This document shows positions 1 to 61,728 of a DNA stretch of 61,728 bases, one piece after another. Made by a program: the position numbers and the translations under genes. The notes below the pieces were generated by a model. The model was not told the origin of the DNA. It saw only the letters and a program-made list of their open reading frames with translations, and ran no database searches. The stretch is taken from contig CANQRW010000010.1 of NCBI GenBank assembly GCA_947626365.1, positions 1 through 61,728 of the forward strand, read 5' to 3'. The first letter of the stretch is position 1. The number at the start of each line of letters is the position of its first letter. The stretch comes from an uncultured Lachnospiraceae bacterium. GTDB taxonomy: Bacteria > Bacillota > Clostridia > Lachnospirales > Lachnospiraceae.

Positions 1-61
1 GCTGGATAAACTTTAAAAAAGACGTTTTCCATCCAAGGGGCAAGTGCGCTCAAAATTTAGG

Positions 62-622
62 TTATGGATTCACACTTTCATAATCAAACGGGTGCGGCTC
101 CATTTGAGGCAGCAGTTTCTTAGCCCGCCCGATCGGGCCGGAACAGAGGGACGGAAAGAAGGACGCAAAAGCCGCATACCGGATAAAATCGTGTTCTGCC
201 TCCATCTCTCCCCGGTACAGGTCGATCAGGTAAGTCGCCATCTGCAGGCTGTAAAAGGAAATGCCGACCGGTGCTATGATATGGATCGCCCCGCCTGCAG
301 TCAGATCCATGTGCAGCAGATTTCCTACATTCCGGATAACAAAATTAAAGTATTTGAAAAAGACAAAAGTCCCCAAAATGACAGCCAGGCCGCAGGCCAG
401 CGCCCTCATCCGGTGATTCTTCCGATTTTCTATAGCCAGGCCGGCCGCATATCCCGCGGCTGTCAGGAACAGCAAAACCAATGCGTATCTCAGTCCCCAG
501 CATGCATAAAAATAGATATTGCAGACCAGCAGCCATAATGTCCGCAGCTTTCTTGGCATACAGTAATAAAGGCCGACTACCACAGGAAAGAATATGATAA
601 AATGAAACGAATTAAAAAGCAT
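62..622 (-). pseudogene. truncated MBOAT-family O-acyltransferase (AlgI/DltB-like)
   Basis: The 186 residues match the N-terminal part of membrane-bound O-acyltransferases that acetylate extracellular polysaccharides: hydrophobic segments at roughly residues 5-20, 28-60 and 70-90, and the family hallmark region with PVGISFYSLQ near residues 118-127 followed by the FFPSLCSGPIGR stretch near 153-164. Full-length relatives are about 450-500 residues and keep the catalytic histidine in the missing C-terminal half, so this copy should be inactive. After FDYESV the sequence turns into a stop at 62-64, and no reading frame between 1 and 61 continues the family, which suggests an insertion or rearrangement junction near position 60. 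It is the last gene of the leftward polysaccharide operon, 10 bp after the SGNH gene that normally partners such acyltransferases. A frameshift with the rest of the gene outside the window is less likely but cannot be excluded. Confidence 0.75.
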
Positions 623-632
623 ATCTCTGACC

Positions 633-1595
633 TCATTCCTGTCCGTTCTTATTTTTCAAACCATATTTCCAGCTGATATATCCCGCAAGGGCAACGGACA
701 CTTTCTCCGCGCCGGAATTGTTAAGGTGGGAGTAGTCTCGAAAGTCTGTACTGTAATCAAAACCGATCTCTTCCAGCCTCTGATTGTAATCGATATAATC
801 AAAATCAACTCCCTTTGCGCTGCAGCGGTCATGCATATATGTTTCTATGGCCTGATACATATTCATATCATCATCATTCAGATGGGAATAAGGGAGATTA
901 ATAAACAATAATTTAGTGCCATTTTCCATCGCCAGTTCTGTCATTGTATCTAAAAGCTCTTCTGTCTTTTCAGGCAAAGGAACCTCCTGCGTTACCTTTG
1001 CATTGCACCATTCCCGCAGTTCCGTCTTATCTGTCCCGGAATATCCTTTATTGGAACTGTCCCGTTTTCCAAACAGGTACTGGATATCTGCCATCGTCAG
1101 CTCAGCCCACCGCGTATGATACCGGATGACCGGGAACAGAAATTCCGGTATGTTTTCAAACTCCGTATTTTTCCAAATGCTCCTAAGTTTGATACCCCCC
1201 CAGATCCTCATCCCATTTATCGATTCATGTAAGTCCGGCAACGGCATATACCCATAGTCTTTTGCCCGAAACCGATAGATATCCACTACCAGTAATTCAG
1301 GCTTTTGATACTTCAGCGCTTCTTCCATATAATCGATATGAAGCGGAGCCTGCTGTCCGATAATGGCACAGCTCATGGTTTTCAACCCTGTGATATCCTC
1401 TATCCTCTGAGATTCGATGCCGTTAACAACATGGCTCGATCCGATAAAGAGAATATCCAACGAGTTCTGTTCCAGGGAATAAAAATCATCCATTGTCAGA
1501 AGCGAATGATTTTTCGGGAGCATTAGTATCTGAACCTTAAGGAAAAGCAATGAAAAAAATACGAGGAAGATCACTCCTCTGACAGCATTTTTCAT
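633..1595 (-). CDS. membrane-anchored SGNH/GDSL-like protein of the polysaccharide locus
   Basis: A protein of 320 residues with one N-terminal membrane segment (about residues 7-25) and an extracytoplasmic domain. The GSSH motif near residue 52-55 is a block I serine motif of the SGNH hydrolase fold, and the C-terminal DYSHLN near residue 287-292 supplies the Asp-x-x-His pair. Such proteins (AlgJ/AlgX/DltD-like) typically work with an MBOAT acyltransferase to transfer acetyl groups to a secreted glycan. This fits its position directly before the MBOAT gene and its 4-bp ATGA overlap with the radical SAM gene. Since the partner acyltransferase is broken, its function may be lost or supplied in trans. 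The start is set by the overlap and a purine-rich stretch upstream. Confidence 0.7.
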   Translation of the reverse strand: MKNAVRGVIFLVFFSLLFLKVQILMLPKNHSLLTMDDFYSLEQNSLDILFIGSSHVVNGIESQRIEDITGLKTMSCAIIGQQAPLHIDYMEEALKYQKPELLVVDIYRFRAKDYGYMPLPDLHESINGMRIWGGIKLRSIWKNTEFENIPEFLFPVIRYHTRWAELTMADIQYLFGKRDSSNKGYSGTDKTELREWCNAKVTQEVPLPEKTEELLDTMTELAMENGTKLLFINLPYSHLNDDDMNMYQAIETYMHDRCSAKGVDFDYIDYNQRLEEIGFDYSTDFRDYSHLNNSGAEKVSVALAGYISWKYGLKNKNGQE

Positions 1596-3064
1596 TTTTC
1601 TCGTTTCCCTTTCACCAGATACTTCCTCAGCCTCCCAAACGCCTTCAAACTCCTCTTCAGATCCGCCGGATCCCTAAGCCCCACCGCCAGCCGATGCACA
1701 AAATACCCCGGCCGCATATAATATTTCCTTCTCGCCTCATCACAAAAATCCACCATCTCCTGGGAGGACAGCCCCGGCAGTTCCAGCACACAGTTGTGAG
1801 TGCCGTCCTCCTTGCAGTAATGGTCATACCCGGCCTTGATATAGCCGTTCTCCCTTGCCCACTCATACGCTTCCGTCCCGGGATAGGGGATCAGCGGGAA
1901 GAACTGGGCGGTGTCTGTGTTCAGCTTCAGGGCCAGTTTCAGGGTATTCTCCATGGTCTCCTTTGTCTCACCCTTATTACCGACCATGTAACAGGCATGG
2001 ATCAGAAGCCCTGCTTTCTTGGCGTTCTTTACATACCGTTCTATCTGCTCCAGCGTCGTCCCCTTCTTGATGTTGTTCAGGATCTGCTGATTCCCGCTCT
2101 CAATGCCGGGAATAATAAGGCGACAGCCCGCCTTCTTCATTTCCTGCATTGTCTCCAGATCCAGATTCACGCGGGCGTTGCACAGCCACTTCAGCCGCTT
2201 ATTCAGTTTCTTCTTAACAAGCAGGCGGCAGATATCCATGACACGTTTTTTATTCGCCGTAAAAGTATCGTCTTCAATGACCACTTCCTTCACGTCCGGA
2301 AAATGCTCAGCAATATATTCAAATTCTCCAACAACATTTTCCGGAGTCCGGAGACGGTATTTGTGCCCATGCATGGTCTGCGGATAGACGCAGAAATTGC
2401 ACCGGCTGGGACAGCCTCTCCCAGTAAATATCTGAATCTCCGGATAATGGGCCGCGGCAAAAAAGTAATCCTTATAATTCAGATGCTTATGGATAAATTC
2501 CGCCGCGTAAGGGATCGTATCCAGATCCTCGATATATTCCACATCCGGGTTATGGACGATCCTGCCGTCTTTTCGGTAGGAAATCCCCTTTACATTGGAC
2601 AGATCCGTCCCGGTCTCAAGCGCCTTCGCCAGATCGTATACCGTATAGTCATATTCCTTCCGGGCAATACCGTCGATCAGCGGTCCCTGTTCCATCGTCT
2701 CTTCCACCGTTGAGGAAGGATGGGTCCCCACCAGCAGGACAAAGGCTTTCGGATACCGTTTCTTCAGCTTCCCGCCAAACGCAGTATCGCTGGCAATGGA
2801 CGGCGTGCTCGTATCCAACACGAAAAGCCCGGTCCCGGCACCTCGTTTTTCTATGTATTCCAGGCTTTCCGCCTCATCCATCGGCTTCGCGGGAGCGTCC
2901 AGGAATTCGATCTCGAATCCCTTCTTCTCACAGTAGGCCGCCGCATAGATCAGCCACAGCGGGTAATAGAGCGCGCCGCTCTTGGTGACTGCCGGGCTTC
3001 TGGATTCCCTGGAGAATTTCCCATATTCGGCTTTGTACGGAGGATTGATAAAAAATATCTTCAT
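1592..3064 (-). CDS. B12-binding radical SAM protein
   Basis: A 490-residue protein with an N-terminal cobalamin-binding-type Rossmann domain (about residues 1-150) followed by a radical SAM core whose cluster-binding motif C-x3-C-x2-C is visible at Cys218, Cys222 and Cys225. Family members of this BchE/P-methylase type use methylcobalamin or adenosylcobalamin plus S-adenosylmethionine for methylations and ring rearrangements at unreactive carbons. The typical B12-ligand motif DxHxxG is not evident, so cobalamin may not be bound by a lower histidine. The gene lies between a glycosyltransferase and an SGNH gene, so it may modify a sugar or lipid intermediate of the polysaccharide, but the substrate is unknown. 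The start has an AGGAA ribosome binding site; the stop overlaps the next ATG by 4 bp. Confidence 0.85.
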   Translation of the reverse strand: MKIFFINPPYKAEYGKFSRESRSPAVTKSGALYYPLWLIYAAAYCEKKGFEIEFLDAPAKPMDEAESLEYIEKRGAGTGLFVLDTSTPSIASDTAFGGKLKKRYPKAFVLLVGTHPSSTVEETMEQGPLIDGIARKEYDYTVYDLAKALETGTDLSNVKGISYRKDGRIVHNPDVEYIEDLDTIPYAAEFIHKHLNYKDYFFAAAHYPEIQIFTGRGCPSRCNFCVYPQTMHGHKYRLRTPENVVGEFEYIAEHFPDVKEVVIEDDTFTANKKRVMDICRLLVKKKLNKRLKWLCNARVNLDLETMQEMKKAGCRLIIPGIESGNQQILNNIKKGTTLEQIERYVKNAKKAGLLIHACYMVGNKGETKETMENTLKLALKLNTDTAQFFPLIPYPGTEAYEWARENGYIKAGYDHYCKEDGTHNCVLELPGLSSQEMVDFCDEARRKYYMRPGYFVHRLAVGLRDPADLKRSLKAFGRLRKYLVKGKREK

Positions 3065-3110
3065 CTTGCTTCCTATGCTCCTATGTTTCCTGCGGCCGTG
3101 CGGCCGGTCA

Positions 3111-3887
3111 TTAATGCCTGATCGCGTGATATTTTTTCAGGTTCCGATATGCGTACCAGCAGAAATAGTAAAAGGACTGAACCGGATTCAGTCCCATGAA
3201 ACGGTATACCCTATATGTCATGACCGCAGCCTTCTTCTTGTTGCCGGACTTGGACGACTGCGACAGGCGGTAAATCAGAAGCGGCTCGTTGATCCCGTAC
3301 GCATGACCGCCGTTCTTCAGGATCTGCAGCCAGACTGCGTAATCCTCATGCATGTCGTCATGCTCCATCGGATACTTTAAGACCAGCTCCTTCCGGACAA
3401 GAACGGAAGAACAGGATATTAGGTTCTGTTTCAGGAGTTCATGATAGGATATCCTTTCCGGGACCTCAAGATGGTAGTCCGCCGGTCTTCCGGAACTGTC
3501 TATAAACGCGCTTCCCGTGAACACAAGGTCCGGCATCCCGCCATTTGCCTGCTCGCCTTGTACCAGCCGCATCTGCCGTTCCAGTTTATCCGGCGTCCAC
3601 AGATCGTCACTGTCCAGGAAAGCGATCCAATCACCTTTCGCTTCACGGACTCCACGGTTCCTTGTACTGGAAACCCCTTGATTCTCACCATTCGTCAGGA
3701 TGACGATCCTTGAATCCTTCTCCCGGTAGCCCCGGACAATATCCGCAGTGGCATCACATGAGCAGTCGTTGATGATGATCAGCTCCCAGTCCCTGTATGT
3801 CTGTCCCAGTACGGAATCGATGGATTCCGATATGGAGGCTGCTGCATTGAATGCAGGCATTACGATACTTACAAGCCTTTTCCCCAT
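3111..3887 (-). CDS. family 2 glycosyltransferase
   Basis: The 258-residue protein has a GT-A fold of the GT2 family. It starts with the VSIVMPAFNA strand, has a nucleotide-binding IIINDCSCD segment near residue 36-44, and carries the metal-binding FLDSDDLW motif near residue 88-95. No membrane segment is obvious, so it is a cytosolic enzyme that adds one sugar to a lipid-linked polysaccharide repeat unit. It is the first gene after the terminator that closes the toxin-antitoxin pair. In this locus its transcription therefore depends either on a promoter in the 57 bp upstream, which I do not see, or on read-through by the LoaP-like antiterminators. Donor and acceptor sugars cannot be predicted. 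Confidence 0.9.
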   Translation of the reverse strand: MGKRLVSIVMPAFNAAASISESIDSVLGQTYRDWELIIINDCSCDATADIVRGYREKDSRIVILTNGENQGVSSTRNRGVREAKGDWIAFLDSDDLWTPDKLERQMRLVQGEQANGGMPDLVFTGSAFIDSSGRPADYHLEVPERISYHELLKQNLISCSSVLVRKELVLKYPMEHDDMHEDYAVWLQILKNGGHAYGINEPLLIYRLSQSSKSGNKKKAAVMTYRVYRFMGLNPVQSFYYFCWYAYRNLKKYHAIRH

Positions 3888-3943
3888 TCCTTATGTACGC
3901 TCTTCCTGACAGTTTTGTATCTCAAAATCTTTTCACTTAATGC

Positions 3944-3985
3944 AAAAACTCCCCGGCCGGATGTTTTCGCCATCCGGCCGGGGAG
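3944..3985 (-). terminator. strong intrinsic terminator after the MazF-type gene
   Basis: Perfect 14-bp arms (3949-3962 and 3972-3985) with a 9-nt loop, followed in the leftward direction by five T residues. It separates the toxin-antitoxin pair from the downstream glycosyltransferase and is inside the polysaccharide operon. Confidence 0.9.
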
Positions 3986-4046
3986 TCATCTCCTCAGATT
4001 CCATATCTTTCAATCCTAAAATTGATCATTTGCTAATGTTCATTCT

Positions 4047-4343
4047 TTAATAATCAAATATCCCCTGGATCGCATCCGTCACATCTATGATCATCTCATA
4101 AGGAATCCTGTCAATCCTCTTAAATCCGCGGTACCGCAGATCGACCAGACGCATCTGCTCGCATAAGACTGTCCCTTCCACTTCTTCCGTCTTAATCGCG
4201 ATATGCAGCGGATCCGGAAAGGTATCTTCCACGATCGGACAAAGAATCGCCTGCTCCGTCAGGTTAAAGAAATTCTTACTGGCGATCAGGTAACAGCCTT
4301 TTAAGCCCTCTGCTTTGATGATATCACCTTGCTCTATGGCCAC
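4047..4343 (-). CDS. PemK/MazF-family toxin
   Basis: A 98-residue protein of the MazF/PemK/CcdB-like fold, usual length for the family. It begins with the QGDIIKAE strand, as in MazF proteins (GDI/V motif), and has the conserved VLCEQMRLVD stretch near residues 57-66, which in MazF carries part of the RNA-binding surface. Active members are mRNA-specific endoribonucleases that stop translation. The gene starts 3 bp after the stop of the upstream antitoxin and ends before a strong terminator, so the pair is a compact bicistronic unit. Pairing a MazF-type toxin with a Phd/YefM-looking antitoxin is a shuffled combination that occurs in Firmicutes. Toxicity is inferred from family only. Confidence 0.8.
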   Translation of the reverse strand: MAIEQGDIIKAEGLKGCYLIASKNFFNLTEQAILCPIVEDTFPDPLHIAIKTEEVEGTVLCEQMRLVDLRYRGFKRIDRIPYEMIIDVTDAIQGIFDY

Positions 4344-4346
4344 CGG

Positions 4347-4727
4347 CTACCACCTCTCTCTCCCGACAGGCTCGCCCCAGTCAAACTCCTCATAAGGTCC
4401 CAGCTTTCCGCCAAAATCCTCCGCCCGTTCTTCCAGAGTGCGGTGCCGTCTCGATACTGCAGTATCTTCTTTCTCTATATCCGGTATTTTTTCCCATTCG
4501 CTCATCGATGCCAGCCCTTCTTTGTCTTTTTCCTTTTCTGCATTCCGCAGCTTCATAAACAACTGATACGCTGTACGGTATCGATCCAGCCTGTCGATCT
4601 CCTCCATCGTAAGTATGCCATACTCTCCATGGCCGTTCCTCGTCAGATATACACGGTGGAACGTATCCACTTCTTTTAATACCTCAGAGTAATTTCTCAG
4701 ATCTGATATCGGTTTAATATTCGGCAT
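4347..4727 (-). CDS. Phd/YefM-like antitoxin
   Basis: This protein has an N-terminal segment resembling the Phd/YefM DNA-binding fold (KPISDLRNYSEVLKEV, then VYLTRNGHGEYGILTMEE), followed by a charged, poorly ordered C-terminal half that would wrap the toxin. I place the start at the ATG at 4725-4727 because AGAGG lies 8 nt upstream of it; an in-frame GTG at 4736 and ATG at 4733 are too close to that site. The product is then 126 residues. It is read from its own promoter with an overlapping palindrome, as expected for an autoregulating antitoxin, and is followed after 3 bp by the MazF-type toxin. Confidence 0.75.
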   Translation of the reverse strand: MPNIKPISDLRNYSEVLKEVDTFHRVYLTRNGHGEYGILTMEEIDRLDRYRTAYQLFMKLRNAEKEKDKEGLASMSEWEKIPDIEKEDTAVSRRHRTLEERAEDFGGKLGPYEEFDWGEPVGRERW

Positions 4728-4748
4728 GTTCATCACCTCTCTGCCTTG

Positions 4749-4777
4749 ATTATATCCGATATCACTTGAAAATACAA
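4749..4777 (-). promoter_or_regulatory. promoter and putative operator of the toxin-antitoxin pair
   Basis: On the minus strand TTGTAT (4772-4777) and TATAAT (4749-4754) are separated by 17 bp. A short inverted repeat ACTTG-N6-CAAGT (4764-4779) overlaps the -35, a suitable binding site for the antitoxin. This gives the pair transcription independent of the capsule promoter. Confidence 0.7.
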
Positions 4778-4858
4778 GTATATTAACATGCTGATTTACA
4801 TGCTTTTTTGCCTGTCTTTACCTTATATAATCTCTCCATGCTTATCCATCATGCCCTT

Positions 4859-6220
4859 CTACATCTCCGGCTCCTTCGTCGCCGTCGTCTGCCCTACAGC
4901 GATCCCTTCCGTACTCTCCGGCATGAACAGGATCTTCACTGTTGAGAACATGATCCTCAGGTCCTCCACGATACTCGGATGGGCCAGGTACATCAGATCC
5001 ATCTGCAGCTTGTCATAGGGCTCCGTATTGTACTTCCCGTACACTTGGGCGTAACCCGTCAGACCGGCTTTCCCTTTCAGCCGCAGGGCGAATTCCGGAA
5101 GTTCCTCCATATACTGGGCCGCGATCTCCGGCCTCTCCGGCCTCGGGCCTACGATGGTCATCTCGCCTTTCAGGATATTGAACAGCTGCGGCAGCTCGTC
5201 GATCCGGCATTTCCGGATAACGCGCCCTACCGGCGTGATCCGGTCGTCATTGCTGCCCGCTGATAACCTGGCGATCCCGTCCTTCTCCGCATCCACCCGC
5301 ATGGAACGGAACTTCATCACATAGAACTCCCGGCCATCCTTCGTCAGGCGTTTCTGACGGTAGAACACCGGTCCTCCGTCCACCGCCTTTATAGCTGCAG
5401 CTGTGACCGCCATGAAAGGCGATGCAATGACCAGCGCCAGTCCGGCTATGACGATATCCATCGCTCGTTTCAAGATCAGATATTCCGCAGGCGGATTCTG
5501 CCACCCCACGTTTAGGATCGGCAAGTGCAGCATATGCATCTGCTTCGCCCCGCTCATGATGGTGTCACCGATCCTGGGGATCACATAGATCTCGATCCCC
5601 TGGGCGATACATCTCTTCAGGATAAGGTTCCGCTCATGGCTGTGCACGCCGCTGAGGAACACGACCTCCATCCCGCCCAGTATCCCCGGATCGTCCAGAT
5701 ACTCGGCTACGCCGGCCGTCACCAGGATATCAAATTTCTTTCGCAGTCCGTACTCGCTGACCACTGTCTCCAGCCCCGGCCGCTTATCATAGATCACCGC
5801 CGACCGTTTCGGCGGAAATACGGCAAAATACCATAACCTTGCTATGTAAGTCCAGACAGCCGCCAGGATGATCTGGCTGATAAAAGCCAGCAAAAGCGGC
5901 GCCGGATGTGGGATATGTTTTGTCAGCAGATAGGTCACCACATACAGGATCCCATCTGCGATAAACGCGGCCAGCGCCTGGCTGTAGACCAACTCCGCCA
6001 TCCGGCTGATGGAGATCAGGAAGGCGTCATAAATCTTACAGTATGCCATATAGATGACAATATACAACGCGATAATGGCCCAGTTTCCCTTATTAAAGAA
6101 CGGCGCGGCTGTCCGCGGTGCGTAGTACAGATACCAGCACACAGAAAAAGGGACCGTGAGCAATAAGATATTGAACATCTTCATTACCCGTAGTCCCAGA
6201 TCATGTTTCACATCTGTCAC
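4859..6220 (-). CDS. polyprenyl-phosphate sugar-1-phosphate transferase (priming glycosyltransferase)
   Basis: The 453-residue protein is an exopolysaccharide initiating transferase. Four to five hydrophobic segments lie in the first 145 residues, then a CoA-binding-like region, then another membrane segment near 255-275 and the catalytic bacterial sugar transferase domain with KFRSMRVDAEKDG near residue 315, RKCRIDELPQLFNILKGEM near 350 and the GPRPERPE motif near 372. It moves a sugar-1-phosphate (often galactose or a N-acetylated deoxyhexose) from a nucleotide sugar to undecaprenyl phosphate and so starts each repeat unit at the membrane. Translation appears to begin at a GTG with AGGAG 10 nt upstream. 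It follows the second LoaP-like gene by 50 bp and is the first biosynthetic gene controlled by the switch. Confidence 0.92.
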   Translation of the reverse strand: MTDVKHDLGLRVMKMFNILLLTVPFSVCWYLYYAPRTAAPFFNKGNWAIIALYIVIYMAYCKIYDAFLISISRMAELVYSQALAAFIADGILYVVTYLLTKHIPHPAPLLLAFISQIILAAVWTYIARLWYFAVFPPKRSAVIYDKRPGLETVVSEYGLRKKFDILVTAGVAEYLDDPGILGGMEVVFLSGVHSHERNLILKRCIAQGIEIYVIPRIGDTIMSGAKQMHMLHLPILNVGWQNPPAEYLILKRAMDIVIAGLALVIASPFMAVTAAAIKAVDGGPVFYRQKRLTKDGREFYVMKFRSMRVDAEKDGIARLSAGSNDDRITPVGRVIRKCRIDELPQLFNILKGEMTIVGPRPERPEIAAQYMEELPEFALRLKGKAGLTGYAQVYGKYNTEPYDKLQMDLMYLAHPSIVEDLRIMFSTVKILFMPESTEGIAVGQTTATKEPEM

Positions 6221-6270
6221 TATGAATTGTCTCCTCTGTATATCCTTTGTTTCATTTCTTCCGATTATTT

Positions 6271-6993
6271 CTACCCAATCGCCCTCATGGGCTTTTCCTG
6301 TCCCTTGTACTCTCCCGGCACCACCATCAGCCTTCGAATCTCCCGATAGTTCTCTTTTCCCTCGCTGTCCTTTTCAATCTCCAGGAGCGAATAAGCTTCC
6401 GACGGTTCTGCCGTTATTTCCTGCCCATCGCAGACCAGACCGCGCTCCATATCTTCATTCAGGACGATTCCCAGGGCAATGGTTCGGTCCTCGCCCCACA
6501 ATTTTTTATAGACTTTGGCGAACCGTTTGCGGAATTCGATTCCATCAATATCAGACAGGCAGCCAGCCAGCGGGCCGGACACACGGTATATTTTTGCGCT
6601 TTCCTGCAGTCCGGATGGTCCATCTGTGCTGCCGTCTTCCTTCAGCATCTGGGACAGACGGACCACATGATCAGACCCGGATATCCGCTCCAGAAAACGC
6701 GCATCCTTTTCCATCAATGGGAACATGGAAAGATATCCCATGGCAATCAGTCTGGACATGGCAGGAATCTTCTCCAGCCGGCGAAACAACGGCTCTGTCT
6801 CCCTGCAGGTCATAAAAACATATCCTTTGAACAGAGGTTCCGGATGAAGGATGCTTCGGCCTTGTCTCCGCCAGATTCGTTCATTATAGATAACAAAAGC
6901 TTCCTCGTACAGGTAGGGAGGCACAGTCCGGCGAATCTCCTCCACCAGCTCTTCCTCCCGACCCTGCCAGGTTTTCAGCAGATACCACAGCAT
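6271..6993 (-). CDS. NusG/LoaP-like transcription antiterminator, KOW-less paralogue
   Basis: A 240-residue relative of NusG N-terminal (NGN) domains: it opens with MLWYLLKTWQGREEELVEEI, has PGYVFMT-equivalent FKGYVFMT near residue 62, and the segments RVSGPLAGC and FRKRFAKVYKKLWG seen in the adjacent paralogue. I chose the start at 6993 because GGAGGG sits 8 nt upstream; a reading frame extends to 7068 without a good ribosome binding site. The C-terminal part lacks the recognisable KOW sequence found in the neighbouring paralogue, so it may not couple to ribosomes or Rho in the usual way. LoaP and UpxY relatives load on RNA polymerase at capsule and secondary-metabolite operons and suppress terminators. 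This copy could be a second antiterminator or a competitor of the first. Confidence 0.8.
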   Translation of the reverse strand: MLWYLLKTWQGREEELVEEIRRTVPPYLYEEAFVIYNERIWRRQGRSILHPEPLFKGYVFMTCRETEPLFRRLEKIPAMSRLIAMGYLSMFPLMEKDARFLERISGSDHVVRLSQMLKEDGSTDGPSGLQESAKIYRVSGPLAGCLSDIDGIEFRKRFAKVYKKLWGEDRTIALGIVLNEDMERGLVCDGQEITAEPSEAYSLLEIEKDSEGKENYREIRRLMVVPGEYKGQEKPMRAIG

Positions 6994-7121
6994 CCAATCC
7001 CTCCTTCCGCATCCGACTTTCAACGTTTCCCATACCGCAGAAAGTGCGCCATTGGCGCCCTTTCTCACATATCAATATAAATATATAGTCTGTCGGATTG
7101 CTTCGCCCGCTTCTGATGGTT

Positions 7122-8042
7122 CTATGCCACTGTTTTTCTCACACATTCCAGAGGTACTTCCATCGTTGTATCGCGTCCGAAGAAATGTACTCCTATCTTC
7201 ACTTCGTGTTTCCGAATCTGATATACCATAGCCGGCATACCGGCAAATACGCCGCTGACTACCGTCACCCTGTCGCCGGCTCCAAGCTCTGCTGTGTCTT
7301 CCGGGCTTCCGTTCCCGGCCCCCTGCATGTTTTTCCGATCTCTGACCCCCGGCAGGTTTCTCCGATCTCCAGACTCCCGTAGGTTTTCCTGATTTTCGGG
7401 CCTCTGCAGATTTTTCCAATCTCCGGCCCCCGGCATATCATCCGAACTGTCCGGCTCGATTTCCGGAATCCGGTACCGCTCCGGCACCCGAATCGGCGCT
7501 TCCACTTTTCCATATGCCAGTTCCCTGCATACGTCATCCCGCAAAATGATTCCCAGACGGATATGTTTCTCCTCACCGGCCAGAGTCAGCCGAACCGCCG
7601 CAAAACGTTTCCGGAACTGATAATTCTCAATTCTGGACAGGCAGGACCTAAGCGGTCCGGACACATAAGCGACATGGTCCCTCCCGTCTGTCTCCACGTA
7701 AGAAAGCCTTATGACATGCTGTTTGTCCAAAATCTCCTCCAGGACGGCCGCTTCTTCTGGCGCAAGGGGCAGAAAAATATAGGTCCCATCGGAAATCAGC
7801 TTCGACATGGCGGGAACATTTTTCAGGCAGAGAAACAGCCGGTCCGGCTCATCGCTGGTAATGAACACATAGCCGGGGAAAACCCTTTCGATATGGATCT
7901 GGTTTTCCTGCTGCCTGTGCCTCATCTGCTCATGGTATGTCACAAAACATTCCCCATACAATTCCTTCGGGACAATCCGGCGGATCATCTCCACCAGCTT
8001 TTCTTCTTTCCCCGTATAGGTCTGAATCACGTACCACAACAT
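7122..8042 (-). CDS. NusG/LoaP-like processive antiterminator with repeat-bearing linker
   Basis: The protein has an NGN domain (MLWYVIQTYTGKEEKLVEMI, then FPGYVFITS near residue 63, then SGPLRSCLSRIENYQFRKRF) and a C-terminal KOW domain (AGDRVTVVSGVFAGMPAMVY near residues 258-277). Between them is a linker of nearly 9-residue repeats rich in Asp, Arg and Asn. I place the start at 8042 because NusG proteins begin with this WYV strand; an in-frame extension to 8201 exists and the ribosome binding site at 8042 (AGAGG, close spacing) is modest, so the start is uncertain. LoaP-class proteins bind elongating RNA polymerase and a leader RNA hairpin and allow read-through of terminators along long polysaccharide operons. 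It is the first gene next to the invertible promoter segment. Confidence 0.85.
   Translation of the reverse strand: MLWYVIQTYTGKEEKLVEMIRRIVPKELYGECFVTYHEQMRHRQQENQIHIERVFPGYVFITSDEPDRLFLCLKNVPAMSKLISDGTYIFLPLAPEEAAVLEEILDKQHVIRLSYVETDGRDHVAYVSGPLRSCLSRIENYQFRKRFAAVRLTLAGEEKHIRLGIILRDDVCRELAYGKVEAPIRVPERYRIPEIEPDSSDDMPGAGDWKNLQRPENQENLRESGDRRNLPGVRDRKNMQGAGNGSPEDTAELGAGDRVTVVSGVFAGMPAMVYQIRKHEVKIGVHFFGRDTTMEVPLECVRKTVA
7308..7437. repeat. 27-bp tandem repeats inside the LoaP-like gene
   Basis: Four full units (7308-7334, 7335-7361, 7362-7388, 7389-7415) and a partial fifth, sharing CCGATCTC near the start of a unit and a T-run at its end on the plus strand. The unit is a multiple of three, so copy-number change would lengthen or shorten the NGN-KOW linker by nine residues without frameshift. 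Confidence 0.8.
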
Positions 8043-8207
8043 AGCCTCTGCTGCCCCTTTCCGCTTCTTTTTGCGCCTCTGCCTGACAATAAGCCGGATT
8101 TGTCTCAAAAGGGTAAGCTTCGCCATTCCGCCCCGCCTTGACACGGCACGAATACCGAATACCACTGCCAGCACATCTGATATCTGCATGCGCAAACACA
8201 CGCAGAC

Positions 8208-8219
8208 TATAAGCCGTCA
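8208..8219 (-). promoter_or_regulatory. possible recombinase arm-type site (inverted copy)
   Basis: TGACGGCTTATA on the minus strand, outside the left inverted repeat. Three further copies lie on the plus strand around the recombinase gene (8385-8395 with 11 of 12 bases, 8398-8409, 9601-9612). Repeats of this kind beside Tn916-type integrases are bound by the N-terminal arm-binding domain; the role here is inferred. Confidence 0.45.
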
Positions 8220-8314
8220 ATCTCAGACTACGCTGTGGCCGTTATGACCCCTTTCAGGAAACCGCTGCCGCAAGACCCACGAATTCCGTCCCGGTTTTGT
8301 GTGAAGCAATCTTT

Positions 8315-8338
8315 TGTCGCAGAGTATCATACTCTACG
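8315..8338 (+). repeat. left inverted repeat of the invertible segment (IRL)
   Basis: The 24 bases are the exact reverse complement of 9768-9791. Outside it, similarity stops at once on the left; inside it, only scattered matches continue. The AGAGTAT and ATACTCT arms around one central base are the likely recombinase core-binding half-sites. Confidence 0.92.
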
Positions 8339-8345
8339 GCGGAAG

Positions 8346-8382
8346 CCGGGAATTTTCCCATTTTTAAGGAAATTCCCGGGCT
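8346..8382. other. imperfect hairpin inside the switch, 3' of the recombinase gene
   Basis: Arms beginning CCGGGAATTT and ending AAATTCCCGG can form a stem with one bulge. It sits 10 bp after the recombinase stop but has no T-run on either strand, so it is not a convincing intrinsic terminator; it may stabilise the recombinase mRNA or weaken read-through toward LoaP. Confidence 0.5.
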
Positions 8383-8391
8383 TATGACGGC

Positions 8392-9555
8392 TTATTCTGA
8401 CGGCTTATAATTTGAAAACAGCTCAGAGAGACGCTGCATGTTTGCCCTCTTTAAATCCATAGAAGGGTGAACATAACGGTTCATAGTAATGTTCACGCTG
8501 GCATGCCCCAATATCTCGCTGAGACTTTTGACATCAAAATTCATCTCCACACAGCGGGTGGCAAACGTGTGCCGAAGAACATGATAATTGATATCTTCGA
8601 GTTTCGCTTCCTGAAGAACACGTTTAAAATGACGCTGCATGGTCCTGGGTTCAATGTAAAAGCTTTCTCTTCCGGTCAGGACGTAGCCATTCCTTCCGTT
8701 TCGGAATTTCACTAAGACGTTCATCAATTCACCGACAATAGGGATTCTCCGGATCGAACATTTGCTTTTGGGAGTGGATATTATTATTTCCGTTTTTTTG
8801 CCTGTCCGGCGCTCGGTTTGAATCCGCTGCATGGTCTGATGGACATAAATTGTCTGCTCGGCAAAAGAGATGTCTTCCCATTTCAGGGCGCAGATTTCAC
8901 CGATACGCAGCCCTGTGAACAGACAGATTAGAATGCCAAGATTCTTGGAATCCATGTTGGAATGAAGATACCTGCAAAGCTGCTCCTGCTCATTTCTGCT
9001 TAAAATACGCAGTTCTTTGGATGTTCGTTTTACAAATACAGAAGAAACATCGCAGGGCGGCCGGTAGCCATGGACAGAAGCATGCCGAAAAGCGCTGCGG
9101 ATCAGCGACATGGTGTCCGCTGTGGTTTTGGATGAAAGACCCTTCCCCTTTCTTCCTCCCGAGGCCAGCATTTGGCTGCAGAATGATTCAAGGATGTCCC
9201 GGTTCAAATCGTTCCAGTTGATATTTCCCAGAACAGGAAGTATGTAGCAGTTTATGATATTTCGGTATTTTACATACGTAGATTCTTTGATCTGATGTCT
9301 CCTGCTGTTCAGCCAGTCTGCCAGGATATTGCCGAACTTGATATTGCTGACAGGCGCATCTTCTGCTTTCAAAGGCTCAAGGATATACCTGTGCAGCGCC
9401 TGTTTCTGGTCATTCAGTTTCTTTTTTGTCTCCCGGTAGGACTTGGCATATACATAACCGTAGTGACATTTTCCATCCGTCCTACGGCCTTTGATGTATC
9501 TGCCTTCCCATCGCCCATCTTTTCGGATATAAATGTTTTCTCCCTTTTTTGCCAT
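8392..9555 (-). CDS. tyrosine recombinase (DNA invertase/integrase)
   Basis: A 387-residue integrase of the Tn916-like size class. It has an N-terminal arm-binding-type domain (about 1-55, IRKDGRWEGRYIKGRR), a SAM-like core-binding domain (about 65-165) and a catalytic domain with the tetrad: Arg in TGLRIGEICALKW near residue 217, HVLRHTFAT near 320, LGHAS near 346 and the nucleophile Tyr in NRYVHP near 357. AAGGAGG lies 9 nt upstream of the start. It is the only gene inside the inverted repeats and is therefore the obvious enzyme for the inversion. No excisionase or other mobile-element genes adjoin it, which argues against an integrated element and for a dedicated switch. Since the gene inverts with the segment, its own transcription context changes with each flip. 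Confidence 0.93.
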   Translation of the reverse strand: MAKKGENIYIRKDGRWEGRYIKGRRTDGKCHYGYVYAKSYRETKKKLNDQKQALHRYILEPLKAEDAPVSNIKFGNILADWLNSRRHQIKESTYVKYRNIINCYILPVLGNINWNDLNRDILESFCSQMLASGGRKGKGLSSKTTADTMSLIRSAFRHASVHGYRPPCDVSSVFVKRTSKELRILSRNEQEQLCRYLHSNMDSKNLGILICLFTGLRIGEICALKWEDISFAEQTIYVHQTMQRIQTERRTGKKTEIIISTPKSKCSIRRIPIVGELMNVLVKFRNGRNGYVLTGRESFYIEPRTMQRHFKRVLQEAKLEDINYHVLRHTFATRCVEMNFDVKSLSEILGHASVNITMNRYVHPSMDLKRANMQRLSELFSNYKPSE

Positions 9556-9593
9556 AACTCAATTCCTCCTTTTCCTGCGGTCGAAAACTGACC

Positions 9594-9646
9594 ACGATTT
9601 TGACGGCTTATATACTTCTATTAACAAGTATAAATACCAAAATCGT
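9594..9646. promoter_or_regulatory. nested palindrome upstream of the recombinase gene
   Basis: Outer arms ACGATTTTG (9594-9602) and CAAAATCGT (9638-9646) enclose inner arms TATACTT (9611-9617) and AAGTATA (9626-9632). One TGACGGCTTATA copy lies between the left arms. It could be a regulatory binding site or a leader hairpin of the recombinase mRNA. Confidence 0.6.
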
Positions 9647-9701
9647 AGGGCGACATAGTATCTTGAGGTTAATTTTACCTTCTCTTTTTCTTCCCATCTT
9701 A

Positions 9702-9730
9702 TTGACAAATGGACTATTCTCTTGTAAAAT
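9702..9730 (+). promoter_or_regulatory. invertible promoter (TTGACA-17-TAAAAT), now facing away from the capsule locus
   Basis: TTGACA at 9702-9707 and TAAAAT at 9725-9730 with the optimal 17-bp spacer make this the best sigma-A match in the region. Transcription would start near 9737, 30 bp before the right inverted repeat. As drawn, there is no gene ahead of it on the plus strand and it meets the terminator at 9804-9853. After inversion the same promoter reads through the left repeat toward the LoaP-like gene, with a leader of a little over 300 nt. Confidence 0.9.
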
Positions 9731-9767
9731 TCCATTGAATGAAGATAATAACGTCTTCTGAGGCTGT

Positions 9768-9791
9768 CGTAGAGTATGATACTCTGCGACA
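9768..9791 (-). repeat. right inverted repeat of the invertible segment (IRR)
   Basis: Exact reverse complement of 8315-8338 over 24 bp. It starts 37 bp after the -10 box of the outward promoter, so the promoter and transcription start are inside the segment and move with it. Confidence 0.92.
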
Positions 9792-9803
9792 TTTTTCAGG
9801 CAC

Positions 9804-9853
9804 AAAAAAGCCGTGAAAAGCGGAACTGAATGCTCCGTCTTCCACGGCTTTTC
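9804..9853. terminator. bidirectional intrinsic terminator of gltX and of the switch promoter in the OFF state
   Basis: Arms AAAAGCCGTG (9806-9815) and CACGGCTTTT (9843-9852) with further inner pairing. There is a six-T run after it in the leftward direction (gltX) and a four-T run in the rightward direction, so it can stop both transcripts. Confidence 0.85.
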
Positions 9854-9889
9854 CTATCACACAACATATTCTTTTTACGGCGTCCGAAG

Positions 9890-9998
9890 TCCCTCGCGCC
9901 CCGGCCTCGCAGCGCCTTTCCGGAGTCCCTCGCACCTCCGGCTTCACAGCGCCTTTCCAGAGTCGCCTACGCCTCCAGCTTCTCAATGCCTTTCCGGA
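9890..9998. repeat. 36-37 bp tandem repeats continuing the 3' end of gltX
   Basis: Three diverged units at 9890-9925, 9926-9962 and 9963-9998 share GCCTTTCC near the end of each. The third is the coding end of gltX with its stop; the other two lie beyond the stop codon and look like decayed duplicates of the terminal codons. Confidence 0.7.
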
Positions 9999-11418
9999 TT
10001 CTCCTCAGGGACTCCTCCTTGCCCAGCACCTCCATGATCTCCGTGGCGCCGGCCGGCGTCATCTGCTTGCCGGATGTGGCGGTGCGGATAGGCCACATGA
10101 CGAAACCTGTCTTATAACCTTTCTCATTTATATAGGTTAACAAGGCTGCATAGAGGGCGTCGTTGGAATAGTCCTCCTGGGCCTCCAGAATGGGCAGCAC
10201 TTCTTTCAGCACCTGAAGGGAAGTTTCCCTGGTACTCTTCATCTTCTTATGGCAGAACATTTCCGTATCGTACTCCGGCAGTTCCTGGAAGAAATCGATG
10301 TGTCCCTCGATATCCGGCAGAACTTCGATTCTGGTCTTCACCATGGCGGCAATCTTCCTCAGATCCAGATCCCTGGTGATAACCTTCTTAAGATACGGCT
10401 CTGCCATCTCATAGAACCGGTCAAAATCCATGGCCTTCAGGTATTCCCCGTTCATCCATTTCAGCTTGGTCACATCAAACACGGCCGGGGACTTGCTGAT
10501 GCGGTGATAGTCAAAAGCCTCCACCAGCTCCGGAAGGGAATAAATCTCCCTGTCCTCTTCCGGGGACCAGCCCAGAAGAGCCACGAAATTCACTACAGCC
10601 TCGGTAACAAAGCCCTGCTCGATCAGATCCTCGTAGGAGGAATGACCGCTCCGCTTGGAAAGCTTTTTGTGCTCCTCATTGGTGATAGTGGGACAATGGA
10701 CATACACCGGCACCTCCCAGCCAAATGCCTCGTAGAGACGGTTGTACTTGGGGGAGGAGGACAGATACTCGTTGCCGCGGACCACATGGGTGATGCCCAT
10801 CAGGTGGTCGTCCACCACATTGGCGAAATTGTAAGTAGGATAGCCGTCGGATTTGATCAGGACCATGTCATCCAGCTCGGAATTGTCCACGGAAATATCG
10901 CCGTAGATCTCGTCATGGAATGTCGTAGTTCCTTCCGTCGGATTGTTCTGACGGATCACATAGGGCTTTCCGGCCGCCAGATTGGCCTCGACCTCTTCTT
11001 TGGACAGATGGAGACAGTGTTTGTCGTAGGTCATGATCTCCTCGCCGTTGACCGTCCGCTTCAGGGAATTCAGACGGTCCTGGTCGCAGAAGCAGTAATA
11101 AGCCTCTCCCTTGTCAATCAGCTTCTTGGCGTATTCCAGGTAGATTCCCGCCGCCTGGCGCTCACTCTGGACGTAAGGACCTACTCCCCCGTCCTTATCC
11201 GGACCCTCATCGTGGATCAGGCCGGTCCCCTGAAGAGTCCGGTAGATAATCTCCGTGGCTCCCTCCATGTACCGTTCCTGATCTGTGTCCTCAATCCGCA
11301 GGAGGAAATCTCCTCCCTCATGCTTCGCGATCAGATATGCGTAAAGTGCCGTCCTTAAGTTGCCCACATGCATTCTTCCTGTGGGGCTTGGCGCAAATCT
11401 TGTTCTTATCTTTGTCAT
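9967..11418 (-). CDS. gltX: glutamyl-tRNA synthetase
   Basis: A 483-residue class I aminoacyl-tRNA synthetase that attaches glutamate to tRNA-Glu (and possibly tRNA-Gln, if no GlnRS exists). The HIGH-type signature is [13 protein letters not shown] near residues 7-19, and the KMSKS-type loop is [10 protein letters not shown] near 245. Length is usual for the bacterial family. I start it at the ATG at 11416-11418, which directly precedes [13 protein letters not shown] and has GGGAG upstream; the frame continues 14 codons further without a ribosome binding site. It is monocistronic, read toward the invertible segment, and ends before the bidirectional terminator that insulates it from the switch. 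Confidence 0.97.
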
Positions 11419-11520
11419 GGCAATTCTCCCTGTGTTATATTTGAAAATAGCTGAAATCAATCATTATCCATGATACCCTTTACCGCCCAAAAATGCAATG
11501 AATTTTGAAGAAAATAATAT

Positions 11521-11568
11521 CCCGGAACCATTTTTCAGAATAGAATAACACTGACAAATGATTCCGGG
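11521..11568 (+). promoter_or_regulatory. inverted repeat that can sequester a Shine-Dalgarno sequence
   Basis: CCCGGAA (11521-11527) can pair with TTCCGGG (11562-11568), and the second arm runs into the GGGAG ribosome binding site of the gene at 11579. A 34-nt loop makes it weak without additional pairing, but it could tune translation. Confidence 0.4.
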
Positions 11569-11578
11569 AGCATTTTTC

Positions 11579-12070
11579 ATGAGCCATTATTCACCCATCG
11601 AGGGCGTCGTCACGTCCATTGCCACTTATCCGGCCACTGGCACCGAATTCTCGCCCTGCGCCCTGACCCTCACCCTCCGAAGCTATTACGGAGACAATTA
11701 CACCGTTATTCTTCAGCCTTCTACCTACGTGCTGAACCAGTCGCCCATCCGGCAGGGAGACACTATCATCGCATTCTACGATACGGAAGCGCCCATGCCG
11801 CTGGTCTATCCGCCTCAATATCGGGCCGCCGTCATCGTGGAACCGGCCTTCGGCCAGTACGCCATGCTGGACACCTTCGACCGAAATCTGCAGAACAGCG
11901 AAGGGACCCTCCGGCTGAATCTGGAGGCGTCTACGGACATCCGCACCCAGAACGGCCAGATCTTTCCGGGAAATCTCACAGGCCGTCTTCTGCTGGTTCT
12001 CTACCGGGCGACGACCCGCAGCATTCCGGCGCAGACGACTCCCGATGAAATTATTGTATTCTGTGCCTAA
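11579..12070 (+). CDS. conserved hypothetical protein of gut clostridia, function unknown
   Basis: A 163-residue soluble-looking protein without signal peptide or membrane segment. It is rich in beta-strand-like stretches and contains the segments VYPPQYRAAVIVE near residue 80-92 and RATTRSIPAQTTPDEIIVFC at the C terminus, which I remember as characteristic of an uncharacterised protein family repeated in several clostridial genomes. No catalytic motif can be named. The start at 11579 is preceded by GGGAG 8 nt upstream; an in-frame ATG at 11558 lacks one. It stands alone between gltX and the carboxypeptidase, and its stop overlaps the stop of the convergent carboxypeptidase gene by 3-4 bp. 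Confidence 0.75.
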   Translation: MSHYSPIEGVVTSIATYPATGTEFSPCALTLTLRSYYGDNYTVILQPSTYVLNQSPIRQGDTIIAFYDTEAPMPLVYPPQYRAAVIVEPAFGQYAMLDTFDRNLQNSEGTLRLNLEASTDIRTQNGQIFPGNLTGRLLLVLYRATTRSIPAQTTPDEIIVFCA

Positions 12071-13266
12071 TTCCGGATCGCGTATGCCATGGCCTGGAAC
12101 AGCACCGCCTTGTTCTGATTCCAGACATAAGTATACTCGCTGACCGGCATGGGGCAGGTAACGCCGCCCACTTCAATGGTAACTCCGGGAATCGGCTGAT
12201 TTTCTTTGGACTGCATCCAGTCCTTGAATCCGCCCCGGCCGTCGCTGCCGTCAAGGGTATAACCAGTAACAGCGGCTACGGTCTGAGCAAGGGCCAGGGA
12301 TGTATCCTTGGCCCTGCTGGTATTGGAATCCCAGTAGATAATATTGCCCATGGAATGATAGCTGATGGTAGCCGCCCATGGATACCGGTTCTCCATGGAG
12401 GCCAGCGCCTGGCTTTCCGGCTCCGACAGAGGCGCCGTCCCCTTATAGCCGGTGTAGGAGATCATGGTAGCCGAAGTCTGCACATTCTCCCAATTGGCCG
12501 GGAAATTCTGGTTCAGATCCACGCCTGCCGCATTGGCCTTCCACCGCTGCAGATAAATCTCCAGCGGCTGGGAGGTCCGTCCCTGCGCCGTATCCTGGGC
12601 ATAGCAGGTGAGAACCGTCTGCTTCAGGAAATCCGAGCGGATTGCCTGAAGCCCAAACTCTGACAGTGCGATGCCGTCCGGATTGCTCATGGGAATACAG
12701 TGCAAAGCCACCTGGTTAAACATATCCGCCAGCCTCATGCCGTCATACACGCCGGTGTCATAGCTGACCAGAGCCGTCTCAATCTGCCTCATCATAAGCA
12801 GAGGCGTCATATACTCCCGCGCATGAATGCCTCCCTGAATCAGAATATGCTCCGGCGCGTTGACATTGCCGATGATCAGTTCATAAATATTTCTGCCGTC
12901 ATGGGAGGTCCCGATCACATTGGCCTGAATCCGCCCCGGATAGGCGGCCTGAAGAAGCTGGATATCCTGAACCATCTCATCATAGGAATATCTGTCTGTC
13001 ACAGCCACGATAGAACCGGACGGATTCTCCAGAAAATTGTTTGCGGGAATAACCCCCTGCGGGCGCTGAGGCGCCGGACTGCTGCTCACGAATCCGGGGC
13101 CATACTCTCTGTCGTCTGTCGTAGTGCCGGAGCCGGTCTGCGGAATCAGTCCCGCATTCTCCGGAGCCCCCGGTCCCTTCGCCAGATTTCCTTCCGCCCG
13201 GACTGCCGCCGGAAAACATGTACTTATCATTGCCGCGCACAACGCCGCACACAGAAATCGTTTCAT
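12067..13266 (-). CDS. secreted M14 zinc carboxypeptidase
   Basis: A 399-residue protein with a signal peptide (MKRFLCAALCAAMISTC, possibly a lipobox-like cysteine near residue 17, cleavage after VRAEG region) and a metallocarboxypeptidase A/T domain. Zinc ligands are in GGIHAREYMTP (H-x-x-E) near residues 150-160 and ISYHSMGN further on; the catalytic glutamate is in GVTIEVGG near residue 366. M14 enzymes remove C-terminal residues from peptides, and bacterial secreted forms may act on peptidoglycan stem peptides or proteins. The start is the ATG at 13264-13266 with GGGAG upstream; the frame continues upstream without a signal sequence. It converges on the hypothetical gene at 11579 with overlapping stops, leaving no room for a terminator. 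Confidence 0.88.
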   Translation of the reverse strand: MKRFLCAALCAAMISTCFPAAVRAEGNLAKGPGAPENAGLIPQTGSGTTTDDREYGPGFVSSSPAPQRPQGVIPANNFLENPSGSIVAVTDRYSYDEMVQDIQLLQAAYPGRIQANVIGTSHDGRNIYELIIGNVNAPEHILIQGGIHAREYMTPLLMMRQIETALVSYDTGVYDGMRLADMFNQVALHCIPMSNPDGIALSEFGLQAIRSDFLKQTVLTCYAQDTAQGRTSQPLEIYLQRWKANAAGVDLNQNFPANWENVQTSATMISYTGYKGTAPLSEPESQALASMENRYPWAATISYHSMGNIIYWDSNTSRAKDTSLALAQTVAAVTGYTLDGSDGRGGFKDWMQSKENQPIPGVTIEVGGVTCPMPVSEYTYVWNQNKAVLFQAMAYAIRN

Positions 13267-13495
13267 AATCTTCACTCCCGTTCTGCTGTTATCGTTCCGA
13301 GATCCGCCCGTCCCGACCCGGAACGCCGCAGATTCCCCTGTCCATTTACTGTACTTCAATTCTATGTCCGCCGTCAACGAAATATATCTTACAGATTCTT
13401 GCGGAATTCTGACTTCTGAAAGAATTGCTTACCATTTGCGAAAGAGACGGTAAGAAAGCGCCGCAAACGGATTTCCGGTCTTCCGGCTCTTCACA

Positions 13496-13527
13496 CGTCA
13501 CTGGCGCGTTTTTTGCATACTGGCGTA
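13496..13527 (-). repeat. terminator-associated repeat, copy 1
   Basis: On the minus strand it reads TACGCCAGTATGC, then a variable arm, then GCGCCAGTGACG. It follows the pnp terminator directly. The arms are less complementary than in the other three copies (25573, 37152, 41187). Confidence 0.8.
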
Positions 13528-13554
13528 AAAAACATGGCAGGAAATTCCTGCCAT
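13527..13554 (-). terminator. intrinsic terminator of the rpsO-pnp unit
   Basis: Arms CATGGCAGGAA and TTCCTGCCATG (13533-13554) followed leftward by six T residues (13527-13532). Confidence 0.9.
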
Positions 13555-13609
13555 GCCCCTTATCTGTTCTTATGTTCCGCCTGCAGCGGATCGGCTGTTT
13601 TTTCGCGGA

Positions 13610-15715
13610 TTACTTCTCCGGCTTCCCTGCCAGATCGCTGGGCTTCATGCTCAGATTGATGCGGCCCATCTTGTCGATCTCGATAACCTTTACCGTAACC
13701 TCGTCTCCGATGTTGACTACATCCTCTACCTTAGCTACTCTCTTCTCGGACAGCTTGGAGATATGAACCATGCCGTCCTTGTTTGGAGCCAATTCCACGA
13801 AAGCGCCGAAGTTCATGATACGGGCTACCTTGCCGGTGATGATCTGACCAACCTCCACATCATTGACGATACTCTCAATGATCTTGATGGCCTTGGCGAT
13901 CATGTTCTTGTCAGTGCCGCATACGGACACGCTGCCGTCGTCCTCAATATCGATCTTGACGCCGGTATCCTCGATGATCTTGTTGATAACCTTGCCCTGC
14001 TTGCCCACCACATCGCCGATCTTCTGGGGATCGATGAGGATCTGCTCGATCTTGGGAGCGTACTCGCTGACCTCAGGCCTGGGCTCGGCAATCTCCGGCT
14101 TCATGCAGTTCTCCATAATGTACAGCCTGGCCTCGCGGCAGCGGGCGATGGCTCCCTCCACGATAGGCCTGGTCAGGCCGTGGATCTTGATATCCATCTG
14201 GATGGCGGTGATGCCGTCCACGGTTCCCGTCACCTTGAAGTCCATATCTCCGAAGAAATCCTCCAGACCCTGGATATCGGTGAGAAGAACGAACTCATCA
14301 TCGGTCTCTCCGGTCACCAGGCCGCAGGAGATTCCGGCTACCATCTTCTTGATAGGCACGCCTGCCGCCATCAGGGACATGCAGGATGCACAGGTGGAAG
14401 CCATGGAGGTGGAACCGTTGGACTCAAAAGTCTCGGATACGGTACGGATAGCGTAGGGGAACTCCTCCGGGCTGGGAAGCACGGGAAGAAGAGCTCTCTC
14501 CGCCAGAGCACCATGGCCAATCTCTCTTCGTCCCGGTCCGCGGCTGGGCTTGGTCTCGCCTACGGAGTAGGACGGGAAATTGTAATGGTGCATATAGCGC
14601 TTGCTCTGCTCGTTGTCGTCCAGTCCGTCCAGCTTCTGGGCATCGGACAGGGGACCTAAGGTACACACGTTGCAGATCTGAGTCTGTCCGCGGGTGAACA
14701 TGGCGGAGCCGTGTACTCTGGGGATGATGTCAACTTCCGCCGACAGGGGACGGATCTGATCCATCTTCCGGCCGTCAGGGCGCTTCTGATCCTGAAGGAT
14801 CATCTTGCGGACCGTCTTCTTCTGATACTGATAGACGGCCTCTCCCAGGAGGGCCAGCCACTCTTCATTGTCAGCAAAGGCCTCTTCCAGCTTGGCGGTG
14901 ATGGCGCTGATGTTATTCTCACGGGTCTCCTTGTCGTCGGTAAATACAGCTTCCTCCATCTCCGCGGGAGGAACGATCTCCTTAATAGCCGCAAACAGCT
15001 CCTCGGGAATGGCGCAGCTGGTATATTCGTGCTTGGGCTTGCCTACCTCGGCCACGATGGAATCGATGAAGGCGATGATCACCTGGTTCACCTCATGAGC
15101 CCGGTAGATAGCCTCGATCATGGCATCTTCCGGAATCTCATTGGCGCCGGCCTCGATCATGATGACCTTCTCCCTGGTGGAGGCCACCGTCAGATTCAGG
15201 TCGCCTTCCTTCCACTGCTTCTGGGAAGGATTGATAATGAACTGCCCGTCTACCATGCCTACCTGAGTCATGGCACAGGGACCATCGAAGGGAATATCGG
15301 AAATACTGGCCGCAATGGCGGAACCCAGCATGGCCACCAGCTCCGGACGGCATTCCGGATCCACGCTCATCACCAGATTGTTCAAAGTCACATCATTGCG
15401 GTAGTCCTTGGGGAACAGAGGCCTCATAGGACGGTCGATCACACGGGAAGTCAGAACCGCATTCTCGGAAGCCTTGCCCTCTCTCTTGTTGAAGCCCCCG
15501 GGAATCTTGCCTGCCGCATACATCTTCTCTTCATACTCTACGCTCAGAGGGAAGAAATCGATTCCTTCTCTCGGCTTGTCAGATGCGGTAGCCGTGGACA
15601 AAACGACGGTGTCGCCGTAATGCATGAAAGCCGCGCCGTTGGCCTGCTTCGCCACTCTGCCTACATCTACGGTCAGGGTTCTTCCGGCCAGTTCCATGGA
15701 AAAACTTTTGTACAT
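13610..15715 (-). CDS. pnp: polyribonucleotide nucleotidyltransferase
   Basis: A 701-residue PNPase: two RNase PH domains (about 10-230 and 310-545) around an all-alpha linker, a KH domain (about 555-610, with IGKQGK-type GDVVGKQGKVINKI) and an S1 domain (about 625-695, GQIITGKVARIMNFGAFVEL). It degrades RNA from the 3' end with phosphate and is a degradosome component. The active-site FFGDMDFKVTG segment is near residue 485. The start has AAGGAGAG upstream. It follows rpsO by 59 bp, as in most Firmicutes, and ends in its own terminator; translation is probably autoregulated as in other bacteria, but no site for that is visible. Confidence 0.97.
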   Translation of the reverse strand: MYKSFSMELAGRTLTVDVGRVAKQANGAAFMHYGDTVVLSTATASDKPREGIDFFPLSVEYEEKMYAAGKIPGGFNKREGKASENAVLTSRVIDRPMRPLFPKDYRNDVTLNNLVMSVDPECRPELVAMLGSAIAASISDIPFDGPCAMTQVGMVDGQFIINPSQKQWKEGDLNLTVASTREKVIMIEAGANEIPEDAMIEAIYRAHEVNQVIIAFIDSIVAEVGKPKHEYTSCAIPEELFAAIKEIVPPAEMEEAVFTDDKETRENNISAITAKLEEAFADNEEWLALLGEAVYQYQKKTVRKMILQDQKRPDGRKMDQIRPLSAEVDIIPRVHGSAMFTRGQTQICNVCTLGPLSDAQKLDGLDDNEQSKRYMHHYNFPSYSVGETKPSRGPGRREIGHGALAERALLPVLPSPEEFPYAIRTVSETFESNGSTSMASTCASCMSLMAAGVPIKKMVAGISCGLVTGETDDEFVLLTDIQGLEDFFGDMDFKVTGTVDGITAIQMDIKIHGLTRPIVEGAIARCREARLYIMENCMKPEIAEPRPEVSEYAPKIEQILIDPQKIGDVVGKQGKVINKIIEDTGVKIDIEDDGSVSVCGTDKNMIAKAIKIIESIVNDVEVGQIITGKVARIMNFGAFVELAPNKDGMVHISKLSEKRVAKVEDVVNIGDEVTVKVIEIDKMGRINLSMKPSDLAGKPEK

Positions 15716-15774
15716 GTCTTACTCTCCTTACATACTAAAGATAGGGTGGAGAAGCCTCCACCCTAAAATTTTGA

Positions 15775-16041
15775 TTATTTTCTGATGCCTAACTTCTCAA
15801 TCAACGCACGATAACCTTCCAGATCCGTCTTCTTCAGATAATTCAGAAGACCACGTCTCTGACCTACCATCTTCAGAAGGCCGCGTCTGGAATGATGATC
15901 CTTCTGGTTCACTTTCAGGTGCTCGGTTAACTCCGCGATTCTTGCGGTCAGAATCGCAATCTGAACTTCCGGTGATCCGGTATCACCGGGCTTTCTGCCA
16001 TACTCAGCGATGATCGCCGACTTCTTTTCCTTGGAAATCAT
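15775..16041 (-). CDS. rpsO: 30S ribosomal protein S15
   Basis: The 88-residue protein is full length and shows the family signature around [21 protein letters not shown] near residues 46-66. S15 binds 16S rRNA early in small-subunit assembly. AAGGAGG lies upstream of the ATG. It is cotranscribed with pnp. The upstream 137 bp contain small GC-rich stems (around 16079-16130) that could serve an S15-responsive leader, but I cannot assign a known structure. Confidence 0.98.
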
Positions 16042-16178
16042 GATAAATCCTCCTTATTTTCTACGAACCAAAAACTAAGTAACCGGTTGGAGTTTTCGCG
16101 CGGAATACGGTTTTCGCCGTCTCTTCCCACGGCATATCCGGAAACTGAGCCTATGGCGCAATTTAATACCGGTATATT

Positions 16179-17120
16179 TTAGCACGGCATCCTATGGTTG
16201 TCAAGATAAGTTTGCGCATATTCTTTATCCCGCTGCAGCTGGGCCTTCAGTTCCTCCATAGAGTCAAATTTCTGCTCCGGCCGCTCAAAATTCAGAAGCT
16301 GGACTTCAATATTCTTTCCATATAAATCCCCGTCCCAGCCAAACAGGTGGGTCTCCACCCCCACAGGGGCATGCCCCTCCACCGTCGGCTTTCGTCCGAT
16401 GTTGGTGACGCCGCCGTAATACTGTCCGTCCGCCAGAACCCTGGATACATAGACGCCGAAAGGCGGCAGATATTTATCCGGCTGAGGAATCAGGTTGGCC
16501 GTAGGGAAATCCAGAAGCGGCCCCCCTACGTGATTGCCGTGGACCACCGTTCCGTGAAACGCATAGGGCCGGCCCAGCAGCCGGTTCGCCCGCTCTATAT
16601 TTCCCTTGTCCAGTTCTTCCTTCACATAAGTGCTGCTGATCTCCCGGTGCTCATCCTCTTCCTTGACGACTACCTCCACCTGATAGCCCAGCTCCGGAGC
16701 AAGCCTTTTAAGGAGTTCCGCATTGCCGGCCCGCTGATATCCGAACGCGCAGTCCGTTCCCACCACAATCACCCTGGCGTTCATTTTCCCAAGGAGAATC
16801 GTCCGCAAAAACTCCTCCGCAGGCAGGTGGGACACTTCCCTGGTGAAAGGATATTCCACCAGATAGTCGATGCCTATCTTCTCCATGCCCGCCCGCCGTT
16901 CCTCGTTGGTGGTGATGACCGGCTGACGGATTCCCTTCAGACATACCATGGGAGACATGTCGAAGGAAAATACCGTCGTCTTGTAGCCGTATTTCTTCTT
17001 CCATTCCAGCATCCGTCCCAACAGCTTCTGATGGCCCTTGTGGCGGCCGTCAAATTTACCGATGGTGGCTACCGTAGGTTCTTCAATCTGAAATGATGTA
17101 TCGCTGATGAAACACTTCAT
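16179..17120 (-). CDS. ribF: bifunctional riboflavin kinase / FAD synthetase
   Basis: A 313-residue enzyme that phosphorylates riboflavin to FMN and adenylates FMN to FAD. The N-terminal FAD synthetase domain (about 1-185) has the nucleotidyl-transferase motif GKFDGRHKGHQKLL near residues 22-35 and the ISSTYVKEEL segment near 165; the C-terminal kinase domain (about 190-305) has GGPLLDFPTANLIP near 205-218. In this lineage the GxFDGxHxGH motif is intact. Its start overlaps the truB stop by 4 bp, so both belong to the nusA-infB operon, which ends here. Confidence 0.96.
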   Translation of the reverse strand: MKCFISDTSFQIEEPTVATIGKFDGRHKGHQKLLGRMLEWKKKYGYKTTVFSFDMSPMVCLKGIRQPVITTNEERRAGMEKIGIDYLVEYPFTREVSHLPAEEFLRTILLGKMNARVIVVGTDCAFGYQRAGNAELLKRLAPELGYQVEVVVKEEDEHREISSTYVKEELDKGNIERANRLLGRPYAFHGTVVHGNHVGGPLLDFPTANLIPQPDKYLPPFGVYVSRVLADGQYYGGVTNIGRKPTVEGHAPVGVETHLFGWDGDLYGKNIEVQLLNFERPEQKFDSMEELKAQLQRDKEYAQTYLDNHRMPC

Positions 17121-18076
17121 CCTGCTGCCTCCGTAGCAATAAACATCTTCTCCGGCTTCAGCCGTTTTTGGTCTTCCTCATACCGGTAAATTCCGATAAA
17201 ACAGCCCTTGCTGTCATAGAGACGGTAATGCGGGCCGCCGGCGGCCGCCGCAGACACAGCCTCTCCGGAAACCCTCTTCCCAGCCGTTTCCGGTCTTTCC
17301 AGCTTCACCTGGGATGACTTCAGGGGATTACCGTTGTGGGCCAGCCGGTCCGCCTCCTCTTCCGCAATGGCTTTCGGATACCGCTCAAAGATTTCCTCCA
17401 CCGTCACTACATGGGACTCCAGCGTGCCTGCGTCCCTGAGTCTTTCCGCCTCCGCCAGAGTTATGGCGTCCTCCAGGCGGAAACGTCCCACCCGGATCCG
17501 GAGAAGCTTCTCCATGCAGGCCCCGCAGCTCAGCCTCCGGCCGATATCATGGCACAGAGTCCGGATATAGGTCCCTTTGGAACACTCTACCGTCATGGCG
17601 ACTCTGGGCAGTTCTATGGAATCAATTGTAATCTTATGAATCGTAACCCTCCTGGCCGCCCGTTCTACGGTCTTTCCCTGGCGGGCCAACTCATAAAGCT
17701 TCTTTCCCCTTACCTTAAGGGCGGAATACATGGGCGGAATCTGATCGTACTCTCCGGCAAAGCCTGCTATAACCTCTGCAACCTGTGCGGCTGTAACCTG
17801 TACAGGAAGCTGTTTCAGCACCTGGCCGCTTATATCCTGAGTGTCCGTCTCCGTCCCCAGAAGCATGACTGCCCGGTAAACCTTCCTCTCATCCGTCAGC
17901 ATATCGCACAGCCTGGTAGCGTGGCCCAGACACACCGGCAGCACTCCCTCCGCATCCGGGTCCAGCGTCCCCGTATGGCCGATCTTTTTCATCTGCAGGA
18001 TCCCCCGCAGCCTGGCCACCACGTCATGGGAAGTATAGCCTTTTTCTTTATAGATATTGACGACTCCCTCAATCAT
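17117..18076 (-). CDS. truB: tRNA pseudouridine(55) synthase
   Basis: The 319-residue enzyme isomerises U55 in the T-loop of tRNAs. The catalytic aspartate is in the motif HTGTLDPDAEGVLPVCLG (Asp near residue 40), preceded by the VNIYKEKGYTSHDVV segment. A C-terminal PUA-like region follows about residue 240 and carries a short Ala/Gly-rich insert. I start it at 18076 because GAGGAG is 7 nt upstream; a longer frame reaches 18121. The start lies inside the end of nrnA (8-bp overlap), indicating translational coupling. Confidence 0.95.
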   Translation of the reverse strand: MIEGVVNIYKEKGYTSHDVVARLRGILQMKKIGHTGTLDPDAEGVLPVCLGHATRLCDMLTDERKVYRAVMLLGTETDTQDISGQVLKQLPVQVTAAQVAEVIAGFAGEYDQIPPMYSALKVRGKKLYELARQGKTVERAARRVTIHKITIDSIELPRVAMTVECSKGTYIRTLCHDIGRRLSCGACMEKLLRIRVGRFRLEDAITLAEAERLRDAGTLESHVVTVEEIFERYPKAIAEEEADRLAHNGNPLKSSQVKLERPETAGKRVSGEAVSAAAAGGPHYRLYDSKGCFIGIYRYEEDQKRLKPEKMFIATEAAG

Positions 18077-19052
18077 GGGGATTCTCCTCATCTTCCGGGT
18101 TTCCGTCAAGCAGCTTCTCAATATGGGCAGACAGATTATTGATCACATCATGGAAATCCCCGGTCATGGTACAGCCTGCCGCCCGCACATGTCCGCCTCC
18201 CCCGAAGAACGCGGCCACTTTGCTCACATCTACGATATACTTTGAGCGAAGGCTTACCTTATAGGTCAGATTCCCCACCTCATACAGGAAAATAGCGCAC
18301 TCCACCCCGTCGATGAGGCGCAGCTGCTCCACAATGCCGTCCAGATCGCTTTTATCCACGCCGTACATCTCCATATCCTTCCTTCGGATAACGGAAAAGA
18401 CGCATTTCCCATCCAGAAATGTGATGCTCTCCAGAAGGGCCCGGCCCATGATCTGACTCTGGCGGTAGGTTTTTCTGTAAAAGCTGTCGTCGATAATGGC
18501 GCCGAAATCAATGCCTTTCTCCATCAGCTTTCCCGCGATCTCCATGGTTCTGGCCGTAGTGCTGTTGTACTTAAAGACGCCGCTGTCATGGATAATCCCC
18601 GTATACAGGCACTCCGCCGTCTTTTTGCTGATCCTGGATTCGTCAAGACATTCATACAAAACCTCGCAGGCAGAACTGGCGTGAGGGGCGATGATATTCT
18701 CCCGGGCGTAGCCCGGATTGGTCACATGATGGTCGATACAGATACTGTATGCCGCCTTCTCAAGACACACCGCAAATTTCCCCAGCCGTTCCTTATCCGC
18801 GCTGTCCAGACAGATACACAGATCCGCGCGGGACCGTCCGGACGGGACGCTGCAGATCCGGTCGCAGCCGGACAGATACGCGAATTTGGCCGGAACCGGC
18901 TCCAGGCGGACCGTCACCTTCTTCGCGGCGTACTGCTCCCTGATGTAATTATAGACGGCCAGACAGGCCCCGATGCAGTCTCCATCCGGATTTGTATGTC
19001 CTACGATCACTATGTTCTCCGCCTGACTGATCAGCTCTTCCAGTCTCGTCAT
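18069..19052 (-). CDS. nrnA: DHH-family bifunctional oligoribonuclease / PAP phosphatase
   Basis: A 327-residue phosphoesterase with the DHH motifs GHTNPDGDCIGA (residues 18-29), LDSAD near 88, DHHVTNPG near 110 and the DHHA1 RNA-binding motif GGGGHVRAAGC near 288-298. NrnA degrades nanoRNAs of two to five nucleotides and dephosphorylates 3'-phosphoadenosine 5'-phosphate. Placement between rbfA and truB is standard in Firmicutes. It overlaps rbfA by 4 bp (ATGA) and truB by 8 bp. Confidence 0.93.
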   Translation of the reverse strand: MTRLEELISQAENIVIVGHTNPDGDCIGACLAVYNYIREQYAAKKVTVRLEPVPAKFAYLSGCDRICSVPSGRSRADLCICLDSADKERLGKFAVCLEKAAYSICIDHHVTNPGYARENIIAPHASSACEVLYECLDESRISKKTAECLYTGIIHDSGVFKYNSTTARTMEIAGKLMEKGIDFGAIIDDSFYRKTYRQSQIMGRALLESITFLDGKCVFSVIRRKDMEMYGVDKSDLDGIVEQLRLIDGVECAIFLYEVGNLTYKVSLRSKYIVDVSKVAAFFGGGGHVRAAGCTMTGDFHDVINNLSAHIEKLLDGNPEDEENPHD

Positions 19053-19441
19053 TCGCTCTCTCCCTCTTCCTCTTCCCTGTCACGCAGATCCTTCGTCACA
19101 TCATCGATCATCCGGGTCATCCGAACGCCATACTCAATGGACTGATCCGGCACAAAGGTTATCTCAGGCGTGTTGCGCAGGTTCACCCTCCGGGCCAGTT
19201 CCCGCCGGATAAATCCCACCGCGCGCTTCAGACCGTCAATAACCGCCTGCTGTTTTTCCCGATCCCCCAGAACGCTGATATACGCCTTGCAGTATTTCAG
19301 GTCAGGCGTTACCTCCACATCCGTTACTGATACCATAACTCCCTTAAGTCCCGGATCCTTCACCTGGGTTCGGATGATCTCGCTCAGCTCCCGCTGCACT
19401 TCCATGTTGATCCTTGTATTTTTAATGCTGTTTTTGCGCAT
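19049..19441 (-). CDS. rbfA: 30S ribosome-binding factor RbfA
   Basis: A 130-residue KH-like assembly factor with the expected RINMEVQRELSEIIRTQVKDP start and the VTDVEVTPDLKYCKAYISVLG strand region. It aids late 16S rRNA maturation and cold adaptation. The acidic tail (RDREEEEGESE) is typical. It lies 16 bp after infB and overlaps nrnA by 4 bp. Confidence 0.96.
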   Translation of the reverse strand: MRKNSIKNTRINMEVQRELSEIIRTQVKDPGLKGVMVSVTDVEVTPDLKYCKAYISVLGDREKQQAVIDGLKRAVGFIRRELARRVNLRNTPEITFVPDQSIEYGVRMTRMIDDVTKDLRDREEEEGESE

Positions 19442-19457
19442 GATATTCCTTTCCTTC

Positions 19458-22400
19458 CTATCTGGGAACCTCCACCATGGCGTATGCTTCGATCATGTCG
19501 TCTTCCTGAAGATCGTTGAACTTCTCAAAGGACAGGCCGCACTCGTAGCCGGCAGCCACTTCCTTCACATCGTCCTTGAAGCGCTTAAGGGATGCCAGCG
19601 GTCCTTCATAAAGCTTCTCGCCAGCCCTGGTGATCCGCACGGAACAGCCTCTCTGCAGCTTGCCGTCCAGCACATAGGAACCGGCGATGGTGCCTACGCC
19701 GGAAGCCTTGAAGGTCTGGCGGACAACGGCATGGCCGATGATCTGCTCCTCGAAGATGGGATCCAGCATACCTTTCATGGCTGCCTCCACATCCTCGATG
19801 GCCTGATAAATGACACGGTACAGGCGGATATCCACCTTTTCCTGCTCCGCCACAGACTTGGCAGTGGCGTCCGGCCGCACGTTGAAGCCGATGATGATGG
19901 CGTTGCTGGCGGAAGCCAGCGTCACATCGGACTCGTTGATGGCGCCTACGCCGCCGTGAATCACCTTCACCACAACCTCCTCGTTGGACAGTTTGCCCAG
20001 AGACTGGGTTACTGCCTCCACAGAGCCCTGCACGTCTGCCTTGACGATGATCGGCAGCTCCTTCACATTGCCTGCCTGAATCTGGCTGAACAGATCGTCC
20101 AGGGACAGTTTGGCCTTGGTATCTTCAATCAGTTTATTCTTTCCTTCGGAGATAAAGGTCTCCGCAAAGCTTCTGGCTTCCTTCTCATTGGGCGTCACCA
20201 CGAAAATCTCGCCGGCTCCCGGCACGCCGTTCAGTCCAAGAATCTCGACCGGAGTGGAAGGCGTCGCTTCCTTTACCCTCCGTCCCTTGTCATCCATCAT
20301 GGCGCGGACTTTTCCGTAGCACGCGCCCACGGCGATGTTATCGCCTACGCGCAGGGTTCCCTTCTGAACCAGAACCGTGGCTACCGGTCCTTTTCCTTTA
20401 TCCAGCTCCGCCTCGATGACCAGTCCTCTGGCGTTCCGGTTGGGATTGGCCTTCAGCTCCTTCACCTCGGCAGCCAGAAGGATCATCTCAAGAAGGTCAT
20501 TGATACCTTCCTTCGTATGGGCGGACACAGGCACAAAGATGGTGCTGCCGCCCCAGTCCTCGGGAACCAGCTGGTACTCGGTCAGTTCCTGTTTTACCCG
20601 CTCCACATTGGCGCTGGGCTTATCAATCTTGTTGATCGCGACGATGATCTCCACATCAGCCGCCTTGGCATGGTTGATGGCCTCAATGGTCTGAGGCATG
20701 ACGCCGTCGTCGGCGGCCACTACCAGCACGGCAATATCCGTGGACTGGGCGCCGCGCATACGCATGGCCGTAAACGCTTCATGTCCGGGAGTATCCAGGA
20801 AAGTAATCTTCTGTCCCCGGATCTCCACCACATAGGCTCCGATATGCTGGGTGATCCCGCCTGCCTCGTGGGAAGTGACATTAGTCTCACGGATGGCATC
20901 CAAAAGGGAAGTCTTGCCGTGGTCTACGTGGCCCATGACACAGACAACCGGAGGTCTGGACACCATATCGGTCTCATCCTCTTCGTCTTCCTTCAGAAGC
21001 TCTCCGATGACGTCCTCCTTCTCCTCCTTCTCGCAGAGGACCTCATACTCCATGGCAATCTCTTCCGCCTGCTCATAATCGATCTCCTGATTCAGGGTCA
21101 CAACGGTTCCCTTCATGAACAGCTTCTTCACAATGGCAGAGGGCTGCAGCTTCATCTTCTCCGCCAGTTCCTTGATGGTCAGCTTCTCCGGAATCACGAT
21201 CACCTTGATGGAATCCTCCACCTTGGCTTCCGTGTTCTTCTGAGGCATAATGAACGGATGCTTATTGGATGAGGCTTTCCCCTTGTTCTTGGGGCCGTCC
21301 TCGTTCATATTCTTCTTATTGTCGTAACGGTCGTTCTTGTGGGCGTTCTTCTGAGCCCGGTTGCTCTGAGGCTTGGTGGCAATCGGCGTATCGAAGGATC
21401 TGTCCTTCTGGCCCGAACGTCCTCCTTGACCCGGACCTCTTCCTGCCTCTCTTCCGCCGCCGAAGCCTTCACGGCCCTGGCCTCTTCCGCTTTCACGGTT
21501 CCCTGAAAAACCGTCACGGCCGCCAAAGCCGCCCTGGCCCTGGCCTCTTCCGCCGTCGCGGCTCCCCTGGTATCCGTCGCGGCCCTGGCCTCTTCCGCCT
21601 TCACGATTTCCGGCGTATCCATCGCGGCCGCCAAAGCCTTCACGGCCCTGGCCTCTTCCGCCTTCGCGGCTCCCCTGGTATCCGTCGCGGCCCTGGCCTC
21701 TCCCGCCTTCACGATTTCCGGCGTATCCATCGCGGCCGCCAAAACCTTCACGGCCCTGGCCTCTTCCGCCGTCGCGGTTCCCCTGGTATCCGTCGCGGCC
21801 CTGGCCTCTTCCGCCTTCACGATTCCCCGAAAATCCATCGCGGCTGCCAAAGCCTTCACGGCCCTGGCCTCTTCCGCCATCGCGGCTCCCCTGGTATCCG
21901 TCGCGGCCCTGGCCTCTTCCGCCTTCACGATTCCCCGAAAATCCATCGCGGCTGCCAAAGCCTTCACGGCCCTGGCCTCTTCCGCCGTCGCGGCTCCCCT
22001 GGTATCCGCCCTGGCTTCTTCCGCCTTCACGATTCCCCGAAAGTCCATCACGGCCGCCCTGGGGACCACCCTGACTCTGAGGTCTTGCGGCGTCACGATT
22101 CTGCTGCTGAGACGGCTGGGACTTTGCCGCCGAAGGGGTACTCTGGGGCTGCACATTCTGCGGGGCCGCCGGCTGTGTGTTCACAGGCTGATTCCCTGCC
22201 GGGGAAACCGATTGTATCTGCGGATGCGCTTCTTCCCGAACCTGCTGAACTGCCTGGCTCTGCACCTTTACATCCTGGGACGGCTGACTCTGGCTTCCTG
22301 TTTCCGGAACCGGCTGGCCCTGGGGTCTTGCCGCCTGCACTGGCTGGCCCTGGGGTCTCGCTCCCTGGCCCGGCTGACCCTGGGGTCTCGCTCCCGGAAC

Positions 22401-23162
22401 CGGCTGACCCTGGGACTTTGCTCCCTGGCCCGGCTGGTTCTGAGGTCTCAATCCCTGGCCTGCCTGATTCTGGGGCCTTAATCCCTGGCCGGACTGGCCC
22501 TGAGGCCTTAAGCCCTGGCCTGGCTGGCCCTGAGGTCTCAATCCCTGGCTGGACTGGCCCTGAGGTCTCAATCCCTGGCCGGACTGGCCCTGAGGCCTTA
22601 AGCCCTGGCCTGCCTGCCCCTGAGGTCTCAATCCCTGGCCTGCCTGCCCCTGGGGTCTCAATCCCTGGCCGAACTGACCCTGAGGCCTCAGCCCCTGCTG
22701 ACTCTGAGGGCGCAGGCCGTCCCTTCTGGGCGGAACATTCTGTCCCTGAGGACGAACATTCTTCATAGTCTCTGCATTCTGAGGCCGGTATACGGCAATC
22801 AGCTTCTTCTTCGGCGCCGGTGCTGTCCCTCCTGCAGGAGTCTTCGCCGGTTCCGCGCCGGAAACCGCTTTCGATGGCTGCTGCGCAGGCGTCTGCGGCG
22901 TTGTCTGCGGCGCGGCTGCCTGTGACGCTGGCTGCGGCGCTGCCGCCCGAGGCGTTGTCTGCGGTGCGGCTGTTCGCGGCGCTGTCTGCGGTGCTGCTGT
23001 CCGCGGCGCTGCCTGCGGCGTCAGACTGTCGCGGACCTTTTTCATCTCATCATCGCTCACATTGGATGAATGGGTCTTGCCATCGATCCCCTGCTTCGCC
23101 AGTATATCTAATATTTCTTTATTGGTCTTACCCAATTCTTTCGCAAACTCACTAACTCTCAT
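19458..23162 (-). CDS. infB: translation initiation factor IF-2 with long repetitive N-terminal extension
   Basis: The protein has 1234 residues against about 700-900 in most bacteria. Order: IF2_N helical module (1-50), Ala/Pro/Thr-rich linker (50-120), an array of about a dozen QGLRPQGQ-type repeats (about 145-290), a Gly/Arg/Asp array with alternating [14 protein letters not shown] and [14 protein letters not shown] units (about 365-590), a second IF2_N module (about 655-705), then the GTPase domain with GHVDHGKTS (about 745), DTPGHEAF and NKIDKPSAN, and domains II-IV. The conserved half is complete, so function as the fMet-tRNA delivery GTPase is safe. GGAGG precedes the ATG at 23162. The RGG-like array could bind RNA or promote condensation; that is inference. 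Confidence 0.96.
21400..22090. repeat. Gly/Arg/Asp-coding tandem repeats in infB
   Basis: Five or more diverged units of about 100-115 bp, each encoding two short Gly-Arg-rich motifs, make up the second repeat array of IF-2. Internal segments such as CCTTCACGGCCCTGGCCTC recur almost unchanged, which suggests recent unequal exchange. Confidence 0.85.
22340..22720. repeat. 33-bp tandem repeats in infB (Gln/Arg/Pro array)
   Basis: About a dozen 33-bp units, marked by CTGAGGTCTCAATCCCTGG on the plus strand, encode the 11-residue [15 protein letters not shown] repeat of IF-2. Copy number is likely to vary between strains without breaking the frame. Confidence 0.85.
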
Positions 23163-23484
23163 ACTTACTACCTCCGTTAATATTCATTTGTTTTACCAAT
23201 GCTTTGGCGAACCCTTCATCCAATACGGCAAGGGACGATCTCGCTTCCCTTCCCATGGCATGACCCAATTCGTCCTTCGTACCAAATATACAGACGGGAA
23301 CCCGATAGTAAGTACACATATTGGCAAACTTTTTTCTGGTATTTTCTGAAGCATCCTCCGCCACAAACACCATTTCGGCCTTTCCGCTCTTAACTGCTTT
23401 TTCCGTGGAGAATTCACCGCTGGCGATCCTGCCTGCTTTCACAGCCAAGCCAATCAGATTCAGCACTTTTTTTCTATTGTCCAA
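23152..23484 (-). CDS. ylxQ: L7Ae-family RNA-binding protein YlxQ
   Basis: A protein of about 110 residues with the L7Ae/L30e fold ([21 protein letters not shown], then [17 protein letters not shown], then [17 protein letters not shown]). Such proteins bind kink-turn RNA. I place the start at a TTG (23482-23484) because GGAG lies about 10 nt upstream and the family begins with this helix; the frame also allows an ATG at 23520, which would overlap ylxR by 47 bp. The stop overlaps the infB start by 11 bp. Confidence 0.85.
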
Positions 23485-23746
23485 GCTGCTCCATCTCCTT
23501 TTCCAGAGCCTCGTACACATCCCTGGGTACCGGTATTTTGAAGGAACGCTCGATTCCTTTTCCCTTCACGGCCTTCTTAAAGCAGTCCATGCTGGGACAC
23601 AGATAAGCTCCCCTGCCGTTCTTGCGGCCCGTGGCATCCAGCATGATCTCCCCCGTATCCGTCTTCAGAATGCGTATCATCTCTTTTTTGCTTTTCATCT
23701 CTCCGCAGCCGATGCACTGCCGCAGCGGAATTTTCTTTGTACTCAC
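23474..23746 (-). CDS. ylxR: YlxR-family RNA-binding protein
   Basis: A 90-residue protein with the family signature RQCIGCGEMKSKKEMIRI (residues 9-26) and GRGAYLCPSMDCFKKAVK (residues 44-61). The fold resembles a small RNA-binding domain; in Firmicutes YlxR has been linked to RNase P and to regulation in the nusA operon. It sits in the usual place between nusA and ylxQ. Confidence 0.93.
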   Translation of the reverse strand: MSTKKIPLRQCIGCGEMKSKKEMIRILKTDTGEIMLDATGRKNGRGAYLCPSMDCFKKAVKGKGIERSFKIPVPRDVYEALEKEMEQLGQ

Positions 23747-23773
23747 TGTCCGATCTACACTCCCATCGTCTGA

Positions 23774-25012
23774 TTATTCCGGTAAATTGTCGTCCTGGTA
23801 ATCGTAATATTCTTCCTGGTAGTCGTTCTGATAGTCGTCCTGATATCCTTCCTGATATCCTTCCTGGTAATCGCCCTGATAATCTCCCTGGTAATCCTCC
23901 GGATAATCGTCCTGATAATTCTCGTAAACACCTTCCTCTGTCTGACCTTCCAGGCCCATCTCCTCGAACAGTCCCTGCTCCCTGGCCTGGGTCTCGCTCT
24001 TGATATCGATCTTATAACCGGTCAGCTTGGCCGCAAGCCTGGCGTTCTGGCCTTCCTTGCCGATCGCCAGCGACAGCTGATAGTCCGGGACGATGACAAG
24101 GGCCTCTCTGGCCTCCTCGTCGGCCACCACGCAGATAACCTTGGCAGGGCTCAGAGCGTTCTCGATCAAGTAAGCGGCGTTGTCGTCCCAGTTGATGATA
24201 TCAATCTTCTCGCCTCGCAGCTCATGAACCACAGAGCCTACGCGGGACCCGTTGACCCCTACGCATGCCCCCACCGGGTCCACATTGGGATCATTGGACT
24301 TCACAGCAATCTTGGTCCTGGAGCCTGCCTCCCTGGCGATGGCCTTGATCTCCACCGTGCCGTCCTTCACCTCGGCGACCTCCAGTTCAAACAGCCGCTT
24401 CACCAGATCCGGATGGGTCCTGGACACGGAGATCCTGGGGCCTTTGGTCGTATCCTTCACCTCAAGCACATAGACCTTGATGCGCTCCGTCGGCTGGAAC
24501 ACTTCGGTTTTAACCTGCTCGGATTCATTCAAAATGGCATCCACCTTGCCCAGATTGATGCTGATATTCTTACCCAGATACCGCTGCACCACACCGGGAA
24601 CAATGTCCTTCTCCAGGGCATACCAGTCGTTGTACAGAACCCTTCTCTCCTCCTCGCGGATCTTCTGGAGAATGACGTTCTTGGCGTTCTGCGTGGCGAT
24701 ACGTCCAAACGATCTGGATTCCACAGGAATCAGCACCGTGTCTCCCAACTGGTAATCGGCATTCATCATCCTGGCGTCGGCCAGGCTGATCTGGATCAGC
24801 GGCTCTTCCACATTCTCCACTACTTCCTTCTGAGCATACACAGCGAAATCGCCGGTATCCGGATTAATATTCACTTTAATATTATCCGCCCGTCCGAAAT
24901 GATTCTTGCAGGCCGTAAGCAGGGAATTCTCAATGGCCTCCAGCATGGCTGCCTTCTTGATATGCTTTTCCTTCTCAAGAATGTCCAGCGCTTCTATCAG
25001 TTCTTTGTTCAT
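23774..25012 (-). CDS. nusA: transcription termination/antitermination factor NusA
   Basis: The 412-residue protein has an RNA polymerase-binding N-terminal domain (1-125), an S1 domain (about 130-200) and two KH domains (about 200-345), with the conserved GARVGACVG-type segment as PVGACVGVNGSRVGSVVHELRG split around residue 240. Past residue 355 it carries a tail of repeated Tyr-Gln-Asp/Glu units (DYQGDYQ and EGYQEGYQ types), about 50 residues long and strongly acidic, which is not part of the core protein. The start is the ATG at 25010-25012 with GGAGG 8 nt upstream; an upstream TTG is less likely. It follows rimP by 23 bp. Confidence 0.95.
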   Translation of the reverse strand: MNKELIEALDILEKEKHIKKAAMLEAIENSLLTACKNHFGRADNIKVNINPDTGDFAVYAQKEVVENVEEPLIQISLADARMMNADYQLGDTVLIPVESRSFGRIATQNAKNVILQKIREEERRVLYNDWYALEKDIVPGVVQRYLGKNISINLGKVDAILNESEQVKTEVFQPTERIKVYVLEVKDTTKGPRISVSRTHPDLVKRLFELEVAEVKDGTVEIKAIAREAGSRTKIAVKSNDPNVDPVGACVGVNGSRVGSVVHELRGEKIDIINWDDNAAYLIENALSPAKVICVVADEEAREALVIVPDYQLSLAIGKEGQNARLAAKLTGYKIDIKSETQAREQGLFEEMGLEGQTEEGVYENYQDDYPEDYQGDYQGDYQEGYQEGYQDDYQNDYQEEYYDYQDDNLPE

Positions 25013-25035
25013 CTTTTTATCCTCCAAACAAATTT

Positions 25036-25503
25036 TTAAAAATCAAATGCCAGACGGATCAACGCGATATTGGGCCGGTCAAATGTGACCGTCCGCCCTT
25101 CTTCCGTCTGAATGGTAACGGTGTCCTTATCATAAGCCGTCAAGGCCCCTTCAAACTCCTTCTGTCTGTCTATGGCCTTAAACAGCCGCACCTCCACATT
25201 CTTCCCCATACTGCGGATAAAATCTTTTTCCTTCTTAAGCGGCCTTCCCAGGCCCGGGGAGCTGACCTCCAGAATATAACTGTCATCAATAAAGTCTTCC
25301 TTGTCCAGCCAGTCGCTCAGCCGCCGGCTGACAGCCTCGCAGTCGCCGATATTGATTCCGCCTTCCTTGTCAATGTAAGCCCGCAGATACCAGCTGCTGC
25401 CTTCCTTCACGTATTCCACATCCACCAGTTCAAAATGGTTCTCCTCCATCAGAGGAAGCAGAAACGCCTCCGTTCTGGCCTCATAGGTTTCTCTCTTCGT
25501 CAT
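25036..25503 (-). CDS. rimP: ribosome maturation factor RimP
   Basis: The 155-residue protein has the RimP N-terminal domain with VDVEYVKEGSSWYLRAYIDKEGGI-type strands (the segment is at about 24-47) and SPGLGRPLKKEKDF near residue 83-96, and an SH3-like C-terminal domain. It acts in 30S assembly. The start is the ATG at 25501-25503 with AGGCGG upstream; a longer frame that reaches 25641 runs through the repeat element and terminator and is not credible as protein. First gene of the nusA-infB operon. Confidence 0.94.
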   Translation of the reverse strand: MTKRETYEARTEAFLLPLMEENHFELVDVEYVKEGSSWYLRAYIDKEGGINIGDCEAVSRRLSDWLDKEDFIDDSYILEVSSPGLGRPLKKEKDFIRSMGKNVEVRLFKAIDRQKEFEGALTAYDKDTVTIQTEEGRTVTFDRPNIALIRLAFDF

Positions 25504-25572
25504 TCTCTCACCGCCTTCCCCGCTCTGTGCTTGATGTCCGCATGGTCCGCTGTCCGCGCAATGCAAACAAGG

Positions 25573-25606
25573 CGTCACTGGCGCTTTGTTTGCATACTGA
25601 CGTAAA
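25573..25606 (-). repeat. terminator-associated repeat, copy 2
   Basis: Minus strand TTTACGTCAGTATGC, then AAACAAA, GCGCCAGTGACG. The flanking arms ATGCAAACAA and TTGTTTGCAT (25561-25594) pair around the CCAGTGA loop region. It lies between the L,D-transpeptidase terminator and rimP. Confidence 0.85.
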
Positions 25607-25610
25607 ATCG

Positions 25611-25636
25611 AAGGAGTGGACTTTTGTCCACTCCTT
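25611..25636 (-). terminator. intrinsic terminator of the L,D-transpeptidase gene
   Basis: Perfect 11-bp arms (25611-25621 and 25626-25636) with a 4-nt loop. A short T-rich stretch follows leftward and leads directly into the repeat element. Confidence 0.8.
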
Positions 25637-25756
25637 ATCAATCATCATGTTCTGTTATCGTATGGCATTATAGCATCTAATTTCCAGAAATGCAAGCATT
25701 TTTTTACTGATTACAGCAAATGCCGCCGCAGGTTCACCGGCCCGGATTCATCGGCT

Positions 25757-27151
25757 CTAATTGTAACAGATGACCGGCATCCCCTTGTACACCAGGTCGA
25801 ACAGGGCCGGTGCCTTGGATGGCGGCAGATTCACGCAGCCGTGGCTGCCGCTGGTCTTGTAGATGCTTCCTCCGAAGCTGCCTCGCCAGTTGGCGTCGTG
25901 AAAACCGATTCCTCCGTTGAAAGGCATCCAGTAGCTTACCGGGCTCTCATATTCGTAGGTACCGTCGGCACGCTTCTTCCCCCTCAGCACTTTATCTCTT
26001 TCCTTATATGCGATGGAGAAAATGCCGGGAGGCGTAATACGGTCCGGGTTGGAGGCCAGGCCCGTAACACAGGGAGAATCCCACACCAGGGCTCCGTCCT
26101 TAATCATATACACATGCTGGCCGGTCAGGTCCACCTCCGCGTAGGTATTGCCCCATTCCGCCGCCGTATGGTTCACCGCAGTCTGGGCATATACCGGCTC
26201 TCTGGTAACGCTCTCGCCTGCCTGGACCAGCGCGATCAGGGCATCCGCTTCCGCGTTTTGGTTTATCTTCCAGCCGTAGCTTCCGGTCACGCTCACATCT
26301 CTCCCGGGCGCGGTATTGAAAACTCTCGTGGTTCCTGCCGTATCATGGCGGCCTGCCAGTTCCGCCACATACTGAAGCACCGCATCACGGTTCACCAGGA
26401 TCGCGGTTCCCTCGCTGCCAGTCAGCCATGTGGAAATCACATCGCCCTTCAGCTCTTCCGTCACATCGCCGAACGTATAGGTGACTACCATATCCTTGCA
26501 GCGGTTCATCACCTGCAAAAGATCCTTCAGGCTCTGGTCCGTGGAATGGACGCTCACCTGCCTGTAGCATCCGGAAGACTCCAGATTGACGCTGGACAGC
26601 CTGTTGTTCACCGCATCCCGGATGACCTGGGCCGTCTTTTCCGCATCCACATCATTTCCCTGAACCTCATGGATGATGGAGAAGGGCTGTCCCTCCTGAT
26701 AGGCGGAAATATGGGCGTCCTCCGTCTTTACAATATTGCCGCCGCTTATGCAGGACAGACTTTGAATTCTTGCGTTCAGGGCGTTCTCGTCATAGGCCGC
26801 GCTCATATCCACTGTAAAAAGGATAATGCCGCCGGGGCCGTCGATCCGTCCCATCAGGTTCTGGTCGGTCAGCGGCGCAGTCAGATCCCCGGTAACCTGG
26901 GCCTGATAGCCAATCTCGCTCCCCTTGATGTATTCCTTCACATTGTTTTTCATGACGATCTCCAGCTGATACTGGCTGGGATCCTCCAGAGCCGCCTTCG
27001 CCTGCTCCACCGTCATGCCGCCTACATCAACTCCGTTGATCCGGGTTCCGCGCACATAAGTGGTCTCATCCGCATGGACCGCCGACACGCTCATCACGGT
27101 CATGACCGCCAGCGCGCCTATCATTGTCAGAACTTTCCATCTTCTTTTCAT
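25757..27151 (-). CDS. secreted L,D-transpeptidase (YkuD) with VanW-type repeats
   Basis: The 464-residue protein has an N-terminal signal/anchor (MIGALAVMTVMSVSAVHA), two peptidoglycan-binding-type domains of the VanW/PG_binding_4 kind (about 35-330, opening with GVDVGGMTVEQAKAAL), and a C-terminal YkuD catalytic domain. The active site motif is SGSHGCVNLPPSKA near residues 437-450 with the nucleophilic cysteine, and the upstream histidine is in FHDANWRGSFGG. Such enzymes form 3-3 cross-links in peptidoglycan or attach proteins to it. It is preceded by GGAAGG, is monocistronic, and ends before the terminator at 25611. Confidence 0.92.
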   Translation of the reverse strand: MKRRWKVLTMIGALAVMTVMSVSAVHADETTYVRGTRINGVDVGGMTVEQAKAALEDPSQYQLEIVMKNNVKEYIKGSEIGYQAQVTGDLTAPLTDQNLMGRIDGPGGIILFTVDMSAAYDENALNARIQSLSCISGGNIVKTEDAHISAYQEGQPFSIIHEVQGNDVDAEKTAQVIRDAVNNRLSSVNLESSGCYRQVSVHSTDQSLKDLLQVMNRCKDMVVTYTFGDVTEELKGDVISTWLTGSEGTAILVNRDAVLQYVAELAGRHDTAGTTRVFNTAPGRDVSVTGSYGWKINQNAEADALIALVQAGESVTREPVYAQTAVNHTAAEWGNTYAEVDLTGQHVYMIKDGALVWDSPCVTGLASNPDRITPPGIFSIAYKERDKVLRGKKRADGTYEYESPVSYWMPFNGGIGFHDANWRGSFGGSIYKTSGSHGCVNLPPSKAPALFDLVYKGMPVICYN

Positions 27152-27202
27152 AATTGTATCCTTCCCTGCATCGTTATATCCTAACTGCTTATTTTATCAC
27201 TA

Positions 27203-27802
27203 TCACTCTTCATACTCAACCACATAAAAATCATACGCGTTGATCACGGTGGTGCTGCCATAGGTATCCTTCCGTTTAAATCCGCTGCCATAGTTGGCGT
27301 GGACATGGCCGTGGAAGAAATACCTGGGCCGAAACCGTTCAAGAAGGGTCCGGAAACACTGGAATCCCATGTGAGGACGGTCAGGCAGATCGTTGAGATG
27401 ATAGGCCGGCGCGTGAGTCACCAGGATATCAAATCCCTGATTTTTCAAAAGCTGCCACCACATTCTCAGGATCCGCTTCCACATCTGCCGCTCCGTATAC
27501 TGGTTCGGCTTATCATAACTGTACCGCATGGAACCGCCCAGCCCCATGATGCGCACTCCCCGGAATACAAAGATCTTATCTTCAATGCAGACACATCCCT
27601 GGGGAGGCTTCGCCTCATATCTGCTGTCATGGTTGCCCCTCACGTAAAGCACAGGCGCATGGCACAGCGTGGCAAAAAACTCCAGATATTCCGGGTCCAG
27701 GTCGCCGCAGGATATGATAAGCTCAATATCCTTCATCCGTTCCGGCTCATAGTAATCGTATAAAAATTTGGATTCATGGTCGGCCATCACCAGAATCTTC
27801 AT
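27203..27802 (-). CDS. calcineurin-like metallophosphoesterase
   Basis: A 199-residue phosphoesterase with metal-binding motifs MKILVMADHES (start), SCGDLDPEY near residue 31, VRGNHDSRY near 54-62, LVTHAPAYHL near 130 and FHGHVHANYG near 170. The first motif has D-x-E instead of the more usual D-x-H, which may alter one metal ligand. The substrate is unknown; relatives hydrolyse cyclic nucleotides or phosphoproteins. The start is the ATG at 27800-27802 with GGAGGG upstream. It begins 5 bp after the ParB-like/BMP fusion gene, so the two are probably one operon. Confidence 0.88.
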   Translation of the reverse strand: MKILVMADHESKFLYDYYEPERMKDIELIISCGDLDPEYLEFFATLCHAPVLYVRGNHDSRYEAKPPQGCVCIEDKIFVFRGVRIMGLGGSMRYSYDKPNQYTERQMWKRILRMWWQLLKNQGFDILVTHAPAYHLNDLPDRPHMGFQCFRTLLERFRPRYFFHGHVHANYGSGFKRKDTYGSTTVINAYDFYVVEYEE

Positions 27803-27807
27803 ACTCT

Positions 27808-29739
27808 TTAGCCCTCCGTACTGCTCTCCTTCTGCAGGATAACCAACCCCTGGGCCTCCTCGTTCAGCTCCCCGAAGTCCGGAATCCGGCCGATGACATT
27901 CTCCGCCAGCCAGTCCATGGTAATGATCTGTTCCGGCGACAGGCTCTCTCCTTCCCGGCATCTGACCACCCCATTCTGGGAATAGATCAGCCCGTCAAAG
28001 GGATGGAAACTGCCGGAGCGAATGGAATTTCTCAAAAATTCAATGAGGCGGTGAGTTCCGTGGGGAATATTCTTGGAACAGATTACGTCGATCACATCCG
28101 CCGACATTCCCCACCAGTAGTTGACTGCCTTCTTTCCTTTCAGCACCTCTTTCTCGTCGCTGCCTCTGCAGATCAGCTGAATCATACGTTCATAAAACTT
28201 TCCCCAGTGAAGAATGGGGGTAGCGATATTATCAAGAGAGCCGTCGTCTCTTCTGGAGTACAGCCCGTAAGCCCTGGAGGCGTACTGAGGCGTAATCATA
28301 TCGTCTCCGGATATAAACCGGATACCCTCCTGCACCAGACGTTTCCCGGCATCAGAGTCCTTCGTCCTGGACCACTCCAGATATACCTTCACATCCGGAT
28401 CGATCATCCTGGCCCCCAGGGCGAAGGCATTGATATTCGCCATGGTGCCGTAGATCGGATAGTCCGCTATGTATCCCAGCTTGCCTGTCTTGGACAAAGC
28501 CGCCGCTATGGCTCCCATCAGGAACTTGGCCTCATACATTCTGGCGTAATAGGTGCAGATGGATGTGTAAGACATCTTGATGGAGCAGTTATAGACCCTC
28601 ACATTCGGGTGGCGGACCGCGGCGCGCACACTCTCGCCTACCATCTGCGCAGCTGTGGTAAAGATCACATTGCAGCCGGAATCCACCGCCTTCTCAATGG
28701 CCTCCTCCACCTGCTCCGGATTGTTGGCCATGTCAAAAACACAGGTCTTAAGCTTTCCGCCGTAAACCTCCTCCAGATGCATCCGCCCCAGCTCATGGGC
28801 GTAAGTCCAACTGGAAGTCTCCGCCGTCTTGGTATGGATAAAGCCAAGCTTCAGCTGCTCCGGCTCTACCGCTTTCAGCCAGTTGAGAAGCAAAGGCTTC
28901 CTGGACGTCTCCTCCGCTTCTTCCGGGCTCTTTACCAGTTCCACCGGACTTCCGCTGTCCGCCAGCTGGATCTCCTTCTCAATCTTGCGAAGGGAGGCCA
29001 GCATCTCTTTCTCCGTCTGATGGGAAACAGTCTCATAATCGAACAGTTCCACATACATCAAAAACACATCGGAGCAGGTCATCTTCAGTTTATCGCCGCC
29101 AAACTTCTCGAATGCCTGGGCAAACCGGCCATAGGCAGAATTAAATATCTCATGGTCGTTCTCGCTCCACTCTTCCGCTGGCTGCTTGCCCATCAGCTTC
29201 AAAAGTTTCCGATAACTGCCCTCCCGGCTGAACCAGACATCGCAGTTAAGAGCCACCTCATAAAAATCCATAAATTCATAATACAGACGGTTCTCTTTAC
29301 TGTCTTCCCTCTTCCTGGGAATCAGCCTGGTCACATTGCCGTGAATGCTGTAAGCGCGCAGGTACTTCATGACGCTGACCCGCTTATTGCCCTCCAGCAC
29401 ATAAAACTGATTCATAAATTCATAGACCACGATAGGATCCTGGATCCCTTCCGTGACCTGATAATCATACAAAGCCGCCCACTTGGAAGCAAACTCCGAA
29501 TCCGCCTGAAGCAGCGGCATGAAGTTGCTGGCGAACGCATTGGTTCTGCCTTCGGTCTTGGTCCCTACGATCCTGGACAGCGGAATATCCACAACACCCA
29601 GGCTTACCTCCGAAACCACTTCCGAGTAGGAAAGCACCGGATCAAGGGCGGGAAGATAAGGATACTGTCCTTTGATCACCGCTTCGTGATAACATTTTCT
29701 CCCCTGTTTCAGTGCGCTCATATAATCAACAATAGACAT
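27808..29739 (-). CDS. fusion of ParB/Srx-like domain and BMP (PnrA-like) ligand-binding domain
   Basis: A 643-residue protein without signal peptide or lipobox. Residues about 1-150 contain a ParB/sulfiredoxin-like core, with DPIVVYEFMNQFYVLEGNKRVSVMKYL (about 102-128) resembling the EGNHR segment of that fold. An alpha-helical linker follows to about 290. Residues about 300-605 match the Bmp/PnrA substrate-binding family (LGFIHTKTAETSSWTYAHELGR, NVIFTTAAQMVGE, GKLGYIADYPIYGTMANINAFALGA, DDMITPQYASRAYGLYS). BMP proteins normally are lipoproteins that bind nucleosides for ABC importers. A cytoplasmic version fused to a ParB-like fold suggests an intracellular nucleoside sensor. No ABC transporter genes adjoin it; the partner downstream is a phosphoesterase. 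Confidence 0.8.
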   Translation of the reverse strand: MSIVDYMSALKQGRKCYHEAVIKGQYPYLPALDPVLSYSEVVSEVSLGVVDIPLSRIVGTKTEGRTNAFASNFMPLLQADSEFASKWAALYDYQVTEGIQDPIVVYEFMNQFYVLEGNKRVSVMKYLRAYSIHGNVTRLIPRKREDSKENRLYYEFMDFYEVALNCDVWFSREGSYRKLLKLMGKQPAEEWSENDHEIFNSAYGRFAQAFEKFGGDKLKMTCSDVFLMYVELFDYETVSHQTEKEMLASLRKIEKEIQLADSGSPVELVKSPEEAEETSRKPLLLNWLKAVEPEQLKLGFIHTKTAETSSWTYAHELGRMHLEEVYGGKLKTCVFDMANNPEQVEEAIEKAVDSGCNVIFTTAAQMVGESVRAAVRHPNVRVYNCSIKMSYTSICTYYARMYEAKFLMGAIAAALSKTGKLGYIADYPIYGTMANINAFALGARMIDPDVKVYLEWSRTKDSDAGKRLVQEGIRFISGDDMITPQYASRAYGLYSRRDDGSLDNIATPILHWGKFYERMIQLICRGSDEKEVLKGKKAVNYWWGMSADVIDVICSKNIPHGTHRLIEFLRNSIRSGSFHPFDGLIYSQNGVVRCREGESLSPEQIITMDWLAENVIGRIPDFGELNEEAQGLVILQKESSTEG

Positions 29740-29894
29740 AAAATATCTCCTGTCTGCAGGTTATTCTCCAAGATTCATCTTATTCTACCACTATCTGCCG
29801 GAAAAGGAAACTGATTTTTCTCTTACGTTTTCCTGACGATCAAAACGCAGCAATAGAAAAGACCGCGCCGAAGCCGCCCGCTTATGCCAGGAAT

Positions 29895-30503
29895 TCACTC
29901 GTCCCTGTCCGGCTTCTGTCCGTCGTGAGCCAGCCATCTGCAGTCCGTGACATCCATATCGGTGAAAACAGCCTTAAAAGAAGAATCCTCCGGGCTGCAG
30001 GCATACACGCCGAACGCGATCTCTCCGGCAGCCTCCCACATATGGCAGACGCGCATCTGGGTAAAATGGACGCCGTCCTCTGAACATTCGATGCAGAAAT
30101 CATCTTCCCTGCGGCTCAATCGGTACCACATGGACTTCACAGATGCGCTGATGGCTGTAGTGGCCCAGTCTGAATATCCGTGATTGGTTGCCACGCTGCC
30201 CAGATGCTGGAACTCTTCATTTTCATACTCGATGGAGCCCTTCAGCCAGTTCTCGCTGTCCAGATACATCACCACGCCGCACTGGTCAAAGCGATGTTTG
30301 CTCTCAAATTCCGTCTTCACAACAAAAGAGAAGAATTTCTCGGCGGTCCGCATCTGAAGGACCGGGGCGTTGTCATTGCGGAAATGATAGTAGGTGCGCT
30401 GCCATAAATCCGTGTGAGGCCTCGTGACGATCTCAATGCGGCCATCCGTAACGGAGAAGGACAGCGGCTCTCTTGTCCACTGCAGTTTTGTCACATCAAA
30501 CAT
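29895..30503 (-). CDS. DUF1349-family protein
   Basis: The 202-residue protein is predicted to be a concanavalin-A-like beta sandwich of the DUF1349 type: WTREPLSFSVTDGRIEIVT at the start, YYHFRNDNAPVLQM, FDQCGVVMYLDSENWLKGSIEYE near residues 73-95 and GEIAFGVYACSPE near 162. It has no signal peptide, so it acts in the cytoplasm. Family members are common next to sugar enzymes and are thought to bind or process glycosides, but no activity can be named. It lies 150 bp after the methyltransferase-STAS gene. Confidence 0.82.
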   Translation of the reverse strand: MFDVTKLQWTREPLSFSVTDGRIEIVTRPHTDLWQRTYYHFRNDNAPVLQMRTAEKFFSFVVKTEFESKHRFDQCGVVMYLDSENWLKGSIEYENEEFQHLGSVATNHGYSDWATTAISASVKSMWYRLSRREDDFCIECSEDGVHFTQMRVCHMWEAAGEIAFGVYACSPEDSSFKAVFTDMDVTDCRWLAHDGQKPDRDE

Positions 30504-30579
30504 ATTCTTTTTCCTCTCTGATTGCCAGACTTATTTTCTATTGATAAACCTGCCGTCTCTTTATCTCTGCGCTCTCGCC

Positions 30580-30661
30580 CGGACGGTTTCCGGATCAGCG
30601 CCGGAAGATATTGCTGAATCCGGACGGTTTCCGGATCAGAGCCCGAAGACATCGCTGAATC
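30580..30661. repeat. 41-bp tandem duplication of the 3' end of the methyltransferase-STAS gene
   Basis: Units 30580-30620 and 30621-30661 share CGGACGGTTTCCGGATCAG and GCTGAATC. The right unit contains the last codons and the stop; the left one lies beyond the stop, as in the gltX case. Confidence 0.8.
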
Positions 30662-31847
30662 CAGTGCTGTCCAGGACGGCGCCGACGGTATCATTCACAT
30701 GCAGGAGCCGGAAATGTCCCTCGCCCGCATGCTTATACATAATAAGCATGACCCGCAGCCCTGCCGAGGACGTGTACTCCAGGCCCTCAAAGTCAAGGGT
30801 AATATCCTGAACCTTATTCTCCGCGGTGACTGTCTGAAACATGTCCAGAAGTTCCGGCGCGCTGATGGAATCCAGCCGGCCCTTCAGCCGCAGCGTCAGG
30901 GCGCCGCCTGCCAGAGACTGTTCCACGGTCAGTCCGGCAGTTTCCATGCAGTCTGTCTTTTCCACGCTCTCTCCGTCCGGCGTCATGATCCAGACATTGA
31001 TCTTTTCCAGGGCCTCTCCAATGGCGCCGCGCTGGGCAGGCGTACAGGCATAGAGGGTCCGAAGGCCCAGACGCTCCAGCCCGGTGATGGGGCGGCGCTC
31101 CGCCTTCAAACCGAGACTCTTCAAAAATTCCAGTTTCTCGTCACTATCCGCAAACACAGGCGCGTGATTGGCGTCTGCAGTCTTTTTGATGACCTGTGAA
31201 TTCACGATCTGGCTGAAATGTCCGCCCTCGCCGCTGGAAATAGCCTGGGCGATGGCAAAGAAATAATCGTCGCTCTCAAAATCCGTGGTGATCCAGCAGC
31301 CGCCGTGTTCCGCCAGCACCGCCGCAAAATTGCGTACCATAGCGGTCAGCTCACTTTTATTCAGGTAACTGACAAGCCCTTCGGAGCTGATGGTAATCGG
31401 TCCCGGAAGCTGATCCGCAGCCTGGCGCACGCTGGCGCCGTTAGTCACGTCCACCACACGGAACTGGGCCTTTCCGTCCAAAAGTTCCTTCGATACCCGC
31501 ATCATATCCTCCGCCACCGCAGGCAGATCGCCGCCGACATACCGATAGCCTCTGTCCATCAGATACTTGGCCCTGGGCGTATAACCGCAGGCCAGATCCA
31601 GCACGTTTTGATTCCCGGCCGCTTCGATCATGCCGTTCGCCAGGGCGTAACGCAGCTCGATGGTGATGGCCCCGATCCTGCTCAAAAGTTCGAGCTCAGC
31701 TGCCTGCCCGCTTACGTGAGGCGCATTTTCAAAGCCCAGCGTCTTCTGAAAGGCAGCGGCATCCTCGTTTCCCACGGCGCTCAGAAGGCTGAGCGTCATC
31801 TTCGCTGTGTTGAATACAGGGTTTGTGATCTCATACAGTTCGTTCAT
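30636..31847 (-). CDS. SAM-dependent methyltransferase fused to a STAS domain
   Basis: A 403-residue protein. Residues about 1-285 form a class I methyltransferase-like domain with motif I VLDLACGYTPRAKYL near residue 82 and the GGDLPAVAEDM acidic strand near 104, resembling O-methyltransferases of the leucine carboxyl methyltransferase class. Residues about 305-403 are a STAS (sulfate transporter/anti-sigma antagonist) domain: LTLRLKGRLDSISAPELL near 313, then DITLDFEGLEYTSSAGLRV near 350-368, where the serine after the tyrosine-threonine is in the position phosphorylated in SpoIIAA. STAS domains respond to nucleotide or kinase partners, so methyl transfer could be coupled to a partner-switch. 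A good AGGAGG site precedes the ATG at 31847. Confidence 0.78.
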   Translation of the reverse strand: MNELYEITNPVFNTAKMTLSLLSAVGNEDAAAFQKTLGFENAPHVSGQAAELELLSRIGAITIELRYALANGMIEAAGNQNVLDLACGYTPRAKYLMDRGYRYVGGDLPAVAEDMMRVSKELLDGKAQFRVVDVTNGASVRQAADQLPGPITISSEGLVSYLNKSELTAMVRNFAAVLAEHGGCWITTDFESDDYFFAIAQAISSGEGGHFSQIVNSQVIKKTADANHAPVFADSDEKLEFLKSLGLKAERRPITGLERLGLRTLYACTPAQRGAIGEALEKINVWIMTPDGESVEKTDCMETAGLTVEQSLAGGALTLRLKGRLDSISAPELLDMFQTVTAENKVQDITLDFEGLEYTSSAGLRVMLIMYKHAGEGHFRLLHVNDTVGAVLDSTGFSDVFGL

Positions 31848-31943
31848 TTTGACTCCTCCTTATACTGCGATTTAAAGCGTTCGGTTTCTATCATTCTATT
31901 TTCACACTCCTGAATCTTATTATATACAGGCGCAAATATTTTT

Positions 31944-32321
31944 TCAATATAAACAAAGTCCCTGCTCGCTTTTCAGCTGTTCCAATTCGGAAAAATAGAA
32001 ACACTCCGCTTCTTCCGACTCCGCGAAATGATCTATCAGAACAAAATATCCGTTACCGGTCAGAGCAATATTCAGCTTCTTATACAGCTTCAACTTTTGC
32101 GCGGCGGTAAAATGATGGAGCAATTCGACCGATACGGCAGCGTCAAAGTGATTCGCTTCAAAGGGAACATCGAAATAAGAACCGCAAATCAGCTTAATTT
32201 TACGGTCCGCAAATTTCCGTTTCAGTGCCGCCAGCATATCGGATGACAAATCAATTTCCACCACTGACGCCTCCCCGTTCAAACGGGCGGTGAAAAAAGC
32301 ATCCATTTTCTCAAGTTTCAT
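31944..32321 (-). pseudogene. remnant of a class I SAM-dependent methyltransferase
   Basis: About 125 codons. The start (MKLEKMDAFFTARLNG with GGAGG upstream) and a middle part (EIDLSSDMLAALKRKFADRK, LICGSYFDVPFEANHFDAAVSV) agree with a common clostridial methyltransferase, but the segment that should carry the SAM-binding Gly-rich motif I is missing between Gly14 and Ala17, and the C-terminal third is gone after SEQG. The internal deletion is in frame. The product cannot bind SAM in the usual way, so I treat it as a decayed gene. Confidence 0.75.
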
Positions 32322-32366
32322 ATTATCCTCCCGCTCAATTTTCCTTAACTCTGGCATATATACTTT

Positions 32367-32522
32367 TTAAAGCACCCCGGCATACTTGAAGGAGTGGTCA
32401 CTGAGAAAATACTTATCATTTAATGCAAGGCAGCGTTTGCCTTGAATGTCATACCGTCTTACCTTATAGAATGCAAAATCGTTACAGAGATACTTGATAT
32501 ATGCGCTGGATATCCCGGATAA
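32367..32522 (-). pseudogene. fragment of an ATP-binding protein of the DUF4143 type
   Basis: A frame of 51 codons between stops reads AYIKYLCNDFAFYKVRRYDI, then QGKRCLALNDKYFLSDH, resembling the middle of AAA-type ATPases with a DUF4143 C-terminal domain (YL-N-F-Y-RYD--GK-L---KYY--D). No start or flanking domain remains. It is a small remnant in a gene-poor, rearranged stretch. Confidence 0.5.
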
Positions 32523-32633
32523 TCAGTGTATTGTATTGAAAACACCGGAAATATAATTGTATTTTGACTCCGGCGTTTTATAGAGGCAGGAACCAGACAT
32601 CACTATACTACTTCTATTTCGCAAAATCAATAA

Positions 32634-33128
32634 TTTTTAAAGATTGCGAACGGATTAAAGAAAAGCAAATATCTTCGCGATGAGGAGATTGCCGGACTCA
32701 CCGAACAAATTGAACTTAGAAAGAAATTACAAAAAGAACTGGCTGAAACCAAGGCGGGAAGCAAATCTTCGCCCGAAACTCAGACCGGCTTTTTGAAGTG
32801 TACCCTGATGCATAAACGCACGGCGGTTGCTGAACTCAATCTTGATAACGAAACCGCTTATATTCAGAAAATCGGTGATGTTTTCGCGCCCGAACATTTG
32901 CCGGTCGGCGTAGGTATGAAAAGAGGCGCTATCGACCGTGCGGCACTGAATACATGGTGGACGGATCGCTCCATCCCCGCAAGCCGCTCTGGTGTGCGCG
33001 AGGCAATGGAAACGCTGCAGATCACCGATACCAAAACGCTTGCCAACTCAAAAACACGCAAACAGACCATAAGCACCGACGACGAAGTCGGCAAAAACAT
33101 TGCCGCATCGTACGAGAATAAGAAATAA
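32634..33128 (+). pseudogene. chimeric gene remnant
   Basis: One open frame without a credible start joins three unlike parts: a charged helical segment (EEIAGLTEQIELRKKLQKE), a middle part beginning CTLMHKRTAVAELNLD and including APEHLPVGVG and WWTDRSIPASRSGVREA, which I recognise as the beginning of a family common in clostridia and often annotated as HipA-like or excisionase-linked, and an unrelated basic end (KTRKQTISTDDEVGKNIAA). The middle family normally continues for another 200 or more residues. The mix suggests that fragments were joined by deletions. Confidence 0.5.
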
Positions 33129-33147
33129 TCGAACCGCAAGGGAATTG

Positions 33148-33699
33148 TCAAGGGGTTTCTGCCGGCACATCCGGCATATTCGAATTCCCGCCAGAACCGC
33201 CGCCGGCATTTTCAGGATCGATTCCCATCTCCTTATGAAAATATTTTAACGGCGCGTAATGATACCGACGGTCGAACTCACGCTCTGAAAGCATGTGTAT
33301 ACCCGAAATATGCGCTATGTAATCCTGAACAAAACGCTCCGCATCCTGTCGAATCCGTCCAATATGGCGCACTGTTTCGGTATATTCATCTTGATCGATG
33401 ACTGCCTCATCAGAGGATATAAATTCTTTGTTTGCAATAATTACAATTTTCGAATAATCCAACCCTGACCGATTTTCCTGGGACCGCTTTGACTCCTTAA
33501 AATGAAACGCATATTTATGCGAAATATTACTGCGATATGGAATACATATAAAATATTCACAACGCGTCTGAAGCAGCAGACAATTATATGGCTGCTGCGC
33601 CTTATTCAATATTTCTTTATAGAATGAAGGGGGGTATGCCTCGTAAAAAGCGTCGGTCAGTCTGAGAATCTGATAATCGAAAATATCTCCTGATTCCAT
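33148..33699 (-). CDS. type III toxin-antitoxin system toxin, ToxN/AbiQ superfamily (CptN/TenpN-like)
   Basis: A 183-residue protein. The segments RLTDAFYEAYP near the start, PYNCLLLQTRCEYFICIPYRSNI, GLDYSKIVIIAN, AVIDQDEYTE and REFDRRYHYAPLKYFHKEMGI agree with my memory of CptIN/TenpIN-type endoribonucleases. I place the start at the ATG at 33697-33699, which has GGGGAG 7-8 nt upstream; the frame continues upstream to 33774 but that ATG is inside the repeat array and has no ribosome binding site. The C-terminal 20 residues are a Gly/Asn/Pro-rich tail. Type III toxins are held inactive by the repeated RNA encoded just upstream, which fits the 52-bp hairpin repeats at 33772-33875. Assignment is by remembered family pattern, not by search. 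Confidence 0.7.
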   Translation of the reverse strand: MESGDIFDYQILRLTDAFYEAYPPSFYKEILNKAQQPYNCLLLQTRCEYFICIPYRSNISHKYAFHFKESKRSQENRSGLDYSKIVIIANKEFISSDEAVIDQDEYTETVRHIGRIRQDAERFVQDYIAHISGIHMLSEREFDRRYHYAPLKYFHKEMGIDPENAGGGSGGNSNMPDVPAETP

Positions 33700-33736
33700 A
33701 GATATTCTCCCCGCAGACTGTTCTTTGATGTAAGAT

Positions 33737-33760
33737 GCGAGAGAACCGAAGTCCTCCCGC
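33737..33760 (-). terminator. hairpin with UUCG loop between RNA antitoxin and toxin
   Basis: Minus strand GCGGGAGGAC-TTCG-GTTCTCTCGC, a 10-bp stem with two G-U pairs. It has only a short T-rich tail, so it may be a leaky terminator, as is typical between type III antitoxin repeats and the toxin gene. Confidence 0.6.
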
Positions 33761-33771
33761 CGAATCGAATT

Positions 33772-33898
33772 CATCGCTCGGTCAATTTTTATTTTACCGA
33801 CGAGTCAGAACCGTCACTCGTCTCATCGCTCGGTCAATTTTTATTTTACCGACGAGTCGGAACCGTCACTCGTCTCATGAAGCGATAGAATCTCTTCA
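33772..33898 (-). ncRNA. probable type III RNA antitoxin with 52-bp repeats
   Basis: Two 52-bp units (33772-33823 and 33824-33875) differ at one base and are followed on the upstream side by a degenerate third. On the transcript strand each unit holds GACGAGT-N10-ACTCGTC, a 7-bp stem, and an A/U-rich part. A promoter (33905-33933) would start the RNA near 33898. Position, orientation, repeat length and hairpin content are those of a type III antitoxin. Confidence 0.65.
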
Positions 33899-33900
33899 AT

Positions 33901-34174
33901 TTTTATGATACCACAGTCCAAGAGAATCTGCAAGCTTCATTTCACCCTGAGTAATTTTTATAAGACCTTTATAAGACCAATGCCAAATGACTGTCTCTCT
34001 GATAACTCCAATCCTTATACAATGTCTTAAAAGCGCGTTTTATGATACCACAGTCCAAGAGAATCTGCAAGCTTCATTTCACCCTGAGTAATTTTTATAA
34101 GACCTTTATAAGACCAATGCCAAATGACTGTCTCTCTGATAACTCCAATCCTTATACAATGTCTTAAAAGCGCG
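33901..34174. repeat. exact 137-bp tandem duplication containing the antitoxin promoter
   Basis: 33901-34037 and 34038-34174 are identical. Each copy carries the same TTGCAG/TATCAT promoter on the minus strand. Complete identity points to a very recent duplication. The stretch from 33775 to 34264 has no protein gene. Confidence 0.97.
33905..33933 (-). promoter_or_regulatory. promoter of the RNA antitoxin (proximal copy)
   Basis: Minus strand TTGCAG (33928-33933), 17 bp, TATCAT (33905-33910). An identical second copy lies at 34042-34070 in the other 137-bp unit, so the RNA may be started from two places. Confidence 0.6.
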
Positions 34175-34209
34175 AAAAAAAGAGGCCAGCCGACAGGCCA
34201 GCCCCTCCA
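34175..34209 (-). terminator. intrinsic terminator of ppdK
   Basis: A GC-rich hairpin (34182-34207, arms with GAGG and CCTC ends and GGCC centres) followed leftward by seven T residues (34175-34181). Confidence 0.85.
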
Positions 34210-34264
34210 AAAATGCTTGATTTTACTGCATTTCTGCACTTTTCGCCTTGAATTTCTATTACTG

Positions 34265-36889
34265 TCACTCAGACAACGCAGCCTGGGCCGCTGCCAGTCT
34301 GGCAATGGGTACACGGAACGGTGAGCAGGATACATAATCCAGGCCAATCTTGTGGCAGAACTCTACGGAAGACGGATCTCCGCCGTGCTCGCCGCAGATT
34401 CCTACATGGAGTTCCGGACGTACGGGCTTGCCCAGGTCGATAGCCAGCTTCATCAGCTTGCCTACGCCAACCTGATCCAGCTTCGCAAAGGGATCGTTCT
34501 CGAAGATCTTGGCGTCATAGTAAGCGTTCAGGAACTTGCCGGCGTCGTCACGGGAGAAACCGTAAGTCATCTGGGTCAGATCGTTGGTTCCGAAGCAGAA
34601 GAACTCCGCTTCCTTGGCAATCTCATCAGCGGTCAGGGCAGCTCTCGGGATCTCAATCATGGTACCCACCTCATACTTCAGATCAATGCCGGCAGCGGCG
34701 ATCTCAGCATCGGCGGTCTCAACCACGAACTTCTTCACATATTTCAGTTCCTTGATATCGCCTACCAGCGGGATCATGATCTCCGGTACCAGGTTCCAGT
34801 CCGGATGAGCCTTCTTCACATTGATGGCGGCGCGGATGACAGCCTTGGTCTGCATCTTGGCAATCTCCGGGAAGGTGACAGCCAGACGGCAGCCACGGTG
34901 GCCCATCATGGGGTTAAACTCATGGAGCCCGTCGCAGATGGCCTTGATCTGCTCTACGGTCTTGCCTTGAGCCTTCGCCAGCTTCTCGATGTCCTCTTCC
35001 TCGGTGGGAACAAACTCATGCAGCGGCGGATCCAGGAAACGGATGGTAACAGGGTTGCCTTCCATGGCCTCGTAGAGCTTTTCGAAGTCTCCTTGCTGCT
35101 CCGGAAGAATGATATCCAGAGCCTTCTCTCTCTCCTCTACAGTCTCGGAGCAGATCATCTGACGGAACGCGTCGATACGGTTGCCCTCAAAGAACATATG
35201 CTCGGTACGGCAGAGGCCGATGCCCTCGGCGCCCAGTTCACGGGCCTTCTGCGCATCATGAGGCGTATCTGCATTCGTCCTTACAGACAGTCTTCTGTAT
35301 TTATCGGCCCATGCCATAATGCGGCCGAACTCTCCGGCGATGGTAGCATCCACCGTGGGGATGATTCCGTCATAGATATTGCCGGTGGAACCGTCGATGG
35401 AGATGGGATCTCCCTCATGGAATTCCTTACCTGCCAGAACGAATTTCTTGTTGGCCTCGTCCATCACAATCTCAGAGCAGCCGGATACGCAGCAGACGCC
35501 CATACCACGGGCAACTACAGCCGCATGGCTGGTCATGCCGCCGCGGACAGTCAGGATACCCTGAGCGGCCTTCATGCCCTCGATATCCTCGGGAGAGGTC
35601 TCCAGACGAACCAGAACCACCTTCTCACCTCTCTTAGCCCATGCCTTGGCGTCCTCAGCGGAGAACACGATCTTGCCGGCAGCAGCGCCGGGAGATGCGG
35701 CCAGAGCTTTCGCCATGGGAGTCGCGGCCTTCAGGGCAGCGGCATCAAACTGGGGATGAAGCAGGGAGTCAAGGTTTCTCGGGTCGATCATCAGAACGGC
35801 CTTCTTCTCATCAATCATGCCCTCATCTACCAGATCGCAGGCAATCTTCAGCGCAGCCTTGGCAGTTCTCTTGCCGTTACGGGTCTGCAGCATATACAGA
35901 TGCTTGTCCTCGATGGTGAACTCCATATCCTGCATGTCTCTGTAATGGTCTTCCAGGGTGTGGCAGATGCCTACGAACTGCTCGTACACTTCCGGCATAA
36001 CTTCCTTCAGCTGGTCGATGTGCTGAGGTGTGCGGACGCCTGCAACCACGTCCTCGCCCTGAGCGTTCATCAGGAACTCACCCATCAGGTGCTTCTCGCC
36101 GGTAGCCGGATCGCGGGTAAACGCAACGCCAGTTCCAGAGGTCTCGCCCATATTGCCGAATGCCATCATCTGTACGTTGACAGCGGTACCCCAGGAATAA
36201 GGAATGTCGTTGTCGCGGCGGTATACGTTAGCTCTGGGGTTGTCCCAGGAACGGAATACAGCCTTGATGGCTTCCATCAGCTGTACCTTGGGATCCGTGG
36301 GGAAATCCTCACCAATCTTGGCCTTATACTCGGCCTTGAACTGATTGGCCAGTTCGTGCAGATCATCAGCGGTCAGCTCCACATCCTGCTTCACGCCCTT
36401 CTTGGCCTTCATCTCATCGATCAGTTCCTCAAAGTATTTCTTTCCGACTTCCATAACAACGTCGGAGAACATCTGAATAAATCTCCGGTAGCAGTCCCAG
36501 GCCCAGCGGGGATTGCCGGACTTCCTGGCCAGCACCTCGACTACTTCTTCATTCAGGCCCAGATTCAGAATCGTGTCCATCATGCCGGGCATGGAAGCTC
36601 TCGCGCCGGAACGGACGGAAACCAGAAGAGGATTCTCCTTGTCGCCGAACTTCTTGCCGGTGATCTCCTCCATCTTGCCGATGTACTCCATGATCTGACC
36701 CATGATCTCGTCATTGATCTTGCGGCCATCCTCATAGTACTGGGTACATGCCTCGGTCGTGATGGTGAAGCCTTGAGGTACCGGAAGTCCCAGATTGGTC
36801 ATCTCAGCCAGGTTTGCCCCCTTGCCGCCAAGCAGATTTCTCATGTTGGCGTTACCCTCGCTAAACAAATACACCCATTTGTTTGCCAT
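34265..36889 (-). CDS. ppdK: pyruvate, phosphate dikinase
   Basis: The 874-residue enzyme interconverts pyruvate + ATP + phosphate and phosphoenolpyruvate + AMP + pyrophosphate, a central glycolytic step in clostridia. Order: ATP-grasp domain (1-340, LLGGKGANLAEM near residue 16), the swivelling phosphohistidine domain with GGMTSHAAVVARGMG near residue 452 (catalytic His), and the C-terminal TIM barrel with the PEP-binding region and GICGEHGGDPSSVEFC near 830. The start is the ATG at 36887-36889 with GAGGAGG upstream; the frame extends further without one. A probable promoter with extended -10 lies at 37015. Confidence 0.97.
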   Translation of the reverse strand: MANKWVYLFSEGNANMRNLLGGKGANLAEMTNLGLPVPQGFTITTEACTQYYEDGRKINDEIMGQIMEYIGKMEEITGKKFGDKENPLLVSVRSGARASMPGMMDTILNLGLNEEVVEVLARKSGNPRWAWDCYRRFIQMFSDVVMEVGKKYFEELIDEMKAKKGVKQDVELTADDLHELANQFKAEYKAKIGEDFPTDPKVQLMEAIKAVFRSWDNPRANVYRRDNDIPYSWGTAVNVQMMAFGNMGETSGTGVAFTRDPATGEKHLMGEFLMNAQGEDVVAGVRTPQHIDQLKEVMPEVYEQFVGICHTLEDHYRDMQDMEFTIEDKHLYMLQTRNGKRTAKAALKIACDLVDEGMIDEKKAVLMIDPRNLDSLLHPQFDAAALKAATPMAKALAASPGAAAGKIVFSAEDAKAWAKRGEKVVLVRLETSPEDIEGMKAAQGILTVRGGMTSHAAVVARGMGVCCVSGCSEIVMDEANKKFVLAGKEFHEGDPISIDGSTGNIYDGIIPTVDATIAGEFGRIMAWADKYRRLSVRTNADTPHDAQKARELGAEGIGLCRTEHMFFEGNRIDAFRQMICSETVEEREKALDIILPEQQGDFEKLYEAMEGNPVTIRFLDPPLHEFVPTEEEDIEKLAKAQGKTVEQIKAICDGLHEFNPMMGHRGCRLAVTFPEIAKMQTKAVIRAAINVKKAHPDWNLVPEIMIPLVGDIKELKYVKKFVVETADAEIAAAGIDLKYEVGTMIEIPRAALTADEIAKEAEFFCFGTNDLTQMTYGFSRDDAGKFLNAYYDAKIFENDPFAKLDQVGVGKLMKLAIDLGKPVRPELHVGICGEHGGDPSSVEFCHKIGLDYVSCSPFRVPIARLAAAQAALSE

Positions 36890-37012
36890 AAATTGTTTCC
36901 TCCTCGAAATATTTGCGGTAGGTATCCTACCATTGATAAATGACTGTCCGACCTCCGGCAGACACACCCTTAGCAGGGCGCAGAAAAGAAAAAGGCCTGG
37001 GTCGGTCTGTTA

Positions 37013-37023
37013 TTAGTATACCA
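37013..37023 (-). promoter_or_regulatory. extended -10 promoter of ppdK
   Basis: Minus strand TGGTATACT, with TATACT at 37015-37020 and the TGn extension. The -35 is poor (CTTTAC at 17 bp). It leaves a leader of about 115 nt before the ppdK start. Confidence 0.5.
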
Positions 37024-37151
37024 TATTTATCCTTCAAGTAAAGGGATAATTTTCCATGTAAATGCTTACATTTAAAGAAAAAATGTCTTGTACCGAAAGA
37101 AATGCAAGAGAAAATTTTTGCGTGCCGCATATGCGGGCAATATAAAAAACG

Positions 37152-37184
37152 CGTCACTGGCGCTTTGTTTGCATACTGACGCAA
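37152..37184 (-). repeat. terminator-associated repeat, copy 3
   Basis: Minus strand TTTGCGTCAGTATGC, AAACAAA, GCGCCAGTGACGCG, then a six-T run. It follows the hsp20 terminator directly. The GCG-CCAGTGA-CGC hairpin plus T-run resembles a second terminator. Confidence 0.85.
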
Positions 37185-37188
37185 ACTC

Positions 37189-37223
37189 AAAAGCGGCGGA
37201 GAGTTCTCTGTTCTCTCCGCCGC
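37189..37223 (-). terminator. intrinsic terminator of hsp20
   Basis: Perfect 11-bp arms GCGGCGGAGAG (37193-37203) and CTCTCCGCCGC (37213-37223) followed leftward by TTTT. Confidence 0.9.
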
Positions 37224-37241
37224 CTGTGATTCTGCAAAACA

Positions 37242-37673
37242 TTATTCGATGGAAATATATTTCTTCTCTTCTACCTTGGGCTGAGGCTGTTTCTTGGGAA
37301 CGGACAGCTTCAGAATACCGTCCTCGAAACGGGCCCTGATGTCCTCTTCGGTCACTTCCTCGCCTACATAGAAGCTTCTGCTGCAGGAACCGATATAGCG
37401 CTCTCTGCGCAGGTACTTACCGGACTTGTCCTTCTCATCGTTATTCTGGCTGGTGTGGGCCTCAATGGTCAGGTAGCCTTCCTTCAGGTTCGCCTTGATG
37501 TCTTCCTTCTTAAAGCCGGGCAGATCAATGTCCAGCTCATAGCCGTTCTCCAGTTCCCGGATATCCGTCTTCATCAGGTTGGGAATCTGAACCTCCGGCA
37601 TATGGCTGCGGAAGGGGAATCCATCCATCCAATCATCAAATAATCTCTCTCCAAAAACGCTCGGTAACAACAT
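37242..37673 (-). CDS. small heat-shock protein Hsp20/alpha-crystallin family
   Basis: The 143-residue chaperone has the alpha-crystallin domain (about 33-125) with NGYELDIDLPGFKKEDIKANLKEG-type strands near residues 42-65 and RFEDGILKLSVPKK near 118-131; a C-terminal IXI-like motif is not clear. Such proteins hold unfolding proteins in oligomers without ATP. It is a single gene under a promoter overlapped by a CIRCE operator, so HrcA-type heat-shock control is expected. Confidence 0.93.
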   Translation of the reverse strand: MLLPSVFGERLFDDWMDGFPFRSHMPEVQIPNLMKTDIRELENGYELDIDLPGFKKEDIKANLKEGYLTIEAHTSQNNDEKDKSGKYLRRERYIGSCSRSFYVGEEVTEEDIRARFEDGILKLSVPKKQPQPKVEEKKYISIE

Positions 37674-37748
37674 AAATCATCGCTCCTTTTCTATATTATA
37701 GTTTTAATTTCTATGTGATAACAAAGGCTCTTCCTTTGTTCTAAATGT

Positions 37749-37777
37749 ACTATAACACATATTGTTAGCACTGTCAA
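37749..37777 (-). promoter_or_regulatory. sigma-A promoter of hsp20
   Basis: Minus strand TTGACA (37772-37777), 17 bp, TATAGT (37749-37754). The -35 lies inside the CIRCE element. Confidence 0.88.
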
Positions 37778-37791
37778 GCCCTGAGTGCTAA
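37765..37791. promoter_or_regulatory. CIRCE element (HrcA operator)
   Basis: TTAGCACT (37765-37772), a 9-10 bp spacer, and GAGTGCTAA (37783-37791). It differs from the consensus TTAGCACTC-N9-GAGTGCTAA at one base. It overlaps the hsp20 -35, so bound HrcA would block RNA polymerase. Confidence 0.92.
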
Positions 37792-37977
37792 ATTTTTCAA
37801 AAAATTTTTCTGTTTCGTACGATGGACGACGACGGACGAACCAAAATGAGCCAAAACAGACATAACAGGCACAACAAAATCTCCCTGAAATCTTGCAAAA
37901 AGCAAAAAAGCATCTATAATAGGTCTGCGGATAGTTTGTCCCCAATAACAGAATTTTATCACCAGAGGATTCTATTT

Positions 37978-39333
37978 ATGAAGAAAAGATCATCCATGAA
38001 CATGACCGAGGGACCGCTGGCCCGGCAGATCTTCCTGTTCAGCCTCCCTCTCATACTTTCCAACATCCTGCAGGTGCTGTTCAACATGTCCGACATCGCC
38101 GTAGTAGGCCGGTTCGCCGGAGCCATGGCGCTGGGATCCGTGGGTTCCACCACCACACTGGTGTCCCTTTTCACAGGCTTCCTCATCGGCATGAGCTGCG
38201 GCGTCAATGTGCTCGCCGCCCAATACTTCGGAGCCAGGAGGCCCAAAGATCTGGATGAGACCGTTCACACCTCTCTTCTGGTCTGCCTCGGAGCAGGACT
38301 CTTGATCCTGCTGGGCGGCGTCTGCTTTACCCGCCCGCTTCTTCAGGTTCTGAACACCAAGGAGGAGCTGATCGACGGAGCCGTCCTGTACTTGCGGATC
38401 TATTTTCTGGGGATGCCGGCTCTGGCCGTCTACAACTTCGGCAACGCCGTATTCAGCGCCGTAGGCGACACCAAAAAGCCGCTGTGCTTTCTCACAGCAG
38501 CCGGCGTGTTGAATGTGCTCCTGAACCTGTTTTTTGTTATCGTGTGCAAAATGAGCGTAGCGGGCGTGGCCCTGGCCAGCATCATTTCCCAGTATATCTC
38601 CGCCGCCCTGATCCTGGCGGCACTGTTCCGCTGCGGAAAAGAGGACTACGGCCTGCGCCTTTCATCCCTTCGCGTCTCACATTATAAATTAAAGAATATT
38701 CTCTCCCTGAGCATACCCGCCGGCTTTCAGTACGCCATCTTTCAGATTGCCAATCTGTTCATCCAGACCGGCGTCAACAGCTTCGACGCCATTGTAGTGG
38801 CCGGCAATTCCGCCGCCACCAACGCGGACGGACTGGTCTATGACGTCATGGCGGCCTTCTACACCGCCGGCTCCAGCTTCATCGGCCAGAACTATGGCGC
38901 CCGCAAAAAGAATCGGATCATGAAGGCCTACTTCATCAGCCTGGCCTATTCCTTCGGCATCGGCGCCGTCCTGGGCTTATCTCTGGTCGCCTTCGGCCGC
39001 GGCTTCCTTTCCATCTTCACCACGGAGCCTGCCGTGATCGACGCCGGTATGTATCGGCTGACCATCATGGGGCTTTCCTATGCGGTCTCCGCTTTCATGG
39101 ACGCTACCATCGCCGCCTGCCGGGGCCTGGGACGCAGCATGATCCCCACCGTGATCGTCATCATGGGCTCCTGCGTGTTCCGGGTCATCTGGGTCTACAC
39201 CGTCTTCGCCTGGTTCCACACCATCACATCCCTGTACCTGCTGTACGTGTTCTCCTGGTCTATCACGGCAGTCGCAGAGATGGTATACCTGGGAAAATGC
39301 TACCGGGAACAGGTGGCGGGACTGGAAATGTAA
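37978..39333 (+). CDS. MATE-family multidrug/sodium antiporter
   Basis: A 451-residue membrane protein with about twelve hydrophobic segments and the MatE repeats: LARQIFLFSLPLILSNILQVL at the start, DIAVVGRFAG near residue 39, and the second half starting near 245 with LSIPAGFQYAIFQ. MATE proteins export cationic compounds with Na+ or H+ influx. I start it at the ATG at 37978, with AGAGG upstream; the frame goes back to 37822 but those codons encode a basic non-membrane stretch. It is divergent from hsp20 and followed by 167 bp before the next gene. Confidence 0.93.
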   Translation: MKKRSSMNMTEGPLARQIFLFSLPLILSNILQVLFNMSDIAVVGRFAGAMALGSVGSTTTLVSLFTGFLIGMSCGVNVLAAQYFGARRPKDLDETVHTSLLVCLGAGLLILLGGVCFTRPLLQVLNTKEELIDGAVLYLRIYFLGMPALAVYNFGNAVFSAVGDTKKPLCFLTAAGVLNVLLNLFFVIVCKMSVAGVALASIISQYISAALILAALFRCGKEDYGLRLSSLRVSHYKLKNILSLSIPAGFQYAIFQIANLFIQTGVNSFDAIVVAGNSAATNADGLVYDVMAAFYTAGSSFIGQNYGARKKNRIMKAYFISLAYSFGIGAVLGLSLVAFGRGFLSIFTTEPAVIDAGMYRLTIMGLSYAVSAFMDATIAACRGLGRSMIPTVIVIMGSCVFRVIWVYTVFAWFHTITSLYLLYVFSWSITAVAEMVYLGKCYREQVAGLEM

Positions 39334-39375
39334 TGCCGAAAGCCTTGATGTTCGCGCTCATGTCCGCTTCTGTGT

Positions 39376-39445
39376 CCGCGGCTGCCTTACCGGTTCCTTT
39401 TTCTGGGTTTCCATGTCCACGGCTGGTTACCGGCTCCTTTTTCTG
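39376..39445. repeat. imperfect direct repeat after the MATE gene
   Basis: About 33 bp at 39376-39409 (TGTCCGCGGCTG to CCTTTTTCTGG) recur with a few changes at 39413-39445. It precedes the promoter at 39444. Confidence 0.6.
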
Positions 39446-39472
39446 GACAAGAGAATCCTCATCTGGTATAAT
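39444..39472 (+). promoter_or_regulatory. promoter of the enzyme I-like gene
   Basis: TGGACA (39444-39449), 17 bp, TATAAT (39467-39472), with a TG extension before the -10. It lies about 30 bp from the start codon. Confidence 0.75.
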
Positions 39473-39500
39473 ATCTGCGATTTATTGAAGGAGGAATACT

Positions 39501-41162
39501 ATGATCGTTCTTACGGGAAAAGGCGTTTCCAAAGGTATGGTACGGGGGCCGGTCCATTTTTTCCGGCGCCTGGCAGCCGACATCAGGAAAAACCCGGCGT
39601 CAGACGTACAGGCCGAATGCGGCCGCGTAAAGGCGGCCCAGATTCAGGCCGCGGCCCAGCTTAGGGAACTTGCCGAAAAAGCCAGAGGGAAAGCCGGCGA
39701 CGAGACCGCCGCCCTGTTTGAAACCCACGCCCTGCTGGCAAAGGATGAGATCTACACGGAAACCATTCGGAATCTCCTTCAGGAGCAGCGGTGCTGTGCC
39801 GAATACGCCGTACAGACGGCCGGAGAACAGGTCTCCGCCATGATGGCGGCAATGGACGACGAATATCTCAGCGCCCGCGCCGCCGATATCAGAGATGTAA
39901 CCCGCCGCATACTTAATATCCTTACGGGGACCGCAGACAGCGACGGCGTCATCCTTTCCGACGTCCCTGTCATTCTGGCTGCGGACGATCTGTCCCCGTC
40001 TGAAACTCTTCAGCTGGACAAAAGCAAAATCCTGGGCTTCATCACCTCAGAGGGTTCCGACAACAGTCACACGGCTATCCTGGCCCGCGCCATGGGTATT
40101 CCCGCAGTCTGCGGCCTGGGCCGGAAGCTGCTTCCGGAATATGACGGAAGAAACGCCTGCATAGACGGCTCTTCCGGCAAGGTATATATTGATCCCGACG
40201 CAACCATTCTCACCGAATTTGAGGCGCAATGGGCCGACAGGCAGAAACTCCGGGAAACCATGGAAGCCATGAAGGGAAAGGAAGACGTGACTCTCGACGG
40301 GAGAAAACTGACGATCTTCTGCAATATCGGCTCTCCTGGGGATGTGGCGGCAGTGCGGGACAACAACGGAAGCGGCATCGGCCTCTTCCGCTCAGAATTT
40401 CTCTATCTCGCCGCCAATAGCTGTCCTTCCGAGGAAGAACAGTTCCGGGCCTACCGGGACGTGGCGGAAGCCATGGATGGGAAACCGGTAATCATCCGCA
40501 CTCTGGATATCGGCGCGGACAAACAGGCCACATATCTTCCGCTCCGAAAAGAAGAAAATCCGGCCTTGGGCATGCGGGCCATTCGCATCTGCCTGAACCG
40601 GCCGGAGATATTCCGCACCCAGCTCCGCGCCCTGTACCGGGCATCGGCTTTCGGCAACGTAGCCATCATGTTCCCCATGATCACATCAGTCTGGGAAGTG
40701 AGGGAATGCCGGCGCTTCTGCGCGGACATCATGGCCGAACTGGAGGCAGAGGGCATCCCTTACAACAAACATACGGAAATCGGCATTATGATTGAGACGC
40801 CGGCCTCTGTCCTGATCGCCGACGCCCTGGCGAAGGAGGTTGACTTCTTCTCTGTCGGCACCAACGATCTGACACAGTATACCCTGGCCTGCGACCGCCA
40901 GGCCAACGACCTGGGCAGGTTCTTTGACCCGCGCCATCCGGCGGTCCTGCGGGCGCTTAAGATGGCAGCCGACGCGGCCCATGCCGCCGGTATCCGGATT
41001 GGCATCTGCGGCGAGCTGGGGGCTGACCCGGAGCTGGTTGAAACCTTTCTTGCTATCGGAATCGACGAACTGTCCGTGTCCCCTGCCGCTGTCCTTCCGC
41101 TTCGGGCAAAGATACGCAAAACCACTGCCGAGACCTGCACTCTCGGTCTGCTGAAGTGCTGA
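39501..41162 (+). CDS. PEP-protein phosphotransferase (PTS enzyme I-like)
   Basis: The 553-residue protein has the enzyme I order: an N-terminal HPr-binding and phosphohistidine domain (1-230) with SEGSDNSHTAILARAMGIPAV near residue 183 (His phosphorylated from PEP), and a PEP-binding TIM barrel (about 255-540) with GIGLFRSEFLYL near 292, EIGIMIETPAS near 425 and VGTNDLTQYTLACDR near 450. The G-G-x-T-S-H consensus is changed to E-G-S-D-N-S-H, a deviation that may mark a paralogue. No HPr or EII gene adjoins it. It could be the general enzyme I or a specialised one. AGGAGG precedes the ATG; the gene ends 25 bp before a bidirectional hairpin. Confidence 0.85.
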   Translation: MIVLTGKGVSKGMVRGPVHFFRRLAADIRKNPASDVQAECGRVKAAQIQAAAQLRELAEKARGKAGDETAALFETHALLAKDEIYTETIRNLLQEQRCCAEYAVQTAGEQVSAMMAAMDDEYLSARAADIRDVTRRILNILTGTADSDGVILSDVPVILAADDLSPSETLQLDKSKILGFITSEGSDNSHTAILARAMGIPAVCGLGRKLLPEYDGRNACIDGSSGKVYIDPDATILTEFEAQWADRQKLRETMEAMKGKEDVTLDGRKLTIFCNIGSPGDVAAVRDNNGSGIGLFRSEFLYLAANSCPSEEEQFRAYRDVAEAMDGKPVIIRTLDIGADKQATYLPLRKEENPALGMRAIRICLNRPEIFRTQLRALYRASAFGNVAIMFPMITSVWEVRECRRFCADIMAELEAEGIPYNKHTEIGIMIETPASVLIADALAKEVDFFSVGTNDLTQYTLACDRQANDLGRFFDPRHPAVLRALKMAADAAHAAGIRIGICGELGADPELVETFLAIGIDELSVSPAAVLPLRAKIRKTTAETCTLGLLKC

Positions 41163-41186
41163 ACTTATTGCAGAATACAAAAAGAG

Positions 41187-41220
41187 CGTCACTGGCGCTC
41201 TTTTTGCATTCTGACGTAAA
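41187..41220 (-). repeat. terminator-associated repeat, copy 4, also a bidirectional terminator
   Basis: Minus strand TTTACGTCAGAATGC, AAAAAGA, GCGCCAGTGACG. Outer arms CAGAAT/ATTCTG and AAAAAGAGCG/CGCTCTTTTT (41170-41213) form an excellent stem with T-runs on both strands. It can end the enzyme I-like transcript from the left and the gntP transcript from the right. Arm changes compared with copies 2 and 3 keep pairing. Confidence 0.88.
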
Positions 41221-41222
41221 CA

Positions 41223-41267
41223 GGGGTGCCGCAAAATCATCGAGGATAGATGATTTCGCGGCACCCC
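41223..41267 (-). terminator. long hairpin terminator of the leuC-leuD-gntP operon
   Basis: Arms of 19 bp (41223-41241 and 41249-41267) with one mismatch and a 7-nt loop. A short T-rich stretch follows leftward into the repeat element. Confidence 0.8.
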
Positions 41268-41325
41268 CTTTCGTTTCCTATGGATGGCAGAAAATCAAAC
41301 TCAATGCAGCATTTAAAGATACGGC

Positions 41326-42657
41326 TTACAGCCACAGGCTGCAGATGAAGGTCGCCGTCAGACCGCCCAACGCCATAAAGGCATTGCTCAGGGAAAGGGT
41401 CTTCAGTCCGGTCTTCATATCGTAACCCATGCAGTTGGTATAAACCCAATAGAAACTGTCATTCACATGGCAGCAGGCGCGGGCTCCGGCTCCGGACGCC
41501 AGGAAAATCAGGATCGGATTCAGTCCCAGGCTGGCCGCGATGGGAGCGCAAAGAGTGGCCGCCGTAGTAACCGCTACCGTTCCGGAACCCTGGACGATCT
41601 TCAGCAGTCCGGCGATTACAAACGGAATCAGGATGAAGGGAAGCCCTGTGTTAATGACCAGCTGCGCCAGGCTGTCTCCCGCGCCGGATACCTTCAGTAC
41701 CTGTCCCAGCGCACCGCCGGCGGCGGTAATAAATACGATGGGACCGGCATCCTTCAGGGTAGTATCCATAATTTCCAATACCTTCTTTCCACCCAGGCGC
41801 TTGCCCAGTGTGACGATCGCCAGCACCGCGCCAATAGCAAGAGCCACGTTGGAATCACCGATAAAGGAAGTTACCGCCAACAAGGGCGAACCCTCCGGCA
41901 GAAGCATGGAACAGGTTGTATTGCTCAGGATCAGCACAATGGGCACTACCAGCGGAAGCAGGCTTGCCAGGGTTCCCGGAAGATCCGTCTCGTCGTCAAT
42001 ATTCATATCCGGCGTGTCTTCCACACCTTCACGAAATGTGTAATAGCTATCCGGTTTATTCTTAAAATACAGCTCCGCGAAAATCCAGCCAAACGCGGTC
42101 ATAAACACAGCCGCGAAAGCGCCGTACAGAATGGCCTGGCCGATATCGATTCCCAGAAGGCCGGCGGCTGCCAGGGGGCCAGGTGTCGGCGGCACGTATA
42201 CATGAGTTGCCAGAAGTCCCGCGGAAAGGCTTACCGCCAGAATCGCCAGAGGAATTCTGGTCTTTTTGTGAATCGCCTTTACAAGAGGCGTCAGAATCAC
42301 GAACGCCGCGTCTGAAAACACCGGAATCGAAGCCAGATATCCGGTAATGGCCATTGCGAGACCGGCTCTTTTCTGGCCTACCAGACGTACCGCGTCAAGA
42401 GCCATCCGGTTGGTTCCCTTGGCAGCGTCCAGGTAATTGCCCAGCATGATGCCGAAAATGATCACAATACCAATGCTCTTTACGGTGCTGGAAAATCCGG
42501 ATGTGATCGCTTCTACGGTTTCCGCGCCGCTCATCCCGGCCAGAAGCCCCATGGCTACGGCAGTCGCCAGCAGTGAAATAAACGCGTTGGCCTTCACCTT
42601 CAGGCAAAGCACCAGAAGAACCACCATACCTATTACAAACACAAGTTCCATCGGCAT
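41326..42657 (-). CDS. GntP-family organic/sugar-acid permease
   Basis: A 443-residue transporter with about 12-13 hydrophobic segments, of the gluconate:H+ symporter family. It has the family features LGNYLDAAKGTNRMALDAV near residue 76, PVFSDAAFVILTPL near 114 and VPPTPGPLAAAGLLGID near 155. Members import gluconate, galactonate, glycerate and other hydroxy acids. Here it is the last gene of an operon with a LeuC/LeuD-like hydro-lyase, so its substrate is probably the dicarboxylate or hydroxy acid that enzyme handles. GAGGGGG precedes the start, which lies 15 bp after leuD. Confidence 0.9.
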   Translation of the reverse strand: MPMELVFVIGMVVLLVLCLKVKANAFISLLATAVAMGLLAGMSGAETVEAITSGFSSTVKSIGIVIIFGIMLGNYLDAAKGTNRMALDAVRLVGQKRAGLAMAITGYLASIPVFSDAAFVILTPLVKAIHKKTRIPLAILAVSLSAGLLATHVYVPPTPGPLAAAGLLGIDIGQAILYGAFAAVFMTAFGWIFAELYFKNKPDSYYTFREGVEDTPDMNIDDETDLPGTLASLLPLVVPIVLILSNTTCSMLLPEGSPLLAVTSFIGDSNVALAIGAVLAIVTLGKRLGGKKVLEIMDTTLKDAGPIVFITAAGGALGQVLKVSGAGDSLAQLVINTGLPFILIPFVIAGLLKIVQGSGTVAVTTAATLCAPIAASLGLNPILIFLASGAGARACCHVNDSFYWVYTNCMGYDMKTGLKTLSLSNAFMALGGLTATFICSLWL

Positions 42658-42672
42658 AATCTTATCCCCCTC

Positions 42673-43182
42673 TTATTTCTCATTTTTCTTGAATCGTTCG
42701 CGCATCATCGGCTTGATACCGCCGGCTTCCAGAATCATCATGGCCTGATCCCCCAGGCGGTCGCAGGGATACACCTTTCCGGTTTCCTGAACCGTAACCG
42801 TTCCCTTTTCAATATCAATCGTAAGGGTCTGCCCCGCTTCCACTTCCTTGCTGATACCCTTGCAGATAATCAGCGGCAATCCCAGATTGATGGAGTTGCG
42901 GAAAAAGATCCTGGCAAAGGAATCGGCGATCACGGCGGACGCACCCATATTCAAAAGAGCGATCGGCGCGTGTTCACGGCTGGAACCACAGCCGAAATTC
43001 CTGCCAGCCACTACGATTCCCCCCTGAGGAAACGTAGAAGCGATGGTCTCGTCTACTCCGCACAGACAATGGCTTCCAATCTCTTTCGGGTCGGTAATCG
43101 CCAGAAAACGCCCCGGATAAATCTGGTCTGTGTCAATGTTATTTCCGACAATAATGATTTTTCCTGTAATCTCCGTCTTCAT
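42673..43182 (-). CDS. LeuD-like small subunit of an aconitase-family hydro-lyase
   Basis: A 169-residue swivel-domain protein with NIDTDQIYPGRFL near residue 15 and GRNFGCGSSREHAPIALL near 60-77, the phosphate/carboxylate-binding loop. The short form is that of 3-isopropylmalate dehydratase, homoaconitase, dimethylmalate dehydratase and related enzymes with separate subunits. I start it at 43182 with AGGAGG upstream; it overlaps nothing and follows leuC by 10 bp. Because leuA and leuB are absent and a permease is present, a catabolic role is as likely as leucine synthesis. Confidence 0.9.
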   Translation of the reverse strand: MKTEITGKIIIVGNNIDTDQIYPGRFLAITDPKEIGSHCLCGVDETIASTFPQGGIVVAGRNFGCGSSREHAPIALLNMGASAVIADSFARIFFRNSINLGLPLIICKGISKEVEAGQTLTIDIEKGTVTVQETGKVYPCDRLGDQAMMILEAGGIKPMMRERFKKNEK

Positions 43183-43192
43183 CGCGCGCCTC

Positions 43193-44452
43193 CTATAAAC
43201 ATTCTCTCGGATCCGTGATCCGGCCATTTAAAATACTGGCTGCCACCGTCGCCGGACTCGCCAGGTAAATCTGGGCCTGAGTGGAGCCCATACGTCCCGG
43301 GAAATTCCGGTTCGTACTGCTGATGCAGACTTCTCCGGGAGCGATAATTCCCTCATGAGCGCCCAGGCAGGCGCCGCAGCCGGGAGACGTAATCGTCGCG
43401 CCCGCGCTCATCAGATCCTGTATGTAGCCCTTCTCCATGCAGGAAAGCATCACTTCCGAGGAAGCCGGAACCACTACCAGCCTCGTATACGCCGGAATAT
43501 GCTTTCCGCACAGGATCTCCGCTGCAATCGCGATGTCCTCTTCTCTTCCTCCCGTACAGCTGCCGATATATCCCTGGTTCAGCACAACCTCTCCCTTCGC
43601 GATCACATTAGTCAAGGAGTCCACATTATCTACGCTGTGGGGACAGGCAAGCTGCGGTTCCAGATTCGATACGTCAAACACATAGCTCTCTTCATACTGG
43701 AAATCCGGGTCTGTATACTGAACTTCATAAGGACGCACCGCGCGCTTGGACACGTATTCCAATACATCGGCATTGGGCTGCATGTACGCGGTCTTAGCGC
43801 CCATCTCCACCGCCATGTTGCAGATCACCATTCTACCGGCCACATTCAGGGAATCCACGTAACTGCCCGTAAAATCAATGGCCTTATAAACTGCTCCATC
43901 CGCTTTGATCTTGCCAAGAACGCTTAATATCACATCTTTAGGGTATACGCCCCGTGGCGTCTGGCCTTCCAGACGGACCTCAATGATCTCAGGAACACGG
44001 AACCATAACTCGCCCGTCATCAGTATCGTCGCCATATCCGTGGCTCCGCAGCCAGTTCCCATAGCCCCAAAGGCTCCGTGAGTGGTGGTGTGACTGTCCG
44101 TGGCTACCACGATCATTCCCGGATAGATCACGCCGGCTTCCGGCATCACCTGATGACAGACGCCGCAGTTCGTGTCAAAATGGAACTTCAGGTTGTTCTT
44201 CTTCGCGAATTCTCTCATCTCGCCATGGTTCGCCGCGCTCTTAATATCCGGCGCCGGCGCATAGTGATCAAAGACAAACGCCGCTCTCTCACTGTCCCAT
44301 ACCTTCTCTCCGCCCATTTCATAAAATGAGTAGACCGTCTGCAGATACAGATCGTTGATCTCTGCAAAATCCACCTTTGCCGTTACGATCTCACCTGCGG
44401 TTACCTTGTCGCGTCCGCTGTTCTTTGCAAGAATTTTTTCAATCGCATGCAT
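43193..44452 (-). CDS. LeuC-like large subunit of an aconitase-family hydro-lyase
   Basis: A 419-residue subunit of the LeuC/HacA type. The three [4Fe-4S] cysteines are in NCGVCHQ near residue 97 region, SCTGGREEDI near 302 and GCGACLGAHEG near 362; the DSHTTTHGAFGAMGTGCGATDM segment is near residue 120-140. It forms a heterodimer with the LeuD-like subunit and moves water across a C-C bond of a hydroxy-dicarboxylate. First gene of the operon with LeuD-like and GntP proteins; divergent GntR regulator with a strong palindrome in between. The exact substrate (isopropylmalate, dimethylmalate, citramalate or other) cannot be read from the sequence. Confidence 0.92.
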   Translation of the reverse strand: MHAIEKILAKNSGRDKVTAGEIVTAKVDFAEINDLYLQTVYSFYEMGGEKVWDSERAAFVFDHYAPAPDIKSAANHGEMREFAKKNNLKFHFDTNCGVCHQVMPEAGVIYPGMIVVATDSHTTTHGAFGAMGTGCGATDMATILMTGELWFRVPEIIEVRLEGQTPRGVYPKDVILSVLGKIKADGAVYKAIDFTGSYVDSLNVAGRMVICNMAVEMGAKTAYMQPNADVLEYVSKRAVRPYEVQYTDPDFQYEESYVFDVSNLEPQLACPHSVDNVDSLTNVIAKGEVVLNQGYIGSCTGGREEDIAIAAEILCGKHIPAYTRLVVVPASSEVMLSCMEKGYIQDLMSAGATITSPGCGACLGAHEGIIAPGEVCISSTNRNFPGRMGSTQAQIYLASPATVAASILNGRITDPRECL

Positions 44453-44483
44453 GTGATATCCTCCTTTTCCATTTCCTATTTTT

Positions 44484-44517
44484 GAATATCGTATTTCGTA
44501 TATCGTATACGATATTC
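44484..44517. promoter_or_regulatory. putative GntR operator between leuC and the regulator gene
   Basis: Perfect 11-bp arms GAATATCGTAT (44484-44494) and ATACGATATTC (44507-44517), with further ATCGTAT copies in the 12-bp centre. It lies just upstream of leuC in the divergent region, so the GntR protein probably represses the leuC operon here. Confidence 0.78.
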
Positions 44518-44687
44518 AATTTGATAGGCATACAATAGCATATTACGCATAATATGTCAATATTGTTTTTATAATTTTTCATAATTTTAGTATTTTTCAC
44601 CAATCACGTTTTGTTTGTTCTCTAAAGCATTTGAAAAATGCATGGGTATGTGCTATGATAAATCCAGAATATAAGAGGTGACGATTT

Positions 44688-45338
44688 ATGGAATCATTGG
44701 AATTACTGCCTGTGCGGGTACGTATTACTTCTATATTAAAAAAGGCGCTCCTGGCCGGAGAATACAAAAGCGGCGAAGAATTAAGCCTGACCGGCATTGC
44801 GGAAAAGCTTGGCGTCAGCCGTACTCCAGTGCGTGAAGCCTTTCAGACCCTGGCTGCCGAGGGTCTTATTGAACTGCGTATGAATCGGGGAGCTGTGGTT
44901 AAGAACATTGATGAGAAATTTATCACAGACCATTATGACATGAGAATCTTACTGGAAGGGGAGGCGGCTGCCCGGGCGGCTGTCAACGGCATGGAGGTTT
45001 CGGAACTGCTGACAAATCTCTATCACCTTTCCGACAATATCAACATCATCAGCAATCAGGTCTACGAGGACTTAAATCAGCGGCTCCACATATCCATATG
45101 GAAAGCCGCTGACAATCAAAAACTGTATTCCTATCTGTCCAACCTATGGAACGGCCCCAGCACCGGCCAGGCCAATTCCACTTTGGACCATTATCGAAAA
45201 TCCACAGAAGAGCATATCCGCCTTCTTCTTTCCATCCGTGAGAATGACGGTGAAAAAGCCAGAGAGATCATGAGACAGCACATTTCCAGAAGCAAGGATA
45301 ATATTATACAAAGCTTCCGGCAGTCACATCAGGGCTGA
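44688..45338 (+). CDS. GntR-family regulator with FCD ligand domain
   Basis: A 216-residue FadR-subfamily regulator: winged helix at about 8-75 (LPVRVRITSILKKALLAGEYKSGEEL, then IAEKLGVSRTPVREAFQTLAAEGLIEL) and a helical FCD domain at about 80-210 with metal-ligand-type residues (DHYDMRILLEGEAA, QRLHISIW). FCD domains bind small carboxylates, often through a metal. It is divergent from leuC-leuD-gntP and should control them through the palindrome at 44484. GAGGTG precedes the ATG. It converges with hipA 30 bp downstream. Confidence 0.92.
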   Translation: MESLELLPVRVRITSILKKALLAGEYKSGEELSLTGIAEKLGVSRTPVREAFQTLAAEGLIELRMNRGAVVKNIDEKFITDHYDMRILLEGEAAARAAVNGMEVSELLTNLYHLSDNINIISNQVYEDLNQRLHISIWKAADNQKLYSYLSNLWNGPSTGQANSTLDHYRKSTEEHIRLLLSIRENDGEKAREIMRQHISRSKDNIIQSFRQSHQG

Positions 45339-45367
45339 CCGCGGGCGCCTCTCATAAACTCCTGCCG

Positions 45368-46492
45368 TCAACCCAGCATTTCTCTGACCCGCTCCTCCAC
45401 CTCGTCCATCATGTCCACGCACCTTCTCCGGCTGATTCCGGCCGCCAGCCCCACCGCCAGAAGGTGTCTGCGGCCCGGATCCGCGCCCTCGCCGTCCACT
45501 GTAGTCGTGTGTTCACCGTAATAGGTTGTACTATAGGTTATATCGTAGGCCGGACTCAGACGCCACCGATCCGTTCCCTCATCATACAGAAACGCAAAGT
45601 TTTTGGAGTGGTCATCCCGATTATGGGCGAACACATTAAAGCACATGCGCCGAAACAGATTCTCCATATCCCCGGCTGAATCGTGAGTAAGAATTTTCGT
45701 CAGTTTCATAAGCGCGTGGTAATCCAGGCTGGGCTGCTCAAAATCCAGCTCCAGAAGCGCTGCCGCCGTCAGCATGTGAATCTTCTTTGTCTGCCCATCC
45801 GCCATTTTGATCCGGTCAAACCGCTTCGTCCCGAAATATCCGGCGCACCAGGATGATGGAAACAGGCGGGTTTCCGACATTTCAATCCCACATCTTTTCG
45901 CGCACAGAGAATATTCATACTCTGTCTTCCCCGCGTCTCTGTCATCGGTCGGTGATGGGAATTTGATCAACCAGTCCTCTCCATCCACCTGTGTCATAAT
46001 CTTAGGTCGGGCTCCGCCGCTGGCCCCTCCCATTCTGTAAAGTTCATCCAGATTTTCCACAGAATCTGACAAAAATACCTTCCTGCACTGCTCCGCCAGC
46101 TGATCCAGATTGGATTCCAAGCCGCTAGGCTTCACCTGATATTCCGGCTGATAGGTCAAAGCTCCCATGCCGGAAGAGCCGACGATGGCCAGCCGGTCCA
46201 GCGCTGTCAGAGTGCCTGGATCGACGTCATTTCTTCGCAGCAGCCGGTTCAGAAGAATATTGCCCCAGGCATCCGGCAGACTGTCCGCAAACACGCCAAA
46301 CAGGCCATGGAAATAGTCTTTTTGCGGTACAAAAACCTGCTTTCTGAGAGGAAGAGAAAAGGGACTGACAGGAAATCCATCCTCAATCCAACTGTCTTCA
46401 TACGCAAAAGCCGTCTTTCCTCCAAGCGCCAGGGCCAGCGTCCCCACCTGCCGCCCCTCATATAATACCTGCAAACGCTTATCTGCCTTCAC
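45368..46492 (-). CDS. hipA: HipA-family serine/threonine kinase toxin
   Basis: The 374-residue protein has the HipA N-subdomain (VLYEGRQVGTLAL at the start, GVFADSLPDAWGNILLNRLL near residues 66-85), a kinase core (WLIKFPSPTDDRDAGKTEYEYS near 173) and the catalytic segment AHNRDDHSKNFAFLYDE near 284 with SPAYDITYS near 308. HipA of E. coli phosphorylates glutamyl-tRNA synthetase and induces dormancy; the target here may be the same enzyme type, encoded at 9967. It starts inside the end of hipB (14-bp overlap), so translation is coupled. Confidence 0.92.
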   Translation of the reverse strand: MKADKRLQVLYEGRQVGTLALALGGKTAFAYEDSWIEDGFPVSPFSLPLRKQVFVPQKDYFHGLFGVFADSLPDAWGNILLNRLLRRNDVDPGTLTALDRLAIVGSSGMGALTYQPEYQVKPSGLESNLDQLAEQCRKVFLSDSVENLDELYRMGGASGGARPKIMTQVDGEDWLIKFPSPTDDRDAGKTEYEYSLCAKRCGIEMSETRLFPSSWCAGYFGTKRFDRIKMADGQTKKIHMLTAAALLELDFEQPSLDYHALMKLTKILTHDSAGDMENLFRRMCFNVFAHNRDDHSKNFAFLYDEGTDRWRLSPAYDITYSTTYYGEHTTTVDGEGADPGRRHLLAVGLAAGISRRRCVDMMDEVEERVREMLG

Positions 46493-46760
46493 GGATTACC
46501 TCCTCTATATTCCGATAAGGAACCTGCGTAAACAGATTCCTAATCTCATCCGCGCAGCCCAGGGCAACGGAAAGCTTCGTGAGCGACAGCAGAGAAATCT
46601 GTCCCGTCGTCTCAAAGCGCTTCACAGAACCGAAGCTGACCCCGCTGATCTGACTTAACCTTTCCTGGGAAATGGCACGGCGGCGGCGGATATTCCGCAT
46701 CCGCCCGGCAAGGGCCAGATTGATCTCCTCCGGCGTCTCCCATACATACTCCTGAGCCAT
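46479..46760 (-). CDS. hipB: HipB-like XRE antitoxin
   Basis: A 93-residue DNA-binding protein with an HTH_3 domain (about 19-70: MRNIRRRRAISQERLSQISG and SFGSVKRFETTGQISL). It neutralises HipA and represses the pair. I use the ATG at 46758-46760 because AAGGAG lies upstream; the longer frame starts within that ribosome binding site. A large palindrome at 46815-46848 precedes it. Confidence 0.88.
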   Translation of the reverse strand: MAQEYVWETPEEINLALAGRMRNIRRRRAISQERLSQISGVSFGSVKRFETTGQISLLSLTKLSVALGCADEIRNLFTQVPYRNIEEVIREGR

Positions 46761-46814
46761 ACGATATCTCCTTTTCATTATTGGATTATATATTATCTAT
46801 ATTTTCATAAAAAT

Positions 46815-46848
46815 AATAGGAACAGATAATATATGATCTGTTCCTATT
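46815..46848. promoter_or_regulatory. 13+13 bp palindrome: hipBA operator and/or terminator of the upstream operon
   Basis: AATAGGAACAGAT (46815-46827) and ATCTGTTCCTATT (46836-46848), perfect arms with 8 bp between. Leftward it is followed by ATTTTTA, so it may end the uronate operon; it also overlaps the expected hipB promoter (TATAAT-like boxes on both sides), as a HipB operator would. I cannot separate the two roles. Confidence 0.7.
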
Positions 46849-46952
46849 ATAACATATTCCTCCGGCCGCATCCAGAGAAACCTGTTTCACCCACACTTCA
46901 CATTTCCCATTTGCCGCAGCATTATCGAAGTCCAGCAGTCCAGGGTTCGCCG

Positions 46953-48581
46953 TCAGCAGGCCTTCCCCTGACTGCGGAGATAGTATCTCAGAGTCTCCCT
47001 CACCGCTCCGGGCCCTGCAAGCTGCCGCCGCACCATTTCCTCGATCTTTTCTCCGATGCCTGCCTTGTAGAGATCGATGCTAAACAGGTTGGCGTTGGCC
47101 AGGATGGGACGCAGCTGACCGGCAAGAGACTCCGGTTTTCCAAACTCCACCCCCGCAAGCTTTTCCCGCAGCTCGGAAGCCATGGGATCCGGGGATAGTT
47201 CAAAGGGCCTGCCCTCATCGTCTATGTCCAGCAGATACCGGATCCACCCGGCGATCGCCAGCGGAATGGCCGTCAGCCGCGTTGCGTCCCCATAGCGGAA
47301 CACATACGCCTTGATGGTCTCCCCAAACCGGATCCCCACCATCTGGGAAATGTCTACGGCGATCCGGGCGCTGGTATCTCCCAGATAGGCATTGGGAAAC
47401 CGCTTCTCCATTACCTCGTCCAGGAACGCTTTCGGCGAGAGGATTCCCGGGTCTTCCGCCACAAAAAGCCCCTCCGCGTATCCCACCTGCCGGGCCAGCT
47501 CCTGAAGCTCCGGATCCCGGATTCCATCGGCAAACAGCGTGTATCCCAGCATACAGGCGTAGGTACACACGGCTGTGTGAATGGGATTCAGGCACACGGT
47601 CACCTTCATACGCTCGGACTTATTGACCGTCACTCGGTCTGTCATATACACGCCGGCCAGTTCCAGAGGCGGACGCCCGTTAGGGAAGGAATCCTCCACC
47701 ACCAGATATCCCGGCGCCTCGGCGTTGACAAAGGGGGCGATATACGTCTGTTTGGAGGTCACCAGGATCTTCATATCCTCAACCCCTTCTTCTGTCAGCA
47801 GCTCCGCCACCTGCGCTCCGGGCCGGGGCGTGATCTTATCAATCATAGTCCAGGGGAAGGAAACCAGGGCTTCGTCTGTCACATAGTTCAGAAATTCCGG
47901 CTCCGTCAAACCCTTTTCCGTCCAGACCCGGGCTGTCTCCAGCACCGACTGCCGCAGCTTTTCCCCATTGCGGGACACATTGTCCATGGAGACCAGGGCC
48001 AGCGGATACCTTCCCGCCCGGAACCGCGTATGCAGCATGGAGGTGACGATTCCCATGGCTCCGACGACGGATCCCGGCCCGTTCTCCATATCCTTTTCCA
48101 CATAATTAAGATAGGAACCTTCCGAATCTCTCAGGGCGTATCCTTTCTCCGTGATGGTAAAGGAAACCATCTGAAGGCCGGGATCCGCGAAAATCTCCTT
48201 CAGCCTGGACCAGGCGGCAGGATTGCCGGACTGTGCTTTCACCGCCTCAGTCAGGGAACCCAGCACTCTCTTATCCTTTCTCCCGTCCTCATGGAGCGTG
48301 ACGGCCAGAACCAGATTGTCAAAAGGCGCATAAATCTTATCCGCCACATCATAGTCAAAGGTCTCCACGCAGGTAATCCCTTTCTCCATTCTGCCTTCGG
48401 CAATCAGCCGGTCTGCGATTCCTCCCAGGAAAAAGCGGAAGATATTTCCGATTCCGAAATGCGCCCACACCGGGGCGCGCTTCGTCCGCTCCGCAAGCTG
48501 CGCCGGGTCATAGTCCGGCAGCCTGATCCCGGCGGCCTCCCATTCCTGCCGGCACCGGATTCCTTCATAGGTTAATTTCAT
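46953..48581 (-). CDS. mannitol dehydrogenase-family oxidoreductase, probable D-mannonate/fructuronate oxidoreductase
   Basis: A 542-residue polyol-specific long-chain dehydrogenase with the N-terminal NAD domain (AHFGIGNIFRFFLGGIADRL near residue 40), and the catalytic motif K-x5-N-x2-H in KVTVCLNPIHTAV near 328-340. Family members oxidise mannitol, mannonate, tagaturonate or fructuronate; uronate enzymes are of this length. The neighbouring alcohol dehydrogenase resembles L-gulonate 5-dehydrogenase, and such pairs convert L-gulonate via D-fructuronate to D-mannonate. This makes D-mannonate oxidoreductase the best guess, but mannitol-type activity remains possible. It follows the alcohol dehydrogenase gene by 6 bp. 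Confidence 0.82.
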   Translation of the reverse strand: MKLTYEGIRCRQEWEAAGIRLPDYDPAQLAERTKRAPVWAHFGIGNIFRFFLGGIADRLIAEGRMEKGITCVETFDYDVADKIYAPFDNLVLAVTLHEDGRKDKRVLGSLTEAVKAQSGNPAAWSRLKEIFADPGLQMVSFTITEKGYALRDSEGSYLNYVEKDMENGPGSVVGAMGIVTSMLHTRFRAGRYPLALVSMDNVSRNGEKLRQSVLETARVWTEKGLTEPEFLNYVTDEALVSFPWTMIDKITPRPGAQVAELLTEEGVEDMKILVTSKQTYIAPFVNAEAPGYLVVEDSFPNGRPPLELAGVYMTDRVTVNKSERMKVTVCLNPIHTAVCTYACMLGYTLFADGIRDPELQELARQVGYAEGLFVAEDPGILSPKAFLDEVMEKRFPNAYLGDTSARIAVDISQMVGIRFGETIKAYVFRYGDATRLTAIPLAIAGWIRYLLDIDDEGRPFELSPDPMASELREKLAGVEFGKPESLAGQLRPILANANLFSIDLYKAGIGEKIEEMVRRQLAGPGAVRETLRYYLRSQGKAC

Positions 48582-48587
48582 AGCTGT

Positions 48588-49634
48588 TTATTCTTCCTCC
48601 GGATCCACATCAATGAGAACCTTCATGGTCGTCTCACGGTGACTGTCAATATACTCATAAGCCTTCTGGTAATCCTCAAAGGCAAAATGGGCGCTCTGCA
48701 GCGGCTTTAACTGCACCTTGCCTTCCTGAACAAAACGGATGGCGTCCATATAATCTTCATGACGGTACATCATGGAAGTGTTCAGATCCAGCTCCGAATC
48801 ATTGAGCTTTGCCAGATCCACACTGGCTCTCTTGCCAAACACCGCCACCAGTATGATGGTGCTGCCCTTCCTGGCATTCTGGATGGCCTGGTCCATGGTG
48901 ATGTCGGAACCCGCGCACTCATAGATCACGTCCGCCTTGTCCGGCCCGAAAGCTTTCTGAAGGGCCTCGGCATAATCCTCTTTTGCAGTATTTGCCGCAT
49001 AGTCCGCTCCCATCTGTTTCGCCAGCTCCAGCCGATAGTCCGATATGTCGGTGGCAAACACTTCCGCGGCCCCCAGCGCTTTCAGCGACTGGATCAGCAG
49101 GATGCCGATGGGCCCGCAGCCCAGAACCACCGCCTTCGCGTTCTTCAAATCCGGAAAACGTTTGGCCGCATGGACCGTCACCGCCAGGGGCTCAATCATG
49201 GCTCCCTCGCTGTAGGTCATTCCGTCCGGCAGAAGCGTAACCTTGGAAGAATCCACGGCAAAATATTCGCTGGCTGTACCCGTAGTCTGGAAACCCATAA
49301 CCTTCAAATGCTCACACAGGTTATACTTTCCGTGAAGGCAGGGATAACAGCGTCCGCAGAACACCTGGGGTTCGATCGTCACCTTCTGCCCTACCTGCAG
49401 ATCATTCACGTATTCCCCTGTCTCCACGATCTGCCCGGAGACCTCATGGCCCTGGGTGACCGGGTAGGACGTATAGGGATGGGTCCCGTGATAGACGTGG
49501 ATATCGCTTCCGCACACGCCAATCTTTTTAATCTTCACCAGCACCTGATCCGGTCCCGGTTTGGGCACCGGAACCTGCCGAAATGTGACCTTCTTCGGCT
49601 CAATCATAACCTGCTGCACCATTGAATCCTTCAT
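48588..49634 (-). CDS. zinc-dependent alcohol dehydrogenase, L-gulonate/L-iditol dehydrogenase type
   Basis: The 348-residue medium-chain dehydrogenase has catalytic zinc ligands in GVCGSDIHVYHG near residue 38-49 and GHEVSGQI near 62, a structural zinc site with four cysteines in CGRCYPCLHGKYNLC near 93-107, and an NAD-binding Rossmann motif VVLGCGPIGILLIQ near 170. It oxidises a secondary alcohol of a polyol or aldonate. Association with the mannonate-type oxidoreductase suggests L-gulonate 5-dehydrogenase. GGAGG precedes the ATG; it begins 2 bp after the DUF3089 gene. Confidence 0.85.
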   Translation of the reverse strand: MKDSMVQQVMIEPKKVTFRQVPVPKPGPDQVLVKIKKIGVCGSDIHVYHGTHPYTSYPVTQGHEVSGQIVETGEYVNDLQVGQKVTIEPQVFCGRCYPCLHGKYNLCEHLKVMGFQTTGTASEYFAVDSSKVTLLPDGMTYSEGAMIEPLAVTVHAAKRFPDLKNAKAVVLGCGPIGILLIQSLKALGAAEVFATDISDYRLELAKQMGADYAANTAKEDYAEALQKAFGPDKADVIYECAGSDITMDQAIQNARKGSTIILVAVFGKRASVDLAKLNDSELDLNTSMMYRHEDYMDAIRFVQEGKVQLKPLQSAHFAFEDYQKAYEYIDSHRETTMKVLIDVDPEEE

Positions 49635-49636
49635 AT

Positions 49637-50689
49637 CTAATCCTCCTCGTAAGATTGTATCCTCTTTGCCACATTCTCCTGAAGATTCCGAAAAAAGAAC
49701 TGATAGTCGTAAAGATGATAGATTCCCTCGCCGAAAATATCCAGCCCCGGCGGGTACTCTTCCGGCGTCACATCCGTCACTTTTAAGGTTCCCCGCTTCG
49801 GATCAATGTAAGCACCTGTCAGCTGGGGAATCTCCCGGGTTATAGCCCCGGAATAGTCCGTAAAGGCAGCCCCCAGATTCAGGGACTTGTCCGCAGGCGT
49901 ATCGTCCGTTTTCCAGTTAAGGGGATTGATGGAAAAGGTCTTTTCATCTGCTCCGACAATCAGGGATTCCGTCACGCTCTCCGCCTCTGAATTAAAGGAA
50001 ATGATCACGCCGGTGTCAGTCTCGCCCTGGGCAGGCTTAAGCTGGGGATACTGCCGCACATCATCCTCCGTATAAGACCAGCCGATGGGATAGGCGGCGA
50101 TGAAATTCTCCGTATATTTCTCCTCATCAAACAGATCCTCCATCAGCCTGAGAACCAGATCGGCCCCCTGGGAAAAACCGGCCAGCAGATAGGGCCGGCC
50201 CTGGTTTTTCTGCTCAAAATAATAGAGGAAAGCCTCTTTCACGTCTTTATACGCCTCGTCGATATATAAGTCCCGCTCATCGGAACTGAATTTATATACG
50301 TTCAGTCCCACCTGCCGGTAAAAGGGAGCGTACATCCTGGTACTGTCCTCATAAATCCCCCGCTCCATATTGAGGGCGCCCACGAAGCTTTCCTTCGTAT
50401 CGTCGTCATCCAAGCTCATATAATATGTATTTTCATCTCCGGAATAAACCGTTGGCGCGATCAGAAACAGATCGGCGTCTTTGTCTTCGCCCAGGGCAAA
50501 ATAGGCCCAGTTTGAACTCTCGCTGTAATCCGGTGTCTCTCCCTCTGGGAGAACCGCCGCGGTCTGCACGCTTTCCTGGGGATTTCCGCCGGGCTTCGCG
50601 CCCCGCCATTCACACGCCGTAAGCATGCTGACCACCGCCAGCGCCGCGGCAAGGAAAAATTTATACTTTCTAAATTCGGATTGTTTCAT
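49637..50689 (-). CDS. DUF3089-family lipoprotein (alpha/beta hydrolase fold)
   Basis: A 350-residue protein with a lipoprotein signal: hydrophobic stretch 12-24 and lipobox LTAC with Cys26. The mature part has the DUF3089 features: NWAYFALGEDKDADLFLIAPTV near residues 60-81, the nucleophile elbow LLAGFSQGADLVLR near 167-180, and a C-terminal HLYDYQFFF segment. The fold is an alpha/beta hydrolase outside the membrane; substrates are not known. It is the first gene of the operon with the two uronate-type dehydrogenases, so it may release a substrate (for example an ester or lactone of gulonate) for uptake, which is inference. Confidence 0.85.
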   Translation of the reverse strand: MKQSEFRKYKFFLAAALAVVSMLTACEWRGAKPGGNPQESVQTAAVLPEGETPDYSESSNWAYFALGEDKDADLFLIAPTVYSGDENTYYMSLDDDDTKESFVGALNMERGIYEDSTRMYAPFYRQVGLNVYKFSSDERDLYIDEAYKDVKEAFLYYFEQKNQGRPYLLAGFSQGADLVLRLMEDLFDEEKYTENFIAAYPIGWSYTEDDVRQYPQLKPAQGETDTGVIISFNSEAESVTESLIVGADEKTFSINPLNWKTDDTPADKSLNLGAAFTDYSGAITREIPQLTGAYIDPKRGTLKVTDVTPEEYPPGLDIFGEGIYHLYDYQFFFRNLQENVAKRIQSYEED

Positions 50690-50739
50690 ACAGACTCTCC
50701 TCGATTCCTCTGGTTTTAGGCGTCTGGTCCGCCTTCCCT

Positions 50740-50768
50740 ATCCTATCACACCTTCTGATTCCTTTCAA
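50740..50768 (-). promoter_or_regulatory. promoter of the DUF3089 / gulonate operon
   Basis: Minus strand TTGAAA (50763-50768), 17 bp, TAGGAT (50740-50745), about 50 bp before the start at 50689. Confidence 0.55.
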
Positions 50769-50825
50769 GAGCGCTTTCCGGACTAGATTCCTGATTGGAA
50801 AACCATAAATGTTACTTTTCAAGTT

Positions 50826-53288
50826 TCAAGTGGCGGGGAAAGTAACCTTCACACCGCCGCTTTTGGTCTTCTCCCACTTCACTTTCAATTCTCCATTTTC
50901 GCCCTTCTCCCATTCCACGTCCACGTAACCCTTCGGCGTACAGACTCTTCCTTTCGCCCAGGTTAAATATCCGGGTACCGGTTTTACCTCCACCTTCTCA
51001 TAGCCGGGTGCCGCCGGTCGGACACCCAAAACGATCGTGGGAAGCTCATAGAGAATCAGGGAACCCCAGGCATGGCATTCGCTGCGGCCATAAGCTTCCG
51101 CCTCGGTGCAGGTCGTGCAGTGATTGGCAATCATCTTCCTCCACACGTCCCAATAAATATCCGTGTACCCATAAAGCCCCGTCTTCTCCAGCGCCCGGAA
51201 CAGGTAGTAGGACATGGCTACCGTACATTGGGCGTACTGCTCCCGGTGAAGAATTGTCTCCTGAAGCGCCTTTCTGGCATTTTCTCCCTCCAGGGTATCC
51301 GTCAGAATCCCGAAAACCTGGCAGTGCTGGGAATAGACATCAATACCGGGGCCGTCCTGGATCATACCGTTTTCTCCGGTACAGCAGGTCCGGACCGCCC
51401 GGCGCACCTTCTCCGCCCTGCTCCGGAAATCCCCGGCCATATCCTTCCAGCCTATATAATCCGCCAGCTCTGCCGCCGTCTGAAGGCCCATAATATATTG
51501 AAGGCTCTCCATGGTGATCGGTCCTCTCCGGGTCACAAAAGGCACTCCCTCTGTTTCATCCCACTCCGGCGTCCAATCTACGAAAGACCAGTTGGTCTGC
51601 TCCAGGTTTACCCCTCCGATCTTGCGGACATAATCCTGAGGAGTCAGATTCCGCTCAAAATAATCCAGAATCCGATTCACGGCGGGCATATGCGTCCGGA
51701 TCAGCTCTCTGTCTCCGAAATACATCATATGGTCGTAAACCATCAGGATATAGTAAATGGAGAAGCCGGGGATCACATTTACCTCATAGTTGGGATAAGA
51801 GCAGTTGATCAGCCCGTCGCAGCGCTGGCTTCGCAGAAAATCGTCCATACACTGGCGCGCCAGCCGGTCGTCCCCCGATATGGCGTAAGTGTATAAAATC
51901 TGCAGGCGGGAATCCTGGGCGTACTGAAGCTGCTCATAGTAAGGCGTATCTTCGTATGTCTCATGCATACACCGGCGGAGAGTCCGCTCGCTGATCTCCC
52001 AGATCTTTTCATGGGTCGGATCGGAAGTCCGGACAAATGTTTTCACTTCCAGCGGATACCCGACTTTCTCATAGTCCAGCCGTCCTATTGTCAGAGGCTG
52101 ATTCGCGGTCTGAATCTGAAGCCGGACAAACCGGAAGGTACGAAACCAGAAGGGGGAATACTTCTCCGGCCTCTCATCCGTACCGCAGCCGCAAACCTTA
52201 TAGGAATCCGCATAGCCTGTCAGTATGCCATGTTCCACATCCAGACGATCTGTTTTAAGGGGCAGGTTCTGGGCCCCTACCACCTGACGCTGAACATAGG
52301 CCTCCGAATAAAGGATCTCTAACTCCGCCCCGGCGCCGCCAGACATTTCCAGATATAAAAAGCCGGTCATTTCTTCCCCGGCGTTCAGTTCTATGACTTC
52401 CCGGGTATGGGAGGGAATCGTAATCACATTCTTGCAAACCGACGCCGGCTTTGTTCCATCTGCCGGCTCCCTTTCTTTCATACTGCCGTCATCTAAACCG
52501 GCATCCGCTCCCAACAGCCTCCTCCAGGCGTCCGCGCCAACCACCGACTCTCTGTCGCTGATCACGCCGGTAAACCTTCTGAGCCGGCGTCTCATAAAAG
52601 GTATGGTTCTCTCCCGCAGGTTTTCTTCTCTCAGAACATCCGTAAGTTCATCACTGTCATACGGCCTCGCAGGCGCCCAGTCAGAATCGTCATAATCCGT
52701 CCTCTGCCACCCCAGCATGTTTTCACTGCCGGACGCGTCTTCATAGAACATCAGCGGGGAAAAGGCAGCTGCCTCCCGTACCATACGGATTTCCTGCGCT
52801 TTCCGGCACTTCCAGGTTTCATCCGCCGAGACATCGCGCCTCCTGCCGGTGCTGTCCTCCACGTACCCTTTCAGGAACAATCCGGGAGTCCCGGTACGGA
52901 ACGTGCTGTGGTTTCCCCGGTCATGATTCACCGGAAAAGCCAGCGCCACAACCGCGATCACATTATCGCCCGGGTGCAGATATTCCTTCAAATTAAGAGC
53001 ATCCACGAAGCGAATCTGATTGTCCCCTTTCATAGGGCCAACCTCAACCAGCCGTTCATTGACATACAATTTGTATCTGGAATCTGCCGTAACCTTAATC
53101 TGTCCCTTTTGGGCAGGCCCTTCCAGCCGCAGATTTTTACGAAACAGGACAATCCTGGTATCCGCCCTGTCCGCCTCATGCCAGTCTTCTGTCCATATCC
53201 AGTTTGTTTTTCTCGCATTTTCTTCCATCGCTCGCCATATTCCTTTCCCTGCTGCCGGCTCATCGTCGGCTGTCGGTTTCAAAATCAT
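50826..53288 (-). CDS. alpha-L-rhamnosidase-like GH78 glycoside hydrolase
   Basis: An 820-residue protein without signal peptide, so intracellular. It has N-terminal beta domains (about 35-190, KLYVNERLVEVGPMKGDNQIRFVD and PGDNVIAVVALAFPVNHDRG), a further beta domain, and an (alpha/alpha)6 barrel from about 450 with EDTPYYEQLQYAQDSR near 477 and WSFVDWTPEWDE near 600, the segments holding the acidic catalytic residues in GH78. A C-terminal beta sandwich ends in the KVEVKP and TPKGYVDVEWE strands typical of this family. GH78 removes alpha-L-rhamnose from plant glycosides and pectin side chains. The start at 53288 has a weak ribosome binding site; an ATG at 53231 is the alternative. Confidence 0.85.
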   Translation of the reverse strand: MILKPTADDEPAAGKGIWRAMEENARKTNWIWTEDWHEADRADTRIVLFRKNLRLEGPAQKGQIKVTADSRYKLYVNERLVEVGPMKGDNQIRFVDALNLKEYLHPGDNVIAVVALAFPVNHDRGNHSTFRTGTPGLFLKGYVEDSTGRRRDVSADETWKCRKAQEIRMVREAAAFSPLMFYEDASGSENMLGWQRTDYDDSDWAPARPYDSDELTDVLREENLRERTIPFMRRRLRRFTGVISDRESVVGADAWRRLLGADAGLDDGSMKEREPADGTKPASVCKNVITIPSHTREVIELNAGEEMTGFLYLEMSGGAGAELEILYSEAYVQRQVVGAQNLPLKTDRLDVEHGILTGYADSYKVCGCGTDERPEKYSPFWFRTFRFVRLQIQTANQPLTIGRLDYEKVGYPLEVKTFVRTSDPTHEKIWEISERTLRRCMHETYEDTPYYEQLQYAQDSRLQILYTYAISGDDRLARQCMDDFLRSQRCDGLINCSYPNYEVNVIPGFSIYYILMVYDHMMYFGDRELIRTHMPAVNRILDYFERNLTPQDYVRKIGGVNLEQTNWSFVDWTPEWDETEGVPFVTRRGPITMESLQYIMGLQTAAELADYIGWKDMAGDFRSRAEKVRRAVRTCCTGENGMIQDGPGIDVYSQHCQVFGILTDTLEGENARKALQETILHREQYAQCTVAMSYYLFRALEKTGLYGYTDIYWDVWRKMIANHCTTCTEAEAYGRSECHAWGSLILYELPTIVLGVRPAAPGYEKVEVKPVPGYLTWAKGRVCTPKGYVDVEWEKGENGELKVKWEKTKSGGVKVTFPAT

Positions 53289-53324
53289 CTGTCTTCTTTT
53301 CCACGGTCTGAGGGATTTACATTC

Positions 53325-53353
53325 ATTATCTCATAACTTCCACCCATTTTCAA
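53325..53353 (-). promoter_or_regulatory. promoter of the GH78 gene
   Basis: Minus strand TTGAAA (53348-53353), 17 bp, GATAAT (53325-53330), 36 bp before the start codon at 53288. Confidence 0.6.
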
Positions 53354-53403
53354 AGAGTATTATCATGATTCTCCATAGCCTGCCGGATTAGGATCGTACA
53401 CCG

Positions 53404-54603
53404 CTATCCATCCAGCGCCTCCGCGGAACGGTATCTGTCCCGGTAGTTTTTCGGCGTCATATTCCGAAACCGACGGAACATTTTGCTGAAATAACTCTGA
53501 TTAGGAAATCCCACATAGGCCGCGATCTCGGGCAGGGAGAAATCGGAATATACCAACAGATTGGAGGCGCGGTAAACCCGTTCTTCATTGATAAAATCCT
53601 GCAGGCACTGACCGCTCTCCTTTTTGAAAAGCCGCGAAAGATAACTGGGACTGATACCCAGGTTTGCAGCAATGTCCTCCAGATAAATCTTTTCCCGGTA
53701 ATGCTTGCGCACGTAGTCCCTGGCACGCTCCAGATAATTGGAGCCGTGAGCGCGGCCAAGCCTCTCCGCCACACGCGCGCTGAAATCTTCGACAGCGCGG
53801 TTACGATAGAGAAGCATGTGAGCAGAATCCTGGGCTTCATCACATTTGCGGATGTAGTAGCCGCTGAGACGGTAGGCCGTCTCAGGCGGAACACCTCCTT
53901 CGATAGCGGCGCGGGAACAAAGGGTGATGCCGACGATAGCCAGATTCCTGTGGTGCGCCGTGGTCTGTCCCGCCAGGCGTCCGCTGTCCCGGTCCATACT
54001 CTCGGACAGACGGACGGCATCCTGAGTTCTGCCCTCCCGTACCGCCTGCAGAAGCAGCTGCTCCTCATGATAACTGTGGCGATAAGAGAAATCGTCATTT
54101 TCCTCTTCCTCTTTCAGAAGGAAGCGGGTCTGCTCCTGTCGGTCCTGCGTTTCGCTGAGGCCGATAATACGGTTAAGCCGCAGCAGATCTTCATTTTCAA
54201 GATCCGTATTGCCGAGTACCGTATTCGCCAGCAGAATCATGTCCCGAATCTCAGGCAGAGTGAATACCGGAAGCACCTTAAGACCGTCTGCCTCAATGCC
54301 ATAGGCGCGGTACATCTGTCTCCGGCGCACAGCGCTTAAACGCTCATGAGGCATCGGGCCCATATAGAAGAAGCCGTCCCCGGCACGCAAACCGGCAAAA
54401 TAACAGTCATAACTGCTGCGGCGCAGAAACGGCTCCGTCTGACCGGCAGTGCCCTTGCGCATGATGTCCCGCAGCCGCTGGGACTGCATCAGCGGGCTTT
54501 CCGCAACAGTGTCAAAAAACGGAACCAGAGCGCCGTCCGGACCTTCATAGACTATCTCGACCTTGATCACTCTGCACAGAATTTGGATACTGCTTTCATG
54601 CAT
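53404..54603 (-). CDS. AraC-family transcriptional regulator
   Basis: A 399-residue regulator: about 280 N-terminal residues of a sensor region with no membrane segment, then two helix-turn-helix motifs of the AraC type (about 290-390: YLEDIAANLGISPSYLSRLFK and the second ending PNQSYFSKMFRRFRNMTPKNYR). The sensor resembles the regions of large clostridial AraC proteins for sugar loci. It is divergent from the gene series beginning at 54787 and lies behind the GH78 gene. The two A-rich half-site pairs at 54674 and 58104 are its probable targets. Confidence 0.92.
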   Translation of the reverse strand: MHESSIQILCRVIKVEIVYEGPDGALVPFFDTVAESPLMQSQRLRDIMRKGTAGQTEPFLRRSSYDCYFAGLRAGDGFFYMGPMPHERLSAVRRRQMYRAYGIEADGLKVLPVFTLPEIRDMILLANTVLGNTDLENEDLLRLNRIIGLSETQDRQEQTRFLLKEEEENDDFSYRHSYHEEQLLLQAVREGRTQDAVRLSESMDRDSGRLAGQTTAHHRNLAIVGITLCSRAAIEGGVPPETAYRLSGYYIRKCDEAQDSAHMLLYRNRAVEDFSARVAERLGRAHGSNYLERARDYVRKHYREKIYLEDIAANLGISPSYLSRLFKKESGQCLQDFINEERVYRASNLLVYSDFSLPEIAAYVGFPNQSYFSKMFRRFRNMTPKNYRDRYRSAEALDG

Positions 54604-54673
54604 AGCGGTTTATCCTCCATATTTTTTATCCTTGCCGTATGGACATTTTACCACGTCCCGCTTCAAAATGGAA

Positions 54674-54708
54674 CAAAATAAGAATAAATTAGTCAAAATA
54701 AAAACATA
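54674..54708 (+). promoter_or_regulatory. putative AraC operator upstream of the DUF3237 gene
   Basis: Two direct half-sites 20 bp apart: CAAAATAAGAATAAA at 54674 and CAAAATAAAAACATA at 54694. The second starts 34 bp before the -10 (TATAAT, 54728-54733). The -35 is poor, as expected of an activator-dependent promoter. Confidence 0.7.
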
Positions 54709-54727
54709 CTATCCGCTCACTTTTTTC

Positions 54728-54733
54728 TATAAT
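54728..54733 (+). promoter_or_regulatory. -10 box of the DUF3237-GH-A-esterase transcript
   Basis: TATAAT without a good -35 at 16-18 bp. The adjoining operator suggests activation by the divergent AraC protein. Confidence 0.65.
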
Positions 54734-54786
54734 AAGAACAAAGCAAAGGCAATGCATGGGACGAAATTCAGTCAAAGGAGGCAGTT

Positions 54787-55275
54787 ATGGACAAAACACC
54801 GATTCTGGACATTAAAATCGAGGCAAACGGGCCGGCGGTACATATGCAGGGCGAAAACGCTGAAGTACTAATGGTTCCTTTCAAGGGTTCTGTGAACTGT
54901 GATATTTTCCGCGGGATTGTGGAGCCATGCGGGGTAGACACGCAGATCGTCAACGCCGCGGGAGTTCGGCATATGTCCGCAAGATATCTGATGACCGGCA
55001 CTGACGCCGAAGGGCAGCCCTGCCACATTTATGTGGAGAACAACGGATGGTTCGACGACGCGACGAAAACCATGCCCTTCCGCACGGTGCCGACCTTCTA
55101 TACCGACAGTAAGGTTCTGGCGCGTTATCTGCACTGCAATCAGTTTGTGGGAGAAGGACATGACATGGCAGACGGGCTTCATATCTTCTTCTACGAACAG
55201 GGAGGCAGAGCGCAGGCCGCCGTGGACGACCCGGCCCATGGCAAGGCGCCGGACGGAAAGGGGGCGCAGCCATGA
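54787..55275 (+). CDS. DUF3237-family protein
   Basis: A 162-residue soluble protein of the DUF3237/UPF0311 beta-barrel type, with VPFKGSVNCDIFRGIVEPCGVDTQ near residues 31-54, the ARYLMTGTDAEGQPCHIYVENNGW segment near 67-90, and TVPTFYTDSK near 103. These proteins are found beside aromatic and sugar catabolic genes; function is not established. AAAGGAGG precedes the ATG. It overlaps the next gene by 4 bp and is the first gene of the rightward series. Confidence 0.85.
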   Translation: MDKTPILDIKIEANGPAVHMQGENAEVLMVPFKGSVNCDIFRGIVEPCGVDTQIVNAAGVRHMSARYLMTGTDAEGQPCHIYVENNGWFDDATKTMPFRTVPTFYTDSKVLARYLHCNQFVGEGHDMADGLHIFFYEQGGRAQAAVDDPAHGKAPDGKGAQP

Positions 55276-56489
55276 ACGAGCGATTCTACGGCGTGGGGGA
55301 ACCGCTGATTCAGCGGCAGCGGGACCAGGGCATTGACGCCGCCGCGTATCTTGATCTGGCGGCGGGAATGGGCTGCCGGGCTTACCGTTCCTGGATGCAT
55401 CTGACCGAGCTGCTTTTGGATCCGGTCACGCCCAATATGGAAGAAGTGGAAATGCACCGCCGTCTTCTTGATCGGGCAAAGGAACTGGATATCGAAGTCA
55501 CCGCCATGAGCCATGAGTGGTTCCTGCCGGAGGGCTGCAGACAGCGCATGGGACACGCGATGCCTCCCCGCGACCTGGCCCCGGGCAGCCTCTACATGCA
55601 GGCCCTTGAAATGCTGGAGCAGTCCTGGTACACGATGGTTTCCCTTTTCCCGCAGGTGGATATCTGGGAGGTGGGAAATGAATGGAACCTGAACGCGTTT
55701 CTGCATCCGGACGGATTCCTGGACGGTGATATGAGCCATCCCTTCACAGCGGATGAGAAAGCGGATATCGCTGTGGATATGATGTATTTCGCGGCCCGAG
55801 GCATCCGCAGGGCCAATCCGAAAGCGAAGGTGGCCAGCTTCTCGCCGGCGCTTTCCACACCGGGGCTTGGCGGCGATATGCCTGATTTCCTTCCCGTGAT
55901 GTACGGCGTAGCCTGGACGTTGGATAAAATCTACCGGCGTATTAAGAGCGGGGAATTCTGGTCTGACAATACGGATGATTATTTTGACCTGGCAGCCTGG
56001 CACCCGTATGTATTCACCAACAGGGAAGTATCAAGCGACGCGGATCTGTTCTTAAATGTGCAGGAACCGGATGAACTCTGGCGCAGTTTTAACGATGCGG
56101 CCTATAAGGTAATGAAGAAATACGGCGACGGCCATAAACAGGTGCTTCTCACGGAAACCGGTTTCACCGACTGCGGAGACTCCGAGCTGGAAGAACGCTA
56201 CGCAGGCTACAACCAGAAACTGCTGCGGATCGCGTCGGAACTGCCCTATGTACGCACATTGCACAATTTCCGCCTTCTCAATGAAAATGCCATGCTCCGC
56301 CGCGCCGGTATCGAAGACAATCAGATTGGCGGACTAACCGAAGTCTATTTCGGGCTTTTCACAGATCCGGAAGACGGCTGCCAGCCGCGCAAAAGGGCTC
56401 TGGCAATTCAAAAAATGACCGGCAGCAAGGCAGATCTGGCGGAAATTGGAAGACGGCTGAGCCAGCAAGATCATAAAACCAGAACATAA
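55272..56489 (+). CDS. clan GH-A glycoside hydrolase (GH5/GH39-like)
   Basis: A 405-residue TIM-barrel protein without signal peptide. The acid/base glutamate is in IWEVGNEWN near residue 133-141, and the likely nucleophile is in VLLTETGFTDCG near 292-303, giving the usual spacing of clan GH-A retaining glycosidases. The AWHPYVF segment near 236 is also typical. Exact family and substrate cannot be assigned; beta-glucosidase, beta-xylosidase or an aryl-glycosidase are possible. It overlaps the DUF3237 gene by 4 bp and is followed after 19 bp by the esterase gene. Confidence 0.75.
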   Translation: MNERFYGVGEPLIQRQRDQGIDAAAYLDLAAGMGCRAYRSWMHLTELLLDPVTPNMEEVEMHRRLLDRAKELDIEVTAMSHEWFLPEGCRQRMGHAMPPRDLAPGSLYMQALEMLEQSWYTMVSLFPQVDIWEVGNEWNLNAFLHPDGFLDGDMSHPFTADEKADIAVDMMYFAARGIRRANPKAKVASFSPALSTPGLGGDMPDFLPVMYGVAWTLDKIYRRIKSGEFWSDNTDDYFDLAAWHPYVFTNREVSSDADLFLNVQEPDELWRSFNDAAYKVMKKYGDGHKQVLLTETGFTDCGDSELEERYAGYNQKLLRIASELPYVRTLHNFRLLNENAMLRRAGIEDNQIGGLTEVYFGLFTDPEDGCQPRKRALAIQKMTGSKADLAEIGRRLSQQDHKTRT

Positions 56490-56508
56490 CATAAAGGAGG
56501 AAACACAC

Positions 56509-58068
56509 ATGACAGAACACATTGTCACCACCACATCCGGAGCCGTCCGCGGCTATGAACGGGACGGACGCATCGACTACCTGGGCATCCCCTACGCGGA
56601 GCCGCCCATCGGACCGCTGCGCTTCAAGCGTTCGGTTCCCAAAACACCATGGGAGGGCGTTTTTGACGCGAAAGATTACGGCCCGGCTCCCATCCAGTAC
56701 AACAACGGCAGGATCATGGGAGACGAGGACTGCCTGACTGTGAACGTCCAGCGGCCGCTGACAGGAGAAAAATTGCCTGTTTTCATCTGGATCTACGGCG
56801 GCGGCTACAACACCGGCTATTCCTCCGACGAAATGTATCGGGGCGAAGCGTTTGCGCGGGACGGCGTTTTGTTCTTCTCCTTTAATTACCGCACCAATCT
56901 GCTGGGCTTCTACGATTTCGGAACCTACGAGGGCTGCGAGGATTTTGACTCGAACCGGGGCCTGTCTGACCAGATCCTGGCTCTCAACTGGATCCGTCAG
57001 AATGTGGAAGCCTTCGGCGGCGACCCGGAGCGCATCACCATCGGCGGCGAGTCGGCAGGCGGCGCGTCCGTGGTCAATATGCTGGTCTGCCCCGGCGTGA
57101 AGGGCTGCTTTAATCAGGCTATCGTTGAAAGCGGGCTGCCCAACTGCGTAATGACCCGTCAGACGGCCCGCGAAAATATCGATCTGTTCCTGGAAGGCAT
57201 GGGCTGGACTGTAAAGGATCTGCAGCGCCTGCGCACAGAGGACATCCGCCTGTTCCTGATCGGCCACGAGTATGTGCAGGCAAAGCATCAGTACAAGAAT
57301 CCGGGAATGTTCCTGCCGGGACCGGTCATCGACGATCTGCTTCCCACGCGCCCCATCGACGCGCTGCGGGCCGGGGCAGCCGAGGGCATTAAGCTGATCA
57401 TCGGTACCAATATGCATGAGGGAACTATGTTTGTCCATCCGGAGAATACGGGATTTCCCAACAACTGGACCATGGTGGCGGAAATGCTGGAGAAGAACGG
57501 CAACGTAGACGCGCTTCCCAAGATCATGGGGTTCTATCATCAGAAGGGCCGGGACTATTTCACACTGTTTAAGGACGCGGCCGTAAGCATGGCTTCCTCG
57601 ATTCCTCCAATGACCGGCGATGTCCGCCAGATTGGCGGCGACGCCTTTATCCGCTATGCTACAGACTACGCTTTTGAGATGCCGGCTGTGAAGGTGGCCA
57701 TGGCCCAGCGGCAGTACAGCCGCGACGTATGGATGTATCGCTATGAACTGGTGACCAAGTCCGGCCTGGCTACCGGCTGGAAGGCCAGCCACGCCTACGA
57801 GCTGCCGGCGGTCTTCGAAAAGCCCGACCACGAGTTCAGCCGTTTCGAGTTCGACGGCGAGGCGCCGGAGGTTTATGAAAACATCGTAAAGGATATACAC
57901 GGCGACTGGGTGCGCTTCATCGCTGCAGGCGAGCCCAATCCGGACTGGCAGCGCTTCGAGGGCGCCAAGTCCCCGGTACGCATCTATGACCGTCAGACCC
58001 GCACGGAGGTGCTGGATCGCCGCCACCTGATGGAAATCTGGGGAGACATGCGGTTCTATGAGGCATAG
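56509..58068 (+). CDS. type B carboxylesterase
   Basis: A 519-residue alpha/beta hydrolase of the carboxylesterase/para-nitrobenzyl esterase family. It opens with VTTTSGAVRGYERDGRIDYLGIPYAEPPIG, has the oxyanion-hole GGGYNTGYSS near residue 103 and the nucleophile motif TIGGESAGGASV near 181-192; the acidic residue is in IGTNMHEGTMF near 305 and the histidine probably in KASHAYELP near 427. There is no signal peptide, so it acts inside the cell on an imported ester. AGGAGG precedes the ATG. A second promoter with the same operator follows the gene. Confidence 0.92.
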   Translation: MTEHIVTTTSGAVRGYERDGRIDYLGIPYAEPPIGPLRFKRSVPKTPWEGVFDAKDYGPAPIQYNNGRIMGDEDCLTVNVQRPLTGEKLPVFIWIYGGGYNTGYSSDEMYRGEAFARDGVLFFSFNYRTNLLGFYDFGTYEGCEDFDSNRGLSDQILALNWIRQNVEAFGGDPERITIGGESAGGASVVNMLVCPGVKGCFNQAIVESGLPNCVMTRQTARENIDLFLEGMGWTVKDLQRLRTEDIRLFLIGHEYVQAKHQYKNPGMFLPGPVIDDLLPTRPIDALRAGAAEGIKLIIGTNMHEGTMFVHPENTGFPNNWTMVAEMLEKNGNVDALPKIMGFYHQKGRDYFTLFKDAAVSMASSIPPMTGDVRQIGGDAFIRYATDYAFEMPAVKVAMAQRQYSRDVWMYRYELVTKSGLATGWKASHAYELPAVFEKPDHEFSRFEFDGEAPEVYENIVKDIHGDWVRFIAAGEPNPDWQRFEGAKSPVRIYDRQTRTEVLDRRHLMEIWGDMRFYEA

Positions 58069-58103
58069 GCCTGTCAGGGAAATACGTCAGGGAAATATAA
58101 GCA

Positions 58104-58138
58104 CAAAAAAAGAACAAAAATGACAAAATAAAAATATA
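58104..58138 (+). promoter_or_regulatory. putative AraC operator upstream of the symporter gene
   Basis: Half-sites CAAAAAAAGAACAAA at 58104 and CAAAATAAAAATATA at 58124, again 20 bp apart. The second starts 34 bp before the -10 (TATAGT, 58158-58163), exactly as at 54694. The A-tracts near 58104, 58115 and 58124 are roughly in phase with the helix and may bend the DNA. Confidence 0.7.
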
Positions 58139-58157
58139 GATTCAACCGCAACCAGAG

Positions 58158-58163
58158 TATAGT
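58158..58163 (+). promoter_or_regulatory. -10 box of the symporter-reductase transcript
   Basis: TATAGT without a good -35. It has the same position relative to the A-rich half-sites as the promoter at 54728. Confidence 0.6.
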
Positions 58164-58208
58164 GAAACACAGAAAAGAAAAATACTTCACCATGAAGGAG
58201 GAAATCTT

Positions 58209-59621
58209 ATGATCAATTTAGCTACGAAAAGCAATGATCCCGATACCAGCCTTGGCTGGGGCGAACGTCTCGGATACGGCGCCGGCGCCTGCGGCTGGAA
58301 CATGATCAACGGTATCATCGGCACATTCATGACGGTCTATTTTACCAATGTGGCGCTTCTGGACGCAGCCATCATTTCCACTCTGATCGCCGCATCCAAG
58401 GTCTTTGACGGCGTTTCCGACCTGATCGTCGGCAACATCGTTGACCGCACCAAGTCCAAGATGGGCAAGGCCCGCGTATGGCTGCTTCGTATGTGCGTTC
58501 CCTTCGCCATCTGCATGCTGCTGCTGTTCTGGGTGCCCAGCGGATTTCCGCAGGCTCTTAAATATGTATATGTGTTTATCATGTACAACATGGTCAACAC
58601 CGTGTGCCTGACCTTTATCCAGGTGCCGTACTATTCGCTGATTTCCCTTACCACCCGCAATGGCCAGGAACGCGGTATGCTGGGTAATGTCCAGCAGATT
58701 TTCCAGACACTGGGCAACATCATCATCAACAGCGTGTTTGTAACCTTACTGGCAACATTCTCCAGCAGCATGGAAACAGAGAATACTCAGGCAGGTTACA
58801 CCGGCGCTCTTCTGGTAGTCTGCGCGGTAATGGTAGTGCTGGTCCTGATCACTGTCTTCTCCACCAAAGAACGCGTAACCGACAGTCCGGAGGAGACGGC
58901 GCAGGCCAAGAGCGAAGAAGTGAAACCTCTGGTGGCTGTCAAGTCCCTTCTGCAGAACAAATACTGGGTCACCATGTTCTTCGCTATGCTGTGCATTTTC
59001 TTCGTAATCATTTTCTACTCCATCGGCGGCGTGTACTACGCGCTGTACATATTTAATGACATGGGCCAGGTCAGCTGGATGAACAACGCGATATCGGTCG
59101 CCCAGTTCGCCATCATGTTCGCCACCCCGTTCTTCATGAAGAAATTCGGCAAGCGTTGGATCTATACCGCGGGTATGGCGGTTCTGACCATTGGTTTTCT
59201 GGGATTCGGCCTTTTTGGCACCAGCAAGCCGATCATGATCTTCTGTAACGTGCTGAAAGGCTGCGGCCTGGGAATGTCCGGCGGCATGGCCATGGGACTT
59301 GTAGCCGACGCCATCACCTACGGCCAGCTGAAGACCGGCGTCAACGCGGTCGGTATGGGCAACGCCGGAACCTCCGCGGCGCAGAAGCTTGGCCTTGGCC
59401 TCGGAACGGCTGTCTTCGGATGGGTTATGTCCGGCGCAGGCTTTGACGGAGCGCTGGATCTGCAGGGCCTGCCCCAGCCGGCGACTGTCATCACAGCCAT
59501 CCGCTTCATGTATAACTGGGTACCGATGATCATGTGCGCGGTAATCTGCGTGATCATGGCAGTCTCCTTCAACCTTGACCGCGATCTGGAAAAGCTCCGC
59601 AAGGAAAAAGGGTTGGCGTAA
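58209..59621 (+). CDS. GPH-family glycoside/cation symporter (MFS)
   Basis: A 470-residue transporter with about twelve membrane segments. It shows the glycoside-pentoside-hexuronide family marks: GWGERLGYGAGACGWNMI at the start, KVFDGVSDLIVGNIVDRTKSKMGKARVWLL near residues 61-90 and a central cytoplasmic loop near 215-240. GPH proteins take up glycosides with H+ or Na+. AGGAGG precedes the ATG. It is transcribed with the reductase downstream (16 bp gap). Confidence 0.93.
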   Translation: MINLATKSNDPDTSLGWGERLGYGAGACGWNMINGIIGTFMTVYFTNVALLDAAIISTLIAASKVFDGVSDLIVGNIVDRTKSKMGKARVWLLRMCVPFAICMLLLFWVPSGFPQALKYVYVFIMYNMVNTVCLTFIQVPYYSLISLTTRNGQERGMLGNVQQIFQTLGNIIINSVFVTLLATFSSSMETENTQAGYTGALLVVCAVMVVLVLITVFSTKERVTDSPEETAQAKSEEVKPLVAVKSLLQNKYWVTMFFAMLCIFFVIIFYSIGGVYYALYIFNDMGQVSWMNNAISVAQFAIMFATPFFMKKFGKRWIYTAGMAVLTIGFLGFGLFGTSKPIMIFCNVLKGCGLGMSGGMAMGLVADAITYGQLKTGVNAVGMGNAGTSAAQKLGLGLGTAVFGWVMSGAGFDGALDLQGLPQPATVITAIRFMYNWVPMIMCAVICVIMAVSFNLDRDLEKLRKEKGLA

Positions 59622-59637
59622 TCAGGAGGAAATCATT

Positions 59638-61584
59638 ATGACAAGACAGTACCCCCATCTGAGCGCTCCCATTACGCTGGGACGCACCACCTTCCGCAAC
59701 CGGATGTTTTCCGCCCCCATGGGCGGCACAGACATCGCCAATGACGGCTGCATCGGTCCCAAATCCACCGCCTTCTACGAGCTGCGCGCCAAAGGCGGCG
59801 CGGCGGCGGTCACCGTCAGCGAGTGCATGGTTCATCCGGCCACCGACGGTTCCCACGCTTATCATCTGGATGAGAGCATTTTAAATTCCCTGGCCTGCGC
59901 CACCTACACCGCGGACGCCATCCGCCGTCACGGGGCCATGCCCAGCCTGGAACTGTCCCATTCCGGGATGTTTGCCGGCACTTACATGACAGACAAAACC
60001 AAGCAGAAATCCATGAACCAGTGGGGCCCCAGCGACACGGTCCGCGCCGACGGCGTGCCGGTCCGGGCGCTGACCAAAGAAATGATTGACGAGATTGCCG
60101 CGGCCTACGGCCATGTGGCCGGGCTTGCCAAGCGGGCCGGTTTCGAGCTTCTGATGGTTCACGGCGGTCACGGCTGGCTGATCAATCAGTTCCTCTCGCC
60201 GCTTTTCAACCACCGCACCGACGAGTACGGCGGAAGCCTGGAAAACCGCTGCCGGTTCGCCATTGAAGTCCTGAAATCCGTTCGCCAGGCGGTAGGCCCG
60301 TTCTTCCCCATCGAGTTCCGCTTATCCGGCGCCGAGTTCGTGGAGGGCGGTTATGACCTGGACGAGGGCGTGCGCATCGCGCAGCAGATCGAACCCTATA
60401 TCGACCTTCTGCATGTTTCCGCGGGCACTTACCAGAAAACCTTCGGCATCACCCATCCGTCCATGTTTACCGATCACGGCCGCAATGTGTTCCTGGCAGC
60501 GGAAATCAAAAAACACGTATCCGTGCCGGTAGCCACCATCGGCGGCCTGAACAGCCCGGAGCAGATGGAGGAGATCATCGCAAGCGGCAAGGCGGACGTG
60601 GTCTATATGGCCCGGGCGCTCCTTGCGGATCCGTTCCTGCCCCGCAAGGTGGTGGAGAACCGTCCGGAGGAAATTGTCAAATGTCTCCGCTGTTTCACCT
60701 GTATGGCGGAGCGGGCGGCCACTTCCACGAGACGCTGTACAGTCAACCCGCTGATCGGCCGCGAAATGGAAGGCGACCAGGTATTTCCGGCAGAGGTAAA
60801 GAAGAAGGTTCTGGTAGCCGGCGGCGGCCCGGGAGGCCTGTACGCAGCCTACACGGCGGCACGCAGGGGGCACGAAGTAATCCTCTGCGAGAAGGAAAGC
60901 GAGCTGGGAGGTATCTTAAAGAGCGAGCAGGCGCTGCCGTTCAAGCATGAGATGTATGAGCTGACCGGCACTTACGAACGGTTGGCCCGGAAGGCCGACG
61001 TGGAGATCCGGCTCAATACAGAAGTGACGAAGGAGTACGCGGAGGCGATGAAGCCGGACGCGCTGATCATCGCCGTGGGTTCGAAACCATTGGTTCCGCC
61101 GATCAAGGGACTGGACGGTGAAAATGTAGTCATCGTCAACAACTATTATCTGGAGAAGGACAAGGTCAGCGACGACGTGGTGGTTTTCGGCGGCGGACTA
61201 GCCGGCTGCGAGTGCGCGATCCATCTGGGCATGGACGGAAAACGCGTCCATCTGGTGGAAATGCGCGATATGCTGGCACCGGACGCCAATGTGCGGCATC
61301 GGCCACTTCTTCTGGCGGAGATCGATAAATATGTGACGGTACATACAGGTTATAAAGGGTTAGAGGTCACAAAGGAAGGCATTATCTGCGAGGATAAGAA
61401 CGGAGAGAAACAGCTGGTGCCCGGCACTACCGTGATCTGCGCTCTTGGGCAGCGGTCCCGTACCGATGTGGTGGAAGAACTGCAGGACTGCGCGCCTTAC
61501 GTGCGGGTCATCGGCGACGCGGCGAAGGTATCGACCATCACCAACGCGGTGTATTGGGGATACCACGCGGCACTGGATATCTAG
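59638..61584 (+). CDS. old-yellow-enzyme/FAD-dependent ene-reductase (2,4-dienoyl-CoA reductase / BaiCD type)
   Basis: A 648-residue flavo-iron-sulfur enzyme. Residues about 1-340 are an FMN-binding TIM barrel with LELSHSGMF near 102, the HGGHGWLINQFLSPLFNHRTDEYGGS segment near 177 and FPIEFRLSG near 222; a [4Fe-4S] site follows with the cysteines of CLRCFTCMAERAATSTRRC near 344-362; residues from about 385 form the FAD/NAD(P)H domains with VLVAGGGPGGLYAAY. Enzymes of this class reduce activated C=C bonds in enoyl-CoAs, bile-acid intermediates, cinnamates and flavonoids. The start is the ATG at 59638 with AGGAGG upstream; the frame extends into the previous gene without one. Substrate unknown. 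Confidence 0.9.
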   Translation: MTRQYPHLSAPITLGRTTFRNRMFSAPMGGTDIANDGCIGPKSTAFYELRAKGGAAAVTVSECMVHPATDGSHAYHLDESILNSLACATYTADAIRRHGAMPSLELSHSGMFAGTYMTDKTKQKSMNQWGPSDTVRADGVPVRALTKEMIDEIAAAYGHVAGLAKRAGFELLMVHGGHGWLINQFLSPLFNHRTDEYGGSLENRCRFAIEVLKSVRQAVGPFFPIEFRLSGAEFVEGGYDLDEGVRIAQQIEPYIDLLHVSAGTYQKTFGITHPSMFTDHGRNVFLAAEIKKHVSVPVATIGGLNSPEQMEEIIASGKADVVYMARALLADPFLPRKVVENRPEEIVKCLRCFTCMAERAATSTRRCTVNPLIGREMEGDQVFPAEVKKKVLVAGGGPGGLYAAYTAARRGHEVILCEKESELGGILKSEQALPFKHEMYELTGTYERLARKADVEIRLNTEVTKEYAEAMKPDALIIAVGSKPLVPPIKGLDGENVVIVNNYYLEKDKVSDDVVVFGGGLAGCECAIHLGMDGKRVHLVEMRDMLAPDANVRHRPLLLAEIDKYVTVHTGYKGLEVTKEGIICEDKNGEKQLVPGTTVICALGQRSRTDVVEELQDCAPYVRVIGDAAKVSTITNAVYWGYHAALDI

Positions 61585-61654
61585 GGCAGATATCGCAAAA
61601 TACAGTGCCGCATAAAGGCCCCAGGCAGGTCGGCAAGACTACGCTGCTGCGAAA

Positions 61655-61728
61655 TCGAGTAGGGCGGATTTTCTCCGCCCTCTCACACCACCAGTACGTG
61701 CCGTTCGGCATACGGCGGTTCAACTTAA
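61655..61728 (-). mobile_element. probable 3' end of a group II intron
   Basis: On the minus strand the last bases form a hairpin of the domain V kind (GCCGAACGGC tip within ACCGCCGTA/TACTGGTGGT, about 61686-61721), then a hairpin GGGCGG/CCGCCC (61662-61680) of the domain VI kind and CTACTCGAT, an ending I associate with clostridial group II introns. The intron body and reverse transcriptase would lie beyond the right edge. Confidence 0.5.

Follow-up and report, generated by a model that had tools for sequence, protein, structure and literature searches.

The window, i.e., the whole 61,728-nucleotide stretch of DNA analysed here from an uncultured Lachnospiraceae bacterium, carries a 1477 bp segment (8315..9791, no strand assigned) that is highly likely to be a phase-variation switch, in which a tyrosine recombinase would invert a promoter-bearing segment ahead of a polysaccharide locus headed by LoaP-like genes. 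This assignment is based on the inverted repeats that bound the segment, on a set of 40 comparable segments from 14 genomes, and on orthologous loci in which the segment is found inverted; the window has the OFF orientation. The switch is very likely real and of a known kind.

The arms of the inverted repeat (8315-8338 and 9768-9791) are 24 nt each with 100% complementarity, and an earlier, sequence-only reading had correctly placed this perfect repeat around a tyrosine recombinase gene and a promoter. No longer perfect inverted repeat occurs in the window among arms 50-2000 bp apart, and ten shuffles gave 12-15 nt. Adding 3 nt turns each arm into a 27 bp near-palindromic site with the consensus TGTCGYAGAGT-5-ACTCTRCGACA. 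The right crossover site (9765..9791, plus strand) is a full match to the consensus, and its spacer, ATGAT, is the complement of the ATCAT spacer of the left site (8315..8341, plus strand), which lies on the LoaP side and has no outward T-run. The left site shows two mismatches to the consensus, in outer bases outside the core, and with these the window segment could be locked OFF. Between the arms are the recombinase gene (387 aa, minus strand) and the promoter (plus strand). To the left, on the minus strand, are two LoaP-like genes, a sugar-phosphate transferase gene and glycosyltransferase genes, and to the right is gltX (9967..11460, minus strand; Pfam tRNA-synt_1c, E 2e-98), the OFF-side neighbour, which is convergent with the OFF promoter.

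The promoter (TTGACA-N17-TAAAAT, 9702..9730, plus strand) matches the consensus at 11 of 12 positions. Since the region as a whole holds no excess of promoter-like sites (5, against 3.4 in shuffles), the case for the window promoter lies in its conservation: 38 of the 40 segments have the strict form TTGACA-N17-TANNAT, close to the same arm, while L092 and L093, both classed as promoter-only, lack it as well as the TGACGGY repeats described below. Upstream of the promoter is a near-palindrome, AGGTTAATTTTACCT (9666..9680, plus strand), for which alignment revealed a counterpart, AGGTTAATATTACCT, in the small segments. By arithmetic, inversion would carry the promoter to 8376-8404, as had been predicted.

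The first gene to be reached by the inverted promoter encodes LoaP-like antiterminator 1 (7122..8039, minus strand; alignment A1), for which an ATG start near 8039 is likelier than the GTG of the ORF at 8201. The NCBIfam LoaP model NF033641 gave 131 bits on 7122-8069, passing its cut-off of 125, whereas the UpxY model gave 43 bits and failed its cut-off of 100. Homologous first LoaP genes at three other loci scored below the 125-bit cut-off (113.5 at L007, 106.1 at L006 and 111.9 at L008), and several members have a further, C-terminal KOW-like region. LoaP-like protein 2 (6271..6993, minus strand; alignment A2) is without this C-terminal KOW-like extension and scored 83 bits against the same cut-off of 125, the range being 63-83 bits when three further second LoaP genes are included. 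The extension of LoaP1 is all that is missing, and the idea that LoaP2 is without any KOW domain was dropped, as was a role for it as a UpxZ-like inhibitor, the structure models of LoaP1 and LoaP2 being poor (mean pLDDT 56.5 and 59.9). The polysaccharide genes begin with one for a polyprenyl glycosylphosphotransferase (4859..6220, minus strand; Pfam Bac_transf, E 1e-61) and include one for a family 2 glycosyltransferase (3111..3887, minus strand; Pfam, E 4e-36).

A leader of roughly 70 nt, ACAAAACCYGGAYG..TCGTGAGCCT....GGGGTTATARCGGCC, precedes LoaP at 29 loci. Its conserved core (8271..8299 in the window, minus strand) has four occurrences in the genome, all of them at switch loci. Of the 26 genus genomes, the leader is found in 14, precisely those that have the crossover site; the pattern was built from these loci, which makes its presence there partly circular, but not its absence from the 12 other genomes. 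An Rfam search of the leader returned no match, and RNAalifold on 14 of the 29 leaders gave a weak consensus fold (two-sided changes at 4 of 16 pairs) with no clear UNCG hairpin, a feature of known LoaP targets. The leader may be the loading element of LoaP and, given both its conservation and the family membership of LoaP, a flip would probably also bring about terminator read-through.

The recombinase (8392..9555, minus strand, divergent from the promoter) has an intact, full-length ORF, and matches Pfam PF00589 (Phage_integrase, E 2.3e-27) and PF14659. It is related by sequence to the Int protein of an integrative element (6en0), and could be aligned with chain 6en0_A over the catalytic region. 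The alignment spans the motifs TGLRIGE, HVLRHTFATR and LGHASVNITMNRYVH, the residues of which we take to have the catalytic role known in tyrosine recombinases, and a catalytic domain of the R..HxxR..H..Y type is present. Its closest named relatives are from uncultured Lachnospiraceae MAGs labelled 'Lapin'. Among 13 recombinase-homologue candidates scored in the window genome, only the window enzyme reaches E 1e-20 and 12 fall below; more distant tyrosine recombinases, below that level, could flip the small, promoter-only segments described below.

Across the genus, the site was found in 14 of 26 genomes, and a family sample of 397 genomes contained the exact site in four, two of these being the window genome and G017 of the same genus. 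The 40 segments of the comparison set, which includes the window, comprise 39 site pairs and L126, with a weaker site. In 26 of the 40 the sites enclose a recombinase gene, which is divergent from the promoter in all 26. There is a LoaP-like gene at most 1 kb away in 29 segments, followed by a second LoaP-like gene in 27 of the 29, the other two running into a contig end. Three more (L094, L096 and L102) have the LoaP leader, the contig ending before the gene, and the remaining eight adjoin other surface loci: L093 is upstream of a CpsB operon, L092, L100 and L112 are upstream of sugar transferase operons, and L116, L117, L124 and L125 are followed by a small ORF and then a gene for a giant, secreted-looking protein. 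The giant protein of L125, the one of the four that was searched, has FctA pilin-like domains. Of the 14 genus genomes with sites, 13 have a recombinase match with an E value of 1e-120 or lower, and one, G021 (83% complete, two sites), has no match at 1e-30. Nine of the 12 genus genomes without the site have a recombinase homologue at 1e-30, with an identity of 39% at best, and at L031, L032 and L033, from site-less genomes, the recombinase is located between copies of a different inverted site of similar design (TTTCG...CGAAA). Across the genus the enzyme thus seems to vary in step with the site.

The recombinases fall into two classes by their N-termini (assigned by eye), the first beginning with GENIYxRxDGRWEGR and the second without this sequence. 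The first class comprises the enzymes of the window, L095, L098, L129, L020, L102 and L108, the last three without any site pair found around the gene. A Pfam search named no domain in the recombinase N-terminus even at E 1; the N-terminal domain of the first class presumably resembles an arm-binding, AP2-like domain. Three TGACGGC repeats in the window segment (8385..8391, 8398..8404 and 9601..9607, all plus strand) are putative accessory, or arm, sites. At least two TGACGGY repeats are present in 16 of 18 segments with a first-class recombinase or none, against 1 of 22 with a second-class recombinase (Fisher 4e-8, for a motif that was picked after the sequences were seen); the strict form, TGACGGC, gives 14 of 18 against 1 of 22. 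The repeats are taken as accessory binding sites of the first-class N-terminal domain, and the division into two enzyme classes is a well-supported addition to the switch itself.

The window genome (3.5 Mb, 144 contigs) carries the crossover site at five loci, so that a search for the repeat elsewhere, which had been proposed as a check, was rewarded with copies at four more loci. Contigs C10 (the window), C27, C55 and C57 have two sites each, and C7 has one, at the contig end. On C27, C55 and C57 the sites are about 390 bp apart and enclose no recombinase gene; the three segments are 93-95% identical to each other, with nearly the same promoter, and each has two LoaP-like genes on one side. 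A sugar transferase gene is next after the LoaP genes on C27 and C57, while the C55 contig ends soon after them. The promoter is directed toward LoaP on C55, and away from it on C27, C57 and in the window. Because these three promoter-only segments share their sites with the window, where the only close recombinase homologue (E 1e-20) is encoded, action in trans is likely, and the window recombinase very probably acts on them as well as on its own segment. The cassette had been called self-contained, and this holds insofar as enzyme, sites and promoter are in one segment, but not with regard to the three promoter-only segments that have the same sites and this sole homologue. We regard a trans-acting regulon as a well-supported addition, on the evidence of these genome comparisons.

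It is also conceivable, if rather unlikely, that another, more distant recombinase flips the small segments, and that the window enzyme serves its own segment only. The homologue search had a threshold of E 1e-20, with 12 of 13 scored candidates below it, and each fetched paired segment in G010, G012, G016 and G017 has its own recombinase. Against this, the window and the small segments have the same sites and the same TGACGGC repeats, and a first-class recombinase is present in all six genomes with promoter-only segments (G000, G011, G015, G018, G019 and G020), on three occasions outside any site pair found (L020, L102 and L108).

A second role of the site emerges from the sequence that follows it. 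The OFF promoter had been described as facing the gltX terminator, and a hairpin is indeed found at 9806-9852, on the gltX side and 76 bp past the -10 box, but a nearer terminator-like structure had been overlooked: the right site with the TTTTT that follows it (9765..9796, plus strand) forms a hairpin with a 12 bp stem just downstream of the OFF promoter (site RNA, about -16 kcal/mol). Such a T-run, i.e., at least five T in the first 8 nt outward of the site, is present at 27 of 29 loci on the non-LoaP side but at none of the 29 on the LoaP side (Wilcoxon 2e-6); the exceptions, L007 and L099, have four T of 8. L102, where the LoaP side is known from the leader only, has five T on the LoaP side and six on the other. 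A-runs outward of the site were found at 0 of 29 loci on either side, so the T-run is strand-specific, and the T fraction falls from 0.72 in the first 8 nt outward to 0.30 beyond. Inward of the arms, T-runs were seen in 4 of 38 and 1 of 38 cases, the local background being 5.8%. The 27 nt site RNA folds with a mean energy of -13.5 kcal/mol (range -6.0 to -18.3, 40 segments). As the T-run lies outside the segment, its side does not change in ON loci. We consider it well supported by these sequence features that the crossover site would double as an intrinsic terminator of the OFF state, and with the promoter 28-36 bp from the site, a short terminated RNA is to be expected in that state. An unlikely alternative is that the OFF-side T-run belongs to an AT-rich spacer, or to the terminator of the neighbouring gene, and has no role in the switch; the gltX side does have a hairpin of its own, but the T-run is one-sided, strand-specific and limited to the first 8 nt, and is found at 27 of 29 loci despite their quite different neighbours.

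Evidence for inversion comes from three orthologous loci at which genomes of the genus differ in the orientation of the segment while its flanks stay collinear. At the first, L111 (G010) and L118 (G015) are OFF, and L115 (G012) and L123 (G017) are ON; positions 1124-2568 of L111 match 9593-8149 of L123 on the opposite strand (89%), with the flanks matching on the same strand (84-90%). At the second, L100 is OFF and L112 is ON, with a segment identity of 92%. The third is the gltX locus of the window itself, for which an invertible promoter of a LoaP-led polysaccharide locus, here OFF, had been proposed, and this is strongly supported by the other two loci and by its ortholog L091 (G011), where the promoter end of the segment is reversed and the promoter faces LoaP. 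The gltX and LoaP flanks of the window and L091 are collinear (about 69-82% in long matches), and the alignable part of the segment is only 93 nt, the L091 segment being promoter-only and 379 bp long. Over the 29 LoaP loci the promoter is directed toward LoaP in 5 and away from it in 24 (binomial p 5e-4 versus equal odds, a rough guide given that the loci are related and that MAG contigs give the majority state). Mutual exclusion of loci was considered, there being at most one ON locus per genome, yet 45% of shuffles gave the same, and no claim is made for it.

The excess of OFF loci (24 of 29, p 5e-4 versus equal odds) and the departure of the left window site from the consensus in two outer bases might also be read as signs of a fossil switch that inverted in the past and is now locked OFF here, or of an orientation that differs between species through rare events only. 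This is very unlikely, as judged by the intact and full-length recombinase ORF, by the central 14 bp of the arms, which are identical within all 39 pairs while the outer bases do vary, and by homologous segments of one genome that are in different orientations; moreover, MAG contigs display only the majority orientation. It is barely credible that the segment is instead a mobile cassette, carrying a tyrosine recombinase and bounded by inverted ends, which inserted beside gltX, its promoter being incidental, since, for all the integrase type of the recombinase, its sequence kinship to the Int of an integrative element (6en0), and the occurrence of the same locus with and without a recombinase (the window and L091), 38 of 40 segments share this form of promoter and its location by one arm, the genes downstream are LoaP or other surface genes, opposite orientations occur between collinear flanks, and recombination sites in inverted arrangement favour inversion over excision.

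Tyrosine recombinases depend on crossover regions of identical sequence. In all 39 site pairs the two arms share their central 5 bp, a count taken from a survey without the demand for matching cores by which the pairs of the 40-segment set were chosen, and arm mismatches are confined to the outer columns. When paired loci of the same genome are compared, their cores are different every time (53 of 53); those of the window genome are ATCAT, GCCAT, GTCAT and GGCAT, and the unpaired site has GACAT or its complement. Because crossover regions must be identical, loci with unlike cores would be insulated from each other even when served by one enzyme. This role of the 5 bp core as a locus address is an attractive but weaker addition, and the sequence evidence is suggestive only. 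Selection for differing cores was examined: no shared core was observed in the 53 within-genome comparisons where 0.79 were expected from the pool, and a neutral simulation (star tree, three alike segments of the window genome) gave 0.053, or 0.009 with the fifth, unpaired site; the claim is held at that suggestive level. In two genomes unpaired sites have a core in common (C22 and C171 of G012, and C192 and C240 of G015), and each of these couples may stem from a single switch split in two.

In the proposed mechanism, the recombinase would exchange strands at the two inverted 27 bp sites and so invert the 1477 bp segment. In the OFF orientation the promoter would fire toward gltX and its transcript would end within a few tens of bases, at the site hairpin and T-run. 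In the ON orientation it would read out through the site without a T-run into the leader, LoaP, the second LoaP-like gene and the polysaccharide genes, and LoaP would then probably let polymerase pass terminators within the operon. The same enzyme would also flip the three promoter-only segments before LoaP genes elsewhere in the genome, as their co-occurrence suggests, and the 5 bp core, shared by the two sites of a pair but not by other loci, would confine recombination to each locus. Joined together, these points suggest a broader reading that we hold tentatively, with slightly less than even confidence: one tyrosine recombinase, encoded inside its own invertible promoter segment, may run a genome-wide polysaccharide regulon, using a site with three jobs and belonging to one of two enzyme classes. 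The three jobs would be recombinase binding (the conserved halves), locus address (the 5 bp core) and a terminator that silences the wrong-facing promoter. In its address role, the core, matching within a pair and differing from locus to locus, would allow a trans-acting enzyme to spare the genome from rearrangement. As for the classes, the one with the N-terminal domain might read the TGACGGY repeats and act on promoter-only segments, and the other might be tied to the segment that encodes it.

In segments of the Hin/Gin type, the inverting DNA includes the invertase gene itself, along with a promoter. Both Hin and Mpi of Bacteroides fragilis are serine recombinases, while RecV of the C. difficile cwpV switch is a tyrosine-type recombinase. 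The window segment is like Hin/Gin in having both recombinase gene and promoter inside the inverted DNA, and unlike Hin in that the enzyme is a tyrosine recombinase. In Bacteroides, invertible promoters lie ahead of polysaccharide operons that begin with upxY (PMC10939037; PMC11892184). The likeness to PSA-PSH of B. fragilis, as described there, extends to several polysaccharide operons per genome, each with an invertible promoter and a NusG-family antiterminator first (PMC10939037; PMC11892184). Differences from the Bacteroides capsule switches are the phylum, LoaP in place of UpxY, a tyrosine recombinase, other sites, the location of the recombinase inside one of its own segments, and the T-run beside the OFF-side site. 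The window switch matches them in logic and, because it has LoaP rather than UpxY and a tyrosine recombinase, is not a member of the Mpi/UpxY switches.

The nearest published likeness found is provided by inverton group 139 of Clostridia, paired with invertase group 35: its invertons are tied to a nearby tyrosine-type recombinase, and inversion was measured in reads. The comparison is by description, and the description compared here gives no link to LoaP, site sequence or terminator role (PMC11892184). From that description, the window switch and group 139 may be the same or related. In the cwpV study, inversion takes place upstream of a surface gene, and the OFF state is ascribed to an intrinsic terminator at the repeat junction (PMC2784873). 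The two switches have in common tyrosine-type site-specific inversion ahead of a surface gene or locus in Clostridia, together with a terminator proposed for the OFF state. They differ in layout: the cwpV promoter is external to the inverting DNA, and the terminator there stops the gene's own transcript (PMC2784873), whereas the window segment contains its promoter and has the putative terminator on the side away from the operon. LoaP of Bacillus velezensis is presented as a NusG paralogue that antiterminates a long operon via a leader element, in a description that mentions no inversion (PMC12691694). The window LoaP, too, is a NusG paralogue, in a position to act on a long operon by way of a leader; it differs in that this leader, though conserved, shows no clear UNCG hairpin, that another LoaP-like gene comes next, and that its promoter would invert. 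Among open-licence papers, none was found in which LoaP is connected with either invertible promoters or tyrosine recombinases.

Two general ideas arise from the switch: crossover-core addresses would let one recombinase serve several loci without scrambling the chromosome, and a recombination site could serve also as an OFF-state terminator. The site, leader and promoter provide sequence handles by which the ON/OFF states of surface loci could be scored in metagenomes. With near-identical promoter segments preceding other surface-polysaccharide gene sets, one enzyme may reshuffle the cell coat of this gut bacterium, and the appearance in Lachnospiraceae of the Bacteroides capsule logic, built from other parts, points to convergent evolution of cell-surface bet-hedging.

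Among the 29 loci (of 40 compared segments) in which a LoaP-like gene lies within 1 kb of the invertible segment, this antiterminator gene (LoaP1; 7122–8039 (-) in the window) is followed by a second LoaP-like gene in 27, and in the remaining two the contig ends. The second gene, at 6271–6993 in the window, and its homologues downstream of LoaP1 lack the C-terminal KOW-like extension of LoaP1. Further along, the polysaccharide operon carries a gene for a PemK/MazF-like toxin (Pfam E 2e-8) alongside a weak Phd/YefM-like antitoxin gene that falls under Pfam's cut-off (both within 4047–4736 (-)), with the sugar transferase gene (4859–6220 (-)) on one side and the family 2 glycosyltransferase gene (3111–3887 (-)) on the other.

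Crossover sites were also found at contig ends (G000:C7:2, in the window's own genome, and G012:C162:2, G012:C171:1, G019:C10:3 and G293:C48:1), the pattern expected if both orientations, or repeated segments, had broken the assembly.

The same kind of segment, each with its own recombinase, occurs at four loci (L116, L117, L124 and L125) upstream of a small ORF (182–186 aa), which is followed by a giant, secreted-looking protein; that of L125 has FctA pilin-like domains. More distant recombinases (L031, L032 and L033; 36–39% identity) are present in three genomes of the genus, enclosed by inverted sites of similar build and different sequence (TTTCG...CGAAA), and relatives with 34–39% identity (L084, L085, L086 and L088) occur in Enterococcus genomes.

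Three imperfect tandem copies of 27–37 bp (9883–10001) adjoin the 3' end of gltX. The stretch that separates the left crossover site (8315–8341) from the stop codon of the recombinase gene holds a strong inverted repeat at 8342–8379, read by eye as GCCGGGAATTTTCC/GGAAATTCCCGGGC. In the OFF state, this repeat may restrict transcriptional read-through into LoaP from the recombinase gene.
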